Positions 1-64,000 of a stretch of DNA of 64,000 nucleotides are shown here, in pieces. Under the pieces are notes generated by a model, which ran no database searches, was not told where the DNA came from, and saw only the letters and a list, made by a program, of their open reading frames with translations. The DNA comes from Opitutia bacterium. GTDB taxonomy: Bacteria; Verrucomicrobiota; Verrucomicrobiia; Opitutales; Opitutaceae. The number at the start of each line of letters is the position of its first letter. The stretch's first letter is position 1. The position numbers and the translations under genes are program-made. The stretch lies in the NCBI GenBank assembly GCA_016187945.1, contig JACPIT010000002.1, positions 124,001 to 188,000 on the forward strand. The letters are read 5' to 3'.

Positions 1-1
1 C

Positions 2-1267
2 TCCGTCTTCCAGATGCTCCCCGAAGTGCAAGGGCGCCTGTCGCGCATCCCCGGTTTTGAAGTCTACGCGCTCACGCCGCCGGCGCTCCCGGGCGGCAGC
101 AACTTCCCGGTGGAGTTCGTCATCGCCTCCACCGCCGATGCGCCGCAGCTCCTCGATTTCGCGCGCCAGATCGTCATGCGCACGATGACCGATCCGGCCG
201 CGAAGGGACTCTTCTATTTCCCTCCGCTCGTTGACCTGAAGATCGACCAGCCCCAGTCCGAAATCGTGATCGACCGCGAGAAAGTCGCCGCGCTCGGCCT
301 CAATCTCGCGCAAGTCGGCGCCGATCTCGCCTCCGCGCTCGGCGGCAACTACGTCAACCGCTTCAACATCGCCGGCCGCAGCTACAAGGTCATCCCGCAG
401 ATCGAACGCAGCGAGCGTCTCAATCCCGAGCAGCTCAGCGATCTTCAGATCACCGGCCCGAACGGCCAGATGATCCCCGTCAGCTCGATCGCGCACATCG
501 AGAACAAGACCGTGCCGCGCTCGCTGAACCGCTTCCAGCAGCTCAACGCCGTGAAAATTTCGGGTGCCACCGGCCAGCTCGATGCCGCGCTCAAGTTCCT
601 CGAAAAAACCTCCCGCGAAATCCTGCCGCCCGGCTACACATTCGACTACACCGGCGAGTCGCGCCAGTTCCGCCACGAGGGCAGCAAGTTCCTGCCGGCC
701 TTCATCCTCTCGATCGTGCTGATCTTCCTCGCGCTCGCGGTGCAGTTTAATTCGTTCCGCGATCCGGTCGTGATCCTCTTCGGCTCCGTGCCGCTCGCGC
801 TGTTCGGTGCGCTGGTGTTCACGTTCCTCCGCATCCCGGACCCGAACACGCCCTTCTGGACCTCCGGCTGGACGACCACGCTCAACATCTACGCGCAGGT
901 CGGCCTCGTCACGCTCGTCGGCCTGATCGCGAAGAACGGCATCCTCGTCGTCGAGTTCGCCAACAAGCTCCAGGAAGAAGGCCGCTCGAAGATCGACGCC
1001 GTCCGCGAAGCCGCGCGCACGCGCTTCCGTCCCGTGCTGATGACGACCGCCGCCACGATCGCGGGCCACTTCCCGCTCACGCTCGTCGACGGCCCCGGCG
1101 CCGCCGCCCGCAATTCCATCGGCCTCGTCCTCGTCGGCGGCATGGCGATCGGCTCGCTCTTCACGCTCTTCGTGCTCCCGTCGGTCTACGTGCTCCTCGC
1201 CAAGGAGCACCGCGCCACCGCACCGGCCTCGCAACCGGTGATTGCCGAACCGGCCCCCGCCAAATAA
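2..1267 (+). CDS. RND efflux pump inner-membrane subunit, C-terminal part (5' end outside window)
   Basis: Proton-driven resistance-nodulation-division transporter of the HAE1/AcrB class, the inner-membrane part of a tripartite export pump. The frame is open from base 2, so the gene starts upstream of the window; the first in-frame ATG at 14 is internal. About 420 residues remain: the second periplasmic porter/docking region (residues ~1-215 of this fragment), then the C-terminal membrane bundle with hydrophobic helices from about residue 225 to 395. The stretch VTLVGLIAKNGILVVEFANK is the typical conserved helix of this family. It is followed after 13 bases by a TolC-like gene, as expected for an efflux operon. 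The substrate cannot be told. The protein ends in an Ala/Pro-rich cytoplasmic tail. Family assignment is firm. Confidence 0.93.
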   Translation, partial: SVFQMLPEVQGRLSRIPGFEVYALTPPALPGGSNFPVEFVIASTADAPQLLDFARQIVMRTMTDPAAKGLFYFPPLVDLKIDQPQSEIVIDREKVAALGLNLAQVGADLASALGGNYVNRFNIAGRSYKVIPQIERSERLNPEQLSDLQITGPNGQMIPVSSIAHIENKTVPRSLNRFQQLNAVKISGATGQLDAALKFLEKTSREILPPGYTFDYTGESRQFRHEGSKFLPAFILSIVLIFLALAVQFNSFRDPVVILFGSVPLALFGALVFTFLRIPDPNTPFWTSGWTTTLNIYAQVGLVTLVGLIAKNGILVVEFANKLQEEGRSKIDAVREAARTRFRPVLMTTAATIAGHFPLTLVDGPGAAARNSIGLVLVGGMAIGSLFTLFVLPSVYVLLAKEHRATAPASQPVIAEPAPAK

Positions 1268-1280
1268 CCTCCTTGTTTTC

Positions 1281-2645
1281 ATGAATGCGTTCAAGCGCCT
1301 CATCCTCCTCACCATCGCCGCCGCGCTCGCGCAGCCGCTCCTCGCGGACATGCCCGCGACGCCCTTCCAGCCCGACGGCAAAGCCGACCCGAGCTACATG
1401 GTGCCCGACGAACTCTCGTTGAACTACGCGCTGTCGTTCGCGCTCGATAACAACTTCGCCATCCGCCAGGCGAAGGAGCGCATCCGCCAGCAGGAAGGCA
1501 TCGTGCTCGAGGTCCGCTCGCAGCAGATCCCGAACGTCTCCAGCACCGCCGGCTACTCCGGCTACGCGCAACAGCTCTCGACCACCGGGGACGATCGTTC
1601 GTGGTCGATCAACATCACGGCACGCCAGGTCGTCTTCGCGGGCGGCGGCATCACCGCCGCCGTGAAGGCTCAGCGGCTCGCCCTCGACGCGGCTGCGCTC
1701 CAGCTCCAGACCGTCATCGATGTCGCCCTGCTCGACGTGCGCACGAAGTTCTACAACGTCCTCGTCTCCCGTGAGCGCATCAAGGTGCAGGAGCAAAACG
1801 TCGAGCTGCTCCGCCGCCAGCTCCAGGACGTGAAGAACCGCTTCGAGGCCGGCACCGTCTCGAACTTCGAGGTGCTCCGCGCCGAGGTCGCGGTCGCCAA
1901 CGCCCAACCCGCGCTCATCAGCGCGCGCAACAACTTCCGCCTCGCAATCGACGACCTGCGCCAGGCCCTCGGCTTCGTCACGAGCGACGCGACCAACCTC
2001 GCCAAGACGCCCGAGTTCTCCGGCAAGCTCGAGTTCGCTCCCGTCAGCTACGAGCTCGCCTCCGCCCTCGCCACCGCGAAGGAGCGTCGCCCCGACCTCC
2101 AGCGCCTGAAGAAGCTCGAACAGGCCGCCGAGGAAACCGTGAAGGTTCGCCGCGCCAACTATTACCCGGACCTTTCGCTCTACGCCGCCTACGACTGGCG
2201 CAAACGCCCCGGCTACTCCGACTTCGCCGCTTCGCGCGACGGCGTCACCGTCGGCGTGCAGTCGACGTGGGACATCTTCGACGGTCGCGCCACCCGCGGC
2301 CGCGTTGTGCAAGCCGAGTCCGCGCTCGAGCAGACCCGCCTCTCGTTCAACGAGGCCGAACTCGCCGTCTCCGTCGAAGTCCGCCGCGCGCTCTCCTCCT
2401 TGCAGGAAGCCACCGAACTCGCCGAGGCGTCGAAGAAAGTCGTCGAGCAAGCCGAGGAGGCCGTCCGCCTCGCCGACGCGCGCTACTCCGCCGGCACCGC
2501 CACCCAGCTCGATGTGCTCACCGCGCGCAACGACCTCACGACCGCGCGCCTCAACCAGCTCCAGGCTTACTACAGCTTCAACGTCGCCTCCGCGAACGTC
2601 CGCCGCGCCATGGGCCTGCCGGACGAACTCGTCGCCGGCCGCTGA
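1281..2645 (+). CDS. TolC-family outer membrane efflux protein
   Basis: Outer-membrane channel component of a tripartite efflux pump, likely partner of the RND subunit just upstream. About 454 residues, normal for TolC-like proteins. An N-terminal signal peptide is visible (MNAFKRL followed by a hydrophobic stretch ending near QPLLA). Two long helical repeats with heptad-like Ala/Leu/Arg patterns, for example around KVQEQNVELLRRQLQDVKNR and again around EASKKVVEQAEEAVRLADAR, fit the duplicated OEP domain. I chose the ATG at 1281 rather than 1242 because 1242 lies inside the preceding gene and would bury the signal peptide. No Shine-Dalgarno sequence is seen; the leader is pyrimidine-rich. Confidence 0.92.
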   Translation: MNAFKRLILLTIAAALAQPLLADMPATPFQPDGKADPSYMVPDELSLNYALSFALDNNFAIRQAKERIRQQEGIVLEVRSQQIPNVSSTAGYSGYAQQLSTTGDDRSWSINITARQVVFAGGGITAAVKAQRLALDAAALQLQTVIDVALLDVRTKFYNVLVSRERIKVQEQNVELLRRQLQDVKNRFEAGTVSNFEVLRAEVAVANAQPALISARNNFRLAIDDLRQALGFVTSDATNLAKTPEFSGKLEFAPVSYELASALATAKERRPDLQRLKKLEQAAEETVKVRRANYYPDLSLYAAYDWRKRPGYSDFAASRDGVTVGVQSTWDIFDGRATRGRVVQAESALEQTRLSFNEAELAVSVEVRRALSSLQEATELAEASKKVVEQAEEAVRLADARYSAGTATQLDVLTARNDLTTARLNQLQAYYSFNVASANVRRAMGLPDELVAGR

Positions 2646-2665
2646 AATCGAGTCTGACTTTTTTC

Positions 2666-2702
2666 AGGAGCCGCGCGGTTCGTCCGCTGCGGCTCCTTTT
2701 TC
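2666..2702 (+). terminator. Rho-independent terminator after the efflux operon
   Basis: AGGAGCCGC at 2666-2674 pairs with GCGGCTCCT at 2689-2697, a 9-bp perfect stem, followed by a T-rich run to about 2702. It lies 20 bases after the TolC-like stop codon and before the AsmA-like gene, so the efflux operon probably ends here. Confidence 0.85.
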
Positions 2703-2755
2703 GTCAAAATCTTCCGCAACTTCCTCCCAACTGATTTGTCGTAACGGCAGGCTCC

Positions 2756-5700
2756 ATGAAGCTGGTTCGCCCGCTCCTCGTTACCTTCGGCATCCTCCTA
2801 GCGCTCCTCGTGCTCTCCGCCGGCGTCGCGCTGCTGCCGTCCGTCCAGCAATGGGCGGTGCGCCGCACACTCGCGCAGCACCCTGAGCTGAAGCTCGCTT
2901 TCGCGTCGCTGTCCCTCGGCCCGACGAGCGCGCGGCTGAGCGGCGTGCGTTTCGAGCGCGACGGCCTCGTCGTCACCGCCGAGCGCGCCGAAGCCGAGTT
3001 TTCCGCCTGGCAATTTCTCCTGCGCCGCCACGTCCGCATCGACCGCCTGCTCGCGACCGGGATCGCCATCGACGCCGCAAAACTCCCCGCCGCGCGCACG
3101 CCGCAAGCTGCCGGCGCTCCCGTGGCCGCGCCCGGCGCCCTCGCGCGCGTGCAGCTTCCCTACACCGTGCAAATCGGCGAAGTGCAGATCGCCGGCCGCG
3201 CGACGCTGCCCGCCGGCCCCGGTCGCGCACCGCTCGTCGCCGATTTTCAGCTCACCGGCGGCGGCATCGCTCCGGGCCAGGAAGGCGCGTTGCTGCTCCG
3301 GGCCAGCTTGCTCGACGCCACGCCCGGCGCCGTCGTCAATGCGGTGCGCGTCGACGGCCGCCTCGCCGTGCGCGAGACGGTCGACCGCGCCTTTGACCGC
3401 GCGAGCCTCGTGCTCACGCTGAACGCCGAAGGCCCGCAGCTCTCGCACGCGCAGCAACTCAAACTCGCCGCCGGCATGGAATCGGCCGGCGGCAGGGAGC
3501 AGCTCACGCTCGCTCTCGACACCCAGCAAAACGGCCAGAGCGCGACCCTTCTCAAAATCTCCGCGACCCTGCCCACGAATGCGCCGGAAGGCGCCGGCAC
3601 GTGGGAACTCCACGCCACCACCGCCCAGATCGAACCGTTCTTCCTCGGCCGCGCGCTGCCGAAATTCGACGCGAGCGGCGCCGGCAAATTCTCCTTCAAC
3701 GCCCAAACCCGCGCCGCGATGCTGCAAGGCCAGCTCGCCGGAAACCTCGCCGCCCTCGAAGCGCTGGAGCCGTCGCTGCGCGCGATCGGCGCCGTGCGCG
3801 TGCAATCCGAGTTCGACATCGCCGTCGATCGCGCCACCGCGCACCTCAATCGCCTTCAGCTCAAGGTCGACGGGGAGCAGCCCGTCCTCGCCGTCGAGAC
3901 TACGCAGCCGCTGGTGCTGACGCTCGGCCAGCGCGCGCTCCAGCTCGCCGCTGCCGGCACCGGACCGCTCGCCCGCATCTCGGTGACGCAGTTGCCGCTC
4001 GCGTGGATTCGGCCCTTCGTCGCCGCCGCCGACGTTTCCGGCGGCACGATCCGCGGCGAATGGTTGCTGCAGGGGCAGGGCGACACGATCGAACTCCGCT
4101 CCACCGCTCCGCTGAAAATCGACGCGCTGACCGTCGTCCAAGGCGGCCGCCGCGTCCTCGACCGCGCCGAACTCTCCCTGCAAAGCCGCGCCACGCTCAC
4201 GCCCGCCAGCCTGCTGGCGTCGGTGGAAAGCCTCGCGCTGCGCACGCCCGCCGGCGACGTCGTGTCCGGCGAAGCGCAGGTCGAGCTGCCCGGAGCGAAA
4301 ACGGAAGAAATCATCGTGCGCGGCAAATTCACCGCCGACGCACCGCGCCTGCTCGAGCCCGTCCTGCCGCTCGGTCACGTGCAGCTCAAAGGCGACATCG
4401 ACGCGACGCTCACGCCCGAACTCGTCGAACTGCGCGGCTTCCACGGCGAGCTCGCCGACGCCAAAGGCCGCCCGCTCCTCGGCGCCGCTTCGGTGCAGGC
4501 CAGCACGTTCGACCTCCAGGCGATGCGACTCAAAACCGCCGCGAGCGGCGAGACTGCCGTCGCGCGACTGACGATTGGAGCGATGGATTTTGCGGCGCTG
4601 CCGCTCGTGCAAGCGATCGCGCCGCTCCGCGGCACGCTGCAGGCGACCACGTTCAACCTCACGGTGAACGACGGCCGCGTTTTCCTGAAACCCGCCGCGC
4701 CGCTGCGCTTCCAGGACGTGACGCTGCTCGGCGAGACGCGCCAGCCCACGCTCGACCGCATCACCATCGAGACGTCGCCGACGCTCGAATACGCGAGCTT
4801 CGGCGATTGGCGCCTCGCCTCGGGCGAAACGAAAATTTCCAATCGCGATCAGACGATCTGGTTCGGCGCCACCGCCGAGGTGAAGGCGACGCCCGCCGAC
4901 GGCGTGCGCGCGAGCGCCACCTTCAACGCCGACCTCGCCGCGATGGCCGCGCAGCCGCCGTTTGTCGCCGCGCAAGTGCTCGCGTCCGGACGTGCCAGCG
5001 GCGAAATCCGCGGCGCGCTCGCCGGCAAGACCGTGCAGATCGAGGGCCGCACGACGCTGAACAACCTCGTGCTCCGCGAGGGCAACCAGCCGCTGCCGGT
5101 CGCGAACTTCAATTTCCGAGCCGCGCGCACGCCGGACAAGCGCCTGACCTTCGAGGCGCCGATCCTGCTCGACCGCCTCGGCCAGCGCTCCGATCTCACG
5201 ATCACCGCCGACGCCGTGCGGCGCGCGGACGGTTTTCTTTTCGACGCGAAAATCGCCGGCGAACACCTCGAGCTTGCCGACGCACTCGCGCTGCTCGGCT
5301 TGGCTGGCGCGCCCGTGCAGGCCGCCGGTGGCGACAGCGCCACACGAAAGCGCGCGCCGACGAACGGCACGGCGGCCGTGCGCCCCGTCGAGCCCGACGC
5401 GCGCCCGTTCTGGACCGGCCTGCGCGGCGAACTCACGCTCGACGTGAAATCGATCACGCGCGGCAAAGATTGGGCGATGACCGGTCTCAGCGGCTTCGTG
5501 GTCATCGATCCGCAGCGCGTCGCCGTGCAACAGCTCCAAGGCATCATCAACGAGAAGAGCCGCCTCGGCGCGCGCATCGACTTGCGCTTCAACGGCGGCG
5601 CGACGCCGTATCATCTCAGCGGCAATTTTTCGCTCACCGACTTCGACGCCGGCGCTTTCATCAAGGCCTTCGATCCCGGCAAGCCGCCGACGCTCGAAGG

Positions 5701-6325
5701 CATCGTGACGGTCGCGGGCGGCTTCACCGGCGACGGCGCCAACCTTGATCACGTGATCGATCGCACGCGCGGTCAGTTTCAGCTCACGAGCCGCCAGGGC
5801 GTCTTCCGCGGCCTGAAACGCACGAGCGAGAAGGTTTCGGTTGCGACGAAGGCTGTAGACGCGGTCGCGGCGCTCGGCTCGCTGTTCGGCTCGGACAAGG
5901 TGAAAGGCGCTGCGGAGAAAGTCGCCGGCCAGTCCTACCAAGTCGATCAACTCGCGCAGTCGCTGGCGGAAATTCCTTTCGACCAGCTCGTCGTGCGCGT
6001 GAACCGCGACGATGCGCTGAACCTGCGTGTGGACGAGTTTACGTTGCTCTCGCCCGAAGTGCGCCTGCTCGGCAAAGGCACAATCACCCACGTCGCGAAC
6101 AAGCCGTTGCTGGAGCAACCGCTGGCGGTGAACTACACGTTGGCCGCACGCGGCAAGACCGAGCAGTTGCTCGGCAAGATGCGCGTGCTCGACGGCACGA
6201 AGGACGATCTCGGTTACTCGAAAATGAAGGACGTCGGCACGATCGGCGGCACGCTCAGCCGTCCGGACCCGAGCCAGCTCTTCATCAAGCTCGCGCAGTC
6301 GAAGCTCGCGGATTTTCTGAACTGA
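2756..6325 (+). CDS. AsmA-like envelope protein
   Basis: Large protein of 1189 residues with one N-terminal hydrophobic anchor (residues ~5-28, LLVTFGILLALLVLSAGVAL) and a long periplasmic part rich in short beta-strand-like segments. The layout, the Ala/Leu/Val-rich repeats and the C-terminal region (roughly 900-1180, containing FNGGATPYHLSGNFSLTDFD and later GTIGGTLSRPDPSQL) match the AsmA/TamB/YhdP-like superfamily, whose members are implicated in lipid transport between membranes. Homology is called on architecture, not on a single motif, so the exact subfamily is uncertain. It stands alone: a terminator precedes it and a repeat-filled gap follows. A long open frame on the opposite strand across this gene is a codon-bias shadow. 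Confidence 0.8.
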   Translation: MKLVRPLLVTFGILLALLVLSAGVALLPSVQQWAVRRTLAQHPELKLAFASLSLGPTSARLSGVRFERDGLVVTAERAEAEFSAWQFLLRRHVRIDRLLATGIAIDAAKLPAARTPQAAGAPVAAPGALARVQLPYTVQIGEVQIAGRATLPAGPGRAPLVADFQLTGGGIAPGQEGALLLRASLLDATPGAVVNAVRVDGRLAVRETVDRAFDRASLVLTLNAEGPQLSHAQQLKLAAGMESAGGREQLTLALDTQQNGQSATLLKISATLPTNAPEGAGTWELHATTAQIEPFFLGRALPKFDASGAGKFSFNAQTRAAMLQGQLAGNLAALEALEPSLRAIGAVRVQSEFDIAVDRATAHLNRLQLKVDGEQPVLAVETTQPLVLTLGQRALQLAAAGTGPLARISVTQLPLAWIRPFVAAADVSGGTIRGEWLLQGQGDTIELRSTAPLKIDALTVVQGGRRVLDRAELSLQSRATLTPASLLASVESLALRTPAGDVVSGEAQVELPGAKTEEIIVRGKFTADAPRLLEPVLPLGHVQLKGDIDATLTPELVELRGFHGELADAKGRPLLGAASVQASTFDLQAMRLKTAASGETAVARLTIGAMDFAALPLVQAIAPLRGTLQATTFNLTVNDGRVFLKPAAPLRFQDVTLLGETRQPTLDRITIETSPTLEYASFGDWRLASGETKISNRDQTIWFGATAEVKATPADGVRASATFNADLAAMAAQPPFVAAQVLASGRASGEIRGALAGKTVQIEGRTTLNNLVLREGNQPLPVANFNFRAARTPDKRLTFEAPILLDRLGQRSDLTITADAVRRADGFLFDAKIAGEHLELADALALLGLAGAPVQAAGGDSATRKRAPTNGTAAVRPVEPDARPFWTGLRGELTLDVKSITRGKDWAMTGLSGFVVIDPQRVAVQQLQGIINEKSRLGARIDLRFNGGATPYHLSGNFSLTDFDAGAFIKAFDPGKPPTLEGIVTVAGGFTGDGANLDHVIDRTRGQFQLTSRQGVFRGLKRTSEKVSVATKAVDAVAALGSLFGSDKVKGAAEKVAGQSYQVDQLAQSLAEIPFDQLVVRVNRDDALNLRVDEFTLLSPEVRLLGKGTITHVANKPLLEQPLAVNYTLAARGKTEQLLGKMRVLDGTKDDLGYSKMKDVGTIGGTLSRPDPSQLFIKLAQSKLADFLN

Positions 6326-6331
6326 AAAGCA

Positions 6332-6389
6332 ACGCGGTGCTTCAGCCCGCGCTTCAGGACTCTCAGTGCGGGCTAAAGCACCGCACTAC
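6332..6389. repeat. Double-hairpin repeat, family C (GCGGTGCTTCAGCCCGC core)
   Basis: Two inverted arms with cores GCGGTGCTTCAGCCCGC and its near complement, separated by a short spacer. The same family recurs at 14591, 37238, 40583, 42220 and 58767. It starts 7 bases after the AsmA-like stop codon. With the next two entries it fills the 326-base gap 6326-6651, in which I see no gene. Confidence 0.85.
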
Positions 6390-6413
6390 CCTCAAGCCCA
6401 CGTTCGCGAAAAC

Positions 6414-6490
6414 TGTAGGAGCGGCTTTACGCCGCGATCGGTTCGCTGCGCGTGCCGCGTTCGGATCGCGGCGTAAAGCCGCTCCTACAA
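6414..6490. repeat. Double-hairpin repeat, family B (GTAGGAGCGGCTTTACGCCG core)
   Basis: Left arm GTAGGAGCGGCTTTACGCCG and right arm its inverted copy, with about 24 unrelated bases between. Each arm also folds on itself (GCGGC-tttac-GCCGC). Other copies lie at 14486, 37321, 42303 and 58661. Confidence 0.9.
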
Positions 6491-6617
6491 AGAACAGATT
6501 TCCCGCTGCGCGTTGCGTGCGGAAATCGAAAAGCCGCGTCTCGCGGCGCGGCTTGAAGTGAAAGAGGGCGGGTAGGGCGAGTCGTCTCGACGCGGCGTGA
6601 TTGGCGGAGGCTTGCAG

Positions 6618-6638
6618 GGGCGCAGTCTCGCTGCGCCC
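6618..6638. terminator. Short hairpin downstream of sodA
   Basis: GGGCGCAG at 6618-6625 pairs with CTGCGCCC at 6631-6638 around the loop TCTCG. It is 13 bases past the sodA stop codon (sodA is read on the minus strand), so it could end that transcript, but there is no T-run. Confidence 0.4.
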
Positions 6639-6651
6639 TTGCGCTCCGGCT

Positions 6652-7275
<624 letters not shown>

Positions 7276-7398
7276 GTTCGTGGTGGGTTGAAAACTCGCT
7301 GTCCAAGGTGCACGCGGCGCGCGCGGCGTCAACTTTGGCGGCCTAATATATTCCGCGCGGCGTCATAAGAAATTTCCCGCACGGCGTGGCGCGCTGAG

Positions 7399-7494
7399 GT
7401 GGGGCCGGTCTGCGACCGGCCAACGGTGCCGCGATACGGTCGGCCCGTGCGAATTACGACCTCGTGCGACGCCAGTCGGAGACTGGCGCTACTC
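7399..7494. repeat. Repeat, family E-like (GGCCGGTCTGCGACCGGCC core)
   Basis: Self-complementary left element GGCCGGTCTGCGACCGGCC and a right element GCCAGTCGGAGACTGGCGCTAC, each a hairpin, separated by about 55 bases. The right arm runs into the stop codon region of tadA (read on the minus strand). No gene is seen in 7276-7488. Confidence 0.7.
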
Positions 7495-8016
7495 CCGCCG
7501 CTTGAGCTGAAAATACGCCTGCAGCAGCTTCAGGCACGGTTCCTCCAGCACGCCGCGCGTGATCGTGAGGTGGTGGTTCACCTGCGGGAGCGCGTTTAGG
7601 TCGGTCGCGCCACCGAGGCAGCCCATCTTCGGATCGGGCACGGCGTAGACGACGCGTTTGACGCGCGACATCAGCGTCGCGCCGGAGCACATCGGGCACG
7701 GCTCCTTCGTGACGTAGAGCGTCGCGTCGTTGAGTCGCCAGTCGCCGATCGCGCGCGCGGCCTGACCCATCGCGATAATCTCGGCGTGGGCGGTCGGATC
7801 GCGCGTGCTGTCGCGCTGGTTGTGCGCAGACGCGATGACTTCGCCGCCGAGTTCGATGACGGCCCCGATCGGCACTTCGTCGGCGCGCCACGCGTCGATG
7901 GCCTGGTTGTAGGCGAGCCACATGAAAAACGCGTCGTCGCGGACGAGTTGCGACGGATGAACTTTGTCGAACGGGCAGGGGAGCGCCGGACGTTGCTCTG
8001 AAAACGGATCGGCCAT
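7489..8016 (-). CDS. tadA: tRNA-specific adenosine deaminase / nucleoside deaminase
   Basis: Zinc-dependent cytidine/deoxycytidylate deaminase fold. TadA converts the wobble adenosine of tRNA-Arg(ACG) to inosine. Zinc and catalytic motifs are clear: H77-A78-E79 (TAHAEI) and PCPMC with Cys107 and Cys110. At 175 residues it is slightly longer than E. coli TadA because of an N-terminal extension of about 25 residues (to PSQLVRDD). Related guanine deaminases (GuaD) share these motifs, so the substrate is likely but not proven. It is transcribed away from infA, with 144 bases between the two starts. The family E-like repeat abuts its 3' end. Confidence 0.88.
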   Translation of the reverse strand: MADPFSEQRPALPCPFDKVHPSQLVRDDAFFMWLAYNQAIDAWRADEVPIGAVIELGGEVIASAHNQRDSTRDPTAHAEIIAMGQAARAIGDWRLNDATLYVTKEPCPMCSGATLMSRVKRVVYAVPDPKMGCLGGATDLNALPQVNHHLTITRGVLEEPCLKLLQAYFQLKRRE

Positions 8017-8085
8017 CGGAGGTTTGCCCGGGTGCTGGAACGCCGCGGCTGCGAGGGCTCGCGGGTCTGGTCCCGAGGGAAAGCC

Positions 8086-8114
8086 TTGACTACGGGGCGC
8101 TTTTCCCGGTTACA
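8086..8114 (+). promoter_or_regulatory. Possible promoter of infA
   Basis: TTGACT at 8086-8091 followed after 17 bases by GTTACA at 8109-8114. The -35 is close to the sigma-70 consensus; the -10 is weak. Similar TTGAC boxes lie ahead of purF (34008) and the HNH gene (40852). Prediction only. Confidence 0.3.
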
Positions 8115-8160
8115 AGGGGCTTTTATTGCATGATCCAACTCCCCAGCCCGCACCTCCACC

Positions 8161-8427
8161 ATGTCTGACGGCAAATCGATCGAAGTCGAAGGCAAGGTCG
8201 TCGCCGTCCTCCCGGGCACGATGTTCCGCGTCCAACTGACCAACGGCCACGTGGTGCTGGCCCACATCTCCGGCAAGCTGCGCAAGCACTTCATCAAAAT
8301 CGCCGCGGGCGACACGGTGAAGATGGAGATGAGCCCCTACGATCTCGAGAAGGCGCGCATCACCTACCGCGTCCGCGAGCTGAATCCGAATCCTGGTCCG
8401 CGCCCCGGCGGTTTCCGCCGTCGCTGA
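8161..8427 (+). CDS. infA: Translation initiation factor IF-1
   Basis: Binds the 30S A site during initiation. 88 residues with a single S1/OB-fold domain; [20 protein letters not shown] and the following segment through [20 protein letters not shown] match IF-1 along its full length. The family is normally about 72 residues, so this protein has an unusual basic Pro/Gly/Arg tail after RVREL ([14 protein letters not shown]). The start at 8161 follows the leader CCGCACCTCCACC, with no Shine-Dalgarno sequence. A strong terminator follows at once, so it is probably monocistronic. Confidence 0.97.
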
Positions 8428-8444
8428 ACGCGGCGCATCGCCTG

Positions 8445-8479
8445 GAGCGCGTTGACCTCAACGCGCTCTTTTCGTTTTT
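8445..8479 (+). terminator. Rho-independent terminator of infA
   Basis: GAGCGCGTTGA (8445-8455) and TCAACGCGCTC (8458-8468) form a perfect inverted repeat, followed by TTTTCGTTTTT. The same core is found at 19538-19600 and inside the DEAD-box helicase gene near 40049, so this terminator may itself be a repeat copy. Confidence 0.85.
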
Positions 8480-8488
8480 AGAGGCGCG

Positions 8489-9457
8489 ATGAACTCCGCC
8501 CGCTCCCGCCGCTCGCTGCCGAAAGAGCCGCCGATGCCGCCGGCGCCCGCGGCGTTCGCGAACGAGATCGAGGACTTCATCGGCACGCTCGAACTCGAGC
8601 GCGGCCTCTCGCGCAACACCTCGCAAGCCTACGAGAAAGACCTCGTGCAAGCCGCGCACTTCCTCGCGCGCCGCGGCGTCGCCGGCTGGCAGGCCGCGAC
8701 CACCGACGATCTCGCGGCGTGGCTGCACTGGCTCGCGGACGAGAAGTTCACCGAGTCCAGCCAGGCGCGCAAACTCAGCGCGATGCGCATGCTGTTCCGC
8801 AAGCACCTCATCCCGACCGGCGCGCGCGCCGACGATCCGACCGAACTGCTCAGCGGCCCGAAGTTCCGGAGAAAGCTCCCGCAGGTTCTCTCGCCCGGCG
8901 AAATGGAAAAACTCCTCGTCGCGCCGATGGGCGCCGACGCCTACAGCGTGCGCGATCGCGCGATGCTCGAGCTTTTCTACTCGAGCGGCCTGCGCATCTC
9001 CGAGCTTTGCGGCCTCACGCTCCAGCAAGTCGACCTCGAGCACGGTTTCGTGCGCGTCTTCGGCAAGGGCAGCAAGGAGCGCGTCGTGCCGCTCGGCGAC
9101 AAAGCGCGCGACGCCATCACCGCCTACCTCGGCTCCGGCCGTCTCCGCCTCGTGAAAGAGCGCACCGGCAGCGAGCTCTTCCTCTCCGAGCGCGGCAAGG
9201 CGATCTCGCGCAAAACCGTTTGGCTGATCGTGAAGACCCACGCGCAGCGCGCCGGCATCTCGAAGCACGTGAAGCCGCACCTGCTGCGCCACTCGTTCGC
9301 CACGCACCTGCTCGGCGGCGGCGCGGACCTGCGGGCGATCCAGGAAATGCTCGGTCACGCCAGCATCGGCACGACGCAAATCTACACCGCCGTCGAATCC
9401 TCGCGCCTGCTCGACCAACACGCAAAACACCACCCGCGGAACAAGCTGAAGGAGTAG
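8489..9457 (+). CDS. Site-specific tyrosine recombinase, XerC/XerD family
   Basis: Cuts and rejoins DNA via a covalent tyrosine intermediate; Xer proteins resolve chromosome dimers at dif during division. 322 residues: N-terminal SAM-like core-binding domain (about 24-110) and C-terminal catalytic domain (about 135-305). Catalytic residues are in place: Arg169 (SSGLRISEL), Lys195 (GKGSKERVV), His264 and Arg267 (HLLRHSFATH), His290 (LGHASI), Tyr299 (TQIYTAV). The ATG at 8489 has GAGG six bases upstream, one of the few plausible ribosome sites in this window. It could be XerC or XerD. Integrases share the fold, but nothing nearby suggests a mobile element. Its TAG stop lies inside a family E repeat. 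Confidence 0.9.
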   Translation: MNSARSRRSLPKEPPMPPAPAAFANEIEDFIGTLELERGLSRNTSQAYEKDLVQAAHFLARRGVAGWQAATTDDLAAWLHWLADEKFTESSQARKLSAMRMLFRKHLIPTGARADDPTELLSGPKFRRKLPQVLSPGEMEKLLVAPMGADAYSVRDRAMLELFYSSGLRISELCGLTLQQVDLEHGFVRVFGKGSKERVVPLGDKARDAITAYLGSGRLRLVKERTGSELFLSERGKAISRKTVWLIVKTHAQRAGISKHVKPHLLRHSFATHLLGGGADLRAIQEMLGHASIGTTQIYTAVESSRLLDQHAKHHPRNKLKE

Positions 9458-9549
9458 CGCCGGTCTTCGACCGGCGACGTTACGATGACGTTGGTGAGCG
9501 CGTCTTGCGAGCCGAAGCTCGATGCCGCCGGTCGAAGACCGGCGCTGCC
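9454..9549. repeat. Double-hairpin repeat, family E (GCCGGTCTTCGACCGGC core)
   Basis: Left arm GTAGCGCCGGTCTTCGACCG and right arm GCCGGTCGAAGACCGGCGCT are inverted, with about 45 bases between. The left arm contains the xerD-like stop codon; the right arm ends exactly at the stop codon of the convergent MFS gene. It fills the whole intergenic space. Confidence 0.88.
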
Positions 9550-10836
9550 TCAATGCTCCGCTTCCCGTGTCTCGTGACTCAGCAAAATGGCCGCGAGCGT
9601 CACCGCCGCGACGCTGGCGAGATAATAGCCGACCGCGTGCAGCCCGTAGCGCGTCGCGAGTTCCGTCGCCGCATACGGCGCGAGCGACGCCCCGAGGATG
9701 CCGGCCAAGTTGAACGTCATCGACGCCCCCGTGTAGCGCACCGCGGTCGGAAACAACTCCGAGAGCATCGTGCCGAGCGGGCCATACGTGAGCCCCATCA
9801 GCGCGAAGCCCACGATCATCGCCGCGAACGCGCCCGCGGTGCCGGCCTGGAACAGCGGCGCGAGCGCCAGCCCGAAAATCGCAATCGCCACCGTGACCAG
9901 CGCCAGCGTCAGTCGCCGGCCGCGCACGTCCGCCATCACCGCCGACGTCGGGATCGCGGCGGCGAAGAACAGCACGCCCGTCATCTGGATGAGTAGGAAT
10001 TTTTCCCGCGTGAACCCGAGCTTGGTCGTTCCCCAACTCAGGCAGAACACCGTCAGCAGATAAAACAGCGTGAACGTCGCCACCGCGACGAGCGTCCCGA
10101 GCACGAGCGCGCGCGTGTGCGTCTTGAGGACCGCCGCGATCGGCACCGCGACGCGTTTTTCCTGCGCCATCGCCCGCGCGAACGCCGGCGTCTCGCTGAT
10201 TTTCAGCCGCACCCATAACCCCACCAGCACGAGCGCTGCGCTCGCGACGAACGGCAACCGCCAGCCCCACGCGAGAAACTGGGCATCGGTGAGCGTTTTC
10301 GAGAGCACGACGAAGATGCCGCCGGAACACAGGAAGCCGATCGGCGCGCCCAGTTGCGGAAACATGCCATACCACGCGCGCTTGCCCGGCGGCGCGTTTT
10401 CGGTCGCGAGCAGCACCGCGCCGCCCCATTCGCCGCCGAGTCCGAAACCTTGCCCGAATCGGCACACCGCCAGCAGGACCGGCGCCGCGAGGCCGATCGT
10501 CGCGTAGGTCGGCAACAGCCCGATCAGCACCGTCGAGACGCCCATCGTGAGCAGCGCGGCGACGAGCGTGGCCTTGCGCCCGATGCGATCGCCGAAATGC
10601 CCGAACACCGCCGAGCCCACCGGCCGCGCGAAGAACGCCAGCGCGAACGTCGCGAACGACTGCAGCGTCGCCGAGGCCGGTTCCGAGGCCGGAAAAAACA
10701 ATCTCGGAAACACCAGCACCGCCGCCGTGGCGTAGATGTAGAAATCGAAAAACTCGATCGTCGTGCCCGCGAGACTCGCGAGCAGGACGCGTCGGGCGGA
10801 ATTGGCGGGGCGTGGATCGGAGCCGGGGTCGCTCAT
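9550..10836 (-). CDS. MFS transporter, metabolite:H+ symporter (MHS) type
   Basis: Twelve-helix secondary transporter of 428 residues. The N-terminus (SLAGTTIEFFDFYIYATAAV), the loop GHFGDRIGRKATL between helices 2 and 3, and RFGQGFGLGGEWGGAVLLATE in the fourth helix region are hallmarks of the MHS subfamily (ShiA, ProP, KgtP relatives), which import small organic acids or compatible solutes with protons. The substrate cannot be told from sequence. It is transcribed alone on the minus strand, convergent with the Xer gene. The start MSDPGSDP at 10836 is the only reasonable one. Confidence 0.9.
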   Translation of the reverse strand: MSDPGSDPRPANSARRVLLASLAGTTIEFFDFYIYATAAVLVFPRLFFPASEPASATLQSFATFALAFFARPVGSAVFGHFGDRIGRKATLVAALLTMGVSTVLIGLLPTYATIGLAAPVLLAVCRFGQGFGLGGEWGGAVLLATENAPPGKRAWYGMFPQLGAPIGFLCSGGIFVVLSKTLTDAQFLAWGWRLPFVASAALVLVGLWVRLKISETPAFARAMAQEKRVAVPIAAVLKTHTRALVLGTLVAVATFTLFYLLTVFCLSWGTTKLGFTREKFLLIQMTGVLFFAAAIPTSAVMADVRGRRLTLALVTVAIAIFGLALAPLFQAGTAGAFAAMIVGFALMGLTYGPLGTMLSELFPTAVRYTGASMTFNLAGILGASLAPYAATELATRYGLHAVGYYLASVAAVTLAAILLSHETREAEH

Positions 10837-10987
10837 GCGTGCGAGCGGTTATGCGGCGCCGCGCCCCGAGGTCAACGTCCGCGCCCGGAGATGACGCGCG
10901 GCCACCAGCCGTCGCCTCTCGCCGGGCGTGCGCCGCCGTCCACCAAAATTCCTGTAACCCGCCGCCGCTCCCGCGGGTTCTCTGCCC

Positions 10988-13435
10988 GTGCACTCCCTCC
11001 TCTCGGCCGATTCCCTGCGTCAAACCCTCCGGCGTCTGCTGCGCGAGCGTGGCTTCACCGCCACCGTCGTCCTCACCCTCGCACTCTGCATCGGGGCGAA
11101 CGTCGCGATCTTCGCCGTCGTCGATGCCGTGCTGGTCCGCGCGCTGCCGTTTCCCGAGCCGGAACGCCTCGTCACCGCGGTCAACGCCTATCCGGGCGCC
11201 GGCGTCGAGCGCGCGGGCGCCTCGCTGCCGAACTACTACGACCGCAAGGCCGCGGTCAAAGCCTTCGCCTCCACCGCGATCATCCAGGGCGGCAGCGCCA
11301 CCGTCGGCGACGCCGGTTCGCCGCAGCGCGTCGACCGCGCGCGCGTGTCGCCGGAATTTTTCGCCACGCTCGGCGTGCCGCTCGCGATGGGCCGCACCTT
11401 CACCGAGGAGGAGATGTTCTACAAAGCCTCCGGCGTCGCGATCCTCACCGACGGTTACTGGCGCGCGCATTTCAACGCCGACCCCGCCGTGCTCGGCAAG
11501 ACCTTCACGGTCGACAGCCAGCCGGTGACCGTCATCGGCGTGCTGCCGCCGGGCTTCCGTTTCCTTTCGGAAAAAGCGCAGTTCTTCATCCCCGCCGCGT
11601 CGAATCCCGAGGACCGCAAACCTGACCGCCGCCACTCGAACAACTTCGGCCTCATCGCGCGCCTCGCGCCCGGCGCCACGCTCGCTTCGGCGCAGGCGCA
11701 GATCGATGCGTTCAACGCCGAGCAACTCAAGGACGACCCCTACGCGCACCTCATCAAGGGCGCCGGCTACCAGACGAAAGTTTTTGCGCTGCACGCCGAT
11801 CACGTCCGCGAAGTCCGCCCGATTCTCCTCCTCCTGCAAGGCGGCGTGCTCTTCCTGCTGCTCATCGGCGGCGTGAATCTCGTCAACCTCCTTCTCATCC
11901 GCGCGAGCGGTCGCGCGAAGGAAATCGCCGTCCGTCAGGCGCTCGGCGCGAGTCGCCGCGACATCGCCAACGGCGTCGTGCTCGAAACCGTCCTCCTCGC
12001 GCTCGCGGGCGGCCTGCTCGGACTCGCGATCGGCGCGGGCGGCGTGCAACTGCTTGCCGCGCTCGGCACCGCGCAGTTGCCGCTCGGCACCACGATCGCG
12101 TTCGACGGCCGCGTCGCGGCGGTCGCGCTCGCCGGCGCCGTCGGCGTCGGTCTCGCGCTCGCGCTGCCGGTCATCTGGTTCAACTCCCACACGCGCCTCG
12201 CGCCGGTGCTCCAGGCCGAGAGTCGCGGCGGCACGGTCACGCGCTCGACGCAGCGCCTGCGCCACGCGTTCATTGTCACGCAAGTCGCCCTCGCCTACGT
12301 GTTGCTCGCCGGCGCGGGTTTGCTCGGCCTCAGCTTGCAACGCGTGCTCGAGACGAAGCCGGGCTTCAACGCCGACCAGGTGCTCACCGGCCAAATCTCG
12401 CTGCCGTGGAAAAATTATCCCGAGACGAAGCCGAAACTGGCATTCGTCGAACGATTGCTCGCGGACCTGCGCGCGCAACGCGGCGTCGTCGCCGTCGGCC
12501 TGAACACGAATCTGCCGATGACCGGCAACACGAACGACAACGCAATCGCGATCGAAGGCATCGAGCTGAAACCCGGCGACACGATCCGCGCGCACTACAC
12601 GTCCGGCGCCGCCGGCGACTATTGGCGCGCGCTCAACATCCCGCTCCTCGAAGGCCGTCTGCTCGAAGAGGCCGACAATCACCGCGAGCAGCGCGTGTGC
12701 GTCGTCGATCAGGATTTCGCGCAGCGCTACTGGCCGGGGAAAAGCGCGCTCGGTCACCGCTTGGTGAACGGTCCGACTTTCGAGGAGAAGGAGGCGTTCA
12801 CGATCGTCGGCGTCGTCGGCAACGTGAAGCAGACGAATCTCGCCGAGACTTCCGCGCAGGGCGCGCTCTATTTTCCGTATCAGCACTACGCGTCGGGCGG
12901 CTTCTCGATCGTGCTGCGCAGCACGCTGCCCGCCGCCGCGCTCGCGCCGATGCTCCAGAAAACCGTGCGGCAGATCGATTCGGCGCTGCCCGTGAACGAC
13001 CTCAAGCCGATGCAGGCGTGGGTCGACGAATCGGTCGTCGTCCGGCGTTCGCCCGCGGTGTTGGCGGCGATCTTCGCCGGCGTCGCGCTCGTCCTCGCGG
13101 CGATCGGCACCTATGGCGTGCTCGCCTATGCGGTGAACCAGCGCCGTCGCGAAATCGGCGTGCGCATGGCGCTCGGCGCGCAGCCGCGGCAAGTGCTCGG
13201 GCAATTCCTCGGGCTCGGTGTGCGGCTCCTGTTCGCCGGCACGGCGCTCGGTCTCGTCGGCGCGTGGGGTGTCGGTCGCGCGATGAAAAGTCAGCTCTTC
13301 GGCGTCGACGCGGTGCACCCCGGCGTGCTGGCGGTGACGGCCGCGGTGCTGTTGCTCGTCGTGCTCGCGGCAACGTTCCTGCCCTCGCACCGCGCCTCGC
13401 GCGTGTCGCCGATCGACGCGCTGCGCGACGACTGA
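10988..13435 (+). CDS. ABC-type permease of the ADOP family (MacB/FtsX duplicate)
   Basis: 815 residues with the layout of acidobacterial duplicated orphan permeases: an N-terminal helix (residues ~25-52), a MacB-like periplasmic domain (~53-270), an FtsX membrane bundle (~272-430, including [20 protein letters not shown]), a second periplasmic domain (~445-690) and a second FtsX bundle (~690-805, including [16 protein letters not shown]-like [16 protein letters not shown]). No ATPase gene is adjacent, typical of this orphan family. The start is GTG at 10988 ([20 protein letters not shown], a usual ADOP N-terminus) behind a C-rich leader. Its role may be mechanotransmission or export; the substrate is unknown. 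Confidence 0.9.
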
Positions 13436-13560
13436 GTAGCCCCGGTCTTCGACCGGCCCAAGCGCCACTCGTATGGCCGCGTCGGACGCTGCTCGTTTGG
13501 CGCACGGAGACTGAGCCGATGTCTTCGGCGGCCGCAGGCTTGGACCACACGCCGAGGGGC
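13436..13560. repeat. Degenerate family E repeat
   Basis: CCGGTCTTCGACCGG just after the ADOP stop is a perfect hairpin like the arms of the element at 9454. A matching right arm is hard to recognise, so this copy looks decayed. No gene is visible in 13436-13614. Confidence 0.5.
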
Positions 13561-13614
13561 CGGGCGGCAAATGCAGGCTTCCGCCGCGCGCGGCGATGCG
13601 GTTAGCTGGCGCGC

Positions 13615-14448
13615 ATGACCGAACAACAGCAGCACGTCGACCACGTCCGCCTGTCCGCCGAAAAGATCGCGGCCGCTTGCGGGAAACTCGCCCCGAAGAT
13701 CGCGATCATTCTGGGCTCCGGCCTCGGCGGCCTCGCCGCGAAAGTCGAAGACGCCGTCGTCCTTGCGTATCGCGACCTGCCGGGCTTTCCGATTCTCACG
13801 GTGGCCGGTCACGCGGGGCAGCTCATCATCGGCAAACTCGGCGGCGTGCCCGTGATCGTGCTGAACGGCCGCAAGCATTTCTACGAAACGGCCGACGCGT
13901 ATCCACTGAAAACGATGATCCGTTCGGTCCGCGCGGCGGGCGTCGAGACGCTGTTCCTCTCGAACGCGGCCGGCAGCCTGCGCGCGCACATCGGCGTGAG
14001 CCAACTGATGCTCATCACCGACCACATCAATTTTCTCGGTCTCAACCCACTCACCGGGCCGAACGACGAGACGTTCGGCCCTCGCTTCTTTCCGGTGACG
14101 GACGCGTGGGATGCGAGCCTGCGCGCGAAGATCAAAGCCGTCGCACAGCGCGAGGGCGTGACGCTGCACGAGGGCGTTTACGTGGCGTTCCGCGGACCGT
14201 CCTTCGAGACGCCGGCGGAGATTCGCATGGTGCAAGGGTGGGGCGCGGACGCGGTCGGCATGTCGAGCGTGCCGGACTGCCTGATCGCGCGCCATTGCGG
14301 CCTGAAGGTCGCCGGCGTGTCGTGCATCACGAACATGGGCGCGGGACTCTCCGACGAACACCTGACGCACGCGCACACGCTGGAAAACGCCGCCCGTGGC
14401 GCTGCGGCATTCGAGCGGCTCGTGATCGCGGCGGTGAAGGAACTCTGA
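13615..14448 (+). CDS. Purine nucleoside phosphorylase (trimeric, family PNP)
   Basis: Splits purine nucleosides with phosphate into base and ribose 1-phosphate, for salvage. 277 residues. Family signatures: phosphate loop GSGLG (34-38), His66 (AGHAG), RKHFYE (86-91), SNAAGSL (116-122), FRGPSFETPAEIR (192-204) with Glu198, Met216, and ITN with Asn240, the usual purine-contacting Asn of the 6-oxopurine-specific class. Guanosine and inosine are therefore the likely substrates; MTA phosphorylase is a less likely alternative because the Asn is kept. It stands alone between two repeat clusters. Start ATG 13615 without Shine-Dalgarno. Confidence 0.94.
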   Translation: MTEQQQHVDHVRLSAEKIAAACGKLAPKIAIILGSGLGGLAAKVEDAVVLAYRDLPGFPILTVAGHAGQLIIGKLGGVPVIVLNGRKHFYETADAYPLKTMIRSVRAAGVETLFLSNAAGSLRAHIGVSQLMLITDHINFLGLNPLTGPNDETFGPRFFPVTDAWDASLRAKIKAVAQREGVTLHEGVYVAFRGPSFETPAEIRMVQGWGADAVGMSSVPDCLIARHCGLKVAGVSCITNMGAGLSDEHLTHAHTLENAARGAAAFERLVIAAVKEL

Positions 14449-14485
14449 AGCGCGGCCGAGGCGCCGCGGTCGCGATCGATCCGGT

Positions 14486-14562
14486 TCTAGGAGCGGCTTG
14501 ACGCCGCGATTGGTTCGTTGCGTGCGCCGCGCTCGAATCGCGGCGTAAAGCCGCTCCTACAA
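14486..14562. repeat. Double-hairpin repeat, family B
   Basis: Arms TAGGAGCGGCTTGACGCCGC and its inverse around a ~25-base spacer; a one-base variant of the element at 6414. Confidence 0.88.
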
Positions 14563-14590
14563 GAAAGCGCGCGCGAACGCGGGCGCAGAG

Positions 14591-14650
14591 TAGTGCGGTG
14601 CTTTAGCCCGCACTGAAAACGCCCCGGCACGGGCTGAAGCACCGCGCTAC
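14591..14650. repeat. Double-hairpin repeat, family C
   Basis: TAGTGCGGTGCTTTAGCCCG and GGCTGAAGCACCGCGCTAC as inverted arms. It sits between PNP and the convergent lipoprotein gene. Confidence 0.85.
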
Positions 14651-14670
14651 GGCTCGCGTGCGCTGCCGCC

Positions 14671-14985
14671 TCAGTTCCGCGGCGCTTTCGCGAGGTCGCT
14701 CTCGAACTTCTCCTGCTCCGCCTTCTGCTTGGCCGCGGAATCGTAGAGCGTGTAGCTCTCGGTCGAGTTGCCGAGGTCGCGCCACTCGTCGCGCGCTTTC
14801 ATCGCGGCGTCGCCGTCTTTCAGGCCCATCTGCTTCAATTGCGACTCGCGGCGGGCAATCCAAGTTTCGGCTTGGGTGCGGTCGCGTTGCGCCGCGGCGC
14901 GCGGAACGTTTGCCGGCGCTTCACAACCGGCGAGAAATAGCGTGGCGAGCAGAGCGGGAACGGCAACGCATGCGAGCAGTTTCAT
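14671..14985 (-). CDS. Small putative lipoprotein
   Basis: 104 residues. Signal peptide with a lipobox (LFLAGC, Cys21), so probably a lipid-anchored envelope protein. The mature part is charged and helical, Lys/Glu/Gln-rich at the C-terminus (KQKAEQEKFESDLAKAP), with no motif I recognise. I chose the ATG at 14985 because it begins the signal sequence MKLLACVAV; the frame stays open for a long way upstream, but that is the shadow of the gamma-glutamyltransferase gene. Function unknown. Confidence 0.75.
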   Translation of the reverse strand: MKLLACVAVPALLATLFLAGCEAPANVPRAAAQRDRTQAETWIARRESQLKQMGLKDGDAAMKARDEWRDLGNSTESYTLYDSAAKQKAEQEKFESDLAKAPRN

Positions 14986-15126
14986 GCCAGGAGATTTGCC
15001 GGGAATCACCGCCGTCTCAAGCGCGAAGCCGGTCATCGTCCTACGCCGGCGTCGCGCGGTTTGACTTGGCGACTCGAATGCGGAGAGTGGCGCCCGTCCC
15101 GCCGCGCCGTCCAACCCCTCCCCGTC

Positions 15127-17019
15127 ATGCGCTCTTGCTTCCGCCTTCTCGCCGCCGCCGCGACCGTTTCGCTCGTCCTCGCCGCGCCCGCTGCCGCCCA
15201 GCGCACCAACAAGCCGATCCTCCACGGCAAAAACTGGGTCGCCGTCACCGGCAAGCCGCTCGGCGCCACCGCGGGCGCGATGATTTTTGCGAAAGGCGGC
15301 AACGCCGTCGACGCCACCTGCGCGATGCTCGCCGCGGTGTGCACGATGTGGGACACGCTCGGCTGGGGCGGCGAGACGCAGGCGCTGATCTACAACCCGC
15401 GCACGAAGCAGGTCGTCGGCGTCAACGCGCTCGGCGTCGCTCCGACCGGCGCGACCGTCGAGTTTTTTAGGAAGAACGGCTACGCCTATCCGCCCGAATA
15501 CGGCCCGCTCGCCGCCGTGACGCCCGGCACGCCCGGCGGCCTGATGACGATGCTCGCGGAATACGGCACGATGTCGCTCGCCGACGTGCTCGCGCCCGCG
15601 ATCGCGATGGCCGACGGCTACCCGATCGAGGCGCAAGCGGCCGACACCATCGAGCGTTTCCGCGGCGAAATCGCGAAATGGCCCTACTCGAAAAGCGTTT
15701 TCCTGACGCACCTCGACGAAAAGGATGCGGCGAAACGCGCCGCGCCGCGCGCCGGCGAAATTTTTCACCAGCCGGACCTCGCCGCGATGCTCCGCAAACT
15801 CGTCGAGGCCGAGCGCGCCGCGCTCGCTGCCGGCAAGGACCGCAAGGCCGCGATCATGGCCGCCTACGAGCGTTTCTACCGCGGCGACATCGCGGACGAA
15901 CTCGTGCGCTGCACGCGCGAGCAAGGCGGCCTCTTCACCAAGGAGGATCTCGCGCGCTGGCAGGTGAAGCTCGAGCAGCCCGTCTCGACCAACTATCGCG
16001 GCATCGACGTCTACAAGCTCACGACGTGGACGCAGGGCCCGGCGCTGCTCCAGGCGCTGAACATCCTCGAAAACGCCGATCTCCGCGCGATGGGCTACAA
16101 CAGCACGCGCTACATCCACACCGTCTATCAGGCGATGAACCTGGCGTTCGCCGACCGCGATTTCTACTACGGCGACCCTGATTTTCCGCCGGAGGAGCCA
16201 GTTCGCGGCCTGCTCTCGAAAGACTACGCGAAGATCCGGTTCCAGACGATCAACTGGACGAAGAACGACGCCAAGGCGCATCCGGGCGATCCGTATCCGT
16301 TCCAAGGCGGCACGAATCCGTTCGCGGAGTTGCTGCAGAAATGGACGCCGCAGCCGCCTTCGAGCGCGACCAAGCCCGCGTCGTTCCAAGTCGCAGCGAG
16401 CACGCCGCCGATTTTCACCGACGACGAGTATTTCAAGATGGGCACGACCTCGATCCAGGCCGCCGACGCTGAAGGCTGGGTCGTCTCCGTCACGCCGAGC
16501 GGCGGCTGGATTCCCGCAGTCGTTGCGGGCAAGACCGGCGTCGGCCTCTCGCAACGCATGCAGAGCTGGGTGCTCGATCCGGCGATGAACCCGTTCAACG
16601 TGCTCGAGCCCGGCAAGCGCCCGCGTGTGACGCTCACGCCGTCGCTCGCGTTGAAAGACGGCAAGCCGTTCCTCGCGTTCTCGGTGCAGGGCGGCGACAC
16701 CCAGGACCAGAACCTCCTCCAGTTTTTCCTCAGCTTCGTCGAGTTCGGCCTGAACGTGCAGCAGGCGGTTGAGGCGGCGGCGTTCAACAGCTACCAGATG
16801 CAGTCGTCGTTCGGCGACCACCGCAGCGAACCGGGCCGCATCCAAGTGCGTGCCGACACGCCGCCGTGGGTGCGCGCCGAGCTGGCGAAGATGGGCTACA
16901 AGGTCGAAACCGTCGAGCGCACGAGCGGTCCAGTAACGGCGATCTACATCGATCAGGCGAACCACGCGTTCCAAGGCGCGGCGTCGGACTTCGGCGAGGA
17001 TTACGGCATCGCGTGGTAA
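15127..17019 (+). CDS. Gamma-glutamyltransferase family protein
   Basis: N-terminal nucleophile hydrolase that acts on gamma-glutamyl compounds such as glutathione in the periplasm. 630 residues with a signal peptide (residues 1-24, ending AAPAAAQ). Fold landmarks: GKPLGATAGAMIFAKGGNAV (substrate-domain start), YGPLAAVTPGTPGG, and the self-processing site MGTTSIQAAD with Thr440 as expected nucleophile of the small subunit, then VTLTPSLALKDGKP and VQGGDTQDQ. The usual HTTHYSVVD motif is changed to GTTSIQAAD, so substrate preference may differ from classical GGT; cephalosporin-acylase-like members are an alternative. The ATG at 15127 was chosen because it starts the signal peptide. Confidence 0.87.
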   Translation: MRSCFRLLAAAATVSLVLAAPAAAQRTNKPILHGKNWVAVTGKPLGATAGAMIFAKGGNAVDATCAMLAAVCTMWDTLGWGGETQALIYNPRTKQVVGVNALGVAPTGATVEFFRKNGYAYPPEYGPLAAVTPGTPGGLMTMLAEYGTMSLADVLAPAIAMADGYPIEAQAADTIERFRGEIAKWPYSKSVFLTHLDEKDAAKRAAPRAGEIFHQPDLAAMLRKLVEAERAALAAGKDRKAAIMAAYERFYRGDIADELVRCTREQGGLFTKEDLARWQVKLEQPVSTNYRGIDVYKLTTWTQGPALLQALNILENADLRAMGYNSTRYIHTVYQAMNLAFADRDFYYGDPDFPPEEPVRGLLSKDYAKIRFQTINWTKNDAKAHPGDPYPFQGGTNPFAELLQKWTPQPPSSATKPASFQVAASTPPIFTDDEYFKMGTTSIQAADAEGWVVSVTPSGGWIPAVVAGKTGVGLSQRMQSWVLDPAMNPFNVLEPGKRPRVTLTPSLALKDGKPFLAFSVQGGDTQDQNLLQFFLSFVEFGLNVQQAVEAAAFNSYQMQSSFGDHRSEPGRIQVRADTPPWVRAELAKMGYKVETVERTSGPVTAIYIDQANHAFQGAASDFGEDYGIAW

Positions 17020-17021
17020 AG

Positions 17022-17091
17022 TGGAGGGCCCGCCTCCCGGCGGGCCGCGATCGACGCTCGAGGTGCGGCCCGCGGGGACGCGGGCCCTCCC
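17022..17091. repeat. Double-hairpin repeat, family D (GGAGGGC...GCCCTCC)
   Basis: GGAGGGCCCGCCTCCCGGCG and CGCGGGGACGCGGGCCCTCC form inverted arms around an AT-poor spacer. It lies directly after the GGT stop. An open frame through it reaches the next gene, so automatic start calling may wrongly include it in the E1 protein. Confidence 0.8.
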
Positions 17092-17206
17092 GCGCGCGGC
17101 GATGGCGGTGACGCGTCGTCGGTGCGCTACTCGCTCACCTTTCGCCAAACGATGCGGACAGCTTGTGATTGCCCTGCCGTATGACACTGCTTTCCTCGCG
17201 ACTGCT

Positions 17207-19435
17207 GTGTCGAAAACCCGCGTCGAGATCGTCCAGGAGACTTTTCTCAACTGGCTGGCGTCCGCCCCGACGCCGACCGCCCGCCTCGAAGAAGACGAGC
17301 CGCTCGGCGCGCACACGACACTGACTGCGCGCCGCGCGCGAGAGATTTTCGAGGACCAACTTGCCAGCCGCCTGCTCGACGTCGCCGCGCGCGAGATGCG
17401 GAAGACGAATCAGTCGTTCTACACGATCTCCAGCGCCGGCCACGAGAACAACGCCGTCGTTGGCGCGCTGCTGCGTTTGGACGACCCGTGTTTCCTGCAC
17501 TACCGCTCGGGCGGCCTGATGCTGGCGCGCTCGCGGCAGGCCGGCGACGTCGACGGCATTCTCGACACCGTGCGCTCGTTCTGCGCGTCGGCCGACGATC
17601 CAATCTCCGGGGGGCGCCACAAGGTCTGGGGCAGCAAACGCCTCTGGGTGCCGCCGCAGACGAGCACCATCGCCTCGCACCTGCCGAAGGCCTACGGCAT
17701 GGCCTACTCGCTGCGTCGCGCACATCGGCTCAGCCTCGAGAATGGCATCGGTGCGGACGCCGTCGTGCTGTGCTCGTTCGGCGACGCCTCGGCGAATCAC
17801 GCCACGGCGCTCGCCGGCATCAACTCCGCGCGCTACGCCGTGCGTCGCGGCGGCGAGGCGCCGATCGTGTTTCTCTGCGAGGACAACGGCATCGGCATCT
17901 CGGTCGAGACGCCGGCGAACTGGATTCACGACAACTTCAGCGCGCTCCCGCACCTGCACTACGTCGAAGTCGCTGGCACAATGGACGTCGTCTGGGACCG
18001 CGCCGCCGCCGCGATCGAGCACTGCCGCCGCACGCGCAAACCGGTCTTCCTGCATTTGCACACGATCCGGCTCTGGGGCCACGCCGGCACCGACGCGGAG
18101 ATTTCCTACCGCAGCGTCGCCGAGATCGAAGCGACCGAGGCGCGCGATCCGTTGCTCGCGAATGCGCGCCTGCTCGTCGCCTCCGGCGCGGCCACGCCGG
18201 ACGAGTTGCGCGAAATGGTCCGCACCGTGCAGTCGCGTATCGCCGCCGCGGCGGCGGAAGTCGTCCGCGCGCCGAAGCTCACGAGCGTCGCGGAAATCGT
18301 GCGACCGCTCGCGCCTTACGACGAGGCGGCGATCCGCGCGGTCGCGCGCGAACTGGTGCAGCCCGAGGTGCGGCTCGAGCATTTTGGCACGTTGCCCGAA
18401 AAGGAAACCGCGCCGCTGAAGCGCACGCTCTGCGCGCACGTGAATGCCGCGCTCGCGGACGAGATGCTGCGCTTCCCCGAGATCGGCGTGTTCGGCGAGG
18501 ACGTCGGCCGGAAGGGCGGCGTCTATGGCGCGACGCAGGGACTGCAGAAGACTTTCGGGCCGCACCGTTGTTTCGACACGCTGCTCGACGAGACGACGAT
18601 CCTCGGCACGGCGCAGGGCGCGGCCACGGCGGGGCTGCTGCCGATCCCGGAGATCCAATACCTCGCCTACCTCCACAACGCGCTCGACCAGCTCCGCGGC
18701 GAGGCGTGTTCGTTGCAGTATTTTTCCAACGGCCAGTTTGCGAACCCGATGGTCGTGCGCGTGCAGGGGCTCGCTTACCAGAAGGGCTTCGGCGGGCATT
18801 TCCACAATGACAACTCCATCGGCGCGCTGCGCGATATTCCCGGCCTCCTCGTTGGCGTGCCTTCGCGCGGCGACGATGCAGCGATGATGCTGCGCGGGCT
18901 CGTCGCGACGGCGCGCGCGTGCGGTCGCGTGGCAGTGTTCATCGAGCCGATCGCGCTCTACCACGAGCGCGACCTCTACGCCGACGGCGACGGCGCGTGG
19001 CTCTCCGACTACCCGACGCCCGAGCGGATGCTGCTGCCCGGCGAGGTGGGCGTGTTTCACCCGAAGGCGAAAGACCTCTTGATTGTCACCTACGGCAACG
19101 GCGTGCGACTCTCGCTGCGCGCCGCGACGATGCTCGCGGAAAAGAAAATCGCCGCGCGCGTGCTCGATGCGCGTTGGCTGAATCCGCTGCCGCTCGAAGC
19201 GATCAAGAAGCACGCCGCCGCGTGCGGGCGTGTGCTCGTGGCCGACGAGTGCCGCGCGACGGCGGGCGGCATTGCCGACGCGGTGATTGCCGCGTTGGCC
19301 GAGGACGGTTTCGCGGGCCCAATGGCGTCCGTGCGCGCAGTGGATACCTACGTGCCGCTCGCGGCGGCGGCGAATCTCGTGCTCATTTCGGATAAGCAGA
19401 TCGCGGAGGCGGCGGAGAAACTTTGCCGGAAGTAG
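17207..19435 (+). CDS. 2-oxoacid dehydrogenase E1, fused alpha and beta subunits
   Basis: Thiamine-diphosphate enzyme that decarboxylates a 2-oxoacid and passes the acyl group to a lipoyl E2. About 742 residues: alpha-like part (to ~390) with TISSAGHENNAVVGAL and the ThDP-Mg motif as GDASANH (192-198; normally GDG...N), and beta-like part (~405-742) with FGEDVGRKGGVYGATQGL, AQGAATAGLLPIPEIQYLAY and the C-terminal transketolase domain. This fused form resembles branched-chain 2-oxoacid dehydrogenase E1 of Bacteroidota and Verrucomicrobiota. No E2 or E3 gene is near. Start is unsure: GTG 17207 (SKTRVEIV) is chosen; GTG 17165 or ATG 17101 are possible. Isovaleryl-CoA dehydrogenase at 27243 fits the same pathway. 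Confidence 0.86.
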   Translation: MSKTRVEIVQETFLNWLASAPTPTARLEEDEPLGAHTTLTARRAREIFEDQLASRLLDVAAREMRKTNQSFYTISSAGHENNAVVGALLRLDDPCFLHYRSGGLMLARSRQAGDVDGILDTVRSFCASADDPISGGRHKVWGSKRLWVPPQTSTIASHLPKAYGMAYSLRRAHRLSLENGIGADAVVLCSFGDASANHATALAGINSARYAVRRGGEAPIVFLCEDNGIGISVETPANWIHDNFSALPHLHYVEVAGTMDVVWDRAAAAIEHCRRTRKPVFLHLHTIRLWGHAGTDAEISYRSVAEIEATEARDPLLANARLLVASGAATPDELREMVRTVQSRIAAAAAEVVRAPKLTSVAEIVRPLAPYDEAAIRAVARELVQPEVRLEHFGTLPEKETAPLKRTLCAHVNAALADEMLRFPEIGVFGEDVGRKGGVYGATQGLQKTFGPHRCFDTLLDETTILGTAQGAATAGLLPIPEIQYLAYLHNALDQLRGEACSLQYFSNGQFANPMVVRVQGLAYQKGFGGHFHNDNSIGALRDIPGLLVGVPSRGDDAAMMLRGLVATARACGRVAVFIEPIALYHERDLYADGDGAWLSDYPTPERMLLPGEVGVFHPKAKDLLIVTYGNGVRLSLRAATMLAEKKIAARVLDARWLNPLPLEAIKKHAAACGRVLVADECRATAGGIADAVIAALAEDGFAGPMASVRAVDTYVPLAAAANLVLISDKQIAEAAEKLCRK

Positions 19436-19444
19436 GCTTCCCGT

Positions 19445-19525
19445 TGGAGGGCTCGGCTCCTGCCGAGCCGTAACGGTCGCGAAGCCGGTGGGACATTCGC
19501 GGCGCGGCTGGAGCCGCGCCCTCCA
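19445..19525. repeat. Double-hairpin repeat, family D
   Basis: GGAGGGCTCGGCTCCTGCCG at the left and GCGGCTGGAGCCGCGCCCTCC-type arm at the right, inverted; each arm also folds on itself (CTCGGC...GCCGAG). Confidence 0.85.
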
Positions 19526-19537
19526 CATGAATCGAGA

Positions 19538-19600
19538 GGTGGAACGCGATGACCTCAACGCGTTCGTTTATCGAGCGCATTGAGGTCAATGCGCTCCACC
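19538..19600. repeat. Double-hairpin repeat, family N (GTTGACCTCAACGCG-like core)
   Basis: GGTGGAACGCGATGACCTCA and TGAGGTCAATGCGCTCCACC are inverted arms. The core is that of the infA terminator at 8445. It ends 4 bases before the convergent sigma-factor stop codon. Confidence 0.8.
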
Positions 19601-19603
19601 TGG

Positions 19604-20977
19604 TCAGTTCACGCCGGGCGCTTCGCTGGCGCGCTCGACCATGCGGGCGAGGTATTGCTGCTCGGGACCGACGTCGGCGAGTTGCAGCGCGCGGCGAAAG
19701 CTCGTGGCGGCGGCGCGGTAGTCCTTTAGACGCCAGTGCAGTTCGCCCTCGACGGCGTGGAGCAGGTAGAGCTTTTCGAGTCGGTCGCGCTGCGGGATTT
19801 CGGCGATCGCGTCGAGTCCGGCGCGCGGCCCGCGCAGGTGCGCCACGGCGACGGCGCGGTTGAGCGCGACGATCGGCGACGGTTTCATATTCAGCAGCTC
19901 GTCATAGTGGCTGAGAATCCGCGCCCAGTCGGTCGAGGCGTAGTCGGGCGCCGTGCAATGGATCGCGGCGATGCCGGCCTGGAGGTGGTATTCGCTGATC
20001 TCGGTGCCTTGCGCGGCGGCGACGAGCTCGAAGAGCCCGCGGCCGATCAGTTGCTGGTCCCACTTCGAGCGGTCCTGGTCGTCGAGGCGGAGGAGGTCGC
20101 CGTGTTCGTCGAGGCGCGACGGGAAACGCGCGGCGGTGAGCAGCATCAGCGCGAGGAGCGCATGCGCGCGCGGCATATCGCCGGCGGGGTGGGCGACGAG
20201 GAGCTGCATCAGGCGGATCGCTTCCTCGCACAGGTCTTCGCGGAGAAGGCGGTCGCCGGCGGAGGCTTTGTAGCCTTCGTTGAAGAGCAGGTAGAGTGTC
20301 GCGAGCACGCCATCGAGGCGCGCGGCAAGTTCGGTGCCGATCGGAATCTCAAAACCGATGCCGGCGTCGGCGATGCGCTGCTTCGTGCGGGTGAGCTGTT
20401 TTTCGATCGCGGCGTCGGTCGCGAGAAAGGCGCGGGCAATCTCGCTCGTGCTGAAACCGCAGAGCACTTTCAGCGCGAGGATCACCTGCGCGTCGGACGC
20501 GATCGACGGGTGGCAGCACACGAAGAGCAGGCGCAACGCGTCGTCGCGGATTTCGGGCGCGTCGCCGGCGGTGGCGGAGGTGTCGGCGGAGGCGGAGCGT
20601 GTTTGGTCGAGGAACGTGACGATCGCGTTGGTCTTCGCGCCGGACATGCGTTGGTGACGCAGCGCGTCCTTGGCGAGGTTCATCGCGACGCGCGTGATCC
20701 AGGCCGAGGGGTTCGCGGGCACGCCGCCCATCGACCACGTGTGCAGCGCTTTCATGAGCGCCTCCTGCGCGATGTCCTCGGCGAGCGAGAGGTGGTGCAC
20801 GCCGAGCAGGCGGATGAGCGCGCCGTGGAGGCGGCCGGTTTCGTGGCGGAAGAAATGTTCGACCAACTGCGCGGGCGGCGCGCCGGCGGGCGGCGGCGCG
20901 AGAGCAGGCTCGCTGACGCCCGCGCCGGAGCGCGGCAGCGCCATCGCCATCGGCGGGATGTTTTTCGGAGCGGGCAT
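19604..20977 (-). CDS. RNA polymerase sigma factor, ECF42 type with C-terminal helical extension
   Basis: Directs RNA polymerase to a private set of promoters. About 457 residues: region 2 (SLAEDIAQEALMKALHTWSM and SAWITRVAMNLAKDALRHQ), region 4 (STSEIARAFLATDAAIEKQLTR), then a long extension of about 200 residues with TPR-like helices (RLQADVG-type repeats near the end, TSFRRALQLADVGPEQQYLA). This layout is that of the ECF42 group, which has no anti-sigma factor and is encoded next to YCII/DGPF-domain genes, as here (14 bases downstream of one). I chose ATG 20977 since it lies after the YCII stop; 20947 is an alternative. The targets may include the divergent SRPBCC-DoxX run. Confidence 0.92.
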   Translation of the reverse strand: MPAPKNIPPMAMALPRSGAGVSEPALAPPPAGAPPAQLVEHFFRHETGRLHGALIRLLGVHHLSLAEDIAQEALMKALHTWSMGGVPANPSAWITRVAMNLAKDALRHQRMSGAKTNAIVTFLDQTRSASADTSATAGDAPEIRDDALRLLFVCCHPSIASDAQVILALKVLCGFSTSEIARAFLATDAAIEKQLTRTKQRIADAGIGFEIPIGTELAARLDGVLATLYLLFNEGYKASAGDRLLREDLCEEAIRLMQLLVAHPAGDMPRAHALLALMLLTAARFPSRLDEHGDLLRLDDQDRSKWDQQLIGRGLFELVAAAQGTEISEYHLQAGIAAIHCTAPDYASTDWARILSHYDELLNMKPSPIVALNRAVAVAHLRGPRAGLDAIAEIPQRDRLEKLYLLHAVEGELHWRLKDYRAAATSFRRALQLADVGPEQQYLARMVERASEAPGVN

Positions 20978-20991
20978 GCGCGCGAGGAGCG

Positions 20992-21405
20992 TCAGGCCTT
21001 GGCAACTGCGGGCGCGGCGTTGGTGTTCACGCCGAGGTGGCAATGCGGCGTGAGTTCGCGGATTTCGATTTTCATGCCGTGCTCGAGACCGGGATGGCGT
21101 TGCGCGATCGCGGTGGCTTCGGCGAGCGAGGCGACGTGGAGTTTCACGTAACCGGCGACGGCTTCCTTCGATTCGGCGAACGGTCCGTCGACGACGCGCG
21201 CGCCACCTGCGCCGGAAACGACGCGGATGTCGAGTTCGAGCGGCTGACCCTCGGAGGCCTGGCCGGCGTGGAGGAGATTTTCGAACCAGTCGTTCCAGCG
21301 CGTGACGAGTTGCTGGCGTTGCTCGGGCGAGAGGTGGGCGTAGACTTCCGGTCCGGTGTTGCGGAACAGAAGTATGTAGGTGGGCGGAAGGGCAGGGGTG
21401 CTCAT
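20992..21405 (-). CDS. YCII/DGPF-domain protein, partner of the ECF42 sigma factor
   Basis: 137 residues with the DGPF signature (VVDGPFAESKEAVAGYVKL), a ferredoxin-like YCII-related fold of unknown biochemical role. Such genes are the usual neighbours and likely targets of ECF42 sigma factors. The ATG at 21405 (STPALPPTYILLFRN) fits the family N-terminus; the upstream frame to 21525 is only non-coding extension. It is co-transcribed with the sigma gene, 14 bases apart, and divergent from the SRPBCC gene at 21652. The 246-base divergent gap contains TGTCGCG at 21534, a possible ECF -35 element; this is speculative. Confidence 0.9.
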   Translation of the reverse strand: MSTPALPPTYILLFRNTGPEVYAHLSPEQRQQLVTRWNDWFENLLHAGQASEGQPLELDIRVVSGAGGARVVDGPFAESKEAVAGYVKLHVASLAEATAIAQRHPGLEHGMKIEIRELTPHCHLGVNTNAAPAVAKA

Positions 21406-21651
21406 GGCGCGGAAGAAAGCGGTTTCATGCTTACGACGAACGACGGCGTCGCGAAAGGACAGACTACGCCCAGAAAAGCTTTCGGGAAAAACTCCCATGA
21501 CGTGCGCGCGTTTTCGCCGTGCCAAGAGCGTCGTGTCGCGTCAGCGTGCCGGTCGTTCCGCAATCCACGCCCACCCTGTCCGGAACGCCGCGGCCCGTTC
21601 GTTGAGAGAGTGAACGCGCTGCACCGGCGCACCCGTAGTCGCTTCCCCGCC

Positions 21652-22122
21652 ATGTCCTCCACACCCGCTCCTCTGCCCGCCGATCCGGCCACCGAACTCT
21701 TCACGAGCCGCGTCCTGCCGTTCCCGCGCGAAGACGTCTTTCGCGCCTGGACCGACGCGCGCCAACTTTGCCGCTGGTGGGGCCCGAACGGCTTCACGTG
21801 CACCTTCCACGAATTCGAGCCGCGCGCCGGCGGCAACTGGCGCCACGTGATGCACGGTCCCGACGGGCGCAACTACGACAACACTTCCGTCTTTCGTGTC
21901 GTGACGCCCGAGCGCATCGAGCTGGCGCACGTGAGCGAGCCGCGCTTCGACCTGATCGCGACGTTCGCGGAGCGCGAGGGCGGGACGTTCGTGACATTCC
22001 TCCAGCGCTTCGCGACCGCCGCCGTGCGCGACGCCGTGGCGCCGATCTGCATTCCCGCCAACGAACAAAACCTCGACCGCATGGCGCGCGTGATCGGAGA
22101 CACGCTCGCAGCGCGCGCCTGA
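21652..22122 (+). CDS. SRPBCC/AHSA1-like domain protein
   Basis: 156 residues. START/Bet v1-like helix-grip fold of the activator-of-Hsp90-ATPase-homologue type: FTSRVLPFPREDVFRAWTDA at the start, CRWWGPNGFTCTFHEFEPRAGG in the first strands, and a C-terminal helix. Such proteins bind hydrophobic ligands in a central cavity and often sit beside YCII genes and ECF sigma factors. The ligand is unknown. I chose ATG 21652 in the context CCCCGCC-ATG; the frame is open far upstream but overlaps the YCII gene on the other strand. First gene of a run of five with short spacings. Confidence 0.88.
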   Translation: MSSTPAPLPADPATELFTSRVLPFPREDVFRAWTDARQLCRWWGPNGFTCTFHEFEPRAGGNWRHVMHGPDGRNYDNTSVFRVVTPERIELAHVSEPRFDLIATFAEREGGTFVTFLQRFATAAVRDAVAPICIPANEQNLDRMARVIGDTLAARA

Positions 22123-22130
22123 ATTTCCCC

Positions 22131-22553
22131 ATGACCACGCCCGAATCCCCCTCCCGTTTCGCCCGCATTGCCGTGCACGTCGCGCGCATTTTGCTGGGTC
22201 TTGTCTTCTTTGTTTTCGGCCTTGGCGCCCTGCTGAATTGGTTTCCGCCGCCCCCGCCCGAGACGCTGCCGCCCAAGCTCGTCGCGTTCGACGCGGCGAT
22301 GCGCAGCTCCGGTTATCTCTTCGGACTCGTGAAGGGCACCGAGACCGCCATGGGCGTGCTGCTGCTCCTGAACCGTTTCGTGCCGCTCGCACTCGTGATT
22401 CTCGCGCCCGTGATCGTGAACATCGTGCTCGTGAACCTGCTGATGGCGCCGTTCGGCCTGCCGGTCGCGCTCGTCGTGCTTGCGCTCGAAATCTACCTCG
22501 CCTGGGCGCACCGCCGCGCCTACGCGCCGCTGCTGACCGCACGCTTCGTCTGA
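22131..22553 (+). CDS. DoxX-like small integral membrane protein
   Basis: 140 residues with four hydrophobic helices (about 15-36, 65-83, 88-108, 112-130), the length and layout of the DoxX family: ARILLGLVFFVFGLGALLNW, then GYLFGLVKGTETAMGVLLLL. Family members are linked to redox homeostasis, but the biochemical role is not known. It starts 8 bases after the SRPBCC gene, so they are likely co-transcribed. Confidence 0.82.
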   Translation: MTTPESPSRFARIAVHVARILLGLVFFVFGLGALLNWFPPPPPETLPPKLVAFDAAMRSSGYLFGLVKGTETAMGVLLLLNRFVPLALVILAPVIVNIVLVNLLMAPFGLPVALVVLALEIYLAWAHRRAYAPLLTARFV

Positions 22554-22580
22554 CGCCCCGAACGACTCTCCCTCCACCCC

Positions 22581-23129
22581 ATGATCAAAAAAATCCTCCT
22601 CGTTCTCGCGCTCATCCTCGTCGGCGTGGCGATTCTCGCTGCGTTCCAGCCGTCCACTTATCGCATCGAGCGTTCGGTTTCCGTCGCGGCCACGCCCGCG
22701 GCGTTGTTTCCCCGCCTAAACGATCTCCACCAGACCCACGAGTGGTCGCCGTGGAAGGCGCTCGACCCGAATGCCACCTACACTTTCGAAGGCCCTGCGG
22801 CCGGCGTCGGCGCGTCGCAGTCGTGGTCGGGCAACAGCGACGTCGGCGCCGGCCGCCAGACGATCGTCGAGAGTCGCTCGAACGAACTCGTGCGCCTGCG
22901 GCTCGAATTTTTCAAGCCGATGGCCGGCGTCAGCGATGCGCAGTTCACCCTCAAGCCCGCCGGCGACCACACCGTCGTGACCTGGAGCATGTCCGGCGAG
23001 AACAACTACCTCGGGAAAGTGTTCTGCCTGTTCATGAATCAGGACAAGATGATCGGCGGCGAATTCGAGAAAGGCCTCGCCACGCTGAAGCGCACGAGCG
23101 AAACGCCCGCCGCCGCCAAGACCAACTAA
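22581..23129 (+). CDS. SRPBCC family protein with N-terminal membrane anchor
   Basis: 182 residues: one N-terminal hydrophobic helix (residues 4-24) followed by a START-like domain (RIERSVSVAATPAALFPRLN, HEWSPWKALDPN, VVTWSMSGENNYLGK). It is the polyketide-cyclase-type subgroup, often annotated as SRPBCC family protein. Probable ligand-binding role on the outer face of the membrane; ligand unknown. The start follows the leader CCCTCCACCCC without Shine-Dalgarno. It lies 27 bases after the DoxX-like gene, in the same run. Confidence 0.88.
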   Translation: MIKKILLVLALILVGVAILAAFQPSTYRIERSVSVAATPAALFPRLNDLHQTHEWSPWKALDPNATYTFEGPAAGVGASQSWSGNSDVGAGRQTIVESRSNELVRLRLEFFKPMAGVSDAQFTLKPAGDHTVVTWSMSGENNYLGKVFCLFMNQDKMIGGEFEKGLATLKRTSETPAAAKTN

Positions 23130-23147
23130 CCTCAACTCGTTTCACCC

Positions 23148-23516
23148 ATGCCCACCTACGTCGATGGCTACCTGCTGCCGGTTCCGACCCGGAACCTCGA
23201 AAAATACCGCGCGATGGCGGCGAGAGCCGCGAAAATCTGGAAAAAGCACGGCGCGCTGAGCTACTGCGAAGCCGCCGCGGAAGACATGAGCGCGAAGTTT
23301 TGCCCGCCGTTCACGAAACTGCTGAAGCCGAAACGCGGCGAGACGCTCATCTTCGCGTTCGTCACCTACAAGTCCCGCGCGCATCGCGACAAGGTGAACG
23401 CGGCCGTCATGGCGGACCCCGAGCTGATGGCCGGCTGCGACCCGAAGAACATGCCGTTCGATTGCACGCGCATGTTCTACGGCGGGTTCTCCGCGATCGT
23501 GGAAGCCAGGCAATGA
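23148..23516 (+). CDS. DUF1428 family protein
   Basis: 122 residues, full length for the family. Diagnostic segments are YVDGYLLPVPTRNLEKYRAM at the start, KIWKKHGALSYCEAAAEDM, and FVTYKSRAHRDKVNAAVMAD. The fold is a small dimeric alpha/beta-barrel type; the function is unknown. It follows the SRPBCC gene by 18 bases and overlaps the next small gene by four bases (ATGA), which implies translational coupling. Confidence 0.92.
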   Translation: MPTYVDGYLLPVPTRNLEKYRAMAARAAKIWKKHGALSYCEAAAEDMSAKFCPPFTKLLKPKRGETLIFAFVTYKSRAHRDKVNAAVMADPELMAGCDPKNMPFDCTRMFYGGFSAIVEARQ

Positions 23517-23731
23517 ACGAAGCCGACGAGTTGCGCGCCCAATTGCGCGCGCTGCAAATCGAGTTGATCGAAGCCGCGGCGGATTTCGACCGCCGCGGCC
23601 ATCTCGCCGCGGCCGATTTCGCGCTCGCGACCGCCAACCGCGTGGGCGAGCTGTGCGCCGGCGCGGAAACGCGGCTCGTCGGGGACGCTCCGTCCTGCCT
23701 GGCCGAGCGAGGCCCCGAGCGCGTCGGGTAG
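23513..23731 (+). CDS. Small hypothetical protein with repeat-derived C-terminus
   Basis: 72 residues starting in an ATGA overlap with the DUF1428 stop. Residues 1-50 are an amphipathic, Ala/Glu/Leu-rich helical stretch (ELRAQLRALQIELIEAAADF) that looks like real coding sequence. The last ~18 residues (from RLVGDAPS) and the stop codon (GGGTAGGGCG) come from DNA resembling a family A repeat arm, so an ancestral C-terminus may have been replaced. No family recognised. Confidence 0.55.
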   Translation: MNEADELRAQLRALQIELIEAAADFDRRGHLAAADFALATANRVGELCAGAETRLVGDAPSCLAERGPERVG

Positions 23732-23768
23732 GGCGCGTGGTCGCGACGAACCGCCGCGCGAAATCCGT

Positions 23769-25154
23769 TCAACCGAACATCAGCCGGCAGATCGCGACCG
23801 ACGCGACGATGCCGACGAAATCCGCGAACAAGCCCGCGGCTACCGCGTGCCGCGTGCGGCGGATGCCGACGGAGCCGAAGTAAACCGCGATCACGTAGAA
23901 CGTCGTCTCCGTGCTGCCGTAGATCGTGCCGGCCATCCGCGACACGAGCGAATCCGCGCCGGTCGTCTGCACGAGTTCGGAAAACATCGCGAGCGACGCG
24001 CTGCCGCTGAGCGGTCGCACGAGTGCGAGCGGCAACAGGTCCGGCGGGAAACCGAGCGGCACCAGCACGGGCGCGAGCAGGCTCTTCATCGCCTCGATGC
24101 CGCCCGCGCCGCGGAACATCCCGATCGCGACGAGAATCGCGACGAGGAACGGCACGACGCGGGTCGCGACGCCGAAGCCGTCCTTCGCGCCCTCGATGAA
24201 CTCCTCGTAGATTTTCACCCGGCGCAGCGCCGCGTAGAGCGGGAAGAACAGCAGCATCAGCGGCACCGCCATCAGCGACAGCGTGCCGATCACGCGGAGA
24301 AAAACGCCCTGCGTCGCGCTCGCGTCCGCGGCCGGCGCGGCGACGTTGGCGGGGAAAATCGCGTGGTGCAGCGCGCTCGCGGCGTCGCGGTAGCTTTGCG
24401 GCGCAACGACGATCCAGACGAACAGCGCGGCGAACGCGGCGCCGAGGAGAGCGAGCGTCGTCTTGCCCGCGGGCGTGAGCGGCGCGGGCTCCGGCAGCGC
24501 GACGGTTTCCGCTTCGGCGCTGGGCAGCGCGGCGGTCGCCGAGGCCGGCGCGTCATCCGCGGGCGCGGCGCGGAACGCGCGCCAACTTTGCAGCCACTTC
24601 ACCGCGCCGATGCCGGCGATGCTGGAGAAGGTCGTGGCGAGCAGCGCGGTGCCGACGATCGCGGTCGGATCCTTCGAGCCTTGCGCGGCGAGGATGGCGA
24701 TCGCGGTGGCGGGGATGAGTTGGATGCTGCTCGTGTTGATCGCGAGGAACATCACCATCGCATCCGTCGCGGTGCCGGGCGTGCGGTTGAGCGTCTCGAG
24801 ATCGCGCATCGCGCGCAGGCCGAGCGGTGTCGCGGCGTTGGAGAGGCCGAGCATGTTCGCCGCCATGTTCATGAGCATGGAGCCTTGCGCCGGGTGGTCG
24901 GCGGGCACGTCGGGGAACAGCCAGCGCATCACCGGCCGGAGGAGGCGCGCGAGCTGTTGGACGAGACCGCTGCGTTCCGCGAGGCGCATCAAGCCAAGCC
25001 ACAGTGCCATGACGCCGACGAGGGGCAGCGCGATTTTCATCACGGCCGTTTCCGCCATCGAGAACGCGCCCGCGGTCACCTCCGGCAGGCGCCCGGTCGC
25101 GGCGCCGATGAGCACGGCCAGCGAGACGAGGGCGAGCCAGAGGTAGTTCAACAT
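23769..25154 (-). CDS. Nucleoside-recognition (Gate) domain membrane protein, SpmA-SpmB fusion
   Basis: 461 residues, polytopic. The first half resembles SpmA (SMLMNMAANMLGLSNAATPLGL, then MVMFLAINTSSIQLIPATAI), the second half SpmB (EGAKDGFGVATRVVPFLVAI, LSGSASLAMFSELVQTTGAD, GTIYGSTETTFYVIAVYFGS). In Bacillus these are separate proteins needed for spore core dehydration; fused forms occur in many Gram-negative bacteria with unknown substrate, perhaps nucleoside or ion transport. A hydrophilic Ala/Pro linker (about residues 195-235) joins the halves. I chose ATG 25154 (LNYLWLALVSLAVL), where the first helix begins; the longer frame to 25274 crosses a palindromic repeat. Confidence 0.88.
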   Translation of the reverse strand: MLNYLWLALVSLAVLIGAATGRLPEVTAGAFSMAETAVMKIALPLVGVMALWLGLMRLAERSGLVQQLARLLRPVMRWLFPDVPADHPAQGSMLMNMAANMLGLSNAATPLGLRAMRDLETLNRTPGTATDAMVMFLAINTSSIQLIPATAIAILAAQGSKDPTAIVGTALLATTFSSIAGIGAVKWLQSWRAFRAAPADDAPASATAALPSAEAETVALPEPAPLTPAGKTTLALLGAAFAALFVWIVVAPQSYRDAASALHHAIFPANVAAPAADASATQGVFLRVIGTLSLMAVPLMLLFFPLYAALRRVKIYEEFIEGAKDGFGVATRVVPFLVAILVAIGMFRGAGGIEAMKSLLAPVLVPLGFPPDLLPLALVRPLSGSASLAMFSELVQTTGADSLVSRMAGTIYGSTETTFYVIAVYFGSVGIRRTRHAVAAGLFADFVGIVASVAICRLMFG

Positions 25155-25245
25155 CGCGCGCGCAGTGTTGGCGGCGGATTTTTCCCCGGCGAGCGAAAAC
25201 ATGTCTGGCCGCGCCGAGCACGCCACGGCCGCGCGACGAAAGTTC

Positions 25246-25272
25246 GGAACGGCGATATTATATCGCCGCTCC
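25246..25272. repeat. 27-base AT-centred palindrome (GGCGATATTATATCGCC core), copy 1
   Basis: GGAACGGCGATAT at the left and TATCGCCGCTCC at the right pair with one mismatch around an AT-rich centre. An identical 27-base copy is at 58589-58615. It lies in the divergent gap between the SpmAB-like gene and the beta-propeller-like gene. Nothing else is seen in 25155-25412. Confidence 0.85.
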
Positions 25273-25412
25273 ATGGCCGCGGCGGCTGGCTTGCGTCGCG
25301 GCAGGCGGTGTTGCGGACACGAAGGCCGCCTACGGCACAGTGCGCCACCGCTTGAGGCATACGGCCGGCTTGGCGCTTTCCTTGCACGCGGGCGTTGCTA
25401 GAAACCGGACGC

Positions 25413-26069
25413 ATGAAGCCCGTCGCCGAACTCCACCGCCTCGATTCGCCCGTTCCGAAACCGCAAGCGCTCTACGTCGACGGCCCGACGCTCTGGGTCA
25501 GCTCGCGGCACACGAAGAAGTTCTACGCCGTCGACCGCGCGTCGATGAAAGTGACCTGGGAGTGCGTCGTGCCGGGCAACGACACCGTCTGGGGCGTGAC
25601 GAAGCACGGCGACGCGCTCTACGTCGTGTGCGGCGTCGACGCGGTCGACGTCGACGAGCGCCGCATCCGCCGCGTCGTGCCGGGGCGGGGCTTCGATGCG
25701 GAGTTCAGCGTGCCGTGTCCCGACGGCATGGGCTCGCACCTCTCGCACGACGGCGCGACGCTCGTGCTCAGCCAGTGGTATCCGCAGAAACTGATTTCGA
25801 TCGGCGCAGACGGAAAACCCGGCCGCGTGCTCAACGCGCCGCACCAGGTCGTCGGACACTGCTTCGCGCGCGGCGCGTTTTATCTGGCGACCACGACGAA
25901 CGAGGAGAGCGACGACTACTTCGTCGAGCGCCTCGATCCGCAAACCGGGCAGACGGAGACGCTCGGCCGTCTCGGTTTCTCGGCGCGGGCGCTGGCGTTC
26001 GACGGGACGAATTTCTGGACCAATCACCGCGACGCGAACCAGATCGTGTGCTTCGCGCTGCCGAGCTGA
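25413..26069 (+). CDS. Hypothetical protein, beta-propeller-like
   Basis: 218 residues without signal peptide. Repeated short blocks of the type ALYVDGPTLWVSSR, KHGDALYVVCGVD, ARGAFYLATTTN, AFDGTNFWTNHRDANQIVCF suggest four or five propeller blades, similar to glutamine-cyclotransferase or NHL-type proteins. No catalytic motif is recognised. I chose ATG 25413 (KPVAELHRLDSPVP) over the ATG at 25395, which would add only six residues. Function unknown. Confidence 0.68.
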   Translation: MKPVAELHRLDSPVPKPQALYVDGPTLWVSSRHTKKFYAVDRASMKVTWECVVPGNDTVWGVTKHGDALYVVCGVDAVDVDERRIRRVVPGRGFDAEFSVPCPDGMGSHLSHDGATLVLSQWYPQKLISIGADGKPGRVLNAPHQVVGHCFARGAFYLATTTNEESDDYFVERLDPQTGQTETLGRLGFSARALAFDGTNFWTNHRDANQIVCFALPS

Positions 26070-26092
26070 GGCGGCGCGCGCGGGCGGCTGGT

Positions 26093-26162
26093 GGTAGGGC
26101 GAGTCGTCCCGACGAGCCGTTCCGTCATTCGCAGCGGCTCGTCGGGGACGACTCGCCCTACC
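26093..26162. repeat. Double-hairpin repeat, family A (TAGGGCGAGTCGTCCCGACG core)
   Basis: Left arm GTAGGGCGAGTCGTCCCGAC and right arm GTCGGGGACGACTCGCCCTA form a near-perfect inverted pair. Other copies: 32477 (in purL), 41731 (single arm), 50511 (in the lldD-like gene) and 61442. Confidence 0.92.
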
Positions 26163-26216
26163 GATTTGGAAAACGAGCGGAAGAAAATCGTCCGCGCGTG
26201 TCTTTGCCCTTGTCGG

Positions 26217-26252
26217 AAGGCGCCGTTCGGTTGCAGAAACGGCGCCTTTTTT
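26217..26252 (+). terminator. Terminator-like hairpin directly before a start codon
   Basis: AAGGCGCCGTT (26217-26227) and AACGGCGCCTT (26238-26248) form an 11-bp perfect stem followed by six T residues ending at 26252, one base before the ATG codon at 26254. It could end transcription from the upstream gene, or act as an attenuator of the ParB-like gene. Confidence 0.8.
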
Positions 26253-26253
26253 C

Positions 26254-27117
26254 ATGCAATCGCAGTCCCAGGAAATTCCCCTCGAGAAGATCAACCTCTT
26301 CGGCGGCACGCAGGCGCGGCTGAAGACGAACGACGACGCGGTCGAGAGCTACGCGGAGGAGATGACGCGCGGCGCGGTGTTCCCGCCGATCGACGTGTAT
26401 TTCGACGGCAGCACCTACTGGCTCGCGGACGGGTTTCATCGCTTCCTCGCGACGAAGCGCAACGGCGCCGCCACCATCGCCGCGCGAGTGCAGCCGGGCG
26501 GTCGCACGGAGGCGTTGCGCCACGCCCTCGGTGCGAACTCCACGAACGGCGTCTATCGCACGAACGGCGATAAGCGTAACGCAGTCGAGATCTCGCTGGA
26601 GGAATGGCCCGAGCTGGCCAACCCGGTGCTCGCGGACATTTGCAAGGTTTCCGCCGAACTCGTGCGCAATTGCCGTCAGCAACTCCTGAAGGACGGGCGC
26701 ATCCCGGAGGTTATCACGGTGCGGGGGCGCGACGGGAAGAAGTATCCCGGCGCAATCGAGCGTCAGCCGCGCGGCAAGACCGAAGGTGCGTCGAGCGACA
26801 AAGGCGGCGGCGGTGGCGGCGGCGGTTTTTCGAAGGGCAAAGGCGACGCCGGCGCGCTCGGCGGCTCGACGAGCGAACTCGAAGCCGAGGCGCGGCAGAT
26901 GATCCGCAACGGCGAGATCAATCCGTTCGAGCTGGCGAAGATGTCGAGCGCCACGCCGCTGGATTACGCGGTGACGACGATCAAACTGCTCGAGACGATG
27001 CGCCGCGATCACCCGCAGCGCCGCGAGGGCTTGGTGAAATTGCGCGATTGGATCGAACGCGAGCTGCGCGGGGAGAACGCGGTGGCGGCCGCAGCCGTTG
27101 CCGTGGGCGACGCCTGA
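26254..27117 (+). CDS. ParB/sulfiredoxin-fold N-terminal domain protein
   Basis: 287 residues. The N-terminal domain (about 1-95) has the ParB-like nuclease/CTPase fold: IPLEKINLFGGTQARLKTND, YAEEMTRGAVFPPIDVYFDG, YWLADGFHRFLATKRNG (the GFHR box corresponds to the GxxR signature). A second region (105-160) looks like a helix-turn-helix (ICKVSAELVRNCRQQLLKDG), then a glycine-rich linker and a helical C-terminal part (LEAEARQMIRNGEINPFELA). Similar stand-alone proteins are often annotated as ParB-like or StrR-like regulators. No parA is near, so a role in chromosome partition is unlikely. The ATG abuts a terminator-like hairpin and has no ribosome site. Confidence 0.75.
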   Translation: MQSQSQEIPLEKINLFGGTQARLKTNDDAVESYAEEMTRGAVFPPIDVYFDGSTYWLADGFHRFLATKRNGAATIAARVQPGGRTEALRHALGANSTNGVYRTNGDKRNAVEISLEEWPELANPVLADICKVSAELVRNCRQQLLKDGRIPEVITVRGRDGKKYPGAIERQPRGKTEGASSDKGGGGGGGGFSKGKGDAGALGGSTSELEAEARQMIRNGEINPFELAKMSSATPLDYAVTTIKLLETMRRDHPQRREGLVKLRDWIERELRGENAVAAAAVAVGDA

Positions 27118-27138
27118 GTCATTGCTGCGGTTGCATTT

Positions 27139-27217
27139 TGGAGGGCTCGGCTCCCGCCGAGCCGTTAGTCGCAGCCTCTATCGTCCTCGCGGCCCGGCGG
27201 GAGCCGGGCCCTCCAAA
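27139..27217. repeat. Double-hairpin repeat, family D
   Basis: GGAGGGCTCGGCTCCCGCCG and CGGCGGGAGCCGGGCCCTCC are inverted arms, placed between two convergent genes. Confidence 0.9.
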
Positions 27218-27242
27218 ACGGAAGAGCGCGCGCGCCGCCGCG

Positions 27243-28412
27243 TCAGTCCGCCGTCTCGTTGTAGAGTTCGCGGCCGATGAGGATGCGGCGGATTTCGTTC
27301 GTGCCGGCGCCGATGTCGTAGAGCTTCGCGTCGCGCAGGAGGCGGCCGGTGGCGTATTCGTTGATGTAGCCGTTGCCACCGAGCGCCTGGATGGCTTCGA
27401 GCGCGACTTTCACGCCGGACTCGGAGGCGTAGAGGATGCACGCGGCGGCGTCCTTGCGTGCGGCGCGGCCGACGCCGGCGTCGAGCGAGCGGGCGACTTG
27501 GTAGCTGAACGCGCGGGCGCTTTGCAGGGCGACATACATGTCGGCGATTTTCCCCTGCATGAGGCCGAAGGTGCCGATGGCGGAGCCGAATTGCTTTCGC
27601 GTGTGCACGTAGGGCAGCACGATGTCCATGGCCGCCTGCATGATGCCGAGCGGTCCGCCGGAGAGCACGCAGCGCTCGGTGTCGAGGCCCTTCATGAGGA
27701 CGCGCGAGCCGCCGTTGACTTCGCCGAGGATGTTTTCCTCGGGAATCTCGCAATCGTCGAAGACGAGTTCGCAGGTGTTCGAGCCGCGCATGCCGAGCTT
27801 GTCGAGTTTTTGCGCGGTCTTGAAACCCTTCATGCCGCGCTCCACGAGGAAGGCGGTCATGGCTTTCGAGCCGTGGTCCTTTGGCGCAGTGCGCAGGTAG
27901 ACGATGAGCACGTCGGCGTCGGGGCCGTTGGTGATCCACATTTTCGTGCCGTTCGCGATCCAGCGTCCGCTGCGTTTGACGGCGGTGCAGGCCATCGAGC
28001 CGACGACGTCGGAGCCGGCGCCCGCCTCGGACATCGCGAGCGCGCCGACGAATTTGCCGGAGCATAACTTCGGCAGGAAACGCGCGCGCTGCTCGGCGTT
28101 GCCGTTCAGGAAGAGGTTGTTGACGCAGAGATTCGAGTGGGCGCCGAAGGAGAGGCCGACGGACGCGGAGGCACGGGAGATTTCCTCTATCGCGACGAGG
28201 TGGGCGAGGTAGCCCATGCCGCTGCCGCCGAATTCCTCGGGCACGCTGATGCCGAGCAGGCCGAGTTCGCCGAATTTTTTCCAGAGGTCCGAGGGAAACT
28301 CGTTCTTGTGGTCGATCGCGGCAGCGCGCGGGGCGATTTCCTTGGCGGCGAAGTCGCGCACGGTCTGGCGCAACGCGTCGATCTCTTCGGTCAGCGAGGG
28401 AGCGAGCTGCAT
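27243..28412 (-). CDS. Isovaleryl-CoA dehydrogenase-like acyl-CoA dehydrogenase
   Basis: FAD enzyme that oxidises isovaleryl-CoA to 3-methylcrotonyl-CoA in leucine breakdown. 389 residues, full length. Motifs: AMSEAGAGSDVVG (128-138), WITNGPDADVLIVY, and catalytic Glu246 in LDTERCVLSGGPLG. Placement of the Glu in the helix near residue 250, not near 370, is typical of isovaleryl-CoA dehydrogenase, and this supports the call over short-chain enzymes. C-terminal FAD-contacting LGGNGYINEYATGRLLRDAK is intact. The start ATG 28412 (QLAPSLTEEIDALRQ) matches family N-termini. The partner carboxylase genes are not in the window. Confidence 0.9.
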   Translation of the reverse strand: MQLAPSLTEEIDALRQTVRDFAAKEIAPRAAAIDHKNEFPSDLWKKFGELGLLGISVPEEFGGSGMGYLAHLVAIEEISRASASVGLSFGAHSNLCVNNLFLNGNAEQRARFLPKLCSGKFVGALAMSEAGAGSDVVGSMACTAVKRSGRWIANGTKMWITNGPDADVLIVYLRTAPKDHGSKAMTAFLVERGMKGFKTAQKLDKLGMRGSNTCELVFDDCEIPEENILGEVNGGSRVLMKGLDTERCVLSGGPLGIMQAAMDIVLPYVHTRKQFGSAIGTFGLMQGKIADMYVALQSARAFSYQVARSLDAGVGRAARKDAAACILYASESGVKVALEAIQALGGNGYINEYATGRLLRDAKLYDIGAGTNEIRRILIGRELYNETAD

Positions 28413-28547
28413 CGTGGAGGTGGGGTTGCTGTTCAACAAAGGCACGCGCGCGGCGTAGGCAATCGCGGCGCGGCGCGTGCGGGGCGTTATCACAATCGCG
28501 AATGTGCGGTTATGAACGCCTCACACCTGCGCCGAGCTCTGGACAAG

Positions 28548-29162
28548 CTAGTATTTGTCCATCACGCCGAACATCGACCAGAGCAGGCCGAAGGTGAAGA
28601 GGCCCATGCCGCCGATGGCGAAGACGAGGCTCGTGAGACTCTGCATCGCGATGCCGCCGCCGAGGAGCAGCGCGTTGCCGGCGATGAGCATGATCCAGAA
28701 ATCGCGCGTGCGGCGCGAAACCTGGAAGTGATCCGGCTGCACGAAATCGAGGCCGGTGTCGCGCTCCATCCGGCGCACGTCGTCGAGCAAGTCAGTGACT
28801 TCGACGCCCTGGCCGACGCCCGGCGCTGTGTTCACGCGCTCGAATTTCGCCGCGCCGAAGCCGAGGGGATTGCGCGAGGGCGACGCGGTGCCCGCGGACG
28901 TCGCGGTGGCGGGTTGGCCGGGCTTGGCCCACTGGGCGGGCGAGGTGGTCTCGACGAGTTTCGGAAACAATCGCGTGCGCAGCGCCGTCGATCGCACTGG
29001 CACGAGCGCGGGCTCGTCCTCGCGGCGGATTAGCGTCTCGGGCGTGATTTGGCCGAGGTAGACGAGGGACTCGAGCCCTTCGATGGTGAACGGACCGCGC
29101 GTCTGTTCGCCGTCCTGAATGAGAAAGCCGGTTCTGTCGTCGCCGGGGAGTTTTGGGGGCAT
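28548..29162 (-). CDS. GYF_2-domain protein with two C-terminal membrane helices
   Basis: 204 residues. The N-terminal part (about 10-60: GFLIQDGEQTRGPFTIEGLESLVYLGQITPETLIR) matches the GYF_2 fold, a protein-interaction module found in bacterial membrane proteins. A low-complexity Ala/Thr/Pro linker follows, then two hydrophobic segments near the C-terminus (FWIMLIAGNALLLGGG and LVFAIGGMGLFTFGLLWSMF). Start ATG 29162 was chosen because MPPKLPGDD begins the domain region. Role unknown. It follows the receiver gene on the same strand by 89 bases. Confidence 0.7.
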   Translation of the reverse strand: MPPKLPGDDRTGFLIQDGEQTRGPFTIEGLESLVYLGQITPETLIRREDEPALVPVRSTALRTRLFPKLVETTSPAQWAKPGQPATATSAGTASPSRNPLGFGAAKFERVNTAPGVGQGVEVTDLLDDVRRMERDTGLDFVQPDHFQVSRRTRDFWIMLIAGNALLLGGGIAMQSLTSLVFAIGGMGLFTFGLLWSMFGVMDKY

Positions 29163-29251
29163 GGCAATGCATTCCCTCGGCCCAAAAGGGGGCGCAACTG
29201 AACCGTGCCGGCCGCGGCGAGGCAAGCCGAGTTTGCGGTGCCCGGACGGCG

Positions 29252-29626
29252 TCAGTTGGCGCGACCGAGCGCGCGTTGTGCGGCTTCAACCAGTGCCGCG
29301 GGATCGAAGGGCTTCTTGAGGATCGCGCTGACGCCGAGTGCGGTGAGTTGCCCGAGGATCGGATGATCGGCGGGCGAGGTGAGCATCACGACGGGGACGC
29401 GCGCGAGCGTGGGATTCGAACGCATCATGGTGAGCAGTTCGAGGCCGTCCATGATCGGCATCTTGACGTCGAGCAGGAGCAAATCGGGCAACGATTTCTC
29501 CATCGCGAAGAGGGCGTTGTAGCCGTTGGTGGCTTCGGACACGGCGAGCCCGAGCGGCGCGAGCGCCTGCTTCGCGAGCGCGCGCACCGCCTTGGCGTCG
29601 TCGACGACGAGGATGGTGTGAGGCAT
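29252..29626 (-). CDS. Single-domain response regulator (receiver only)
   Basis: 124 residues with no output domain, like CheY. Acidic pair Asp9-Asp10 (ILVVDDAKAV), phospho-acceptor Asp53 (LLLDVKMP), Thr83 (VVMLTSP) and Lys105 (ILKKPF) are all present, so it should be phosphorylated. It begins 14 bases after the purL stop on the same strand and may be co-transcribed with it. No histidine kinase is adjacent; the nearest is at 42440. Confidence 0.93.
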   Translation of the reverse strand: MPHTILVVDDAKAVRALAKQALAPLGLAVSEATNGYNALFAMEKSLPDLLLLDVKMPIMDGLELLTMMRSNPTLARVPVVMLTSPADHPILGQLTALGVSAILKKPFDPAALVEAAQRALGRAN

Positions 29627-29640
29627 ACCGCGTCGTGTGC

Positions 29641-32600
29641 TCAACCGACCCACGCGCGGGCGTTGTGGAAGAGCTGCATCCAGGGCGACTCTTCGCTCCA
29701 CTCGGCGGGCGCCCAACTGTGGTTGAGCGTGCGCGTGGTGCGTTCCGGGTGCGGCATCATGATCGTCACGCGACCGGTCGTGGTCGTGAGCGCGGTCATG
29801 CCGAAGGGCGAGCCGTTCGGGTTGAGCGGGTAGAGCTCGGTCGGCGTGTGGAAATTGTCCACGTAGCGCGCGGCGACGAGGCCTGACTCGCTGCAGGCGC
29901 GCGCGGCGTCGGCGGTCTTGAACTCGGTGAACCCTTCGCCGTGCGACACGACGACGGGGATGACCGAGCCGGCCATGCCGCGGAAGAGCACGCTCGGGCT
30001 CGGCTCGATCTGCAACGAGACGTAGCGCGCCTCGAAGCGCTCGGATTTGTTCTGCACGAAGTGCGGCCAGTGGTCGGAGCCGGGGATGAGCGAGTGGAGA
30101 TTGCTCATCATCTGGCAGCCGTTGCATACGCCGAGCGCGAAGGCGTCTTCGCGGGCGAAGAACGCCGCGAACTCGTCGCGCGCCTTCGGGTGAAACAAAA
30201 TGCTCTTCGCCCAGCCTTCGCCGGCGCCGAGGACGTCGCCGTAGCTAAAGCCGCCGCACGCCGCGACGCCGCGGAAGTCGCGCAGCGAGACGCGCCCGCT
30301 GAGGATGTCGGTCATGTGCACGTCGACGGCGGTGAAGCCGGCGCGCGTGAACGCCGCGGCCATTTCGACCTGACCGTTCACGCCCTGCTCGCGCAGCACG
30401 GCCACTTTGGGCCGGCTGCGCGAAGTGCGAAGTGACAAGTGAGAAGTAACAAGAGAAGCAGCCGCGTCCGAGTCTTGGGACTTGTCACTTGTCCCTTGGA
30501 ACTTGCTCACCTGAAAGGTGAGCTTCGGCGTGATGCCGGGATTTTCGCGCTGGAGCTTGAGCTGGAATTCCTGCTCGGCGCCCGCGGGGTTGTCGCGGAG
30601 CGATTGGATGCGACGCGTGACGTCGGACCAGAGCGCGCGGAGGGCGAAGAGGTCTTCGTCGTAGAGCACGCGGCCGGCTTGGCGGATGACGACGCGGTGC
30701 TGGGCGTTGAGTTTTCCGATGACGGACGTGCAGGCCTTGAAGCCGTGCGAGCGCAGCGCGAGGACGACGTGGTCGAGATCGGATTGGCGGACTTGGAGAA
30801 CGGCGCCGAGTTCCTCAGCGAAGAGCTGGCCGAAGGCGCTCGGGGCGTTGTCGCTGAGCTTGATCGCGGCGGCGGGCAGATCGAGGTCGATGCCGGTGTG
30901 CCCGGCGAACGCCATCTCGACGGCGGTGACGAGGAGGCCGCCGTCGGAGCGATCGTGGTAGGCGAGAATTTTTTGTTCGCGGCCGAGTTGCTGGATGACG
31001 CTCCAGAAGTTCTTCAAATCTTCGGCGCGGTCGACGTCGGGAGCTTCGGCGCCGGTTTGGTTGACGACCTGCGCGAGAATGGAGCCGCCGAGGCGGTTTT
31101 TGCCGCGGCCGAGATCGACGAGGAGGAGGACGGTTTCGCCGATGGCAAGGTAGGGCGCGGACTCCGCTCCGCGCCGCTCGTTCTCGGCGGCGAAGGGACT
31201 CGCCGCCCTACCATCGTAGCGGAGCTGCGGCGTGAGCGTGAGGCGCACGTCTTCGACGGCGGCGAAGGCGGAGACGATGAGCGAGACGGGCGCGGTCATG
31301 CGCTTTTCCGCGGCGCCGTCTTTCCAGACGGTGCTCATGCTCATCGAGTCTTTGCCGACGGGAATCGTGATGCCGAGCGCGGGGCAGAGTTCCATGCCGA
31401 CAGCTTGCACGGCGGCGTAGAGATCGGCGCCGTCGCTGCCGACGGCGGGCGCGGCCATCCAGTTGGCGGAGAGGTTCACTTTGCCGAGCGCGCCGATCTG
31501 CGCGGCGGCGAGATTCGTGAGCGCTTCGCCGACGGCGAGGCGGGCGGACGCGGCGGCGTTGTTCACGGCGACGGGCGTGCGTTCGCCCATGGCCATTGCT
31601 TCGCCGGTGGTGACGTCGAAGGCCGCGACGGTGACGCCGCAATCGGCGACGGGCACCTGCCACGGGCCGACGAATTGGTCGCGCGCGATGAGTCCGCCGA
31701 CGGAACGGTCGCCGATCGAGATGAGGAAGGTCTTGTCCGCGACGGTCGGGTGGGAGAGCACGCGGCGGACTGCGTCCGCAAGTGACAAGTCGCCAAGTGA
31801 CAAGGGACGAAGGGGCCGCTGCGCGGTGGTCGTCTTGCGGTGCATGCGCGGCGGTTTGCCGAGCAGGACGTCGAGCGGGAGATCGATCGGCTGGTTTTGG
31901 AAATGCGGGTCGTCGAGGACGAGGCGTTTTTCTTCGGTGGCGTCGCCGACGACGGCGAACGGGCAGCGCTCGCGCTCGCAGAGTTTCGCGAAGGCGTCGA
32001 TGCGGTCCACCGGGACGGCGAGCACGTAGCGCTCCTGCGATTCGTTGCACCAGATTTCGAGCGGGCTCATGCCGCGCTCGTCGTTCGGGACTTGGCGCAG
32101 GTTGAAGCGGCCGCCGCGACCGCCGTCGTTCACGAGTTCGGGCAGTGCGTTCGAGAGACCGCCGGCGCCGACGTCGTGGATGAACGAAATGGGATTCGCG
32201 TCGCCGAGCGCCCAGCAACGGTCGATGACCTCCTGGCAGCGGCGCTCCATCTCTGCGTTGTCGCGCTGGACGGAGGCGAAATCGAGATCCTCGGCGCCGG
32301 CGCCGGTCGCCATCGAGCTGGCGGCGCCGCCACCGAGGCCGATGAGCATCGCGGGTCCGCCGAGCACGACGAGTTTGTCACCGGGATTGATCGAGCCCTT
32401 CTTGACGTGATCGGCGCGGATGTTGCCCAAGCCTCCCGCCAGCATAATTGGCTTATGGTAACCGCGGAGTTCCGTGGGGTAGGGCGAACCGTCCCCGGTG
32501 AGCCGAGGCTTCGAAGCGGTGGCGGGGGACGGCTCGACGGGGACGACTCGCCCTAACGAAGCAGCGGGCACTGCCGCTTCATACGTGCGGAAGTAGCCGT

Positions 32601-33765
32601 TGATGGCCGGGCGGCCGAATTCGTTGTTGAAGGCGGCGCCGCCGAGCGGGCCGTCGATCATGATGTCGAGCGCGGAGACGATACGGCCGGGTTTGCCGAA
32701 ATCCTTTTCCCACGGTTGCACGGCGCCGGGGATTTTCAGGTTCGAGACGGTGAAACCGACGAGGCCGGCTTTCGGCTTCGCGCCGCGGCCGGTGGCGCCT
32801 TCGTCGCGGATCTCGCCGCCGGAGCCGGTGGCGGCGCCGGGGAAGGGCGAGATGGCGGTCGGGTGGTTGTGCGTCTCGACCTTGCAGAGCACGTGGATGT
32901 CTTCCGGATGCGCGGCGTATTCGCCGGTCTGCGGGTCGACGTAGAAGCGGCCGCCGCGCGAGCCGACGAGGACGGCGGCGTTGTCCTTGTAGGCGGAGAG
33001 GATGCCGTCGCTGTGCAGTTGATAGGTGTTCTTGATCATCTGGAACAGCGAGCGGTCGCGCGGCTGTCCGTCGATCTCCCAGGAGGCGTTGAAAATTTTG
33101 TGGCGGCAGTGCTCGGAGTTCGCCTGCGCGAACATCATCAGCTCCACGTCGTGCGGATCGCGGCCGAGCTTCGTGAAGGCGGCGACGAGGTAGTCGATTT
33201 CGTCGTCGGCGAGGGCGAGGCCGAGCGTGCGGTTCGCCTCGACGAGGGCGGCGCGGCCTTGCGCGAGCACGGGCACGCTCGTGAGCGGGCGCGGCGCTTC
33301 GTGGCGGAAGAGCGCGGCGCACGACGCGAGGTCGGGGAAAACGACCTGCGTCATGCGGTCGTGGATGCGCGCGGCGAGTTGAGAGTTGAGAGCTGAGAGC
33401 TGAGAGTCGGAAACGTCGCCGAGGTCGAACGTGAAGCTGACGACGCGCTCGATGCGCTCGATCTTGGTCAGTTCGCAGATGTGCGCGATGTCGGTGGCTT
33501 TCGAGGACCACGGCGAAATCGTGCCGGGGCGCGGGGCGACGACGAGCGTGAGACCGCTGACGCTCTCCGCGGCGCGGCTCGGGCCGTAGGTGAGGATTTT
33601 TTCGAGCACCTCGCGCTCGGCGGCGGTCAGGTCGGCGTTCGTTTCGACGACGTGCACGAACTCGGTGCTGATCGCGCGGACCGGCAGGACGGCGGCCTTG
33701 AGATCTTGCAGCAGCTTTTGAAGGCGGAAGTTCGAGAGGGCGGGTGAGCCGCGGAGCGTCAGCAT
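29641..33765 (-). CDS. purL: Phosphoribosylformylglycinamidine synthase, fused long form
   Basis: Fourth step of purine synthesis: FGAR + glutamine + ATP to FGAM. 1374 residues, longer than the usual ~1300. Order: PurS-like N-terminal domain (1-170), linker, two AIR-synthase-like halves (about 175-640 and 670-1080), glutamine amidotransferase (about 1117-1374) with Cys1214 (GVCNGCQ) and [10 protein letters not shown] near the end. ATP-site motifs such as [21 protein letters not shown] are intact. Five segments are encoded by repeat DNA (see separate entries), all between conserved blocks, which accounts for the extra length. I chose ATG 33765; a 94-codon upstream extension contains repeat sequence. 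Divergent from purF. Confidence 0.97.
30421..30505. repeat. In-frame repeat in purL, family K (AAGTGACAAGTGAGAAGT)
   Basis: Inverted pair built from AAGTGACAAGTG-like and CACTTGTCCCTTGG-like words. It encodes about residues 1087-1115 ([13 protein letters not shown] ... [14 protein letters not shown]) in the linker before the amidotransferase domain. Confidence 0.75.
31149..31212. repeat. In-frame double-hairpin repeat in purL (GTAGGGCGCGGACTCCGCTC)
   Basis: Arms GTAGGGCGCGGACTCCGCTC and GAAGGGACTCGCCGCCCTAC. It encodes about residues 852-873 ([20 protein letters not shown]) between the conserved blocks LTPQLRY and [10 protein letters not shown] related arm lies in the helicase gene at 59530. 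Confidence 0.8.
31779..31809. repeat. In-frame repeat in purL, family K fragment
   Basis: AAGTGACAAGTCGCCAAGTG and the following ACAAGGG are copies of the family K word. It encodes about residues 653-663 ([11 protein letters not shown]) at the junction of the two AIR-synthase-like halves. Confidence 0.6.
32477..32555. repeat. In-frame double-hairpin repeat in purL, family A
   Basis: GGTAGGGCGAACCGTCCCCG and GGGGACGACTCGCCCTAAC are inverted arms. It encodes about residues 404-430 ([20 protein letters not shown]) in the loop between YFRTYEA and [13 protein letters not shown]. Confidence 0.9.
33376..33409. repeat. In-frame tandem repeat in purL, family L (GAGTTGAGAGTTGAGAGCTG)
   Basis: Tandem 7-base-like words GAGAGTT/GAGAGCT. 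It encodes about residues 119-131 ([13 protein letters not shown]) in a loop of the N-terminal domain. Confidence 0.65.
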
Positions 33766-33853
33766 GAGTCTAGGCAGGTTCGCCGGCTCGCGCGCGGCGT
33801 CAAGCGGCGGAACCGGCACAGAACAGTTCCGCGTGTCAAACTGTGCCGGTGGT

Positions 33854-33955
33854 AGGGCGGAAGGGCGGCGCGCCAGGTAGCCCGCGACCTCCGGGCGCGG
33901 CGGGGCGATTCGCGAAACGAGCACCCGCGCCCGGAGGTCGCGGGCCACCGTCGCA
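33854..33955. repeat. Inverted repeat in the purL-purF divergent gap
   Basis: CCCGCGACCTCCGGGCGCGG and CCCGCGCCCGGAGGTCGCGG are inverted arms. It lies 89 bases from purL and about 95 bases from purF. Apart from this I see only a possible purF promoter in 33766-34050. Confidence 0.8.
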
Positions 33956-34007
33956 GCGGGGCGCTCGCGCGGCGGGGCGTTTGACGCGCGCGAATCCGAG
34001 AAAGCCG

Positions 34008-34037
34008 TTGACGATTTCGTGCTCGCACCAACTCTAC
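34008..34037 (+). promoter_or_regulatory. Possible purF promoter
   Basis: TTGACG at 34008-34013, 17-18 bases before ACTCTAC at 34031. The -10 match is poor, and the start codon is only 14 bases further, so transcripts would have a very short leader. Prediction only. Confidence 0.25.
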
Positions 34038-34050
34038 GCTTTCCCACCCG

Positions 34051-35967
34051 ATGAGCGAATTTCTGTCACACGAATGCGGCATTGCCCTGATCCGGCTCAA
34101 GCAGCCTCTCTCCTATTATCAGGAGAAATACGGCTCGCCGCTGTGGGGGCTGTATCAGCTCTTCCTGTTGATGGAGAAGCAGCACAACCGCGGGCAGGAC
34201 GGCGCCGGCGTGGCGTGCGTGAAGTTCGACGTGCCGCCGGGCGAGCCCTACATGTTCCGCGAGCGCAACGTCGAGTCGAACCCGCTCGACAAAATCTTCC
34301 AGCCGCTGATCGGGCGCTACAACCAGCTCGTGGGCGAGGGGACGGTGCACCCGGAGTTTCCGGACACGGCGAAGAAGAATTTCGATTTCTGCGGCGAACT
34401 TTATCTCGGGCACCTGCGTTACGGCACCTCGGGCGGCTACAACCTGAGCGCCTGCCACCCGTATTTTCGCCGCAGCTCGTGGCCGACGCGCAATCTCGTC
34501 CTCGCGGGCAATTTCAACATGACCAACACGGCGGTGCTCAACGCCGCCCTGACCGCGACCGGCCAGCATCCGATCTTCGCGACCGACACCCAGGCGCTGC
34601 TCGAGATGCTCGGCCACGGACTCGACGAGCACCACGAGGAACTTTATCGGGCGCTGAAAACTCGCGGCGATCTTACCGGCACGGACATCTCCAAACGCAT
34701 CAGCGAGGACATGGACCCGGCCGCGGTGCTGCGCGAAGTTTCCGCGCAATGGGACGGCGGCTACACGCTCATCGGTGCGCTCGGCAACGGCGACGCGTTT
34801 GTCACGCGCGACCCGTCGGGCATTCGTCCCTGCCACTGGTTCGAGGACGACGAAGTCGTCGCATTCGCCTCGGAGCGCGCGCCGCTTTGCACGGTGTTCG
34901 GCCGCCAGCCGTCGGAAGTGCGCGAGCTCGAGCCCGGCACTGCCGTCGTGGTTAAAAAACGCGGCACGGTGCGTGTCGAGCGCGTGAAGGCCGCGCTCCC
35001 GCGCGCGCAGTGCACGTTCGAGCGCATCTATTTTTCGCGCGGCAACGACGCCGACATCTATCGCGAGCGCAAGGCGCTTGGCGCCGAACTCGCGACGCCG
35101 ATCCTCCACGCGATCGATCGCGATCTCGAGCACACGATCTTCACCTTCGTTCCGAACACCGCGGAAGTCGCCTACATCGGCCTGATGCGCGAGCTGCGTT
35201 TCCGCCGCCGCGCCGAGGTGAAACAGACGCTGCTCGACGCGGCGAAAGCCGGCACGCTCGACGAGGCGACGGTGGACGACCTGATCCTGCGCAACTGGCC
35301 ACGCGGCGAGAAAATCGTCTCGAAGGACGCGAAGCTGCGCACCTTCATCGGCCAGGAAAAGTGGCGCAACAACCTCGCGTCGCACGTCTACGACGTCACC
35401 TACGGCATCGTCGCGCCCGAGGACAACCTCGTGTGCATCGACGATTCGATCGTGCGCGGCACGACGCTGCGCCGCTCGATCCTGCGCATCCTCGGCCGGC
35501 TAAACCCGAAGAAAATCGTCGTCGCGTCGACCGCGCCGCAGATTCGCTACCCGGACTGCTACGGCATCGACATGTCGGAGATCGGCAAATTCATCGCGTT
35601 CGAGGCCGCCATCGCGCTGCTGAAGGAACGCGGGCAAGGCGCGTTGATCGAGGAAGTTTACCGGCTCTGTCGCGCCGAGGTGGAAACGCCCTCCGCCGAG
35701 CCGCTGAACCACGTGCGGAAAATCTACGAGGCGTTCACCGCCGAGGAGGTGTCGAAGAAAATCACCGAACTCGTCACGCCGAAGGGCACCGAGTGGAAGG
35801 GCGAGGTGGAAATCATTTTCCAGTCGATCGAGAGCCTCCACCGCGCATTGCCAAACCACACCGGCGATTGGTATTTCACCGGCAAATATCCGACGCCCGG
35901 CGGCTACCGCGTCGCGAATCAGGCCTTCGTGAACTACTTCGAAAAAGCCGAAGGCCGGGCTTACTGA
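34051..35967 (+). CDS. purF: Amidophosphoribosyltransferase, long form
   Basis: First committed step of purine synthesis: PRPP + glutamine to phosphoribosylamine. 638 residues, the long type known from Bacteroidota, not the ~500-residue E. coli type. The N-terminal nucleophile is Cys9 ([11 protein letters not shown]), so eight residues must be removed to expose it. Glutaminase domain 9-~290 with [10 protein letters not shown] and FNMTNT; phosphoribosyltransferase domain with the PRPP loop [12 protein letters not shown] (461-472). No CxxC-type Fe-S cluster signature is evident to me. Start ATG 34051 follows the C-rich leader TTTCCCACCCG. Next gene is purM, 85 bases on. Confidence 0.95.
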
Positions 35968-35970
35968 TTC

Positions 35971-36040
35971 TTACAGGAGGTAACAGAGGAAACAGAGAAG
36001 CCGCGTTGCTGAATCCCTCCGTTATCTCTGTTCCCTCCGG
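35971..36040. repeat. Double-arm repeat, family F (ACAGGAGGTAACAGAGGAAA)
   Basis: ACAGGAGGTAACAGAGGAAA at the left and CTCCGTTATCTCTGTTCCCT at the right are inverted arms, filling the purF-purM gap. Related words occur at 47248 and 48133. The purine-rich left arm looks like a ribosome site but is too far from the purM start to act as one. Confidence 0.8.
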
Positions 36041-36052
36041 TTCAAACTAACC

Positions 36053-37159
36053 ATGTCTCTTTCCTACGAAAGTTCGGGCGTTAATTACGACCAACTCGAC
36101 GCGTTCAAGCGCGCGTGCCAGCGCGCGGCGAAGACGACCGCCGTGGCCCTCGAGGCGCACGGCTACGCCGAGCCCGCGAGCACGCGCGGCGAGAGCGCCT
36201 ACCTGATGGAGGCCGACGACCACTTCCTCGCGCACGTCGAGGAAGGACTCGGCACGAAGAACCTCGTGGCCGATGCGGTCTACGCGCAGACGGGAAAGAA
36301 TTTCTACCGCGAGATCGCGATCGATACGGTCGCCACGATCGTCAACGACCTCATCACCTGCGGCGCGCTGCCGATCTCCGTCGCGATGCACGCGGCGGTC
36401 GGCGAGTCGTCCTGGTTTTCCGACGGCGCGCGCATGCAGGCGCTCGTCGACGGTTGGGCGGAAGGCTGCCGCCAATCCGGCGCGGTCTGGGGCGGCGGCG
36501 AAACGCCGACGCTGCGCGGCATCGTCGAGAAGAGCGCCATCGTCCTCGCCGGTTCGGCCATCGGCAAGATCGCGCCGAAGTCGCTCCGCGTCGTCGGCGA
36601 CGTGCGCGACGGCGACGCCATCGTGTTTCTCGCCAGCTCCGGCGTGCAGACCAACGGCCTCTCGCTTTGCCGCCTGATCGCCGAAAAACTGCCGCAAGGC
36701 TACCAGACGTCGATCGGCCACGGCGACGCGCGCACCTACGGCGAGGCGCTCCTCGCGCCGTCGGTGATCTACGTCGATTTCGTGCGCGAGTGCCAGCAGC
36801 GCGGGCTGAAGCTCAATTACGTTTCGCACGTCACGGGTCACGGCTGGCGCAAGCTGATGCGCCTCGACGAACCATTCGTCTACGAGATCACGGCGCCGCG
36901 CGAGCCGTTGGCGCTGTTCAAGTTTCTCGAACAAGCCGGCCCGATCTCGCGGCGCGAGATGTATGCGACCTTCAATCAGGGTATCGGCTTCGCGGCCTAC
37001 GTCGCGCCGGAGTCGGCCGATCAAGTCGTCGCCGCCGCGAAGGCGACCGGCTACGACGCGTGGATCGCCGGCCGCGTGCGCAAGGATGGCGCGCGCAAAG
37101 CGGTCGTCATCCCGTCGCTCGGCCTGGAATACGACGGCAGCACGCTGCAGGTGCGGTAA
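36053..37159 (+). CDS. purM: Phosphoribosylformylglycinamidine cyclo-ligase (AIR synthase)
   Basis: Fifth step of purine synthesis: FGAM + ATP to AIR. 368 residues. N-terminal YESSGVNYDQLDAFK is family-typical; the ATP-binding half has TKNLVADAVYAQTG, AIDTVATIVNDLITCGALP and WGGGETPTLRG; the C-terminal half contains ITGHGW-like HVTGHGWRKLMRLDE and FNQGIGFAAYVAPE. The MYATFNQGIGF strand is slightly unlike the common MFRTFNMGIGM. Likely in one transcript with purF despite the repeat between them. Start ATG 36053 after CAAACTAACC. Confidence 0.93.
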   Translation: MSLSYESSGVNYDQLDAFKRACQRAAKTTAVALEAHGYAEPASTRGESAYLMEADDHFLAHVEEGLGTKNLVADAVYAQTGKNFYREIAIDTVATIVNDLITCGALPISVAMHAAVGESSWFSDGARMQALVDGWAEGCRQSGAVWGGGETPTLRGIVEKSAIVLAGSAIGKIAPKSLRVVGDVRDGDAIVFLASSGVQTNGLSLCRLIAEKLPQGYQTSIGHGDARTYGEALLAPSVIYVDFVRECQQRGLKLNYVSHVTGHGWRKLMRLDEPFVYEITAPREPLALFKFLEQAGPISRREMYATFNQGIGFAAYVAPESADQVVAAAKATGYDAWIAGRVRKDGARKAVVIPSLGLEYDGSTLQVR

Positions 37160-37237
37160 GCGACGACTCGGCGGTAGCGAAGGGGCGCGAGGTAGCGCGG
37201 CGAGACGGTTTGGAGTAGCGCGGTGCGACGGCTCGGC

Positions 37238-37300
37238 AGTAGCGCGGTGCTTCAGCCTGCGCCGGAGATTTTTCAGTGCGGGCTGAAGCACCGCACTACT
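37238..37300. repeat. Double-hairpin repeat, family C
   Basis: AGTAGCGCGGTGCTTCAGCC and GGCTGAAGCACCGCACTACT inverted. Preceding bases 37173-37235 contain several degenerate GTAGCG starts. The gap 37160-37464 holds only this and the next element. Confidence 0.85.
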
Positions 37301-37320
37301 CCGAGCCCATGCTCGCGAGA

Positions 37321-37400
37321 GTTGTAGGAGCGGTTTTATGCCGCGATTCGTGCGCGGCATGCGCATCGCCGCAATCGCGGCGTAAAGCCGCTCCTACAAC
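37321..37400. repeat. Double-hairpin repeat, family B
   Basis: GTTGTAGGAGCGGTTTTATG and CGTAAAGCCGCTCCTACAAC inverted; the left core has mutated CTTTAC to TTTTAT. Confidence 0.88.
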
Positions 37401-37464
37401 TGCGACGGGCGTTTGACCGCTTGGCCCTTTGCGGGCGCGCGGCGGTTCGGTCCGCGGTGCGCGC

Positions 37465-38427
37465 TCAGCCTGAACCGCTGCGCGTGGTGACGTCCACGAT
37501 CGGCGTCTTGGGCGTCGTGTCGCCTTGCGTGTCCGTTTTGTTGTCGGATTTCTGGTCCGTCTTCGAGTCGGTCGTCGTGTCCGCACCCGGCGTCGTGGTG
37601 TTCGTCTGCTGCGCCGCTTCGTTCTGCTCGGCTTCGGTGAAGGTGGTGGATTGTTGCGCTTGTTGGATGGCCTGCGTCACGGCGTTCGTGATCGCTTGGG
37701 AGGACTCCGTCGAGATCGGCTGGGTTGTGTTCACCTGCACCGAGGTGATTTGGTTCGTCACCGGATCGACGGTGGCGACGGCGGTGACTTCCTGGCCGTC
37801 GGTGACGGCGACTTCGTTCGTGGTGCCCTCCTGCGTCGTGGTGCCGCTGCCCGCGAGTTGCACGGTGCCGCTGAACGACACGTGGCCCTCGGCGGTGCTG
37901 AGCGTGAACGTCACCTGGCCGCCCGGCTCGAAGCGCATGACGATGCGGAACGTGGTGCCGCGGATGCCGGCGGCGCCGACGGGGGTCTTGATGTTGAATT
38001 CGGAGCCGGCGTCTTTGTTGAGCTTCTTCACGTTGCCGACGACTTCGCCGTAGGCGAGGTTCAGGCGGGTTTTCGAGACGTTGGGCTCGGTTTGCAGATC
38101 GGCGACGGCGATGTCGCTGCCGAGCGGGTCCATCTTGAATTCCTCGACGGCGAGCCGGCTGTTGGCGCCGAGCCGGACGGACGCGCCGTTGGCGAACACG
38201 AGCACGACGCTCGAGTTTTCGCCGGTCGTGATAACGTCGGTCTCGATCACGGCCTGGCCTTCCTTGAGCGGGATCGACGTGGTGGCGTGGGCGGCGATTT
38301 TGGTGACGGTGCCGCTGAGGCGGACCGCTTTGATGGCGCCGGCCTGGGTTTGGGCCCAAGCGGCGAGCGGCGCCAGCGTGAGCGCGGCGACGAGGACGAA
38401 CAGGCGAAGGAAGACGCGGCGGTTCAT
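37465..38427 (-). CDS. FecR-domain secreted protein
   Basis: 320 residues. Signal peptide (1-25, ending AAWAQ). FecR-like domain about 30-180: LKEGQAVIETDVITTGENSS, VFANGASVRLGANSRLAVEE, FNIKTPVGAAGIRGTTFRIV. In such stand-alone proteins the domain is thought to bind envelope or surface polymers. It is not the sigma-regulator FecR since no TM-anchored N-terminus or adjacent ECF sigma/TonB gene exists. The C-terminal third (210-320) is Gln/Thr/Asp-rich, low complexity, and probably disordered. Divergent from the DEAD helicase with 221 bases between. Confidence 0.85.
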   Translation of the reverse strand: MNRRVFLRLFVLVAALTLAPLAAWAQTQAGAIKAVRLSGTVTKIAAHATTSIPLKEGQAVIETDVITTGENSSVVLVFANGASVRLGANSRLAVEEFKMDPLGSDIAVADLQTEPNVSKTRLNLAYGEVVGNVKKLNKDAGSEFNIKTPVGAAGIRGTTFRIVMRFEPGGQVTFTLSTAEGHVSFSGTVQLAGSGTTTQEGTTNEVAVTDGQEVTAVATVDPVTNQITSVQVNTTQPISTESSQAITNAVTQAIQQAQQSTTFTEAEQNEAAQQTNTTTPGADTTTDSKTDQKSDNKTDTQGDTTPKTPIVDVTTRSGSG

Positions 38428-38648
38428 GGGCGGGTGGATTGGCGCAAGCAGTAGGCGTTTTTCGGGTGGTTAGCGAGGACGCATCCGGAACGGGGGCAAG
38501 TTTACAGATATTGCGCAATTCGCGCAGAATCTTTCGCGACGACGTGCGGCGCGGGGCGGGCGCAACGCGGCGGGTGCGAATGGCGGGCCGCGCGGGGGCG
38601 GGCGAGTTTGCGCTGTGCATTCGCGGCGAACGCGGACACTTTGGGTCC

Positions 38649-40571
38649 ATGGAAAAACGTCCGTTCGCCGAACTCGGCCTCTCGCCTGAAATCCTGAAAG
38701 CCGTCGACAAAATGGGTTTCGAGGAGGCGTCGCCGATCCAGACTGCCGTCATCCCGCACGCGCTCGCCGGCAAGGACGTCGTCGGCCAATCGGCGACCGG
38801 CTCGGGCAAGACCGCGGCGTTCGCGATCCCGGCGATCGAGAAGATCGATCCGGCGAAACGCGCCGTGCAGGCGCTCGTGCTGTGTCCGACGCGCGAACTG
38901 GCGGTGCAGGTCGCCGAGGAAGTGGGGAAGCTCGGAGCGTTCAAGCGTGGTCTGCTCGAGTTGCCGATCTACGGCGGCCAAAGCTACGAGCGGCAATACC
39001 GCGGACTCGCGGCGGGCGCGCAGATCGTCATCGGCACGCCGGGACGCGTGATGGACCACATGGAACGCGGCTCGCTGAAACTCGACGCGCTTCGCATCGT
39101 CGTGCTGGACGAGGCCGACCGGATGCTCGACATGGGTTTCCGCGACGACATCGAGCGCATCCTCAGCGCGGTGCCGGAAACGCGGCAGCTCCTGTTTTTC
39201 TCGGCGACGATGCCGCGCCCGATCCAGGAAATGATCAAGCGCTACAGCCGCGATCCGGCGTGGGTGCGGATCGAGGCGCACGCGGCCAATGCACCGCAGG
39301 TCGAGCAGGTTTTCTACGAAGTCGACCGCCGCTCGAAGGGCGAGGCGCTCACGCGGCTGATCGATCTGCACGATTTCCGCTATGGCATCATTTTCTGCTC
39401 CACGAAGGTGATGGTCGACGAACTCGACGAGCAACTCCACGCGCGCGGCTACGCCGTGGACCGCCTGCACGGCGACCTGAGCCAGATGCAGCGCGACCGC
39501 GTGATGGAAAAGTTCCGGCGGCGCGGTTTCGAGTTTCTCATCGCCACGGACGTCGCGGCGCGCGGCCTCGACGTCGACGACCTCGAAGTGGTGTTCAATT
39601 ACGATCTGCCGAACGACGCCGAGGACTACACGCATCGCATCGGGCGCACGGGCCGCGCGGGCAAGACCGGCGTGGCGATGACGTTCGTGTGCGGACGCGA
39701 GATCTACAAGCTCCAGAGCATGGCGCATTACGCGCGCCTGAAGATCGCTCGCGGCCGCATCCCGTCGCTCGGCGAAGTCGAGGAGGCGAAGCAGGAGGCG
39801 TTCGTCGAAAAACTCCGCCGCGTGCTCGACGCGAAACAGTTCCGCTCGCACGACGGGATCGTCGATTCGCTGCTCGAGCAAGGCTATGCGAGCACCGACA
39901 TCGCTTCGGCATTGATCCATTTGCTGCAAGGCGGCTCGGACGCGGCGATTCCCGACGAGGATTCGGCGCCAGCCAAACCTGCCGCCGCCGCACCGGCGAT
40001 TAAGCCGCCGCCAGCATGGGTGGTCGCGGCGAAAGCCGGGAAGGTCGAGCGCGTTGACCCCAACGCGGGCAAGGCGCCCGTTGCCGCTCCGATCGCGAAG
40101 CCCGAACCTCGGGTGGACGAGAGCGCGTCGATGAGCCAAACGGCGCCCAAGGGCTCGCTCGCCTCAGGCGAGTCAACGCGCTCCGCCTCGGCCACGCCGA
40201 CCGGCGGCGGAGAGCGCGGCTCGCGTCTGCACCCGGTCGCCGAGTCGCTCCGCGAGGCGCGCGTCGAAGCGGGCGCGCCGAAGTCCAAGAAGCGCGGCTA
40301 CGAGCGCAAGCCGCGCACGGGGCGCGAGCCGGGATTCACCACGATCGCGTTCAACATCGGCGCGCAGCACGAAGTCACGCCCGCCGACCTCGTCGGCAAG
40401 ATCGCCGGCGTCACGCGTCTGCCGGCATCGATCGTGGGCGCGATCGACATTCACGAGACGCACGCGCACGTCGATGTGGCCAGCGAGGTCGCGGACACGG
40501 TTTTGAAAAAGCTCGACGGCATCCGCCTCAAAGATGTCGCGCTGCGGCCGGCGGTCGTCACGACGACGTGA
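38649..40571 (+). CDS. DEAD-box RNA helicase with DbpA-like RNA-binding domain
   Basis: ATP-dependent RNA unwinding in ribosome assembly or mRNA turnover. 640 residues: Q motif (FEEASPIQTAVIP), ATGSGKT, PTRELAVQ, VLDEADRMLDMG, FFSATMP, HRIGRTGRAGK; Ala/Pro-rich linker about 435-560; C-terminal DbpA domain (about 565-635: GFTTIAFNIGAQHEVTPADLVGKIAG). Closest to the DeaD/CsdA group. The linker contains repeat-like DNA with the GAGCGCGTTGAC core (40049-40180). The ATG at 38649 starts at MEKRPFAELGLS; the open frame reaches back to 38439 but looks non-coding. Confidence 0.93.
   Translation: MEKRPFAELGLSPEILKAVDKMGFEEASPIQTAVIPHALAGKDVVGQSATGSGKTAAFAIPAIEKIDPAKRAVQALVLCPTRELAVQVAEEVGKLGAFKRGLLELPIYGGQSYERQYRGLAAGAQIVIGTPGRVMDHMERGSLKLDALRIVVLDEADRMLDMGFRDDIERILSAVPETRQLLFFSATMPRPIQEMIKRYSRDPAWVRIEAHAANAPQVEQVFYEVDRRSKGEALTRLIDLHDFRYGIIFCSTKVMVDELDEQLHARGYAVDRLHGDLSQMQRDRVMEKFRRRGFEFLIATDVAARGLDVDDLEVVFNYDLPNDAEDYTHRIGRTGRAGKTGVAMTFVCGREIYKLQSMAHYARLKIARGRIPSLGEVEEAKQEAFVEKLRRVLDAKQFRSHDGIVDSLLEQGYASTDIASALIHLLQGGSDAAIPDEDSAPAKPAAAAPAIKPPPAWVVAAKAGKVERVDPNAGKAPVAAPIAKPEPRVDESASMSQTAPKGSLASGESTRSASATPTGGGERGSRLHPVAESLREARVEAGAPKSKKRGYERKPRTGREPGFTTIAFNIGAQHEVTPADLVGKIAGVTRLPASIVGAIDIHETHAHVDVASEVADTVLKKLDGIRLKDVALRPAVVTTT
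40049..40180. repeat. Family N repeat within the DEAD-helicase linker
   Basis: GAGCGCGTTGACCCCAACGCG-type words near 40049 and GAGTCAACGCGCTCC near 40170 form an inverted pair with the same core as the infA terminator. It encodes part of the disordered linker (ERVDPNAG ... SGESTRSA). Confidence 0.55.
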
Positions 40572-40582
40572 CGGGGCGAGGG

Positions 40583-40642
40583 CGCGCGGTGCTTCAGCCC
40601 GCGCTGAGAGTGCCCCGGCGCGGGCTGAAGCACCGCGCTACG
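40583..40642. repeat. Double-hairpin repeat, family C
   Basis: GCGCGGTGCTTCAGCCCGCG and GCGGGCTGAAGCACCGCGCT are perfect inverted arms. The rest of the gap, to 40850, shows no gene I can support. Confidence 0.9.
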
Positions 40643-40851
40643 CTGCGACGGTCGGCTCACCCGCGTGCATCGCACGTTGGTTTGTCTCCGCGAGCCCAAC
40701 GTTGTCGGGGCTGCCTGTCGGGTCGTAGCGTTGGCGAAGGGCCGATGTTCGCCGAGCTGGCGTGCGTGCGTCGCGACCCGGCTGGCTGGCTACTTCGTCG
40801 CTACGTCGCGCGGGTTGTCGCGGTCGACGCGAAAAAGGCCGGACGTGCCGC

Positions 40852-40880
40852 TTGACACGAGTTATTCACACCCGTAACGA
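40852..40880 (+). promoter_or_regulatory. Possible promoter of the HNH gene
   Basis: TTGACA at 40852-40857, a perfect -35, with TAACGA at 40875-40880 after 17 bases. The -10 is weak and overlaps the hairpin described next. Confidence 0.3.
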
Positions 40881-40889
40881 AACGGGTGT
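40868..40889 (+). promoter_or_regulatory. Hairpin immediately before the HNH start codon
   Basis: ACACCCGT (40868-40875) and ACGGGTGT (40882-40889) form an 8-bp perfect stem, loop of 6. The ATG is at 40891. It could block ribosome access or be an operator. Confidence 0.55.
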
Positions 40890-40890
40890 C

Positions 40891-41508
40891 ATGCTTACCG
40901 CGCTCGATCAGCCGGTGTTGGTGCTCAACCGCCTTTGGCAGGCGGTGAACATCATCGGTGCGCGCCGAGCCTTCGCTTTGCTGGCCCGCGGTCACGCGCA
41001 GGTCGTCCACCAGACCGACGATGCGTTCAAGACGTTCTCGCTGCTGGATTGGGTGGATTTCTCGGTCTACAACCCGCCGCTCGACGCGCTGGAGACGGTG
41101 CACACGGTGAGCCGCTCGATCCGCCTGCCGCGCGTGATCCTGCTGACGTTTTTCGACAAGCTGCCCTGCAAGGAGCTGAAGCTGACGCGCAACAACGTCT
41201 TCGAGCGCGACGGCGACCGCTGCCAGTATTGCGGGACGGTCTACGACCGCGAGCAACTGAACCTCGACCACGTCATCCCGCGCCACTACGGCGGCAAGAC
41301 GACGTGGGAGAACATCGTGTGCTCGTGCGTGAAGTGTAACACGAAAAAGGCCAACCGCCTCCCGCACGAGGCGCACATGCGATTGATGCGCAAACCGGTC
41401 CGCCCGAAGTGGCGTCCGGTGATCTCGCTCGTGCTCGGCAACCACGGCCACGAAAAGTGGAAGGATTTCCTCGACGTTGCGTATTGGAACGTGGAACTCG
41501 AGGAATAG
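40891..41508 (+). CDS. HNH endonuclease-domain protein
   Basis: 205 residues. The C-terminal half has a complete HNH/zinc site: Cys111-x2-Cys114 (CQYC), Asp126-His127 (NLDHVIPRHYGG), Asn141, Cys146-x2-Cys149 (CVKCN). The N-terminal 100 residues (DQPVLVLNRLWQAVNIIGAR, FSVYNPP, SRSIRLPRVILL) are shared with a widely conserved, single-copy HNH family of unknown role, present in Cyanobacteria, Verrucomicrobia and others. Not clearly part of a phage or restriction system. Start ATG 41508-side frame extends to 40762, but 40891 fits the family N-terminus. Confidence 0.88.
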   Translation: MLTALDQPVLVLNRLWQAVNIIGARRAFALLARGHAQVVHQTDDAFKTFSLLDWVDFSVYNPPLDALETVHTVSRSIRLPRVILLTFFDKLPCKELKLTRNNVFERDGDRCQYCGTVYDREQLNLDHVIPRHYGGKTTWENIVCSCVKCNTKKANRLPHEAHMRLMRKPVRPKWRPVISLVLGNHGHEKWKDFLDVAYWNVELEE

Positions 41509-41550
41509 GCACACCCCGCCATTGCGTTAGCTACCCCAAGCAAACCCGAA

Positions 41551-41579
41551 AACGGCCGGCCCACGCACCGGCCGTTTTT
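41551..41579 (+). terminator. Rho-independent terminator after the HNH gene
   Basis: AACGGCCGG (41551-41559) pairs with CCGGCCGTT (41568-41576), followed by a T-run. From here to 41808 I see no gene. Confidence 0.85.
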
Positions 41580-41730
41580 GTTTGGGGGCCGACGAGCGAC
41601 AGCGTAGGGCCACGAGTTTCGCTGTCCGCCGGCAATCGCGACGCGGGGTCGGGCGGCGCTCCGAGCGAAGCGAGAAGACCGGACGCGAAGCGGTCCGGAA
41701 CATCCCTTCGCCGCCGTGACGCACCTCAGG

Positions 41731-41760
41731 TAGGGCGAGTCGTCCCGACGAGCCGTAGCG
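41731..41760. repeat. Single arm of a family A repeat
   Basis: GGTAGGGCGAGTCGTCCCGA followed by CGAGCCG; the usual inverted partner is missing or decayed. Confidence 0.65.
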
Positions 41761-41808
41761 GTCGCACGCGAGAGCCCACGCCCTGCCTGCGCGAGCGCAA
41801 ACGTGCGC

Positions 41809-41982
41809 CTACTTCGCTAAACGCGCGCGCAGCGCGCCGATGCCCCAGATCAATCCGGCGAGACTCAGGATCACAAAGTAGGCGCGGAAGCGCGCCGGCA
41901 CGCCGCGGAAGACCAGCAGCACGACGAGGCATGCGACGAGCCAGACGAGCATCACGAGGGCGGCGAGGAGGCGTGGGCGCAT
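41809..41982 (-). CDS. Small membrane protein, 57 residues
   Basis: A short open frame with the composition of a real membrane protein. Residues 5-26 (LLAALVMLVWLVACLVVLLV) and 34-52 (AYFVILSLAGLIWGIGALR) are two hydrophobic helices, joined by the polar turn FRGVPARFR, with a basic N-terminus (MRPR) and C-terminus (RARLAK). It is a typical two-helix hairpin. No family is recognised and no function can be given. It lies alone on the minus strand between the HNH terminator and a repeat cluster. Confidence 0.6.
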   Translation of the reverse strand: MRPRLLAALVMLVWLVACLVVLLVFRGVPARFRAYFVILSLAGLIWGIGALRARLAK

Positions 41983-42015
41983 GCGGCGGGTGTTTGGAAA
42001 CGTGGAGCGAGAAGT

Positions 42016-42089
42016 TGGTCGCAGCCGACGGGAGGAGGCGGTGAGCGTTCGCTGCGGAGGAAGACAGCCTCCTCACGTCGGCTGCGACG
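42016..42089. repeat. Double-arm repeat (GTCGCAGCCGACGGGAGGAG)
   Basis: GTCGCAGCCGACGGGAGGAG and GCCTCCTCACGTCGGCTGCG inverted. With the two next elements it occupies most of the 457-base gap 41983-42439, where no gene is seen. Confidence 0.8.
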
Positions 42090-42219
42090 ACCACGTCGGT
42101 TGCTACGATCGTGTCGACTGCTGCGATCGTGCAGCGAAAGGCGGGTGAAGGTGAAGCCCAAGTTGCCCGCGCGCTGCGCGCCGTCGGCGCCAGTCGGCGG
42201 TGAGCGTTGCGTCTGGTGA

Positions 42220-42281
42220 GTAGCGCGGTGCTTTAGCCCGCGCAGGCGGATTTTCAGGGCGGGCTGAAGCACCGCGCTACC
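42220..42281. repeat. Double-hairpin repeat, family C
   Basis: GTAGCGCGGTGCTTTAGCCC and GGGCTGAAGCACCGCGCTAC inverted arms. Confidence 0.9.
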
Positions 42282-42302
42282 CCAAGCCCGCGCTCGCGAG
42301 AG

Positions 42303-42382
42303 TTGTAGGAGCGGCTTTACGCCGCGATTGTTTGGCGGAGCGCATGCCGCGCTCGTGTCGCGGCGTAAAGCCGCTCCTACAA
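42303..42382. repeat. Double-hairpin repeat, family B
   Basis: TTGTAGGAGCGGCTTTACGC and GCGTAAAGCCGCTCCTACAA inverted arms with a 40-base spacer. Confidence 0.92.
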
Positions 42383-42439
42383 TGCCAGAAAGGCGCTTCG
42401 CCGCGCCGGCTGTATTCTCCCGCTCACGATTCTCCCGCG

Positions 42440-44152
42440 TCAGGACCGCAGCGGCAGTGTCACGCGCATCGTCGTGCCTTGCGGGCTCGTGCTCACGAGG
42501 GCGAGTTCGCCGTGGTGGTCTTTCACGATGCGTTGCGCGATGCCGAGGCCGAGGCCGGTGCCGTCGGCACGGCCGGAAAGGAACGACTCGAAGATGCGCG
42601 TCTGGATCGCCTCGGGGATGCCGGTGCCGGTGTCGGCGAAATCGATGTGCACGACCGGCCCGGTCGCTGCGGTCGCCTCGGCGAACGTCACCGCGAGCGC
42701 GCCGCCGTGCGGCATGGCCTGGACGGCGTTGAGCGCGAGGTTGAGGAAAACCTGTTGGAGCTGGCCTTTGTTCGCCTCGACGTGCAGCGGACGCGCGGGG
42801 GGGGCGTAGCGGAGCTGCACGCCGGACTGGCCGAGCTTCGCGCGCAAGAGGAGGAGCGTGTCTTCGACGATGCCGGCGAGCTGCCAGCGCGAGTGCAGCA
42901 CGCCGGGCGTGCGCGCGAAGGAGAGCACGCGCGTGACGATGCCTTCGAGTTGCTCGATTTTTTCGGTGATGACCTGGAGGTCGCGGCGGCGCGGGTCGTC
43001 GGGGGCGAAATCGGTGCCGAGCGCGCCGTGGAGAAGTTTGATCACCGTGAGCGGATTGCGGATCTCGTGCGCGATCTCGGCGGCGAGCAGGCCGAGCGTC
43101 GTGAGCGTCTGCGTCTTGCGCAGCGATTCCTCCGACTGGAAAACGCGGGCGTAGAGCCGGGCGTTGTGCAGGGCGACGGACGCGAAGCTCGCGAGGGCGG
43201 CGAGGAGGCGTTTCTCGGCGTCGGAGAAGCGGTGCGGGCGGTTCGTGTAGATCGCGAGCACGCCGGTCGGCGCACCGTCGACGAGCAGCGGCGCGGCGAG
43301 CATCGAGCAGAGTTCGGGATCGGCCGGCAGGTCGACGGCGCCGTGGCCGGTGGTGCCGGTGAGTTCCTGAAACTCGACAACTTTGCCGAGTCGGAGGGCG
43401 CTCGCGATCAGCGAGTTTTCGTGCGTGAACGGCTCGCGGCGGAGCGTGGCGTCGGAGAAGCTGAGTTCGCTGCTCCACGCTTGAAGCTCGAACATCCGCT
43501 GCGACGGATCGCAGGCGTGCAGCGTGCAGAGGCGCGCGTCGAACAGGCTGCGGCCCGAGCGCGTGAGCGTGGTGAGCAGGTCGCTCTCTTCGAGGCGGGC
43601 GACGAGCGAGTGGCCGAGTTCGACGAGCGTCTCGAGTTGCGCGGATTCGCGCTGGAGGCGGTCGAGCTGCCAGATGCGATGCAGCATGCGGCTGGCTTGC
43701 TGGGCGAAGCGCGCGAGGCGCGCGAGGTCGCGTTCGGAGAACGCGTGCGGCTTGTCGGAGTCGAGATTGAGGCACCCGATCGCGTGCTCGCCGTAGAGGA
43801 GCGGCGCGGCCATTTCGCAGCGCACGGTGGCGCGCGCGGCGATGTAGCGCGCGTCGAGCGTGACGTCGGGGACGAGCAGCGGCTCGCGGTTCAGCGTGGC
43901 CCAGCCGGTGACGCCTTGGCCGAGTTTCAGGGCGAAATTGCCGGTGTCGGTGGGCAGGCCGTGATGCTTGGAAATCTCGAGATAGCCGGTGTGCGGGTTG
44001 AGCAGGCAGAGCGAGCCGCTGTCGGCGGGGAAGGCGCGCATCAGCTCGCTGAGCAGCGCGTTCTCCGCGGCGGCGACGCTCACGTCGTCGGACGCGAGCG
44101 CGGCGATGCGGTAGAGCACAGCGAGGTCGCGAGGGTCGGCGTCGGTTTCCAT
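42440..44152 (-). CDS. Sensor histidine kinase with two GAF domains
   Basis: 570 residues, no membrane helix, so a cytoplasmic sensor. Order: GAF 1 (about 10-165, LYGEHAIGCLNLDSDKPHAF at its end), GAF 2 (about 185-335, VDGAPTGVLAIYTNRPHRFS), coiled segment, dimerisation/phospho-acceptor helix with His362 (AAEIAHEIRNPLTVIKLL), and ATPase domain with N box (QVFLNLALNAVQAMPHGG), G1 (DTGTGIPE) and G2 (DGTGLGLGI). Similar to NtrB-type kinases. No regulator gene is adjacent; the lone receiver protein at 29252 is a conceivable partner but this is guesswork. Start ATG 44152 begins METDADPRDLAVLY; the longer frame overlaps the ACT gene. Confidence 0.92.
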   Translation of the reverse strand: METDADPRDLAVLYRIAALASDDVSVAAAENALLSELMRAFPADSGSLCLLNPHTGYLEISKHHGLPTDTGNFALKLGQGVTGWATLNREPLLVPDVTLDARYIAARATVRCEMAAPLLYGEHAIGCLNLDSDKPHAFSERDLARLARFAQQASRMLHRIWQLDRLQRESAQLETLVELGHSLVARLEESDLLTTLTRSGRSLFDARLCTLHACDPSQRMFELQAWSSELSFSDATLRREPFTHENSLIASALRLGKVVEFQELTGTTGHGAVDLPADPELCSMLAAPLLVDGAPTGVLAIYTNRPHRFSDAEKRLLAALASFASVALHNARLYARVFQSEESLRKTQTLTTLGLLAAEIAHEIRNPLTVIKLLHGALGTDFAPDDPRRRDLQVITEKIEQLEGIVTRVLSFARTPGVLHSRWQLAGIVEDTLLLLRAKLGQSGVQLRYAPPARPLHVEANKGQLQQVFLNLALNAVQAMPHGGALAVTFAEATAATGPVVHIDFADTGTGIPEAIQTRIFESFLSGRADGTGLGLGIAQRIVKDHHGELALVSTSPQGTTMRVTLPLRS

Positions 44153-44250
44153 CTCAGCGGGATGAGATGACGGGTTTGCCGGTGCTTGAGGAGCGAATTC
44201 TAGGTCAAAGTCGCACTCGACTGCGCGAGCGGGAGGGCCCTCGGAAGCGA

Positions 44251-44320
44251 GGTAGCGGAATTCGTGAGAATTTCGCGGCCGGTTTCGCGAGAAGGCGAAA
44301 GCCTCACGGCTTCCGCTACG
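44251..44320. repeat. Double-hairpin repeat, family G (GTAGCGGAAGCCGTGAGGCT)
   Basis: GTAGCGGAATTCGTGAGAAT at the left and GAAAGCCTCACGGCTTCCGC at the right are inverted arms; the left one also folds on itself. It lies between the kinase and ACT genes. Confidence 0.75.
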
Positions 44321-44328
44321 TCCGGACG

Positions 44329-45129
44329 TCAGCTCAACGCCATCCCGGCGGCGGCGGCGAGCGCGTCGCGCAGGTGACGGAGGCGCACCGCGTCCACGGG
44401 GCGGTTGTCCGCTGGTTCGAGGTGGAAAGCGTCGATCGCGAGGCCGCGCTCCGTGTGCACGCGGGCGGCGGCGAGGCTGAAGCCTTGATCGGAAATCACC
44501 TGGCCGACGCGATAGAGCAGGCCGAAACGATCCGCCGCGTGGATCTCGACGATCACGCGGGGAGTGGAGATTTCGAGATACACCTCGACGACGGGTGCAT
44601 CGAGCGAGGCGGCGGGCGCGGCGAACTTCGCGGCTTGGGCGCGGATGGCGGGCGCGAGATCCTTGTTGCCGACGAGAGCGGACTCGACGGTGCGGGAGAA
44701 GACTTCGCGCGCGAGTTCGTCCTGCACGGCGCCGTGCGCGGCGTCGGTGACGACGAAGCTGTCGATCGCGATGTGGTCGGTGCGCGTGGTGATGCGCGCG
44801 GAAAGGATGTTGAGGCCCGCGACGCTGAGCGCGCCGGCGAGTTTGTAGAACAGGCCGGCGCGGTCCCACGTGACGACGTGCGCGACGCTGCAGCCGCGCT
44901 CGGGGATGTCGCGCCACTCGATCACGGGACGCAGCGAGCCGAGCGAGTCGGCGGCCGAGATGTTATGCAGCAGGCGATTCACCATCCCGATGTGCAGCGC
45001 GACATCCGCCTCGTCCGTCTGGGCAAAGTAGCGCTCGGGGAGGAGATTGAAATGCGCGGCAATCTCCTCGGCGCTGACGCCGGAAACGGACTGGGCGATG
45101 TGCTGTTGGCTGATCAAGTGTCGCTTCAT
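44329..45129 (-). CDS. Stand-alone double ACT-domain protein, GlnD-tail-like
   Basis: 266 residues. Two ACT domains: about 85-150 (CSVAHVVTWDRAGLFYKLAG, ALSVAGLNILSARITTRTDH) and about 190-262 (VIVEIHAADRFGLLYRVGQV, FSLAAARVHTERGLAIDAFH). This tandem resembles the C-terminal glutamine-sensing part of GlnD (PII uridylyltransferase), but the nucleotidyltransferase and HD domains are absent. It could sense an amino acid and control another protein. The N-terminal 80 residues (HLISQQHIAQSVSGVSAEEI) are helical without recognised family. Upstream of the GAF kinase on the same strand by 176 bases, with a repeat between. Confidence 0.85.
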   Translation of the reverse strand: MKRHLISQQHIAQSVSGVSAEEIAAHFNLLPERYFAQTDEADVALHIGMVNRLLHNISAADSLGSLRPVIEWRDIPERGCSVAHVVTWDRAGLFYKLAGALSVAGLNILSARITTRTDHIAIDSFVVTDAAHGAVQDELAREVFSRTVESALVGNKDLAPAIRAQAAKFAAPAASLDAPVVEVYLEISTPRVIVEIHAADRFGLLYRVGQVISDQGFSLAAARVHTERGLAIDAFHLEPADNRPVDAVRLRHLRDALAAAAGMALS

Positions 45130-45280
45130 GGATGCCGGAACCGTGCCAAGGGTTTTGAGAAATTGCCGGGAAATCGGGGAGCGGCGAGCGGCTTTTTCTC
45201 GAAAAGCGCGGCATGTGGGCGGCGCTGAAAAATTCCAGTTGACGGCGATTCCGCGCGACTCTTACCTCGGCCTCTCTCAC

Positions 45281-45356
<76 letters not shown>

Positions 45357-45363
45357 TTTTACG

Positions 45364-45390
45364 AAAACCGCTGGTTTCCAGCGGTTTTTT
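45364..45390 (+). terminator. Terminator of tRNA-Gly
   Basis: AAAACCGCTGG (45364-45374) and CCAGCGGTTTT (45378-45388) with a 3-base loop and a T-run to 45390. Confidence 0.9.
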
Positions 45391-45406
45391 CGTTATCAGC
45401 AGGGTC

Positions 45407-46090
45407 GTGAACGCCGCTGAATTCTTCGCTCTTCCGCCGTCGCTGGCGCGCTTCGCGCCGTTTTTCCCGGCCGATGTGCCGCCGTGGGAGTGGCTGAAGA
45501 AGATCGGAGCGGCGCTGGGGTCCGTGGAGTTCGGCCACCTGGCGCTCGCGCTTCCGCCGGGCGTGCACATCGAGGGCAAAGTCTGGCTCGATCGCACCGT
45601 GAAGCTCCCGCCCTACGCGACGATCGTCGGGCCGGCGTGGATCGGCGCGGGCACGGAGATCCGCCCGGGGGCATTCATTCGCGGCAACGTCATCGCGGGC
45701 GCCGGCTGCGTCATGGGCAACGCCAGCGAGTTCAAAAACTGCCTGCTGCTCGATGGCGTGCAGGCGCCGCACTACAACTACGTCGGCGACTCCATCCTCG
45801 GCAACAAGGCCCACCTCGGCGCCGGCGTCATCTGCTCCAATCTCCGCCTCGACCAGGCGGAAATCGTCGTGAAACTCCCCGACGGCAGCGCCGCGCCGAC
45901 CGGTTTGCGCAAATTTGGCGCCGTGCTCGGCGACAAAGCCGAGGTCGGCTGCAACGCCGTGCTCAACCCCGGCACGCTGCTCGGCCCGCGCGCGCTCGTG
46001 ATGCCGTGCACGCCCTTCAGCGGTTATTTGCCGCCGGCCACGATCGCCCGCACGCGCACTACGATCGCGACGATCGAGCGTCGCGATTGA
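45407..46090 (+). CDS. Left-handed beta-helix (hexapeptide-repeat) protein
   Basis: 227 residues. Hexapeptide repeats from about 70 to 190: IVGPAWIGAGTEIRPGAFIR, GNVIAGAGCVMGN, VGDSILGNKAHLGAGVICSN, GDKAEVGCNAVLNPGTLLGP. This is the acyl/nucleotidyl-transferase beta-helix, as in the C-terminal part of GlmU-like or sugar-nucleotide pyrophosphorylases, but no nucleotidyltransferase domain is present. The N-terminal 65 residues include PPWEWLKKIG. It probably acts on a nucleotide sugar or as an acetyltransferase; the substrate is unknown. Start is GTG 45407 with AGCAGGG four bases upstream; an earlier frame would overlap the tRNA. Confidence 0.82.
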   Translation: MNAAEFFALPPSLARFAPFFPADVPPWEWLKKIGAALGSVEFGHLALALPPGVHIEGKVWLDRTVKLPPYATIVGPAWIGAGTEIRPGAFIRGNVIAGAGCVMGNASEFKNCLLLDGVQAPHYNYVGDSILGNKAHLGAGVICSNLRLDQAEIVVKLPDGSAAPTGLRKFGAVLGDKAEVGCNAVLNPGTLLGPRALVMPCTPFSGYLPPATIARTRTTIATIERRD

Positions 46091-46127
46091 GTTCCCCGAT
46101 TCCTCGCCCGCGGTTCCGCTTAGGCCA

Positions 46128-46228
46128 GAAATCTTTCTCGTTCTCTTAATCTTTCTCGTTCTCTCTGTTTGGTCCCTTCGGGAAACCTCCCGAGAGAAAG
46201 ATTACGATTAAGAGAACGAGAACGATTC
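46128..46228. repeat. AT-richer double-arm repeat, family H (CTCGTTCTCTTAATCTTTCT)
   Basis: AATCTTTCTCGTTCTCTTAA at the left and TTAAGAGAACGAGAACGATT at the right are inverted arms of about 37 bases, around GGTCCCTTCGGGAAACC. It ends 10 bases before trpS. Confidence 0.85.
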
Positions 46229-46238
46229 ACCTCCAGCC

Positions 46239-47207
46239 ATGCCTCGCGTTTTAACCGGCATCACGCCCTCCGGCACCCTGCACATCGGCAATTATTTCGG
46301 CGCGATGCGCCCCGCCATCGAGCTGCAGGCCGGCGGCGACGCGTTCTACTTCATCGCCGACTACCACTCGATGACGGTCATCACCGACCCGGCCGAGCGG
46401 CGCGCCTACTCCAACGGCATCGCGCTCGACTGGCTCGCTTGTGGCCTCGATCCGGCGAAAGCCGTTTTCTGGCGCCAGAGCGACATCCCCGAAGTCTGCG
46501 AACTCACCTGGCTGCTCGGCTCGCTCACGCCCATGGGCCTGCTCGAGCGCGCGCACAGCTACAAGGACAAGCTCGCCAAAGGCATCGCGCCCAACTTCGG
46601 CCTCTTCGCCTACCCGGTGCTCATGGCCGCCGACATCCTGCTCTTCGACACGAACGTCGTCCCGGTCGGCAAGGACCAGAAGCAGCACCTCGAGATGACG
46701 CGCGACATCGCCATCAAGTTCAACCTCACCTACGGCGAAACCTTCGTCGTGCCCGAGGAACGCATCTCCGAGGAAGTCGCCGTCATCCCCGGACTCGACG
46801 GCCAGAAAATGTCCAAGAGCTACGGCAACACGATCGAGATTTTCGGCGACGAGAAGGCGCTGCGCAAAAAAATCATGGGCATCAAAATGGATTCCCGCAC
46901 GCCGCAGGAGCCGAAGCCCGACGCCGACAAGAACCTCGCGATCCAGCTCCTGCGCTTCTTCGCGCCGAAGGACGTTGCACTCGACTACGAGAACCGCCTC
47001 CGCGCCGGCGGCCTCGGCTACGGCGACCTGAAGAAGGGGCTCTTCGAGCACTACTGGAATTATTTCGCCCCCTACCGCGCCAAGCGCGCCGAACTCGCGG
47101 CGAGTCCCGACTACGTCGAGAGCGTCCTCCGCGACGGTGCCACCCGCGCGCGCGCCGTAGCCGACAAGGTTATGGCCCGCGCCCGCCAGAACTGCGGCCT
47201 GCGGTGA
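46239..47207 (+). CDS. trpS: Tryptophanyl-tRNA synthetase
   Basis: Class I synthetase that charges tRNA-Trp. 322 residues, family length. HIGH motif as H15-I-G-N18 (PSGTLHIGNYFGAM); KMSKS at 190-194 (GQKMSKSYGNTI); ADIL and VGKDQKQHLEMTRDIA segments conserved. Start ATG 46239 after CACCTCCAGCC. The last ~24 codons (ATRARAVADKVMARARQNCG) occur a second time at 48019-48090 as a detached fragment, see the pseudogene entry. Confidence 0.97.
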   Translation: MPRVLTGITPSGTLHIGNYFGAMRPAIELQAGGDAFYFIADYHSMTVITDPAERRAYSNGIALDWLACGLDPAKAVFWRQSDIPEVCELTWLLGSLTPMGLLERAHSYKDKLAKGIAPNFGLFAYPVLMAADILLFDTNVVPVGKDQKQHLEMTRDIAIKFNLTYGETFVVPEERISEEVAVIPGLDGQKMSKSYGNTIEIFGDEKALRKKIMGIKMDSRTPQEPKPDADKNLAIQLLRFFAPKDVALDYENRLRAGGLGYGDLKKGLFEHYWNYFAPYRAKRAELAASPDYVESVLRDGATRARAVADKVMARARQNCGLR

Positions 47208-47270
47208 AGTAGCGCCGGTCTCTGACCGGCGAGTGGGTTTGTTCGCACAGGAGAAAACGGAGGAAACAGA
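47206..47270. repeat. Family E arm followed by family F arm
   Basis: GTAGCGCCGGTCTCTGACCG and then ACAGGAGAAAACGGAGGAAA, in the same order as after the detached trpS tail at 48090-48155. Confidence 0.65.
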
Positions 47271-47413
47271 GTCCCCGCGCGCGATCGCGGTTGTTCCGCG
47301 AAGTGGCGTCGACGCGACGCCGTTGTGGCGACGCTCCCGGACGTCGCTGTCGAGACAACCTCGGCCACCTCACTAGCTGTGAGAGATACGCCGCGCCTTA
47401 AGAGGCGGCCGCG

Positions 47414-47746
47414 TTACGACACTATCAACAAGCTCTGCGCGGGATCCGCTTCGAAGGTGTGCAGCTCCACCGAACGATCTCGCAGGAGTTGCTCAATCCG
47501 GCTGGTCGGGCAGTTGCCCACGCGTAACCAGACGACTTTGGGCGGTGCACCGTGCAGCAGACTGCGCTGCTGGAAATCCGAATCGTTGGACACGATTACG
47601 AAGCCCGCCGCTTTGGCGTGCTCCCAAATCGCGATGTCGTCGGCCTGCGCCAATCCGGCTTCGCGCACATGGGCGCTGGCGGGAAACAAGTCCGCAAGGC
47701 GTTCGACCAGTGAACGAGGCAGGTTCTGGTCGAACAGCAGCTTCAT
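47414..47746 (-). CDS. DUF5615 PIN-like protein, putative VapC45-type toxin
   Basis: 110 residues. Family pattern: acidic pocket LLFDQNLPRSLVERL (Asp6, Asn8), DDIAIWEHAKAAGFVIVSND (Asp38-Asp39-like, then Ser-Asn-Asp) and C-terminal LLIVS. PIN-like fold predicted to cut RNA. In family pairs it is encoded with a DUF433 antitoxin, as here, with a 4-base overlap. Known from the sequence of the family; activity here is inferred. Lies between two trpS-tail copies. Confidence 0.9.
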   Translation of the reverse strand: MKLLFDQNLPRSLVERLADLFPASAHVREAGLAQADDIAIWEHAKAAGFVIVSNDSDFQQRSLLHGAPPKVVWLRVGNCPTSRIEQLLRDRSVELHTFEADPAQSLLIVS

Positions 47747-47967
47747 CCGCCGATGACCGTCAGCCGACGCTCACGATCCGCTGCAAAGGCGAGGCACGCC
47801 CGGATGTCTTCCTCCGTCAGTTCGGGAAACTCCGCGAGAATCTGCGGGATGGTCATGCCACCCGCCAGATATTCGAGCACATCGGTCACGGTGATGCGTA
47901 GTCCGCGGATGCATGGCTTACCGCTCCGCTTACCCGGCTCGATGGTGATGATCTTGCGGTAGTCCAT
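47743..47967 (-). CDS. DUF433 protein, putative VapB45-type antitoxin
   Basis: 74 residues. DUF433 signature: ITIEPGKRSGKPCIRGLRIT, then DVLEYLAGGMTIPQILAEFPELTEEDIRACLAFAADRE. Predicted DNA-binding helical protein and partner of DUF5615 proteins. Start ATG 47967; its stop overlaps the start of the toxin gene by four bases. First gene of the pair, so it is probably translated first and controls expression of the toxin. Confidence 0.92.
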   Translation of the reverse strand: MDYRKIITIEPGKRSGKPCIRGLRITVTDVLEYLAGGMTIPQILAEFPELTEEDIRACLAFAADRERRLTVIGG

Positions 47968-48018
47968 GCCCGGAAAGTGTTCCAACTCCGAGCCGCGGTC
48001 AAGGCGTCGAGCGAACGC

Positions 48019-48090
48019 GTGGCCTCCCGCGCCCGCGCCGTTGCCGACAAAGTCATGACCCGCGCCCGCCAGAACTGCGGACTGCGCTGA
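48019..48090 (+). pseudogene. Detached copy of the 3' end of trpS
   Basis: 24 codons including the stop (VASRARAVADKVMTRARQNC followed by GLR) match the last residues of TrpS except for three changes (V/A or G-type position, S/T, T/A). Upstream of it the sequence diverges from trpS. After the stop the same family E and family F repeat words follow in the same order as behind intact trpS. This is a fragment, not a gene. The remaining 48091-48405 shows repeats and no supported gene. Confidence 0.85.
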
Positions 48091-48195
48091 GGTAGCGGCC
48101 TTCGACCGGCGCAGTTCCGCCCGAACTGGTTTACAGGAGATGCAGAGACAACGGAGACATCGGTCTCTGCTTCCTCCGCGTCCTCCTGTAACAAG
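48090..48195. repeat. Family E fragment and family F double-arm repeat
   Basis: GGTAGCGGCCTTCGACCGGC, then ACAGGAGATGCAGAGACAAC and GGTCTCTGCTTCCTCCGCG with GTCCTCCTGTAAC as inverted arms. Confidence 0.7.
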
Positions 48196-48405
48196 CTTCG
48201 TGCGAGGCGTCCGCTTCTCTCGCATCGACACCCGCGCGCGGCGTTGCTTCTGTCGTCGGTGCCGGGGGGCCAAGGCGCTCGCGGGCGGCAATCTGGATGA
48301 CGTCCTCGCGGCGGCGGTCGCGCCGATCGCGCCAAGCACGGGCAAAGCCGCGGCGCGGTAGGATTGCGGCACGGAAGTGTCGCCGCTGGGACCGCGGCGA
48401 CCACC

Positions 48406-49686
48406 TCACTCGCGGCGCGGATCGGTCACGCGGCCGAGGAACAAGCACGCGCCGGAGTCGACGTGCTGGATCGCGAACAGGAACGGCCGGTCTGCGCGCA
48501 CTTCGACGGGCGGTGGTTCGTCGCGCGGCGTTGCGCTGCCCGCGAACATCATCATTACGGCGGTCGCCGCGGCCGCTTCCGTGCCGTGCTCATCGAGCGA
48601 GAGCCACGTTTTGTGGAAGACTTGGCCGATGTAGAGGTAGTCGTCCGGCTTCCGCGGCGCCATGCGGTCGAAGTTCGCGCTACGTTTCGGCACGTCGAAC
48701 GCGGTTTTCAGGCCGAGCGCCTGCAACGCGTCGCCGAGTGACATGGTCGCGGGCGCGAGTTTGAATTTCGGGAGATGTAGGATCACTTCGCGGCGATCGA
48801 GATCGGCGCACTTGCCCAGTCCCTCGGCGGTGAGCGCGGCTTCCAGTTTCGCCAAACCGTCGACGGCATCAGGCACGAAGAGCACGAATTGCAGGCGGCC
48901 CGTCTCGTAGGGTAGCGTCACGACTGAGTAGCCCGCGCGTTTCGCGTAACCGAGTTTCCGTTGCGTGAGCATCGTCGGGACCGGCGCGCTCAGACTGCGC
49001 CCGAAGTGGAACGGCTCGGGCTTCGTCGCGTTTTCATGAAACTCGTCCTCCCACGCCGCCTTGAGGTAGAGCGCGTTGACGAGCGCGAGACGCGCGTCGC
49101 GACTCGGCGCGTCTTCCGGCAACAGATCGCGGATGCGGTCACGTGCCTGGGCGGCGACCCAGCCGTTGATGACTTCGCGCGTGTGCGCGGCGTCGTTCTT
49201 GAAATCGAGTAGCTCGACCTCGGATCCGAAGTGCTTCCGCACCTCCGCGAGAAACGGCCGGCGCAGCGCGTAGCCCTGCTGCGCGAACAGGCGGTTCGCC
49301 ACGCTCAACTGGAGCGGCGTGGCGTCGCCGCCGTTCTCCTTGAGCTGCGCGACATGGCGCTCGGACTCGCGCGCGACGTCGTTCAGTTGCGTTGCGAGCG
49401 CTTCGAATGCCACGCTGCTCACGGCTGAATCGGTCGGGAGCCGGAGCACGCGCTGCATCTCGGTTTTCGTTTCGCCGTCGGCGCCCGCGTAAGTCATCGC
49501 GAGCGCCATGGCGATCGAGTAGGGCGAGAGCAGCACGCCCTGGCCGCCGGCGGTTTTGATCTGCTGACGATAGAGATCGAGCCCGAGGGCGTTGATCGCC
49601 GGAGCGATTTCGACCGGCGTTGGCTCACGCGCCGCGAGTGGAATCAAGAGGACGAGGAAGAGCGAAATCGACGAGAGTGTGCGCAT
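48406..49686 (-). CDS. Serpin family protease inhibitor, secreted
   Basis: 426 residues with signal peptide (about 1-18, FLVLLIPLAARE). Full serpin fold: LLSPYSIAMALAMTYAGADG, LVNALYLKAAWEDEF, ATKPEPFHF, LPKFKLAPATMSLGDALQAL, VFHKTWLSLDEHGTEAAAAT, VRADRPFLFAIQHVDSGACL. The hinge [10 protein letters not shown] (368-377) is small-residue-rich, as in inhibitory serpins. Counting from Gly368 as P15, P1 would be Ala382 and P1' Gly383, which points to elastase- or subtilisin-like targets; a shift by one or two residues is possible. Alone on the minus strand. Confidence 0.93.
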   Translation of the reverse strand: MRTLSSISLFLVLLIPLAAREPTPVEIAPAINALGLDLYRQQIKTAGGQGVLLSPYSIAMALAMTYAGADGETKTEMQRVLRLPTDSAVSSVAFEALATQLNDVARESERHVAQLKENGGDATPLQLSVANRLFAQQGYALRRPFLAEVRKHFGSEVELLDFKNDAAHTREVINGWVAAQARDRIRDLLPEDAPSRDARLALVNALYLKAAWEDEFHENATKPEPFHFGRSLSAPVPTMLTQRKLGYAKRAGYSVVTLPYETGRLQFVLFVPDAVDGLAKLEAALTAEGLGKCADLDRREVILHLPKFKLAPATMSLGDALQALGLKTAFDVPKRSANFDRMAPRKPDDYLYIGQVFHKTWLSLDEHGTEAAAATAVMMMFAGSATPRDEPPPVEVRADRPFLFAIQHVDSGACLFLGRVTDPRRE

Positions 49687-49837
49687 AGTGAGGAAGACGA
49701 CGGAACGAGGAATTTCTTAGCGCAGCCGGCCCGGAGCCGCGTTGAATCACCGTAGGCTGGCAGACGATCGGCGAAAATCCAATCCGTGTTCGCGAATGGA
49801 CAAACTGGGCGCTGCGGCGAAACTTCACGGCCACCCC

Positions 49838-51169
49838 ATGAGTTCACCCCACTCGGACATTGGCCGGCAGCGGCAGCGTGCAATCTACGTTTCTGGTGTC
49901 GCCGGCAAACGACCGCGCGTGCCGGTCGCGTCCGTCGAACTCGAGCTTGCGGCGCAGGCGGTAATGTCGCCGGAGGCCTTCGCCTACGTCGCGGGTGGGG
50001 CCGGGCGTGAGACGACGATGGACGCCAACCGCGCGGCGCTGGATCGATGGCGGATCGTCCCGCGCGAGCTGCGCGACTGCGAGCAGCGCGATTTGTCGGT
50101 CGAGCTGTTCGGACGGAAGTTGCCGTCGCCGCTGTTGCTCGCGCCGATCGGTGTGGCGGAGATGGCGCACCGCGACGCCGATCTCGCGGTTGCGCGCGCG
50201 GCGGCTTCGATGCGGGTGCCGCACATTTTTTCCAATCAGGCTTCCGTTCCGATGGAGGCCTGCACGGCGGCGATGGGCGATGCGCCGCGGTGGTTTCAGC
50301 TTTATTGGAGCAAGTCGAACGATGTCGTGGCCAGCTTCGTGCGCCGCGCCGAGGCGTGCGGGTGTGAGGCGATCGTGCTTACGCTCGACACGACGATGCT
50401 CGGCTGGCGGCCGCGCGATCTGGCGCTCGCTTACCTGCCGTTCCTCGAAGGCAAGGGCATCGCGCAATACACGAGCGATCCGGTGTTCATGCGCGAGGTG
50501 CGGGAGGCGGGTAGGGCGAGTCGTCCCGACGAGCCGTTGCCCGAACGCGGCTCACCGGGGACGGTTCGCCCTACCGCCGGCCCCAGGCCGCCGCTCACCT
50601 TGCGGACCATCGCCACGGCCCTGGCGCAGAAGGCGAATTTTCCCGGCGGGCTGCTCAGGAACCTCGCGTCCGCCGAGCCGCGTGCGGCGGTGCAGCGTTT
50701 CGTCGCGACTTACTCGCGGCCGAACGTCACGTGGGACGATCTGAAATTTCTCCGCGAGCACACGAAGCTGCCGATCGTGCTCAAGGGCGTGCTGCACGCG
50801 GACGACGCGAAGCTCGCGCTCGCACACGGCGTCGACGGGTTGATTGTCTCGAATCACGGCGGGCGGCAGATCGACGGCGAGGTTGCGTCGCTCGACGCGT
50901 TGCCGGGCGTGGTCGACGCCGTCGCAGGAAAAATTCCGGTGCTCTTCGACAGCGGCGTGCGCGGCGGTGCGGACGTGTTCAAGGCGCTTGCGCTCGGTGC
51001 GACGGCGGTGTGCCTCGGGCGGCCTTACGTCTACGGTCTTGCGCTGGCGGGCGAGGAAGGCGTGCGCGAGGTGATCGCGAACGTGCTGGCCGAGTTCGAT
51101 CTGACGCTGGGCTTGGCGGGATGCGCGAGCGTGCAGGAGATCGGTCGCGGGAGCCTGGTCCGAGGGTAG
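49838..51169 (+). CDS. FMN-dependent L-2-hydroxyacid dehydrogenase/oxidase, lldD-like
   Basis: Oxidises L-lactate or a similar 2-hydroxyacid with FMN. 443 residues: [77 protein letters not shown], catalytic His340 ([10 protein letters not shown]), [32 protein letters not shown]. Residues 225-247 ([20 protein letters not shown]) come from an in-frame family A repeat in the variable loop 4 region. Electron acceptor unknown: oxygen, quinone or cytochrome are all possible. ATG 49838 follows GGCCACCCC; the frame reaches back to 49742. Confidence 0.92.
50511..50576. repeat. In-frame double-hairpin repeat in the lldD-like gene, family A
   Basis: GTAGGGCGAGTCGTCCCGAC and CCGGGGACGGTTCGCCCTAC inverted arms. 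The insert keeps the reading frame open. Confidence 0.92.
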
Positions 51170-51238
51170 GGCGCGACCGCTGGGCGCGCCGGGAATGTCC
51201 TGCTCCGTTCGCGGCGGGCCCAGCGGTCCCGCCCGACC

Positions 51239-51898
51239 TCAAATCACCGCGTAGCGCGGCTTCGGCAGTGCGGCGATGCGGGCGAAGATGCGGTCGCTGG
51301 CGATCTGGTAACGCTCCTTGCCCGCGCGCGGGTCGTCGTATTCGGCGGCGGTGATCGGCTTTCCGAACACCACGTCGACGCGTGTGCCGAAGCGAGGAAT
51401 CTTCGCGCCTTTGCCGAAGGCCTCGAACGACCCGTAGATGCGCACGGGCACGACGGGCGCACGGGTCTTGCAGGCCATCAGGCCCACGCCGGCCTTGGGC
51501 TTTTGCAGGCTGCCGTCGGGCGAGCGCGTGCCTTCCGGAAAAAGAATGATCCCGCGATTGTCGTGGAGCGCCTGGAGAACTTTGCGGATCGCACCGACAT
51601 CGCCGCTGTCGCGATCGACCGGGATGCATTCGACCTGGTCGAGCCACCAACTGAAAATTTTTCCGCTCCACAGGGTCTTGCGGGCAAACGGGCGCATCTG
51701 ACGCGGCACCTGGCAGCCGACGAACGGCGGATCGAGATGGCTGGCGTGGTTGCCGGCGATGAGGAAGGGGCCGGTGGCGGGAATGTTGTCCGTGCCGATA
51801 ACCTCGCCGCGAAACCACATCGAGTGCCACTGCGACATCCAGTAATGGAAAAACGCGTAGAACGGCCGCATCGAGAGGTAGTCGGTGGTGTGCGACAT
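51239..51898 (-). CDS. plsC: 1-acyl-sn-glycerol-3-phosphate acyltransferase
   Basis: Transfers an acyl chain to lysophosphatidate to give phosphatidate at the inner membrane. 219 residues. Catalytic motif N50-HASHLD with His51 and Asp56; glycerol-phosphate-binding FPEGTRS (120-126); VPVRIYGSF in the C-terminal half. No strong transmembrane helix, probably monotopic. Third gene in aroA-cmk-plsC, five bases after cmk, an order often seen in Gram-negative and Verrucomicrobial genomes. Confidence 0.93.
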   Translation of the reverse strand: MSHTTDYLSMRPFYAFFHYWMSQWHSMWFRGEVIGTDNIPATGPFLIAGNHASHLDPPFVGCQVPRQMRPFARKTLWSGKIFSWWLDQVECIPVDRDSGDVGAIRKVLQALHDNRGIILFPEGTRSPDGSLQKPKAGVGLMACKTRAPVVPVRIYGSFEAFGKGAKIPRFGTRVDVVFGKPITAAEYDDPRAGKERYQIASDRIFARIAALPKPRYAVI

Positions 51899-51903
51899 GG
51901 CGG

Positions 51904-52563
51904 TCAGGCTCGGAGTTTTTCCGCGATGAGCCTGGCCATCGTGTCGACGACCTGCTCGAGCGTGAGGAACGTGCTGTCGATCGCGACGGCGCCTTGCGCG
52001 CTCTGGTTGAGGCGCACGCTGTCGATCGTGTCGCGCTTGCCGATCACGTCCTGGCGGCCCTCGGCGGCGCGGCGCTTGGCGCGTTCGGCGGGATCGGCGA
52101 AGAGGAAGAATCGGCAGTCCGCGTTGGGGAAAATTTTCGAGCCGATGTCGCGGCCCTCCATCACCAGCCCGCGGAAACCGTGCTGCTGTGCCACGCCGAC
52201 CTGGCCGCGCTGGTAACCGATCAGCACCTCGCGCACCTCGGGCACGGCGGCGTAGTGGGCGACGTGCTCGTTGACCGCGGCGCTGCGGATCTCGTCACCG
52301 GCGGGCTCGCCGCCGATGAGCATGCGCGCGGAGCGGCCTTCGAGGCGCGTGTCGAATTTCAGCTCGGGCAACACGGTGCGTAGCGCAGGCAAGTCCGTGT
52401 GCGGCACGCCGCGCCGGAGCAATTCGCTCGTGATGTGACGGTAGAACGAGCCCGTGTCGACGTGGAGCAGGTTGAACCGCTCCGCGAGGATGCGGGACGA
52501 ACTGGATTTGCCGGAAGCGGCTCCGCCGTCGATGGCGACGATGATGAGAGGCGAGGTGCCCAT
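51904..52563 (-). CDS. cmk: Cytidylate kinase
   Basis: Phosphorylates CMP and dCMP with ATP. 219 residues. P-loop GGAASGKSS (13-21), CMP-binding LLHVDTGSFYRHIT, RDIGSKIFPNADCRFFLFAD and the LID region AERAKRRAAEGR. Segment VMEGRDIGS is diagnostic of the family. The start ATG 52563 lies seven bases after the aroA stop. Alternative 52608 would overlap aroA. Confidence 0.95.
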   Translation of the reverse strand: MGTSPLIIVAIDGGAASGKSSSSRILAERFNLLHVDTGSFYRHITSELLRRGVPHTDLPALRTVLPELKFDTRLEGRSARMLIGGEPAGDEIRSAAVNEHVAHYAAVPEVREVLIGYQRGQVGVAQQHGFRGLVMEGRDIGSKIFPNADCRFFLFADPAERAKRRAAEGRQDVIGKRDTIDSVRLNQSAQGAVAIDSTFLTLEQVVDTMARLIAEKLRA

Positions 52564-52570
52564 GCGCGGC

Positions 52571-53830
52571 TCAATGTGAGCCAGCGTGCAGCCGGGCCAG
52601 CAAGTCAAAGAATTCCGGGAAAGTCTTCGCGCAGCACGCCGGATCGCCGATCGTGAGCCAAGGGCGGCCGTCGCCGCGCAGGTCGTGACAGCCGAGAATG
52701 CCGAAGCTCATCGCGAAACGGTGATCGTGATACGTCTCGATCGTCACGTCCGGCACGAGCGGGCGCGGGTGGATTTCGAGCGAGTCTTCAAACTCGATCA
52801 CGTGCTGGCCGAGTTTGCGCAGCTCGCGCGCCATGCCGGCGACGCGGTCGGTCTCCTGCTTGCGCGAATGCGCGATGCCGCTGATGCGCGTCGGTCCGTC
52901 GAGCAGAGGCGAGATCGCGGCGAGGGTTAGGAACGTGTCGGAGAACTCGCGGAAATTGCGCGTCACGCCGCGATGCCGGGCGCCGCGCTGGGCGGAGCCG
53001 ACGAACGCTGCCTCGGCGTCGGAAGTGGTGCGCAGGCCGACTTCTTCGAGCACTTCGCGAAAGCGGAAGTCGCCTTGCAGCGTGCCGCGATAGTTCGGCA
53101 GCGCGAGTTCGCCGCCGGTGACGAGCGGCAGCGCGAGGAAGTAGCTCGCCGCCGAGGCGTCGCCTTCGATTTCGTAGACGGCGGGCGCCGGCGAAAATTG
53201 TTTCACCATCGCCTCGGTCATCGCGACGAACGGCTTCGAGCCGGCCTCGCTGGTCAGGCGCACGTGCAGCGGCGTGCGCGCGTGCGGCGCGACCATCAGC
53301 AGCGCGGAGAGCATCTGGCTGCTTTCGGACGCGTCGAGTTCGACGGCGCCGCCCGGCAGGCCGGCGGTGCGGAGCGTGAACGGAAAGCTGCGCGCGTCGG
53401 CCTGCGCGCCTTGCATGGCGAGCGCGTCGAGCAGCGCGCCGATCGGGCGGCGCCGCATCGCCTCGTCGCCGTCGAAATGGTAGACGCCGTCGGGCCGCAA
53501 GCAGACGAACGCGGTGAGGAAGCGCGCGGCGGTGCCGGCGTTGCCGATGTGCAGGCGGGCTTCGCGGTGCGGAATCTCGCCGCCGCGACCCTCGATCGTG
53601 ATCGTCAGCGCGGTTTCGTCGAACACCACCGCGAAGCCGAGCGCGCGCAGCGCGGCGATCATGATGCGGGTGTCGCGGCTGAAGAGCGCGCCGCGGAGCG
53701 TGACGGTGCGGTCGGAGAGCGCGGCGAGGATGAGCGCGCGGTTCGTGATGCTCTTCGATCCCGGCAGCACGGCGCTGCCGCGCACGGGACGCGTGAAGGG
53801 CGGGATCGGAAGTTCGGCAGGGAGAGTCAT
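52571..53830 (-). CDS. aroA: 3-phosphoshikimate 1-carboxyvinyltransferase (EPSP synthase)
   Basis: Sixth step of the shikimate pathway: shikimate 3-phosphate + PEP to EPSP. 419 residues. Motifs LPGSKSITNRALILAAL (22-38, Lys26) and GNAGTAAR (96-103); ELDASESSQMLSALLM; IEGDASAASYFLAL; HDHRFAMSFGILG. Start ATG 53830 fits MTLPAELPIPPFTRPV. First gene of an operon with cmk and plsC. tyrA is upstream on the same strand but 363 bases away with two repeats between. Confidence 0.95.
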   Translation of the reverse strand: MTLPAELPIPPFTRPVRGSAVLPGSKSITNRALILAALSDRTVTLRGALFSRDTRIMIAALRALGFAVVFDETALTITIEGRGGEIPHREARLHIGNAGTAARFLTAFVCLRPDGVYHFDGDEAMRRRPIGALLDALAMQGAQADARSFPFTLRTAGLPGGAVELDASESSQMLSALLMVAPHARTPLHVRLTSEAGSKPFVAMTEAMVKQFSPAPAVYEIEGDASAASYFLALPLVTGGELALPNYRGTLQGDFRFREVLEEVGLRTTSDAEAAFVGSAQRGARHRGVTRNFREFSDTFLTLAAISPLLDGPTRISGIAHSRKQETDRVAGMARELRKLGQHVIEFEDSLEIHPRPLVPDVTIETYHDHRFAMSFGILGCHDLRGDGRPWLTIGDPACCAKTFPEFFDLLARLHAGSH

Positions 53831-53977
53831 GGGCGTTTGGCGCTTCGGTGGAAAGGTGTCCGCGTTGGAGCGTGGCGACAACGTGGGCTCACTCGGGCCA
53901 CGCTTGGCCGAATCTCGCGCCGAGCGCTCGGAACGCTTTTCGCTCAAGCGCGGCTACACGGCCGTGAGAATGAAAAT

Positions 53978-54046
53978 GGAGGGCCGAGCTCCTGCGAGGC
54001 CGGGCGCGCGAGGCCATTCGCGGCCTCGCGGGAGCTCGGCCCTCCA
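53978..54046. repeat. Double-hairpin repeat, family D
   Basis: GGAGGGCCGAGCTCCTGCGA and GCGGGAGCTCGGCCCTCCAC inverted arms. It fills part of the 363-base aroA-tyrA gap. Confidence 0.88.
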
Positions 54047-54085
54047 CCTGACTCACCAGACGATCTAGCGACTTCCTCCCGGGCT

Positions 54086-54165
54086 GTAGGGCCGACGCTT
54101 GTCGCCGTGCCGGTTTGCTACGGTCGCGCTGCGGCCCGGCCGCAAGGGCCGGCCCGACAGTCGGT
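54086..54165. repeat. Degenerate repeat with GGGCCG arms
   Basis: TGTAGGGCCGACGCTTGTCG at the left and GCAAGGGCCGGCCCGACAG at the right; arms only partly complementary. The rest of the gap to 54193 shows no gene. Confidence 0.4.
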
Positions 54166-54193
54166 CCGGCGTGCGAGTATTGAAATGAAACTC

Positions 54194-55054
54194 TCACGAC
54201 GCGGGCGGCGGGCGGAATTTTTCGCGATACGCGCGGCCGCGCTCGAGGATCGCCTGCACCTCGAACCAGTCGCGGTTGGCGAGGGCGCGCTCCATGCCGT
54301 GCAACTCCTCTTGATAAGCGCGCAGCGCGCGGAGGACTTCGTCGCGGTTTTGCTCGAGGATCGTGCGCCAGAGTTTCGGGTCGCTGCCGGCGATGCGCGT
54401 CGTGTCGCGGAGGCCGCCGCCGGAGAAATTGCGCCAGGCGTGTTCGCGCTTCGCGAGCGAGGCGCAGAGCGTGGACGCGAGCAGTTGCGGCAGGTGGCTG
54501 ATATGCGCGACGATCTCGTCGTGCGCGTCGGGCGCGACGGTGGCGACCTCGGCGTCGAGCGATTTCCAAAAGGCGGCGACGCGTTCGGCGGCGGCGGGTG
54601 CGGTCTCGGGCAAAGGCGTGACGAACACGACGCGGTGCGCGAAGAGGTCGGCGCGGGCGTGTTCCCAGCCGGTTTTCTCCGAACCTGCCATCGGGTGAGA
54701 GCCGACAAACGTCGCGCGGCCCGCGAGCGCGGTCGCGGCGTGGCGGCAGATTTCGCCTTTCACGCTGCCGACGTCGGTGACGATCGCGTGCGGCGCGAGC
54801 GCGGGCGCAATCTCGTGCGCGAGCTGCACGATGCGGTCGACGGGCGAGCAGATGACGACGAGGTCGGCGTCGCGCGCGGCGGCGACGGGTGAGTCGGCGA
54901 CGGCGTCGCACCACGATTGCCCGCGCAGCGCGAGGCGCGTTTCCGGTTTGCGGGCCCAGAGCGTGATGTGTTTCGCGGCGCCGAAATGCTTCGCGGCCTG
55001 CGCGACGGAACCGCCGAGCAGGCCGGGCGCGAGGATGGCGAGCCGCGGGTGCAT
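54194..55054 (-). CDS. tyrA: Prephenate dehydrogenase
   Basis: NAD(P)-dependent oxidative decarboxylation of prephenate to 4-hydroxyphenylpyruvate for tyrosine. 286 residues. Rossmann start LAILAPGLLGGSVAQAAKHF (unusual Ala-Pro in place of the first Gly of GxGxxG), VVICSPVDRI, TDVGSVKGEI, FVGSHPMAGSEKTGWEHA, VAHISHLPQLLAS, and the C-terminal helical dimer domain GGLRDTTRIAGSDPKLW. No ACT or chorismate mutase domain. Start ATG 55054. Arogenate as alternative substrate cannot be excluded. Confidence 0.92.
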   Translation of the reverse strand: MHPRLAILAPGLLGGSVAQAAKHFGAAKHITLWARKPETRLALRGQSWCDAVADSPVAAARDADLVVICSPVDRIVQLAHEIAPALAPHAIVTDVGSVKGEICRHAATALAGRATFVGSHPMAGSEKTGWEHARADLFAHRVVFVTPLPETAPAAAERVAAFWKSLDAEVATVAPDAHDEIVAHISHLPQLLASTLCASLAKREHAWRNFSGGGLRDTTRIAGSDPKLWRTILEQNRDEVLRALRAYQEELHGMERALANRDWFEVQAILERGRAYREKFRPPPAS

Positions 55055-55103
55055 CCGGCGCACGTAACCGGTTCGCGGCGCGGTTGTCCAGCGCGCGGCG
55101 GCG

Positions 55104-56798
55104 ATGGTCGTTGCCATGACGCGAAAAGCCGATTGCGTTGCTGCGGTGCGTTTCGACAAGGTAGCCGAGTTCGTGGAGGAGACCGCGGCCCAGAAATGGC
55201 GCCCGCGCATTCTCATTGGCGGTGCGGTGTTCGTGGTCGCGGTGGCGATCGGCGGCGGCTGGCTCTGGCAGGTGGAACGCTCCGCGGCGCGCGAGAAGAC
55301 GACGCATCGAGCGGGTTTGGCGGCGGCGGAGACGCGCCTGACGGCGGCGCGCACGGCGGCGGCGGAGACGAATTTGCCGGGGCCGGAGCAGATTCGCCGC
55401 CTCGAGGCGCTCGCGACGGTCCAGCGCCAGCTCGCGGATATGCAGCCGGCAGATTTTTCGGCGCTGCTCGACGAGGTGAGGCGGACGGAGTCGCGCATCA
55501 ACGCGCTGCGCGGCGGGCTCGCTCGGCAGCGGAGCGTCGAGGAAGAACAGGCCGCGCGCGACCGTCTGACGGCGGGCGATACGGCGGGCGGGGCCGAGCG
55601 GCTGCGCGAGGCGCTGCGCTTGCAGCACGAGATCAACGGCAGTGCGCAGGATTCCGGGCGGAATTTCGATCGCGAGCTGCGTTTGCAGCGCGAACTCGCG
55701 GAGCTGACGGCCGAGCCGAAGCAGCAGGCGGTCGAGGCGAAGACCAAGCAGGCGCGCGCGGCGCTGGCGGCGGAGCGCTGGGAGGACGCGCTCGGCTTGT
55801 TTCGCGAGGCGCGCGAACTGCAGGACCAGCTCAACCGCGAGTTTCCGCGCACGCGCTATTCCGATCTGACCGCGATCGCGCGCTTCGACGCGGAGATCGC
55901 CTCGTTGACGGCGGACGGTCTCGACGCGCAGGTGAGCGAACACGTGCAACGCGCGCGCGAGCTGCGCACGGGCGGGCGCGCCGACGAGGCGGTGCGCGAA
56001 CTCGTCGAGGCGGCGGCGGCGCAACGGCAGTTGAACGAGCGGTTCGAGAAAAGCCGCTTCGTGTCGATGGAGCGGCTCGAGACGATCGAGGCCGACCGGC
56101 AGACGCTGCTCGCCGAGGAGCCGCTGCGGCTCGTGCGGACGAAGGAGGCGGAAGCGCGCGACTCTCTGCGGCGGCGGCGGATTTTTCAGGCGCAGCAGAG
56201 CGTGCGCGAGGCGGCGGCGGCGATGGAGGATGTGCGCGCGCGGCTCCCGAAGGCGCGCGAGCGCGACGACGAGATGCGGGCCGCGCTGGCGTTTTTGAAT
56301 CTGCATGCGGGCGACCTCGCGGCGTTGCAGGACCGGTGCTACGACCAGTTCGCGCCACTCGGCACGGGCGCGCGGGCGATGTTGCGGACGGAAGTGTTGC
56401 AGGAGGATTTTGCGAAGCTGATGAGCAGCAATCCGAGCCGGAATCCCGGCCGCGCGCTGCCGGTGGACTCGGTGACTTATCCGGAAGCGGAGGAGTATGT
56501 CCGGCGCTTGAGCTGGGTGCTCGGCCGGCGCGTGCGACTGCCGACGGAGGAGGATATGCGCGCGGCGACGGTGACGGACGGGAGCGCGGCGCCGTCCGCG
56601 GAAGACGCACGGGCGATCCAGAACCTGAGCGGCGGGCTCGCGGAGTGGATCGCGAGCTCGGGTGGACGCGAGAACGCGAACGCCGCGGTGTGGGCCGGCG
56701 CCGGCGAGGTCGCGAGCGCGCCGCGGACGGAGCGCGCGCGGACGCGCGGGTTTCGCGTGGTGGTCGAGGTGGACTTGGCGCGGCTGGGGCAGGAGTGA
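55104..56798 (+). CDS. Membrane-anchored coiled-coil protein with degenerate FGE-like C-terminus
   Basis: 564 residues. One membrane helix at about 36-56 (ILIGGAVFVVAVAIGGGWLW), then ~330 residues of Arg/Glu/Ala-rich coiled coil (KTKQARAALAAERWEDALGL, TKEAEARDSLRRRRIFQAQQ), then a region (about 435-560) with pieces of the formylglycine-generating-enzyme/SUMF1 fold: SSNPSRNPGRALPVDSVTYP, AEEYVRRLSWVLGRRVRLPTEEDMRAA, NLSGGLAEWIASSG, RTRGFRVVVEVDL. The fold is strongly shortened and lacks the copper/active-site cysteines, so it is probably a binding module. Start could also be ATG 55116. Divergent from tyrA. Function unknown. Confidence 0.68.
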   Translation: MVVAMTRKADCVAAVRFDKVAEFVEETAAQKWRPRILIGGAVFVVAVAIGGGWLWQVERSAAREKTTHRAGLAAAETRLTAARTAAAETNLPGPEQIRRLEALATVQRQLADMQPADFSALLDEVRRTESRINALRGGLARQRSVEEEQAARDRLTAGDTAGGAERLREALRLQHEINGSAQDSGRNFDRELRLQRELAELTAEPKQQAVEAKTKQARAALAAERWEDALGLFREARELQDQLNREFPRTRYSDLTAIARFDAEIASLTADGLDAQVSEHVQRARELRTGGRADEAVRELVEAAAAQRQLNERFEKSRFVSMERLETIEADRQTLLAEEPLRLVRTKEAEARDSLRRRRIFQAQQSVREAAAAMEDVRARLPKARERDDEMRAALAFLNLHAGDLAALQDRCYDQFAPLGTGARAMLRTEVLQEDFAKLMSSNPSRNPGRALPVDSVTYPEAEEYVRRLSWVLGRRVRLPTEEDMRAATVTDGSAAPSAEDARAIQNLSGGLAEWIASSGGRENANAAVWAGAGEVASAPRTERARTRGFRVVVEVDLARLGQE

Positions 56799-56882
56799 GC
56801 GCGCCTGCGCGGGCGGGAAGGGCCAGTCTGCGATCGGCGCCGGCTCGGTGCGCGGCGCGTTTGGGCCGATCGGAGGCCGGCG

Positions 56883-57299
56883 CTACTTGGCCAGCTTCAC
56901 GATCCGCGCGAACTCCGCCGGTTTCACCGGCTGCACGGAGAGGCGGCTGATGCGGACGAGCGCCATGTCTTTCAGCGCGGCGTCGGCTTTCACCTGCGCG
57001 AGCGTGACGGGAGCCGGCAACGGTTTCACGGGCGCGAGTTCGACGGCGACCCAGCCTTCGTGGGGCGAATCGGCGGTGGCGTCGGGGAATGCCGGACGTT
57101 TCACGCGCGCGAGGCCGACGATGCTCTTCGCGTCGCCGCTATGGTAGTAGAGCACTTCGTCGCCGGCACGCATGGCTTTGAGGTGATTGCGCGCGGCGTA
57201 GTTGCGCACGCCGGTCCAGGCGGTGGCGCCGTCGCGCACGAAGTCGTCCCACGAGTAGTCCTCGGGTTCCTGTTTCACGAGCCAGTATTGCGTTGTCAT
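56883..57299 (-). CDS. EVE-domain protein (PUA-like fold)
   Basis: 138 residues, a complete EVE domain: YWLVKQEPEDYSWDDFVRDG, WTGVRNYAARNHLKAMRAGD, EVLYYHSGDAKSIVGLARVK, then PHEGWVAVELAPVKPL. The fold binds modified bases in DNA or RNA; stand-alone members are common and their role in bacteria is uncertain. Start ATG 57299 (TTQYWLVKQEP) rather than 57329, which adds ten residues of no family match. Divergent from the 42-residue membrane protein gene. Confidence 0.93.
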   Translation of the reverse strand: MTTQYWLVKQEPEDYSWDDFVRDGATAWTGVRNYAARNHLKAMRAGDEVLYYHSGDAKSIVGLARVKRPAFPDATADSPHEGWVAVELAPVKPLPAPVTLAQVKADAALKDMALVRISRLSVQPVKPAEFARIVKLAK

Positions 57300-57327
57300 G
57301 CGTGGAGGAGCGGGGTTTCTTGCGGCC

Positions 57328-57456
57328 ATGGAGGAGCAAGACCCCGAGTTGATGAAGAAAGCGCAGCGAGCGCAATGGATTCTCTATGGGGTGATGCTCC
57401 TGTTTCTCGTGGTGCCGTTCGTGGTGCTGTGGTGGCTGCGACGGGGCGGACAATAA
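57328..57456 (+). CDS. Small membrane protein, 42 residues, upstream of the PIN-TRAM gene
   Basis: Charged N-terminus (MEEQDPELMKKAQRAQ) followed by one hydrophobic helix (WILYGVMLLFLVVPFVVLWW) and a basic end (LRRGGQ). Stop TAA at 57454 is three bases before the ATG of the PIN-TRAM membrane protein, so the two are very likely co-translated. The sequence looks like a real single-span protein; no family is recognised. It overlaps nothing, although its start lies only 28 bases from the divergent EVE start. Confidence 0.7.
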   Translation: MEEQDPELMKKAQRAQWILYGVMLLFLVVPFVVLWWLRRGGQ

Positions 57457-57459
57457 CGC

Positions 57460-58473
57460 ATGAAGAAAACCCTGCTCGTCATCCGCATCTGTTTTCTCGT
57501 GCTGTGCGTGCTCGGGTCGTGGCTGCTGTGCTACACGATTCCCGAGTGGGATCGCTATCGCGGCGTCGCCATCACGGTCGGCGCATTGATCGGTGTCCTC
57601 GTGGTGCTGGTCGACGTGCTGCTGAAGGGTTTTTCGCTGCGCGGACTGTCGGCGATCACGTTTGGCTTGGCGATCGGCGCGGTGATCGCGTGGCTGCTCG
57701 GGACATCGCCGCTGCTCAAGAGCGCGGACGAGCAGATGATCTATCTGAGCCAGCTCGCGCTCTTCGTGATTTGCAGCTACCTCGGCGCGGTGATCGCGCT
57801 GCGCGGCAAGGACGAGTTCAATCTGGTGATTCCTTACGTGCGCTTCGTGCCGCATGAGGTGGACGTGCCGCTGGTCGTCGTGGACACGAGCGCGTTGATC
57901 GATGGCCGCATCGCGCGGATTTGCGAAACGCAGTTTCTCGGTGCGGCACTCGTGATCCCGTCGTTCGTGCTGAGCGAACTGCAGGCCGTGGCCGATTCGC
58001 CCGACCCGGTGAAACAGGCGCGCGGTCGCCGCGGACTCGAAGTGCTCAACGAGCTGCGCCGCATCAAGCACCTCGACATCCGCATTCACCAGAGCGACGT
58101 GACGCGCCGGCAGGATTTGGAGGCGAAGCTGGTTTTCCTCGCCCAGTCGATGCGCGCGAAGCTCCTCACGACCGACTACAATCTCGCGAAGATGGCGCAG
58201 TTCCACGGCGTGGCCTGGCTGAACCTGCACGCGCTCGACAAGGCGCTGCGTCCGGAGATCGTGATCGGCGAGAGCATCGAGGTGGAACTCGCGAAGGCCG
58301 GCAAGGACGAGGGCCAGGCAGTCGGCTATCTCAGCGACGGCTCGATGGTGGTCGTGAACAACGGCCGCGCCTACCTCGGCAAGCGCGTCACGGCCGAGAT
58401 CACCGGCGTGCTGCCCACGAGCGGCGGGAAGATGATTTTCGCCAACCTGCTCGGCGAGGCCGAGGCGAGTTGA
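57460..58473 (+). CDS. PIN-TRAM domain membrane protein, YacL-like
   Basis: 337 residues. Four hydrophobic helices at about 6-27, 38-57, 63-82 and 93-112; PIN nuclease domain (about 138-250) with Asp in VVVDTSALIDGRIARI, Glu in PSFVLSELQAV and Asp in LTTDYNLAKMA; TRAM domain (about 265-330: SIEVELAKAGKDEGQAVGYL, DGSMVVVNNGR, VTAEITGVLPTSGGKMIFA). This combination is the YacL family, found in Firmicutes and Verrucomicrobia; predicted membrane-bound RNase whose target is unknown. It directly follows the 42-residue membrane protein. Confidence 0.93.
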   Translation: MKKTLLVIRICFLVLCVLGSWLLCYTIPEWDRYRGVAITVGALIGVLVVLVDVLLKGFSLRGLSAITFGLAIGAVIAWLLGTSPLLKSADEQMIYLSQLALFVICSYLGAVIALRGKDEFNLVIPYVRFVPHEVDVPLVVVDTSALIDGRIARICETQFLGAALVIPSFVLSELQAVADSPDPVKQARGRRGLEVLNELRRIKHLDIRIHQSDVTRRQDLEAKLVFLAQSMRAKLLTTDYNLAKMAQFHGVAWLNLHALDKALRPEIVIGESIEVELAKAGKDEGQAVGYLSDGSMVVVNNGRAYLGKRVTAEITGVLPTSGGKMIFANLLGEAEAS

Positions 58474-58551
58474 GGCGAGTCGGAGCAACCCGGGGCGAGT
58501 TGGCGTGAGTCGGGTTGAGCTGGGATGAGTCGGCGCGAACTGGATCGAGCG
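58462..58551. repeat. Imperfect tandem repeat (GGCGAGTTGAGGCGAGTCGG type)
   Basis: About eight units resembling GAGTTGG/GAGTCGG in 90 bases. It starts inside the last codons of the PIN-TRAM gene (EAEAS) and runs past its stop. Confidence 0.65.
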
Positions 58552-58588
58552 GATGTCGACGCGACTTTTCGCCCCGCGGGAATTTCAA

Positions 58589-58615
58589 GGAACGGCGATA
58601 TTATATCGCCGCTCC
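58589..58615. repeat. 27-base AT-centred palindrome, copy 2
   Basis: Identical to the copy at 25246-25272, including the mismatched positions. Confidence 0.88.
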
Positions 58616-58660
58616 GTTTGGCGCGCGGCGCGCGGCGTGATGTCGGCGCCGGTGCGGCAG

Positions 58661-58742
58661 TTGTAGGAGCGGCTTTACGCCGCGACTGGTGCGAGGCCTG
58701 CGTCGTGTCCGAACCAATCGCGGCGTAAAGCCGCTCCTACAG
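58661..58742. repeat. Double-hairpin repeat, family B
   Basis: TTGTAGGAGCGGCTTTACGC and GCGTAAAGCCGCTCCTACAG inverted arms with a ~40-base spacer. No gene is seen in 58474-58823. Confidence 0.92.
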
Positions 58743-58766
58743 TTCCTGCGAGCGCGAGGGTTTGGG

Positions 58767-58827
58767 GTAGCGCGGTGCTTTAGCCCGCGCCGAGAAATTT
58801 TCAGCGCGGGCTGAACCCTCGCGCTAC
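58767..58827. repeat. Double-hairpin repeat, family C, containing the helicase stop codon
   Basis: GTAGCGCGGTGCTTTAGCCC and GCGGGCTGAACCCTCGCGCT inverted arms. The TAG stop of the minus-strand helicase (58824-58826) is formed by the outer GTAG/CTAC end of the element. Confidence 0.85.
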
Positions 58828-61367
58828 TGCGCCAGCCACTCGTCCAGTTCCGTCGTCGTGAAAACCTCGCGATACTGCTGGCACTCGGGATCGAGCAGCG
58901 CCGCGTAGCTCGGCTCGGCGAAGCGCTTGCAGTGGAGCAGCACCTTGGCGCGGTGGCCGGGGCCGCGCACGAGGCGGCCGAGCGCCTGGTTCACTTTCTG
59001 CAAACCGGGGATCTGATACACGCGCCGGAACGCGGCGTCGCGGCCGAGCGCGCTGAAGGCGTCGAGGCGGGCGCGTTGCACAGCGTTCACCTCCGGCAGC
59101 GCGGGGCCGACAACCATCGCGTGCGACACGCGGCCGCCGAGCAGGTCGATGCTCTCGGCAAAGCTGCTGCCGAGCACGAGAAACAGCGCGTCGGAGAGCG
59201 CGAGCGTTTCCTCGACCCAGGCGGCTTGCGCGGCGAGCTCGGGGAGCTTCGGTTGCAGCGCGGCGCGGATGGGCGAGCCGATCTGGTCGAGCGCGCGCAG
59301 GACGTTTTCCGCGTAAGCGTAAGAGGGGAAAAAGACAGCGACCGCGCCGCCGGACGCGGCGTGCAAGCGCTCGATGGTCTCGGCGGTCGTGCCGTAGGTG
59401 GCGGCGCGCTCGCGCAGCGTCGTCGAGACGCGCAAATCCACCGCGACGTCGTAGGCGCCGTGCCGCCACGGTGCGGGTGCGCGGAGCGCGGAATAGGTCG
59501 GGCGGGCCGTCTCTTGCTCGCCGTGGTTCGGCGCGGAGCGGAGTCCGCGCCCTACCGCGACGCCGCACGAGGCGGCGAATTGATCGAACGGCGCGAGCGT
59601 GGCCGACATCAGCAGCGCACCGCCGAAGGCGCCGAGCGATTCGCCGATGGCCGCGCTGGCGTCGACGCACGTGAACTCCAACTCGCCTTCGCGGCGCGAC
59701 CAGAGCAGGCGATGCAGGCGCGTGTCGTCGAGGAACTCGTGGAGCTTGGCGAATTGCCAGAGCGTCTCGCTGTGGTGCGGGCCGAGCGCGGCGTAGTCGA
59801 GCGGGAGCGTCGTGACGAGTTCGGCGAGCCGATCGAGGGCGTCGCGCACGTCGGCCTCGAGCGCGCCGTCGAGCACTTCGCACGGCGAGACGCTGGCGAG
59901 CGTGCGCGCCCAGGTCTCGACGGCGAGGATGAGCGGCGTCGGCGCTTGCAGGTGGTCGAGCTCGGCGAGCAGCGCGCGCACATCGCCGTCGTGTGCAGTG
60001 TGCGAGTAGGCGTCGGCGACGCGCGAGGGGAGGTTGTGCGCCTCGTCGACGATCAGCAGCGTGCGCGCGGCGTCGAAGCCCGGTTGATCGAAAAACAGCC
60101 CGCGGTTGTCCGGTGCGAAGACGTAGTTGTAGTCGCCGATCCAGACGTCGTTGAACGCGAGTGCCGTGCGCGTGATCTCGTAGGGGCAGATGCGCGCTTC
60201 GCGACCGGCGGCGCGCAGCGCGTCGAGGTCGTGGGGCTGCGTCGGATCGCGGTAGAAGCGGGCGAGGCCGCTCGACGGCCAGCGCTCCTCCGCTCCGGCG
60301 AGGTAGCCGCAGTTGTCGCGCACGCAGTGAAACTCGACGTTCACGCAATGCTCGCCCTTGTTGCGCACCTGCCAGAACGCCAGCGGTTCGGGCGAAGTGT
60401 AACCTAATAGGTTACACTTTTCCGGGGCGGGCGCGGCGGACGGCGGGGGCGGACTGTCACCTGACGGGCGACAGTTTTCCGCCGGCTGCGTCATGCGGCG
60501 GAGCGTTTCGACGACTTGAAGCTGGCCGGTGGATTTGCCGGTGAGCCAGATGAGGCGGTCGTAGCGGCCGGACTTCAACTCGCCGAGCGCGAACTCGAGC
60601 GCGCAGCCGGTCTTGCCGTAGCCGGTGGGCGCCTCCAGCAGGACGATTGCGGATTGCGGACTGCGGATTGCGGATTGAGCGACGGCGGGCGAGCCATGAA
60701 AGGCGGCGGCGAGGTCTTGCTGGATCGTTTCCTGGCCGGGGCGGAGCGACGCGAAGGGTGAATGGAAGCGGAGGCGGTGGCGGCGCTCGGCGGCGCGGAG
60801 CTGCAGCTCGAGAAACTCGACGACGGCGTCGAGCTGGTGGTGAACGAGGGCCTCGTCGAACGCGGTGAGCGCGAGCGTCTGTGCGAGGCCGGAGGAGGCT
60901 TCGACGAAGACGAGTTCGGCGCGGAGCGTGGCGCGGTTGAGCGTTGCGAGATGCGCGTGGTGCGCGGTGGTGCGCGCGAGGACGGCGTAGGTGGCGAGCT
61001 GGAGGAAATAGGGGCCGTAGTCGGCGCGCAGCTCGGCTTCGTCGGCGGGGAGCGGGCGCGTGACGGTTTTGATTTCGCGGAGCGTCGAGCCGACGAGTTG
61101 GTCGATGCGGCCGCCGAGCGCGACCGTCCAGCCGCGGTGCACGAGGCGGCCTTCGATCGGGATTTCGAAGGCGACGTCGGGCCGCAGGGCGCCGTCCACC
61201 GAATGCTCGCGCTCGGTCTGCGCGCGGAGTTCGTTGTGCCAGTGCTGGCCGAGTTGCGCGCGCCAGATGCCCGCGGAGCCGCCGCCGCTCTCGCGCGGGC
61301 CGAGCGCGAAGTCCGAAAACTCGCCGACGCTCAGGCTGGCGGACTTGTTGGCGAGGGAGAATTGCAT
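58824..61367 (-). CDS. Fusion of RecB/Cas4-like nuclease domain and XPD/DinG-like helicase
   Basis: 847 residues. N-terminal part (about 1-205) resembles a PD-(D/E)XK nuclease: VALGGRIDQLVGSTLREIKTVT has the Asp and Glu-x-Lys pattern. Helicase part: Walker A EAPTGYGKT (Lys252), DEAH box at 441-444 (VDEAHNLPSR), four cysteines for an Fe-S cluster (Cys341, 348, 353, 394), LLMSATLAPFD, and the C-terminal motor with LGRLVRGPGHRAKVLL. Predicted 5'-3' DNA helicase-nuclease for repair. Three repeat-derived segments lie between motifs (entries below). I chose ATG 61367 (QFSLANKSASLSVGEFSDF); the frame stays open far upstream through a repeat and the RND gene's shadow. Confidence 0.88.
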   Translation of the reverse strand: MQFSLANKSASLSVGEFSDFALGPRESGGGSAGIWRAQLGQHWHNELRAQTEREHSVDGALRPDVAFEIPIEGRLVHRGWTVALGGRIDQLVGSTLREIKTVTRPLPADEAELRADYGPYFLQLATYAVLARTTAHHAHLATLNRATLRAELVFVEASSGLAQTLALTAFDEALVHHQLDAVVEFLELQLRAAERRHRLRFHSPFASLRPGQETIQQDLAAAFHGSPAVAQSAIRSPQSAIVLLEAPTGYGKTGCALEFALGELKSGRYDRLIWLTGKSTGQLQVVETLRRMTQPAENCRPSGDSPPPPSAAPAPEKCNLLGYTSPEPLAFWQVRNKGEHCVNVEFHCVRDNCGYLAGAEERWPSSGLARFYRDPTQPHDLDALRAAGREARICPYEITRTALAFNDVWIGDYNYVFAPDNRGLFFDQPGFDAARTLLIVDEAHNLPSRVADAYSHTAHDGDVRALLAELDHLQAPTPLILAVETWARTLASVSPCEVLDGALEADVRDALDRLAELVTTLPLDYAALGPHHSETLWQFAKLHEFLDDTRLHRLLWSRREGELEFTCVDASAAIGESLGAFGGALLMSATLAPFDQFAASCGVAVGRGLRSAPNHGEQETARPTYSALRAPAPWRHGAYDVAVDLRVSTTLRERAATYGTTAETIERLHAASGGAVAVFFPSYAYAENVLRALDQIGSPIRAALQPKLPELAAQAAWVEETLALSDALFLVLGSSFAESIDLLGGRVSHAMVVGPALPEVNAVQRARLDAFSALGRDAAFRRVYQIPGLQKVNQALGRLVRGPGHRAKVLLHCKRFAEPSYAALLDPECQQYREVFTTTELDEWLAQ
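59530..59556. repeat. In-frame repeat arm in the helicase gene
   Basis: GCGCGGAGCGGAGTCCGCGC followed by CCTACC is the same arm as in purL at 31149, in reverse orientation. It encodes about residues 604-613 ([10 protein letters not shown]). Confidence 0.75.
60395..60419. repeat. Perfect 25-base palindrome within the helicase gene
   Basis: AAGTGTAACCTA and TAGGTTACACTT around one central base. It encodes KCNLLGYTS, with Cys318, just before the Fe-S cysteines. Confidence 0.85.
60453..60475. repeat. Second short palindrome within the helicase gene
   Basis: ACTGTCACC and GGGCGACAGT pair with one mismatch. It encodes NCRPSGDSP, 13 residues upstream of the previous element. Confidence 0.65.
60644..60677. 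repeat. 7-base tandem repeat before the Walker A motif
   Basis: GGATTGC or GGACTGC repeated about 4.5 times. It encodes about residues 231-242 (QSAIRSPQSAI), ten residues before EAPTGYGKT. Confidence 0.8.
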
Positions 61368-61441
61368 CGGGGAAACGAGATGAATTCTCCGCTTCGCGAC
61401 GCGGCGCAAGCGAGGAGTGCGCGCCGGGGCGCGGGCAGACG

Positions 61442-61530
61442 GGTAGGGCAAGTCGTCTCGACGAGCCGCGGGCGAAATTGGGTCGCGGCGCGGCGCGCGC
61501 GGCGGCTCGTCGGGGACGACTCGCCCTACC
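61442..61530. repeat. Double-hairpin repeat, family A
   Basis: GTAGGGCAAGTCGTCTCGAC and GTCGGGGACGACTCGCCCTA inverted arms with a 45-base GC-rich spacer, between the RND gene and the helicase gene. Confidence 0.92.
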
Positions 61531-61549
61531 GGCGGCGCTGCAGTTTGGA

Positions 61550-64000
61550 TTATTTTGTCGTGGGCTCGGGGACGCTCGCTTCGGGCGATTGCTCCGGGCC
61601 GGGCGGCGGCATGAGGCTGTAGAGGACGGGCGTCACGATGCGCGAGAGGAGCAGCGAGCTGAGCAGGCCGCCGATGATGACGATGGCGAGCGGCGAGTAG
61701 AGCCCGGCGCCTTGGACGGCGAGCGGGATGAGCGCGCCGAGGGCGGTGAGGGTTGTCAGCACCACCGGGAGAAAACGCACTTCGCCGGCTTGCTCGATGG
61801 CCTCCTTCAACGGCACGCCGCGCGCGCGGAGCTGGTTGGTGAAGTCGACGAGCAGGATCGAGTTCTTGATCTCGATACCGATGAGCGCGACGAAGCCGAC
61901 GGTGGCGGTGAACGACAGCGAGTAGCCGGTCACCCACAGCGCGACGATGCCGCCGATGACGCCGAGCGGGATGATCGAGGCGACGATGAACGTGCCGCGG
62001 AAGCTGCGGAATTCGAGGACGAGGATCGCCACGATGCCGAAGACGGCGATGAGGATGGCCGAGCCGAGGCCGCCGAAGCTTTCCTTGCGGCTGGCGACTT
62101 CGCCGCCGAATTCGTGGCGATAGCCGGCGGGCCATTTCAGTTTTTCCAAATCGGCGGCGACGCGCTGCGTGGTCTTGTCGACGTTGAAGCCGTCCTGCAC
62201 GTAGGCGGTGACGATGACGCAGCGCTCGCGCGAGTAACGGAGGATGACGGCGGGCGCGGAGTCGAACTCGAGGGACGCGACCTGCGCGAGCGGCACGAAG
62301 GCGCCGCTGGCGGTCTGCACCTGGATTTTCTGCCAGCGCGCGAGGTCGGCGTGTTCGCCGCGCGGGAGGGCGAGCTGGATGTTGTATTCGTCGCCGTCGG
62401 CTTCGCGGAAGCGTGCGACGTTCAGGCCGGCGAGGGCGAGGCGCACGGCGCGGTCGATCTCGGCGTCGGGCACGCCGAGGAGCGAGGCGGCGGGGCGGTC
62501 GATGCGGACGCGCAGGTCGGTGCGGCGCGTGCGGACGGGGTTGTTGACGTTCTCGGTGCCGGGCGTGCGGCGGAGGACGGCTTCGACGTCGGCGGCGAGG
62601 GCGGCGAGTCGGTCGAGGTCGTCGCCGAAGATGCGCACGGCGATGTGGGCCTCGATCGGCGGGCCCTGCTCGAACTCGCGCACGAGGATCTGCGCGCCCG
62701 CGATGCCGGCGAGTTTTTGGCGGAGGCGCGCGAGGATGACCGGTGTGCGCGTGTCGCTCGCGAGGGCGGGTTTCACCTGCGCGTAGATTTCGCCGACGTT
62801 CGGCTTCTGGTTCGCGGGGCTGACGTTGTAATAGATGAACGGATTTCCGTGGCCGACGTTGGTGAACCACCAGTCGATCTCCGGCGTGACGCGGAGGACT
62901 TCCTCGACTTGGCGTGCGACGCGATCGGTGGCGGCGAGGCCGGCGCCTTCGGGCGCCTCGAGCTTGATGAGAAACTGCGGCGTGCCGGACTTCGGGAAGA
63001 GGCTGAAGCCGATCACGGGCAACAGCGCGAGCGACGCGACGAAGAGCGCCGCGGCACCGGCGAGCGTGGCGCCGCGGTGTTGCATCGCCCAATGCAGCAC
63101 GGGCCGATACGTGACGTGGATGGCGCGCTGAAGTCCGCGCAGGAGCCAGTTGCCTTCGGCATCCTCGTGGCCGGTGAGGAACCGGCTGGCGAGGAACGGC
63201 ACGATCGTCAGCGCCACCACGAGCGAGGCGAGCACCGTGACTTCGACGGCGAGCGGCAGCGTGCGAATGAAGAGGCCCGGACCGCCGGGCAGCAGCAGCA
63301 GCGGCAGAAACGCGAAGAGCAGCGTCGCGGTCGTGCCGAGCACGGCGACGGCGATCTGGTTCGTCGCCTGAATCGCGGCTTCCTGCGGCGCGTAGCCGGC
63401 GCGGCGGAAGCGCGCGATGTTTTCCACGACGACGATCGAGTCGTCGACCAGCAAGCCGAGCGCGATCACGAAGCCGACGATCGAGAGCTGGTTGAGCGTG
63501 TGGCCGAACCAGTGCAGCGCGGCGACGCCGATCGCGAGCGAGAGCGGGATCGAGATCATCACCAGCAGGGCGGCGCGCCAGCCGAGCGGCGCGATCGTGA
63601 GTGCGACCAGCGCGATCGCGATCACGAGGTCGGTGCGCAGGCGGCCAAGGCGGCGATCGATGTTGTGCGCTTGTGCGAAACCTTCCTCGAGCCGCACGTC
63701 GCCGGGGAGCGTTGCGCGGAACTCCGCGAGTTGCGCCGCGAGGCCGGCGGTGACGTCGAAAGTGTTTTGTCCCTTCTGCGCCTGCACGGTGACGAAGACC
63801 GCGCGCTCGCCCTTGAAGCGTCCGATGTGTTCCTGGTCCTCGTAGTCCCAGCGCACGTCGGCGATGTCGTGCAAGTGCACGGCGGCGGTGCCGCTGCCGG
63901 CGACGGGCGTGTCGCCGATTTCCTCGAGCGAGGTGAAGCTGCCGCTGGTCTTCACGGTGAAACGACGGCCGTCGGTCTCGACGCTGCCGCCGGGGATGTT
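61550..64000 (-). CDS. RND efflux pump inner-membrane subunit (5' end outside window)
   Basis: Second HAE1/AcrB-class transporter; 817 codons are in the window and the frame runs off the end (NIPGGSVETDGRRFTVKTSG at the edge). The fragment starts within the first porter domain; then membrane helices (about 115-320, with FVIALGLLVDDSIVVVENIA containing the two conserved Asp residues for proton relay), second porter/docking region (about 325-590) and the C-terminal bundle (about 600-780, VGFVALIGIEIKNSILLVDF). Other than the edge, it looks intact. In-frame GTG at 63955 is internal. Its partner adaptor gene would lie beyond the window. The substrate is not known. Confidence 0.94.
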   Translation of the reverse strand, partial: NIPGGSVETDGRRFTVKTSGSFTSLEEIGDTPVAGSGTAAVHLHDIADVRWDYEDQEHIGRFKGERAVFVTVQAQKGQNTFDVTAGLAAQLAEFRATLPGDVRLEEGFAQAHNIDRRLGRLRTDLVIAIALVALTIAPLGWRAALLVMISIPLSLAIGVAALHWFGHTLNQLSIVGFVIALGLLVDDSIVVVENIARFRRAGYAPQEAAIQATNQIAVAVLGTTATLLFAFLPLLLLPGGPGLFIRTLPLAVEVTVLASLVVALTIVPFLASRFLTGHEDAEGNWLLRGLQRAIHVTYRPVLHWAMQHRGATLAGAAALFVASLALLPVIGFSLFPKSGTPQFLIKLEAPEGAGLAATDRVARQVEEVLRVTPEIDWWFTNVGHGNPFIYYNVSPANQKPNVGEIYAQVKPALASDTRTPVILARLRQKLAGIAGAQILVREFEQGPPIEAHIAVRIFGDDLDRLAALAADVEAVLRRTPGTENVNNPVRTRRTDLRVRIDRPAASLLGVPDAEIDRAVRLALAGLNVARFREADGDEYNIQLALPRGEHADLARWQKIQVQTASGAFVPLAQVASLEFDSAPAVILRYSRERCVIVTAYVQDGFNVDKTTQRVAADLEKLKWPAGYRHEFGGEVASRKESFGGLGSAILIAVFGIVAILVLEFRSFRGTFIVASIIPLGVIGGIVALWVTGYSLSFTATVGFVALIGIEIKNSILLVDFTNQLRARGVPLKEAIEQAGEVRFLPVVLTTLTALGALIPLAVQGAGLYSPLAIVIIGGLLSSLLLSRIVTPVLYSLMPPPGPEQSPEASVPEPTTK

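Follow-up and report, generated by a model that had tools for sequence, protein, structure and literature searches.

In this Opitutia bacterium, a relative of Opitutus, the gene for the purine-synthesis enzyme PurL (purL) appears to contain in-frame copies of two types of short dispersed element, REP doublets and heptamer arrays, which would be translated as part of the enzyme and kept by selection on reading frame, stop content and fold; judging from the sequence comparisons described below, we assign this reading a probability of roughly 0.8. The gene lies in a window of 64,000 nucleotides, the whole stretch of DNA that was analysed, and the genome contains no other full-length match to PurL. 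Repeat DNA was present at five patches, I1 to I5, all on the minus strand (Table 1), which are the places proposed in an earlier note made from the sequence. The proposed presence of several repeat families was likewise borne out, i.e., GTAG-type REP doublets and heptamer words. That all five patches are in-frame insertions was true only in part: I2, I4, and I5 lengthen the protein, and I1 and I3 show no clear net insertion in a comparison of 38 Opitutia genes.

Repeats were detected by Markov expectations, period scans, and codon rarity. In 464 kb of the own genome, AAGTGACAAG was found in six copies (0.13 expected from the Markov model), four of which lie inside purL, and GAGAGTTGAG in 17 copies (0.69 expected). 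The pattern AAGTNAC gave 36 matches genome-wide, some of them overlapping within arrays, and none for the control. All of the 40 rarest-codon windows of purL (9 codons each; 1366 windows) fell into I5, I2, I3, and I1. Two other approaches to the own sample, a fuzzy k-mer count and a blastn search with purL, were dropped, as codon bias in this GC-rich genome confounded both; the top k-mer rows included backbone windows in addition to I2 and I4. When the whole window was searched against Rfam at the gathering threshold, a tRNA was the only match. Gene calls came from a simple script and not from a standard gene finder.

Table 1. Coordinates of purL, its repeat patches, and further repeats in the window.
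Feature	Position	Strand	Remark
purL, long-type phosphoribosylformylglycinamidine synthase	29641..33765	minus	NCBIfam NF003672, 1374 aa
I1, GAGAGTT/CTCTCAA heptamer array, 11-residue reading	33376..33406	minus	read as replacing native residues
I2, GTAG-type REP doublet, family A, 78 nt, one end TTAG	32479..32556	minus	G007 exactly 78 nt shorter
I3, two AAGTGACAAG words within LSLGDLSLA	31780..31804	minus	rare codons, length unchanged
I4, GTAG-type REP heterodoublet, family A2	31150..31211	minus	about 21-24 aa over common 12 or 9
I5 arm, AAGTGAC heptamers, 12-residue reading	30420..30453	minus	
I5 inverted arm, AAGTGAC heptamers, 12-residue reading	30474..30505	minus	
Family A REP doublet in FMN-dependent dehydrogenase gene (49919-51169)	50511..50574	plus	G007 orthologue 18 aa shorter here
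A2 REP unit in DEAD_2 helicase gene (58824-61367)	59530..59555	minus	
GATTGCG heptamer array read as QSAIRSPQSAI, DEAD_2 helicase gene (58824-61367)	60645..60677	minus	G001 orthologue without 13 aa
Intergenic family A REP doublet, comparison	26094..26161		

REP doublets, heptamer arrays, and a probable frame filter

At I2 and I4, a GTAG end adjoins a short hairpin, units are paired in opposite orientation, and copies are numerous. The I2-type REP pattern matched 96 times genome-wide and its reversed control not at all. The 464-kb sample contained 11 family A doublets and, for A2, eight matches per unit with purL counted; at five intergenic places of the sample, the two I4 units are close neighbours. 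The length of I2 is that of one REP doublet, which the congener G007 lacks; its site comprises 38 aa here and 12 aa in 12 of the 38 Opitutia genes. For I4, the corresponding values are 33 aa and 9 aa (18 of 38 genes). The REP place in the DEAD_2 helicase gene holds a different REP in the G007 orthologue, and the G001 orthologue is 19 aa shorter there.

The remaining patches are of another kind. I1 and I5 fit heptanucleotide short tandem repeats, as they consist of tandem 7-nt units that are dispersed through the genome. Period scans of the 464 kb yielded 21 segments for period 7, 11 for period 14, and no more than two for any of eight other non-triplet periods. The I5 site spans 42 aa, against 19-25 aa in 19 of the 38 Opitutia genes. 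I1, I3, and I5 do not fit GTAG REPs, since their heptamer words contain no GTAG and no period-7 array was present in eight Y1 loci.

We propose that REP doublets like I2 and I4 would land in tolerant sites and survive only with a fitting length and frame. Heptanucleotide arrays (I1, I5, and, by its words, I3), often hairpins with inverted arms, would form a second class. As 7 is not a multiple of three, each strand of a heptamer array encodes a single heptad peptide whichever frame is read, and a stop-free array is therefore readable in every frame. S. Ohno is said to have regarded oligomer repeats of non-triplet length as frame-proof. Short repeats can in this way become material for helices, because the heptad of a 7-nt unit does not depend on the frame. 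Selection would retain copies that lack stops, preserve the frame, and are compatible with the fold. Copies at I2, I4, and I5 add length to PurL, and those at I1 and I3 take the place of native codons at about equal length, the heptad peptide of I1 being modelled as a helix.

Regarding mobilisation, a RAYT transposase is the probable mobiliser of the I2 family; a RAYT gene with an H-x-H motif (G000:C11:5711) has family A doublets on both flanks (L040/L174). The A2 repeat was not seen among the hairpins at eight Y1 loci, where no RAYT flanked by it was seen, and none of the eight Y1-transposase loci (3.2 kb each) contained a period-7 array, so that no mobiliser was found for the heptamer class. 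Both results count against our best explanation.

The location of the doublets supports the idea, raised from the sequence alone, that only frame-keeping copies survive. In the 464 kb, five of 11 family A doublets lie inside genes, compared to 0 of 24 for family B and 0 of 14 for family C (p = 2.4e-4); B and C doublets, mostly of non-triplet length, thus amount to 0 of 38 inside genes. Against a frame filter, the in-gene A doublets include two, out of five, whose end-to-end lengths of 64 and 65 nt are not divisible by three, and five of 24 B and two of 14 C doublets have divisible lengths yet lie outside genes; stop content also differs between the three families. Selection may well be the cause of this bias.

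Recurrence at the same sites in relatives

From species to species, the same purL sites hold different elements. The 38 Opitutia purL genes contain 38 period-7 segments, made of many words, in 18 genes and all at seven sites; periods 8, 10, 11, 13, 16, and 17 gave 0-2 segments each in the same genes. No period-7 segment was found in 72 other purL genes (three at period 8 and one at period 17). REPs and ACAGAG hairpins occupy the period-7 sites, too. Rare-codon patches, compared only for genes with a GC3 of 0.75 or more, agree with this: 67 of 115 patches in Opitutia (31 of 38 genes) fall at six sites, versus 21 of 150 in other purL genes (47 of 72 genes; p = 3e-14). Parsimony yielded 61 state changes at the five patch sites across the 38 genes, based on rough labels of which those for L018 at I3 and L019 at I5 look spurious; the continual spread of repeats suggested in the earlier note is thereby reflected in repeated turnover. 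A second enzyme behaves alike, as dnaE has 16 period-7 segments in 23 genes of the family, all at two sites, and none in seven genes of other families. Several unrelated kinds of dispersed DNA repeatedly supply protein segments to a small, recurring set of sites in housekeeping enzymes. The many species serve as natural replicates, and how repeat DNA becomes protein can be directly tested in PurL and DnaE.

Repeat-like DNA in place of native codons

The I1 site comprises 24 aa here, 22-23 aa in 18 and 29 aa in 10 of the 38 Opitutia genes, and the I3 site comprises 20 aa, as in 27 of the 38. The two AAGTGACAAG copies of I3 are spaced by 15 nt, and the motif is partly common to relatives, but coded here by rare codons. 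No period-7 segment was called at I3 in any species, which counts against our best explanation. The earlier note had named conservation of the segments in distant, repeat-free PurL as a point against insertion, and this was partly found at I3: all 72 distant genes have 20-21 residues at this site, share the motif in part, and carry no period-7 repeat, and the own codons are repeat-like. The expectation that all five patches lie on loops did not hold. I1 forms helix 120-134 in the structure model (pLDDT about 90), and I3 lies in a confidently modelled segment leading into a helix. The structures were modelled for fragments, with mean pLDDT values of 64 and 70; truncation explains part of the low confidence at I2 and I5, and the first fragment matched solved PurL in Foldseek with a TM-score of only 0.36-0.37.

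At I1, our genome and G001 carry CTCTCAG, and G007 carries CTACTCG. The block has been exchanged between congeners: all 19 of its codons differ in G007 from both others, and runs of this kind reach at most four codons outside the sites. G001 and G007 are nevertheless sisters (93.3%, versus 84.5 and 84.9% to our genome; 27 orthologues). Only the right edge of the block is sharp, because G007 already differs at five of the 10 codons to its left; this and the lack of a near donor allele for the G007 blocks in the purL gene comparison count against our best explanation. A scan of 99 orthologue pairs revealed four length-neutral divergent blocks: one at purL I1, one at the REP site of the helicase, and two, from different pairs, at a single position of a DEAD-box protein that is free of period-7 signal. 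Given these four, I1 is the basis for length-neutral exchange, accompanied by I3 and the REP-for-REP exchange in the helicase.

If I1 and I3 were native and resembled repeats through codon reuse in leucine- and serine-rich segments, the fit of their peptides to PurL and, for I3, the retained length and motif and the missing period-7 call would be expected. We regard this as quite unlikely, however, given that I3 has rank 8 of 1366 for rarest codons and two of the six AAGTGACAAG copies in 464 kb, that an intergenic copy (L056:5188-5219) matches nearly the same 27 nt by eye, that the arrays at I1 comprise three unrelated words and a CACTCAA variant across species, and that the 72 other purL genes are without such arrays. 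The differences between congeners at I1 and I3 could also result from homologous recombination with purL of other lineages, the repeats travelling with the alleles and not by themselves. The divergence at I3 indeed forms a block with near ordinary or no divergence on either side, and decayed CTACTCG-like sequence is visible by eye at I1 in L013, L015, and L026; the G007 blocks, however, aligned to the 37 other Opitutia genes with best scores of only 0.33 and 0.35 per base, and the same words are dispersed through genomes, which makes this route improbable.

Finally, the heptamer arrays could be immobile, each having grown where it stands from a chance seed through replication slippage. Pure CTCTCAG arrays (15 units in G000, 10 in G001) speak for this, and a local origin has been proposed for Borg tandem repeats in the text of PMC9879509. 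But the same words occur at many places in several genera, several intergenic copies are inverted pairs, and both arms are possible in the in-gene copies at I5 and in dnaE, leaving slippage with a small share of the probability. Returning to translated dispersed repeats, we tentatively suggest, at somewhat less than even odds, that repeat words overwrite structured coding sequence with its length kept, that words can later be exchanged, and that heptamers are a standing source of heptad helices in essential enzymes of this bacterial class. The length-neutral patches may have arisen by short templated copying, or by insertion and compensating deletion.

Relation to known repeats

Our searches of open-licence PMC articles turned up no description of heptamer arrays that recur as coding inserts in essential enzymes independently of frame, and none of length-neutral overwriting by repeats. 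The REP-in-gene part is of a known kind, because GTAG REPs inside ORFs, most of them in Opitutus terrae and some in replication and repair genes, are described in the main text of PMC3733652. I2 and I4 resemble these by their GTAG ends, doublets, and location inside ORFs, and the I2 family also by its flanking of a RAYT gene. That main text does not name purL, its section 15 names a same-site case only for recB of two Xanthomonas species, and no mention of heptamer arrays or length-neutral replacement was noticed in it. The analogy to Rickettsia palindromic elements drawn in the earlier note is supported by their description as small palindromes in frame within protein genes (PMC10969869, PMC3733652), to which purL adds heptamer words and length-neutral patches.

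The heptanucleotide tandem repeats of Calothrix, Nostoc, and Xanthomonas (GGGAATC) are alike in their 7-nt units, several words, and inverted pairs (PMC4692102). They are mostly intergenic, the intragenic share being 11% in one xanthomonad, 7% in another, and as high as 32% in Nostoc, and the main text does not contain "in-frame" or "peptide", whereas in Opitutia the arrays return to fixed sites in essential enzymes. Borg tandem repeats are likewise translated within ORFs and have a conserved hotspot, but the in-ORF units given in PMC9879509 are all divisible by three, unlike the unit of 7 in purL. PARCEL elements, as outlined in PMC2996958, share dyad-symmetric DNA encoding amphipathic repeats; they form tandem domains of 25 residues in ORFs to which no function is assigned, many of them membrane-targeted, whereas the purL copies are short patches in an enzyme.

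Repeat content and length of the five purL patches

The purL gene of the window, on its minus strand, encodes a long-type FGAM synthase, whose closest named relatives belong to Opitutaceae and other Opitutia and, further out, mainly to Gammaproteobacteria (57–61% identity), in a comparison from which the window's own entry may be missing; this makes Opitutaceae the very probable family of the genome. The 5.47-Mb genome contains just one full-length PurL match; four further matches, all short, span patch I2 or I4 and belong to different open frames. Of 20 genomes in the order's other families (G037–G056), 14 gave a weak partial match, five none, and G046 a strong one, which suggests that most of them use the short PurL/PurQ type.

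The patches differ in repeat type. In I2, a GTAG-ended REP of family A (96 matches genome-wide, reversed control 0) forms a doublet of 78 nt. I4 is a heterodoublet from a second GTAG family, A2, each unit of which has eight matches in a 464-kb genome sample (control 0); the two units lie near each other at five sites between genes. I5 consists of AAGTGAC heptamer arms forming an inverted pair (36 genome matches for the word, control 0). I1 is an array of GAGAGTT heptamers, whose 21-base pattern has 106 overlapping genome matches versus 34 for the control, a figure raised by the near identity of the reversed word to the repeat itself. I3 contains two copies of AAGTGACAAG spaced 15 nt apart. The 40 rarest-codon windows (9 codons; 1366 windows in purL) all lie in I5, I2, I3, and I1, the rarest of those at I3 ranking about ninth (eight lower).

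The earlier note regarded all five patches as in-frame insertions and predicted surface loops for them. The comparison covered 38 genes from Opitutia, of which 36 are distinct (two pairs being identical or contained) and some are cut by locus ends, and 72 others. I2, I4, and I5 lengthen the protein, and the congener G007, lacking I2, is shorter there by exactly 78 nt. I1 spans 24 aa (22–23 aa in 18 and 29 aa in 10 of the 38 Opitutia genes; 18–23 aa in the 72 others) and I3 20 aa (the same in 27 of 38; 20–21 aa in the 72). The insertion reading holds for I2, I4, and I5 but is not supported for I1 and I3, whose lengths resemble those of relatives. In fragment models (33 sequences each), I1 lies within helix 120–134 (pLDDT about 90), which does not support a loop position, and I3 (pLDDT 83–95) runs into helix 662–670; I4 and I5 remain below 50, and I2 has no structural reading because its whole stretch is poorly modelled.

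Recurrence of heptamer arrays at fixed gene sites

Period-7 segments, i.e., tandem heptamer runs, numbered 38 in the 38 Opitutia purL genes (in 18 of them) versus 0 in the 72 others, and period-14 segments 27 versus 0; other non-triplet periods gave 0–2 and 0–3, respectively. All 38 are confined to seven sites, a list compiled after the first 30 genes had been seen; I3 carries none in any of the 38 genes. The heptamer words vary by species (CTCTCAR, CTACTCG, CATTCCG, GAGCCCA, AAATCCC, AAGTNAC, ACTCGTC, and others) and are patchy over 57 related genomes (CTCTCAR in 17, CTACYCG in 19, CTTGTYAC in 12; total reversed-control matches 5 for CTACYCG and 2 for CTTGTYAC). By eye, the same sites are also occupied by at least three kinds of GTAG-like REP and by ACAGAG hairpins. 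Multi-state parsimony on a FastTree tree from the rest of the protein gave 6, 16, 9, 12, and 18 changes at I1–I5, orders of magnitude only because the state labels are coarse and also count extra length of no assigned class.

For dnaE, 30 loci were kept from 42 genomes with a match. The 23 family genes (one partial) carry 16 period-7 segments, and seven genes from other families none. Three genes read the stop-bearing strand at the same site, where the unit's TGA reads TCA; the three may represent one event. In the 464-kb sample, 21 period-7 and 11 period-14 segments were found versus 0–2 at eight other non-triplet periods. Of 36 arrays listed, with paired arms not independent, 11 lie inside genes, four at edges, and 21 between genes, gene interiors making up 80% of the DNA. 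Array-bearing genes include dnaE, with three arrays, and those for a RecD2-like helicase, an RsmB-like methyltransferase, and a transglutaminase-domain protein; REPs lie in one gene for an FMN dehydrogenase and in another for a Mur ligase. Our searches of the open-licence literature found no report of heptamer arrays recurring inside essential enzymes, and PMC4692102 itself states that, as of 2015, no detailed literature on heptameric repeats existed.

Two pure CTCTCAG arrays, in the congeners G000 and G001, share a gene neighbourhood, by eye adjoining an apparent ribonucleotide reductase gene; slippage is possibly active there. Near-identical AAGCTCC hairpins recur at several gene junctions in operon-like clusters, two of them enclosing a second, ACAGAG-type hairpin.

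Positions of repeat features (C, contig; L, locus; G000 and G001, genomes)
Feature	Position	Period-7 segments or units
purL, Opitutia	I2	17
purL, Opitutia	I5	8
purL, Opitutia	I1	6
purL, Opitutia	I4	4
purL, Opitutia	aa 60–80	2
purL, Opitutia	aa 958–975	1
dnaE, all segments	aa 860–892 or 1005–1021
Pure CTCTCAG array	G000:C16 from 37636 (L172)	15 units
Pure CTCTCAG array	G001:C12 from 205283 (L173)	10 units
AAGCTCC hairpin clusters	L061:1236–6574; G000:C6 about 108373–112288 (L048)
REP families B and C, adjacent	window 6328–6490, 14484–14650, 37238–37399, 42219–42380, 58660–58827
Y1 transposase gene	G000:C11:5711
Mur ligase gene	L174:3986–5518

Reading frame and repeat type

Translation of the words shows that a heptamer array yields one heptad per strand, identical in all frames. 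Among REP doublets, 5 of 11 of family A lie inside genes versus 0 of 24 for B and 0 of 14 for C (p = 2.4e-4); for single units, the counts are 13/33 (three look doubtful), 0/55, and 0/33. B doublets measure 51–78 nt (17 of 24 exactly 74) and C doublets 60–62 nt. Two in-gene A doublets of 64 and 65 nt, and multiples of three among B (five) and C (two), speak against a pure length rule. Open frames of six number 2–4 in A, mostly 2 in B, and 1–3 in C; because stop content differs between the families too, these counts do not separate length from stop effects. For Borgs, PMC9879509 describes in-ORF repeat units as all divisible by three.

Exchange between congeners and possible mechanism

G001 and G007 are sisters (PurL tree support 0.89). 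G007 differs from both the own gene and G001 at 171 of 1176 codons outside the sites, with a longest run of four. At I1, where the own gene and G001 have CTCTCAG and G007 has CTACTCG, it differs at 19/19 codons (right flank 0/10, left 5/10) and is one codon shorter. At I3, repeat-like codons are common to the own gene and G001 and G007 has ordinary ones, differing at 15/21 codons (left flank 1/12, right 0/16). At I5, the own gene carries AAGTGAC where G001 and G007 have an ACAGAG element in common. The window's DEAD_2 helicase gene has an A2 unit; G007 has another REP at that position, and G001 has neither.

The length-neutral patches may have arisen by short templated copying, with a copy of the repeat as template; we prefer this over insertion plus deletion because the motif of I3 is retained and its edges are sharp on either side. 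Our searches of the open-licence literature yielded no report of length-neutral replacement by repeats. PMC3733652 describes GTAG repeats within ORFs, with O. terrae having the most, so the REP part is of a known kind. The same source describes repeat-flanked RAYTs (REP-associated Y1 transposases), an arrangement matched by the own Y1 transposase gene, which encodes H-x-H and has family A doublets on both flanks. No heptamer arrays were found at eight Y1 loci.

The Mur ligase gene by the family A RAYT contains an in-frame family A REP and ends within another. Different hairpin repeats flank the other Y1 transposase genes at L038, L039, and L041; one of these repeats is the window's GTAGGAGCGGCTTTACGCC family.
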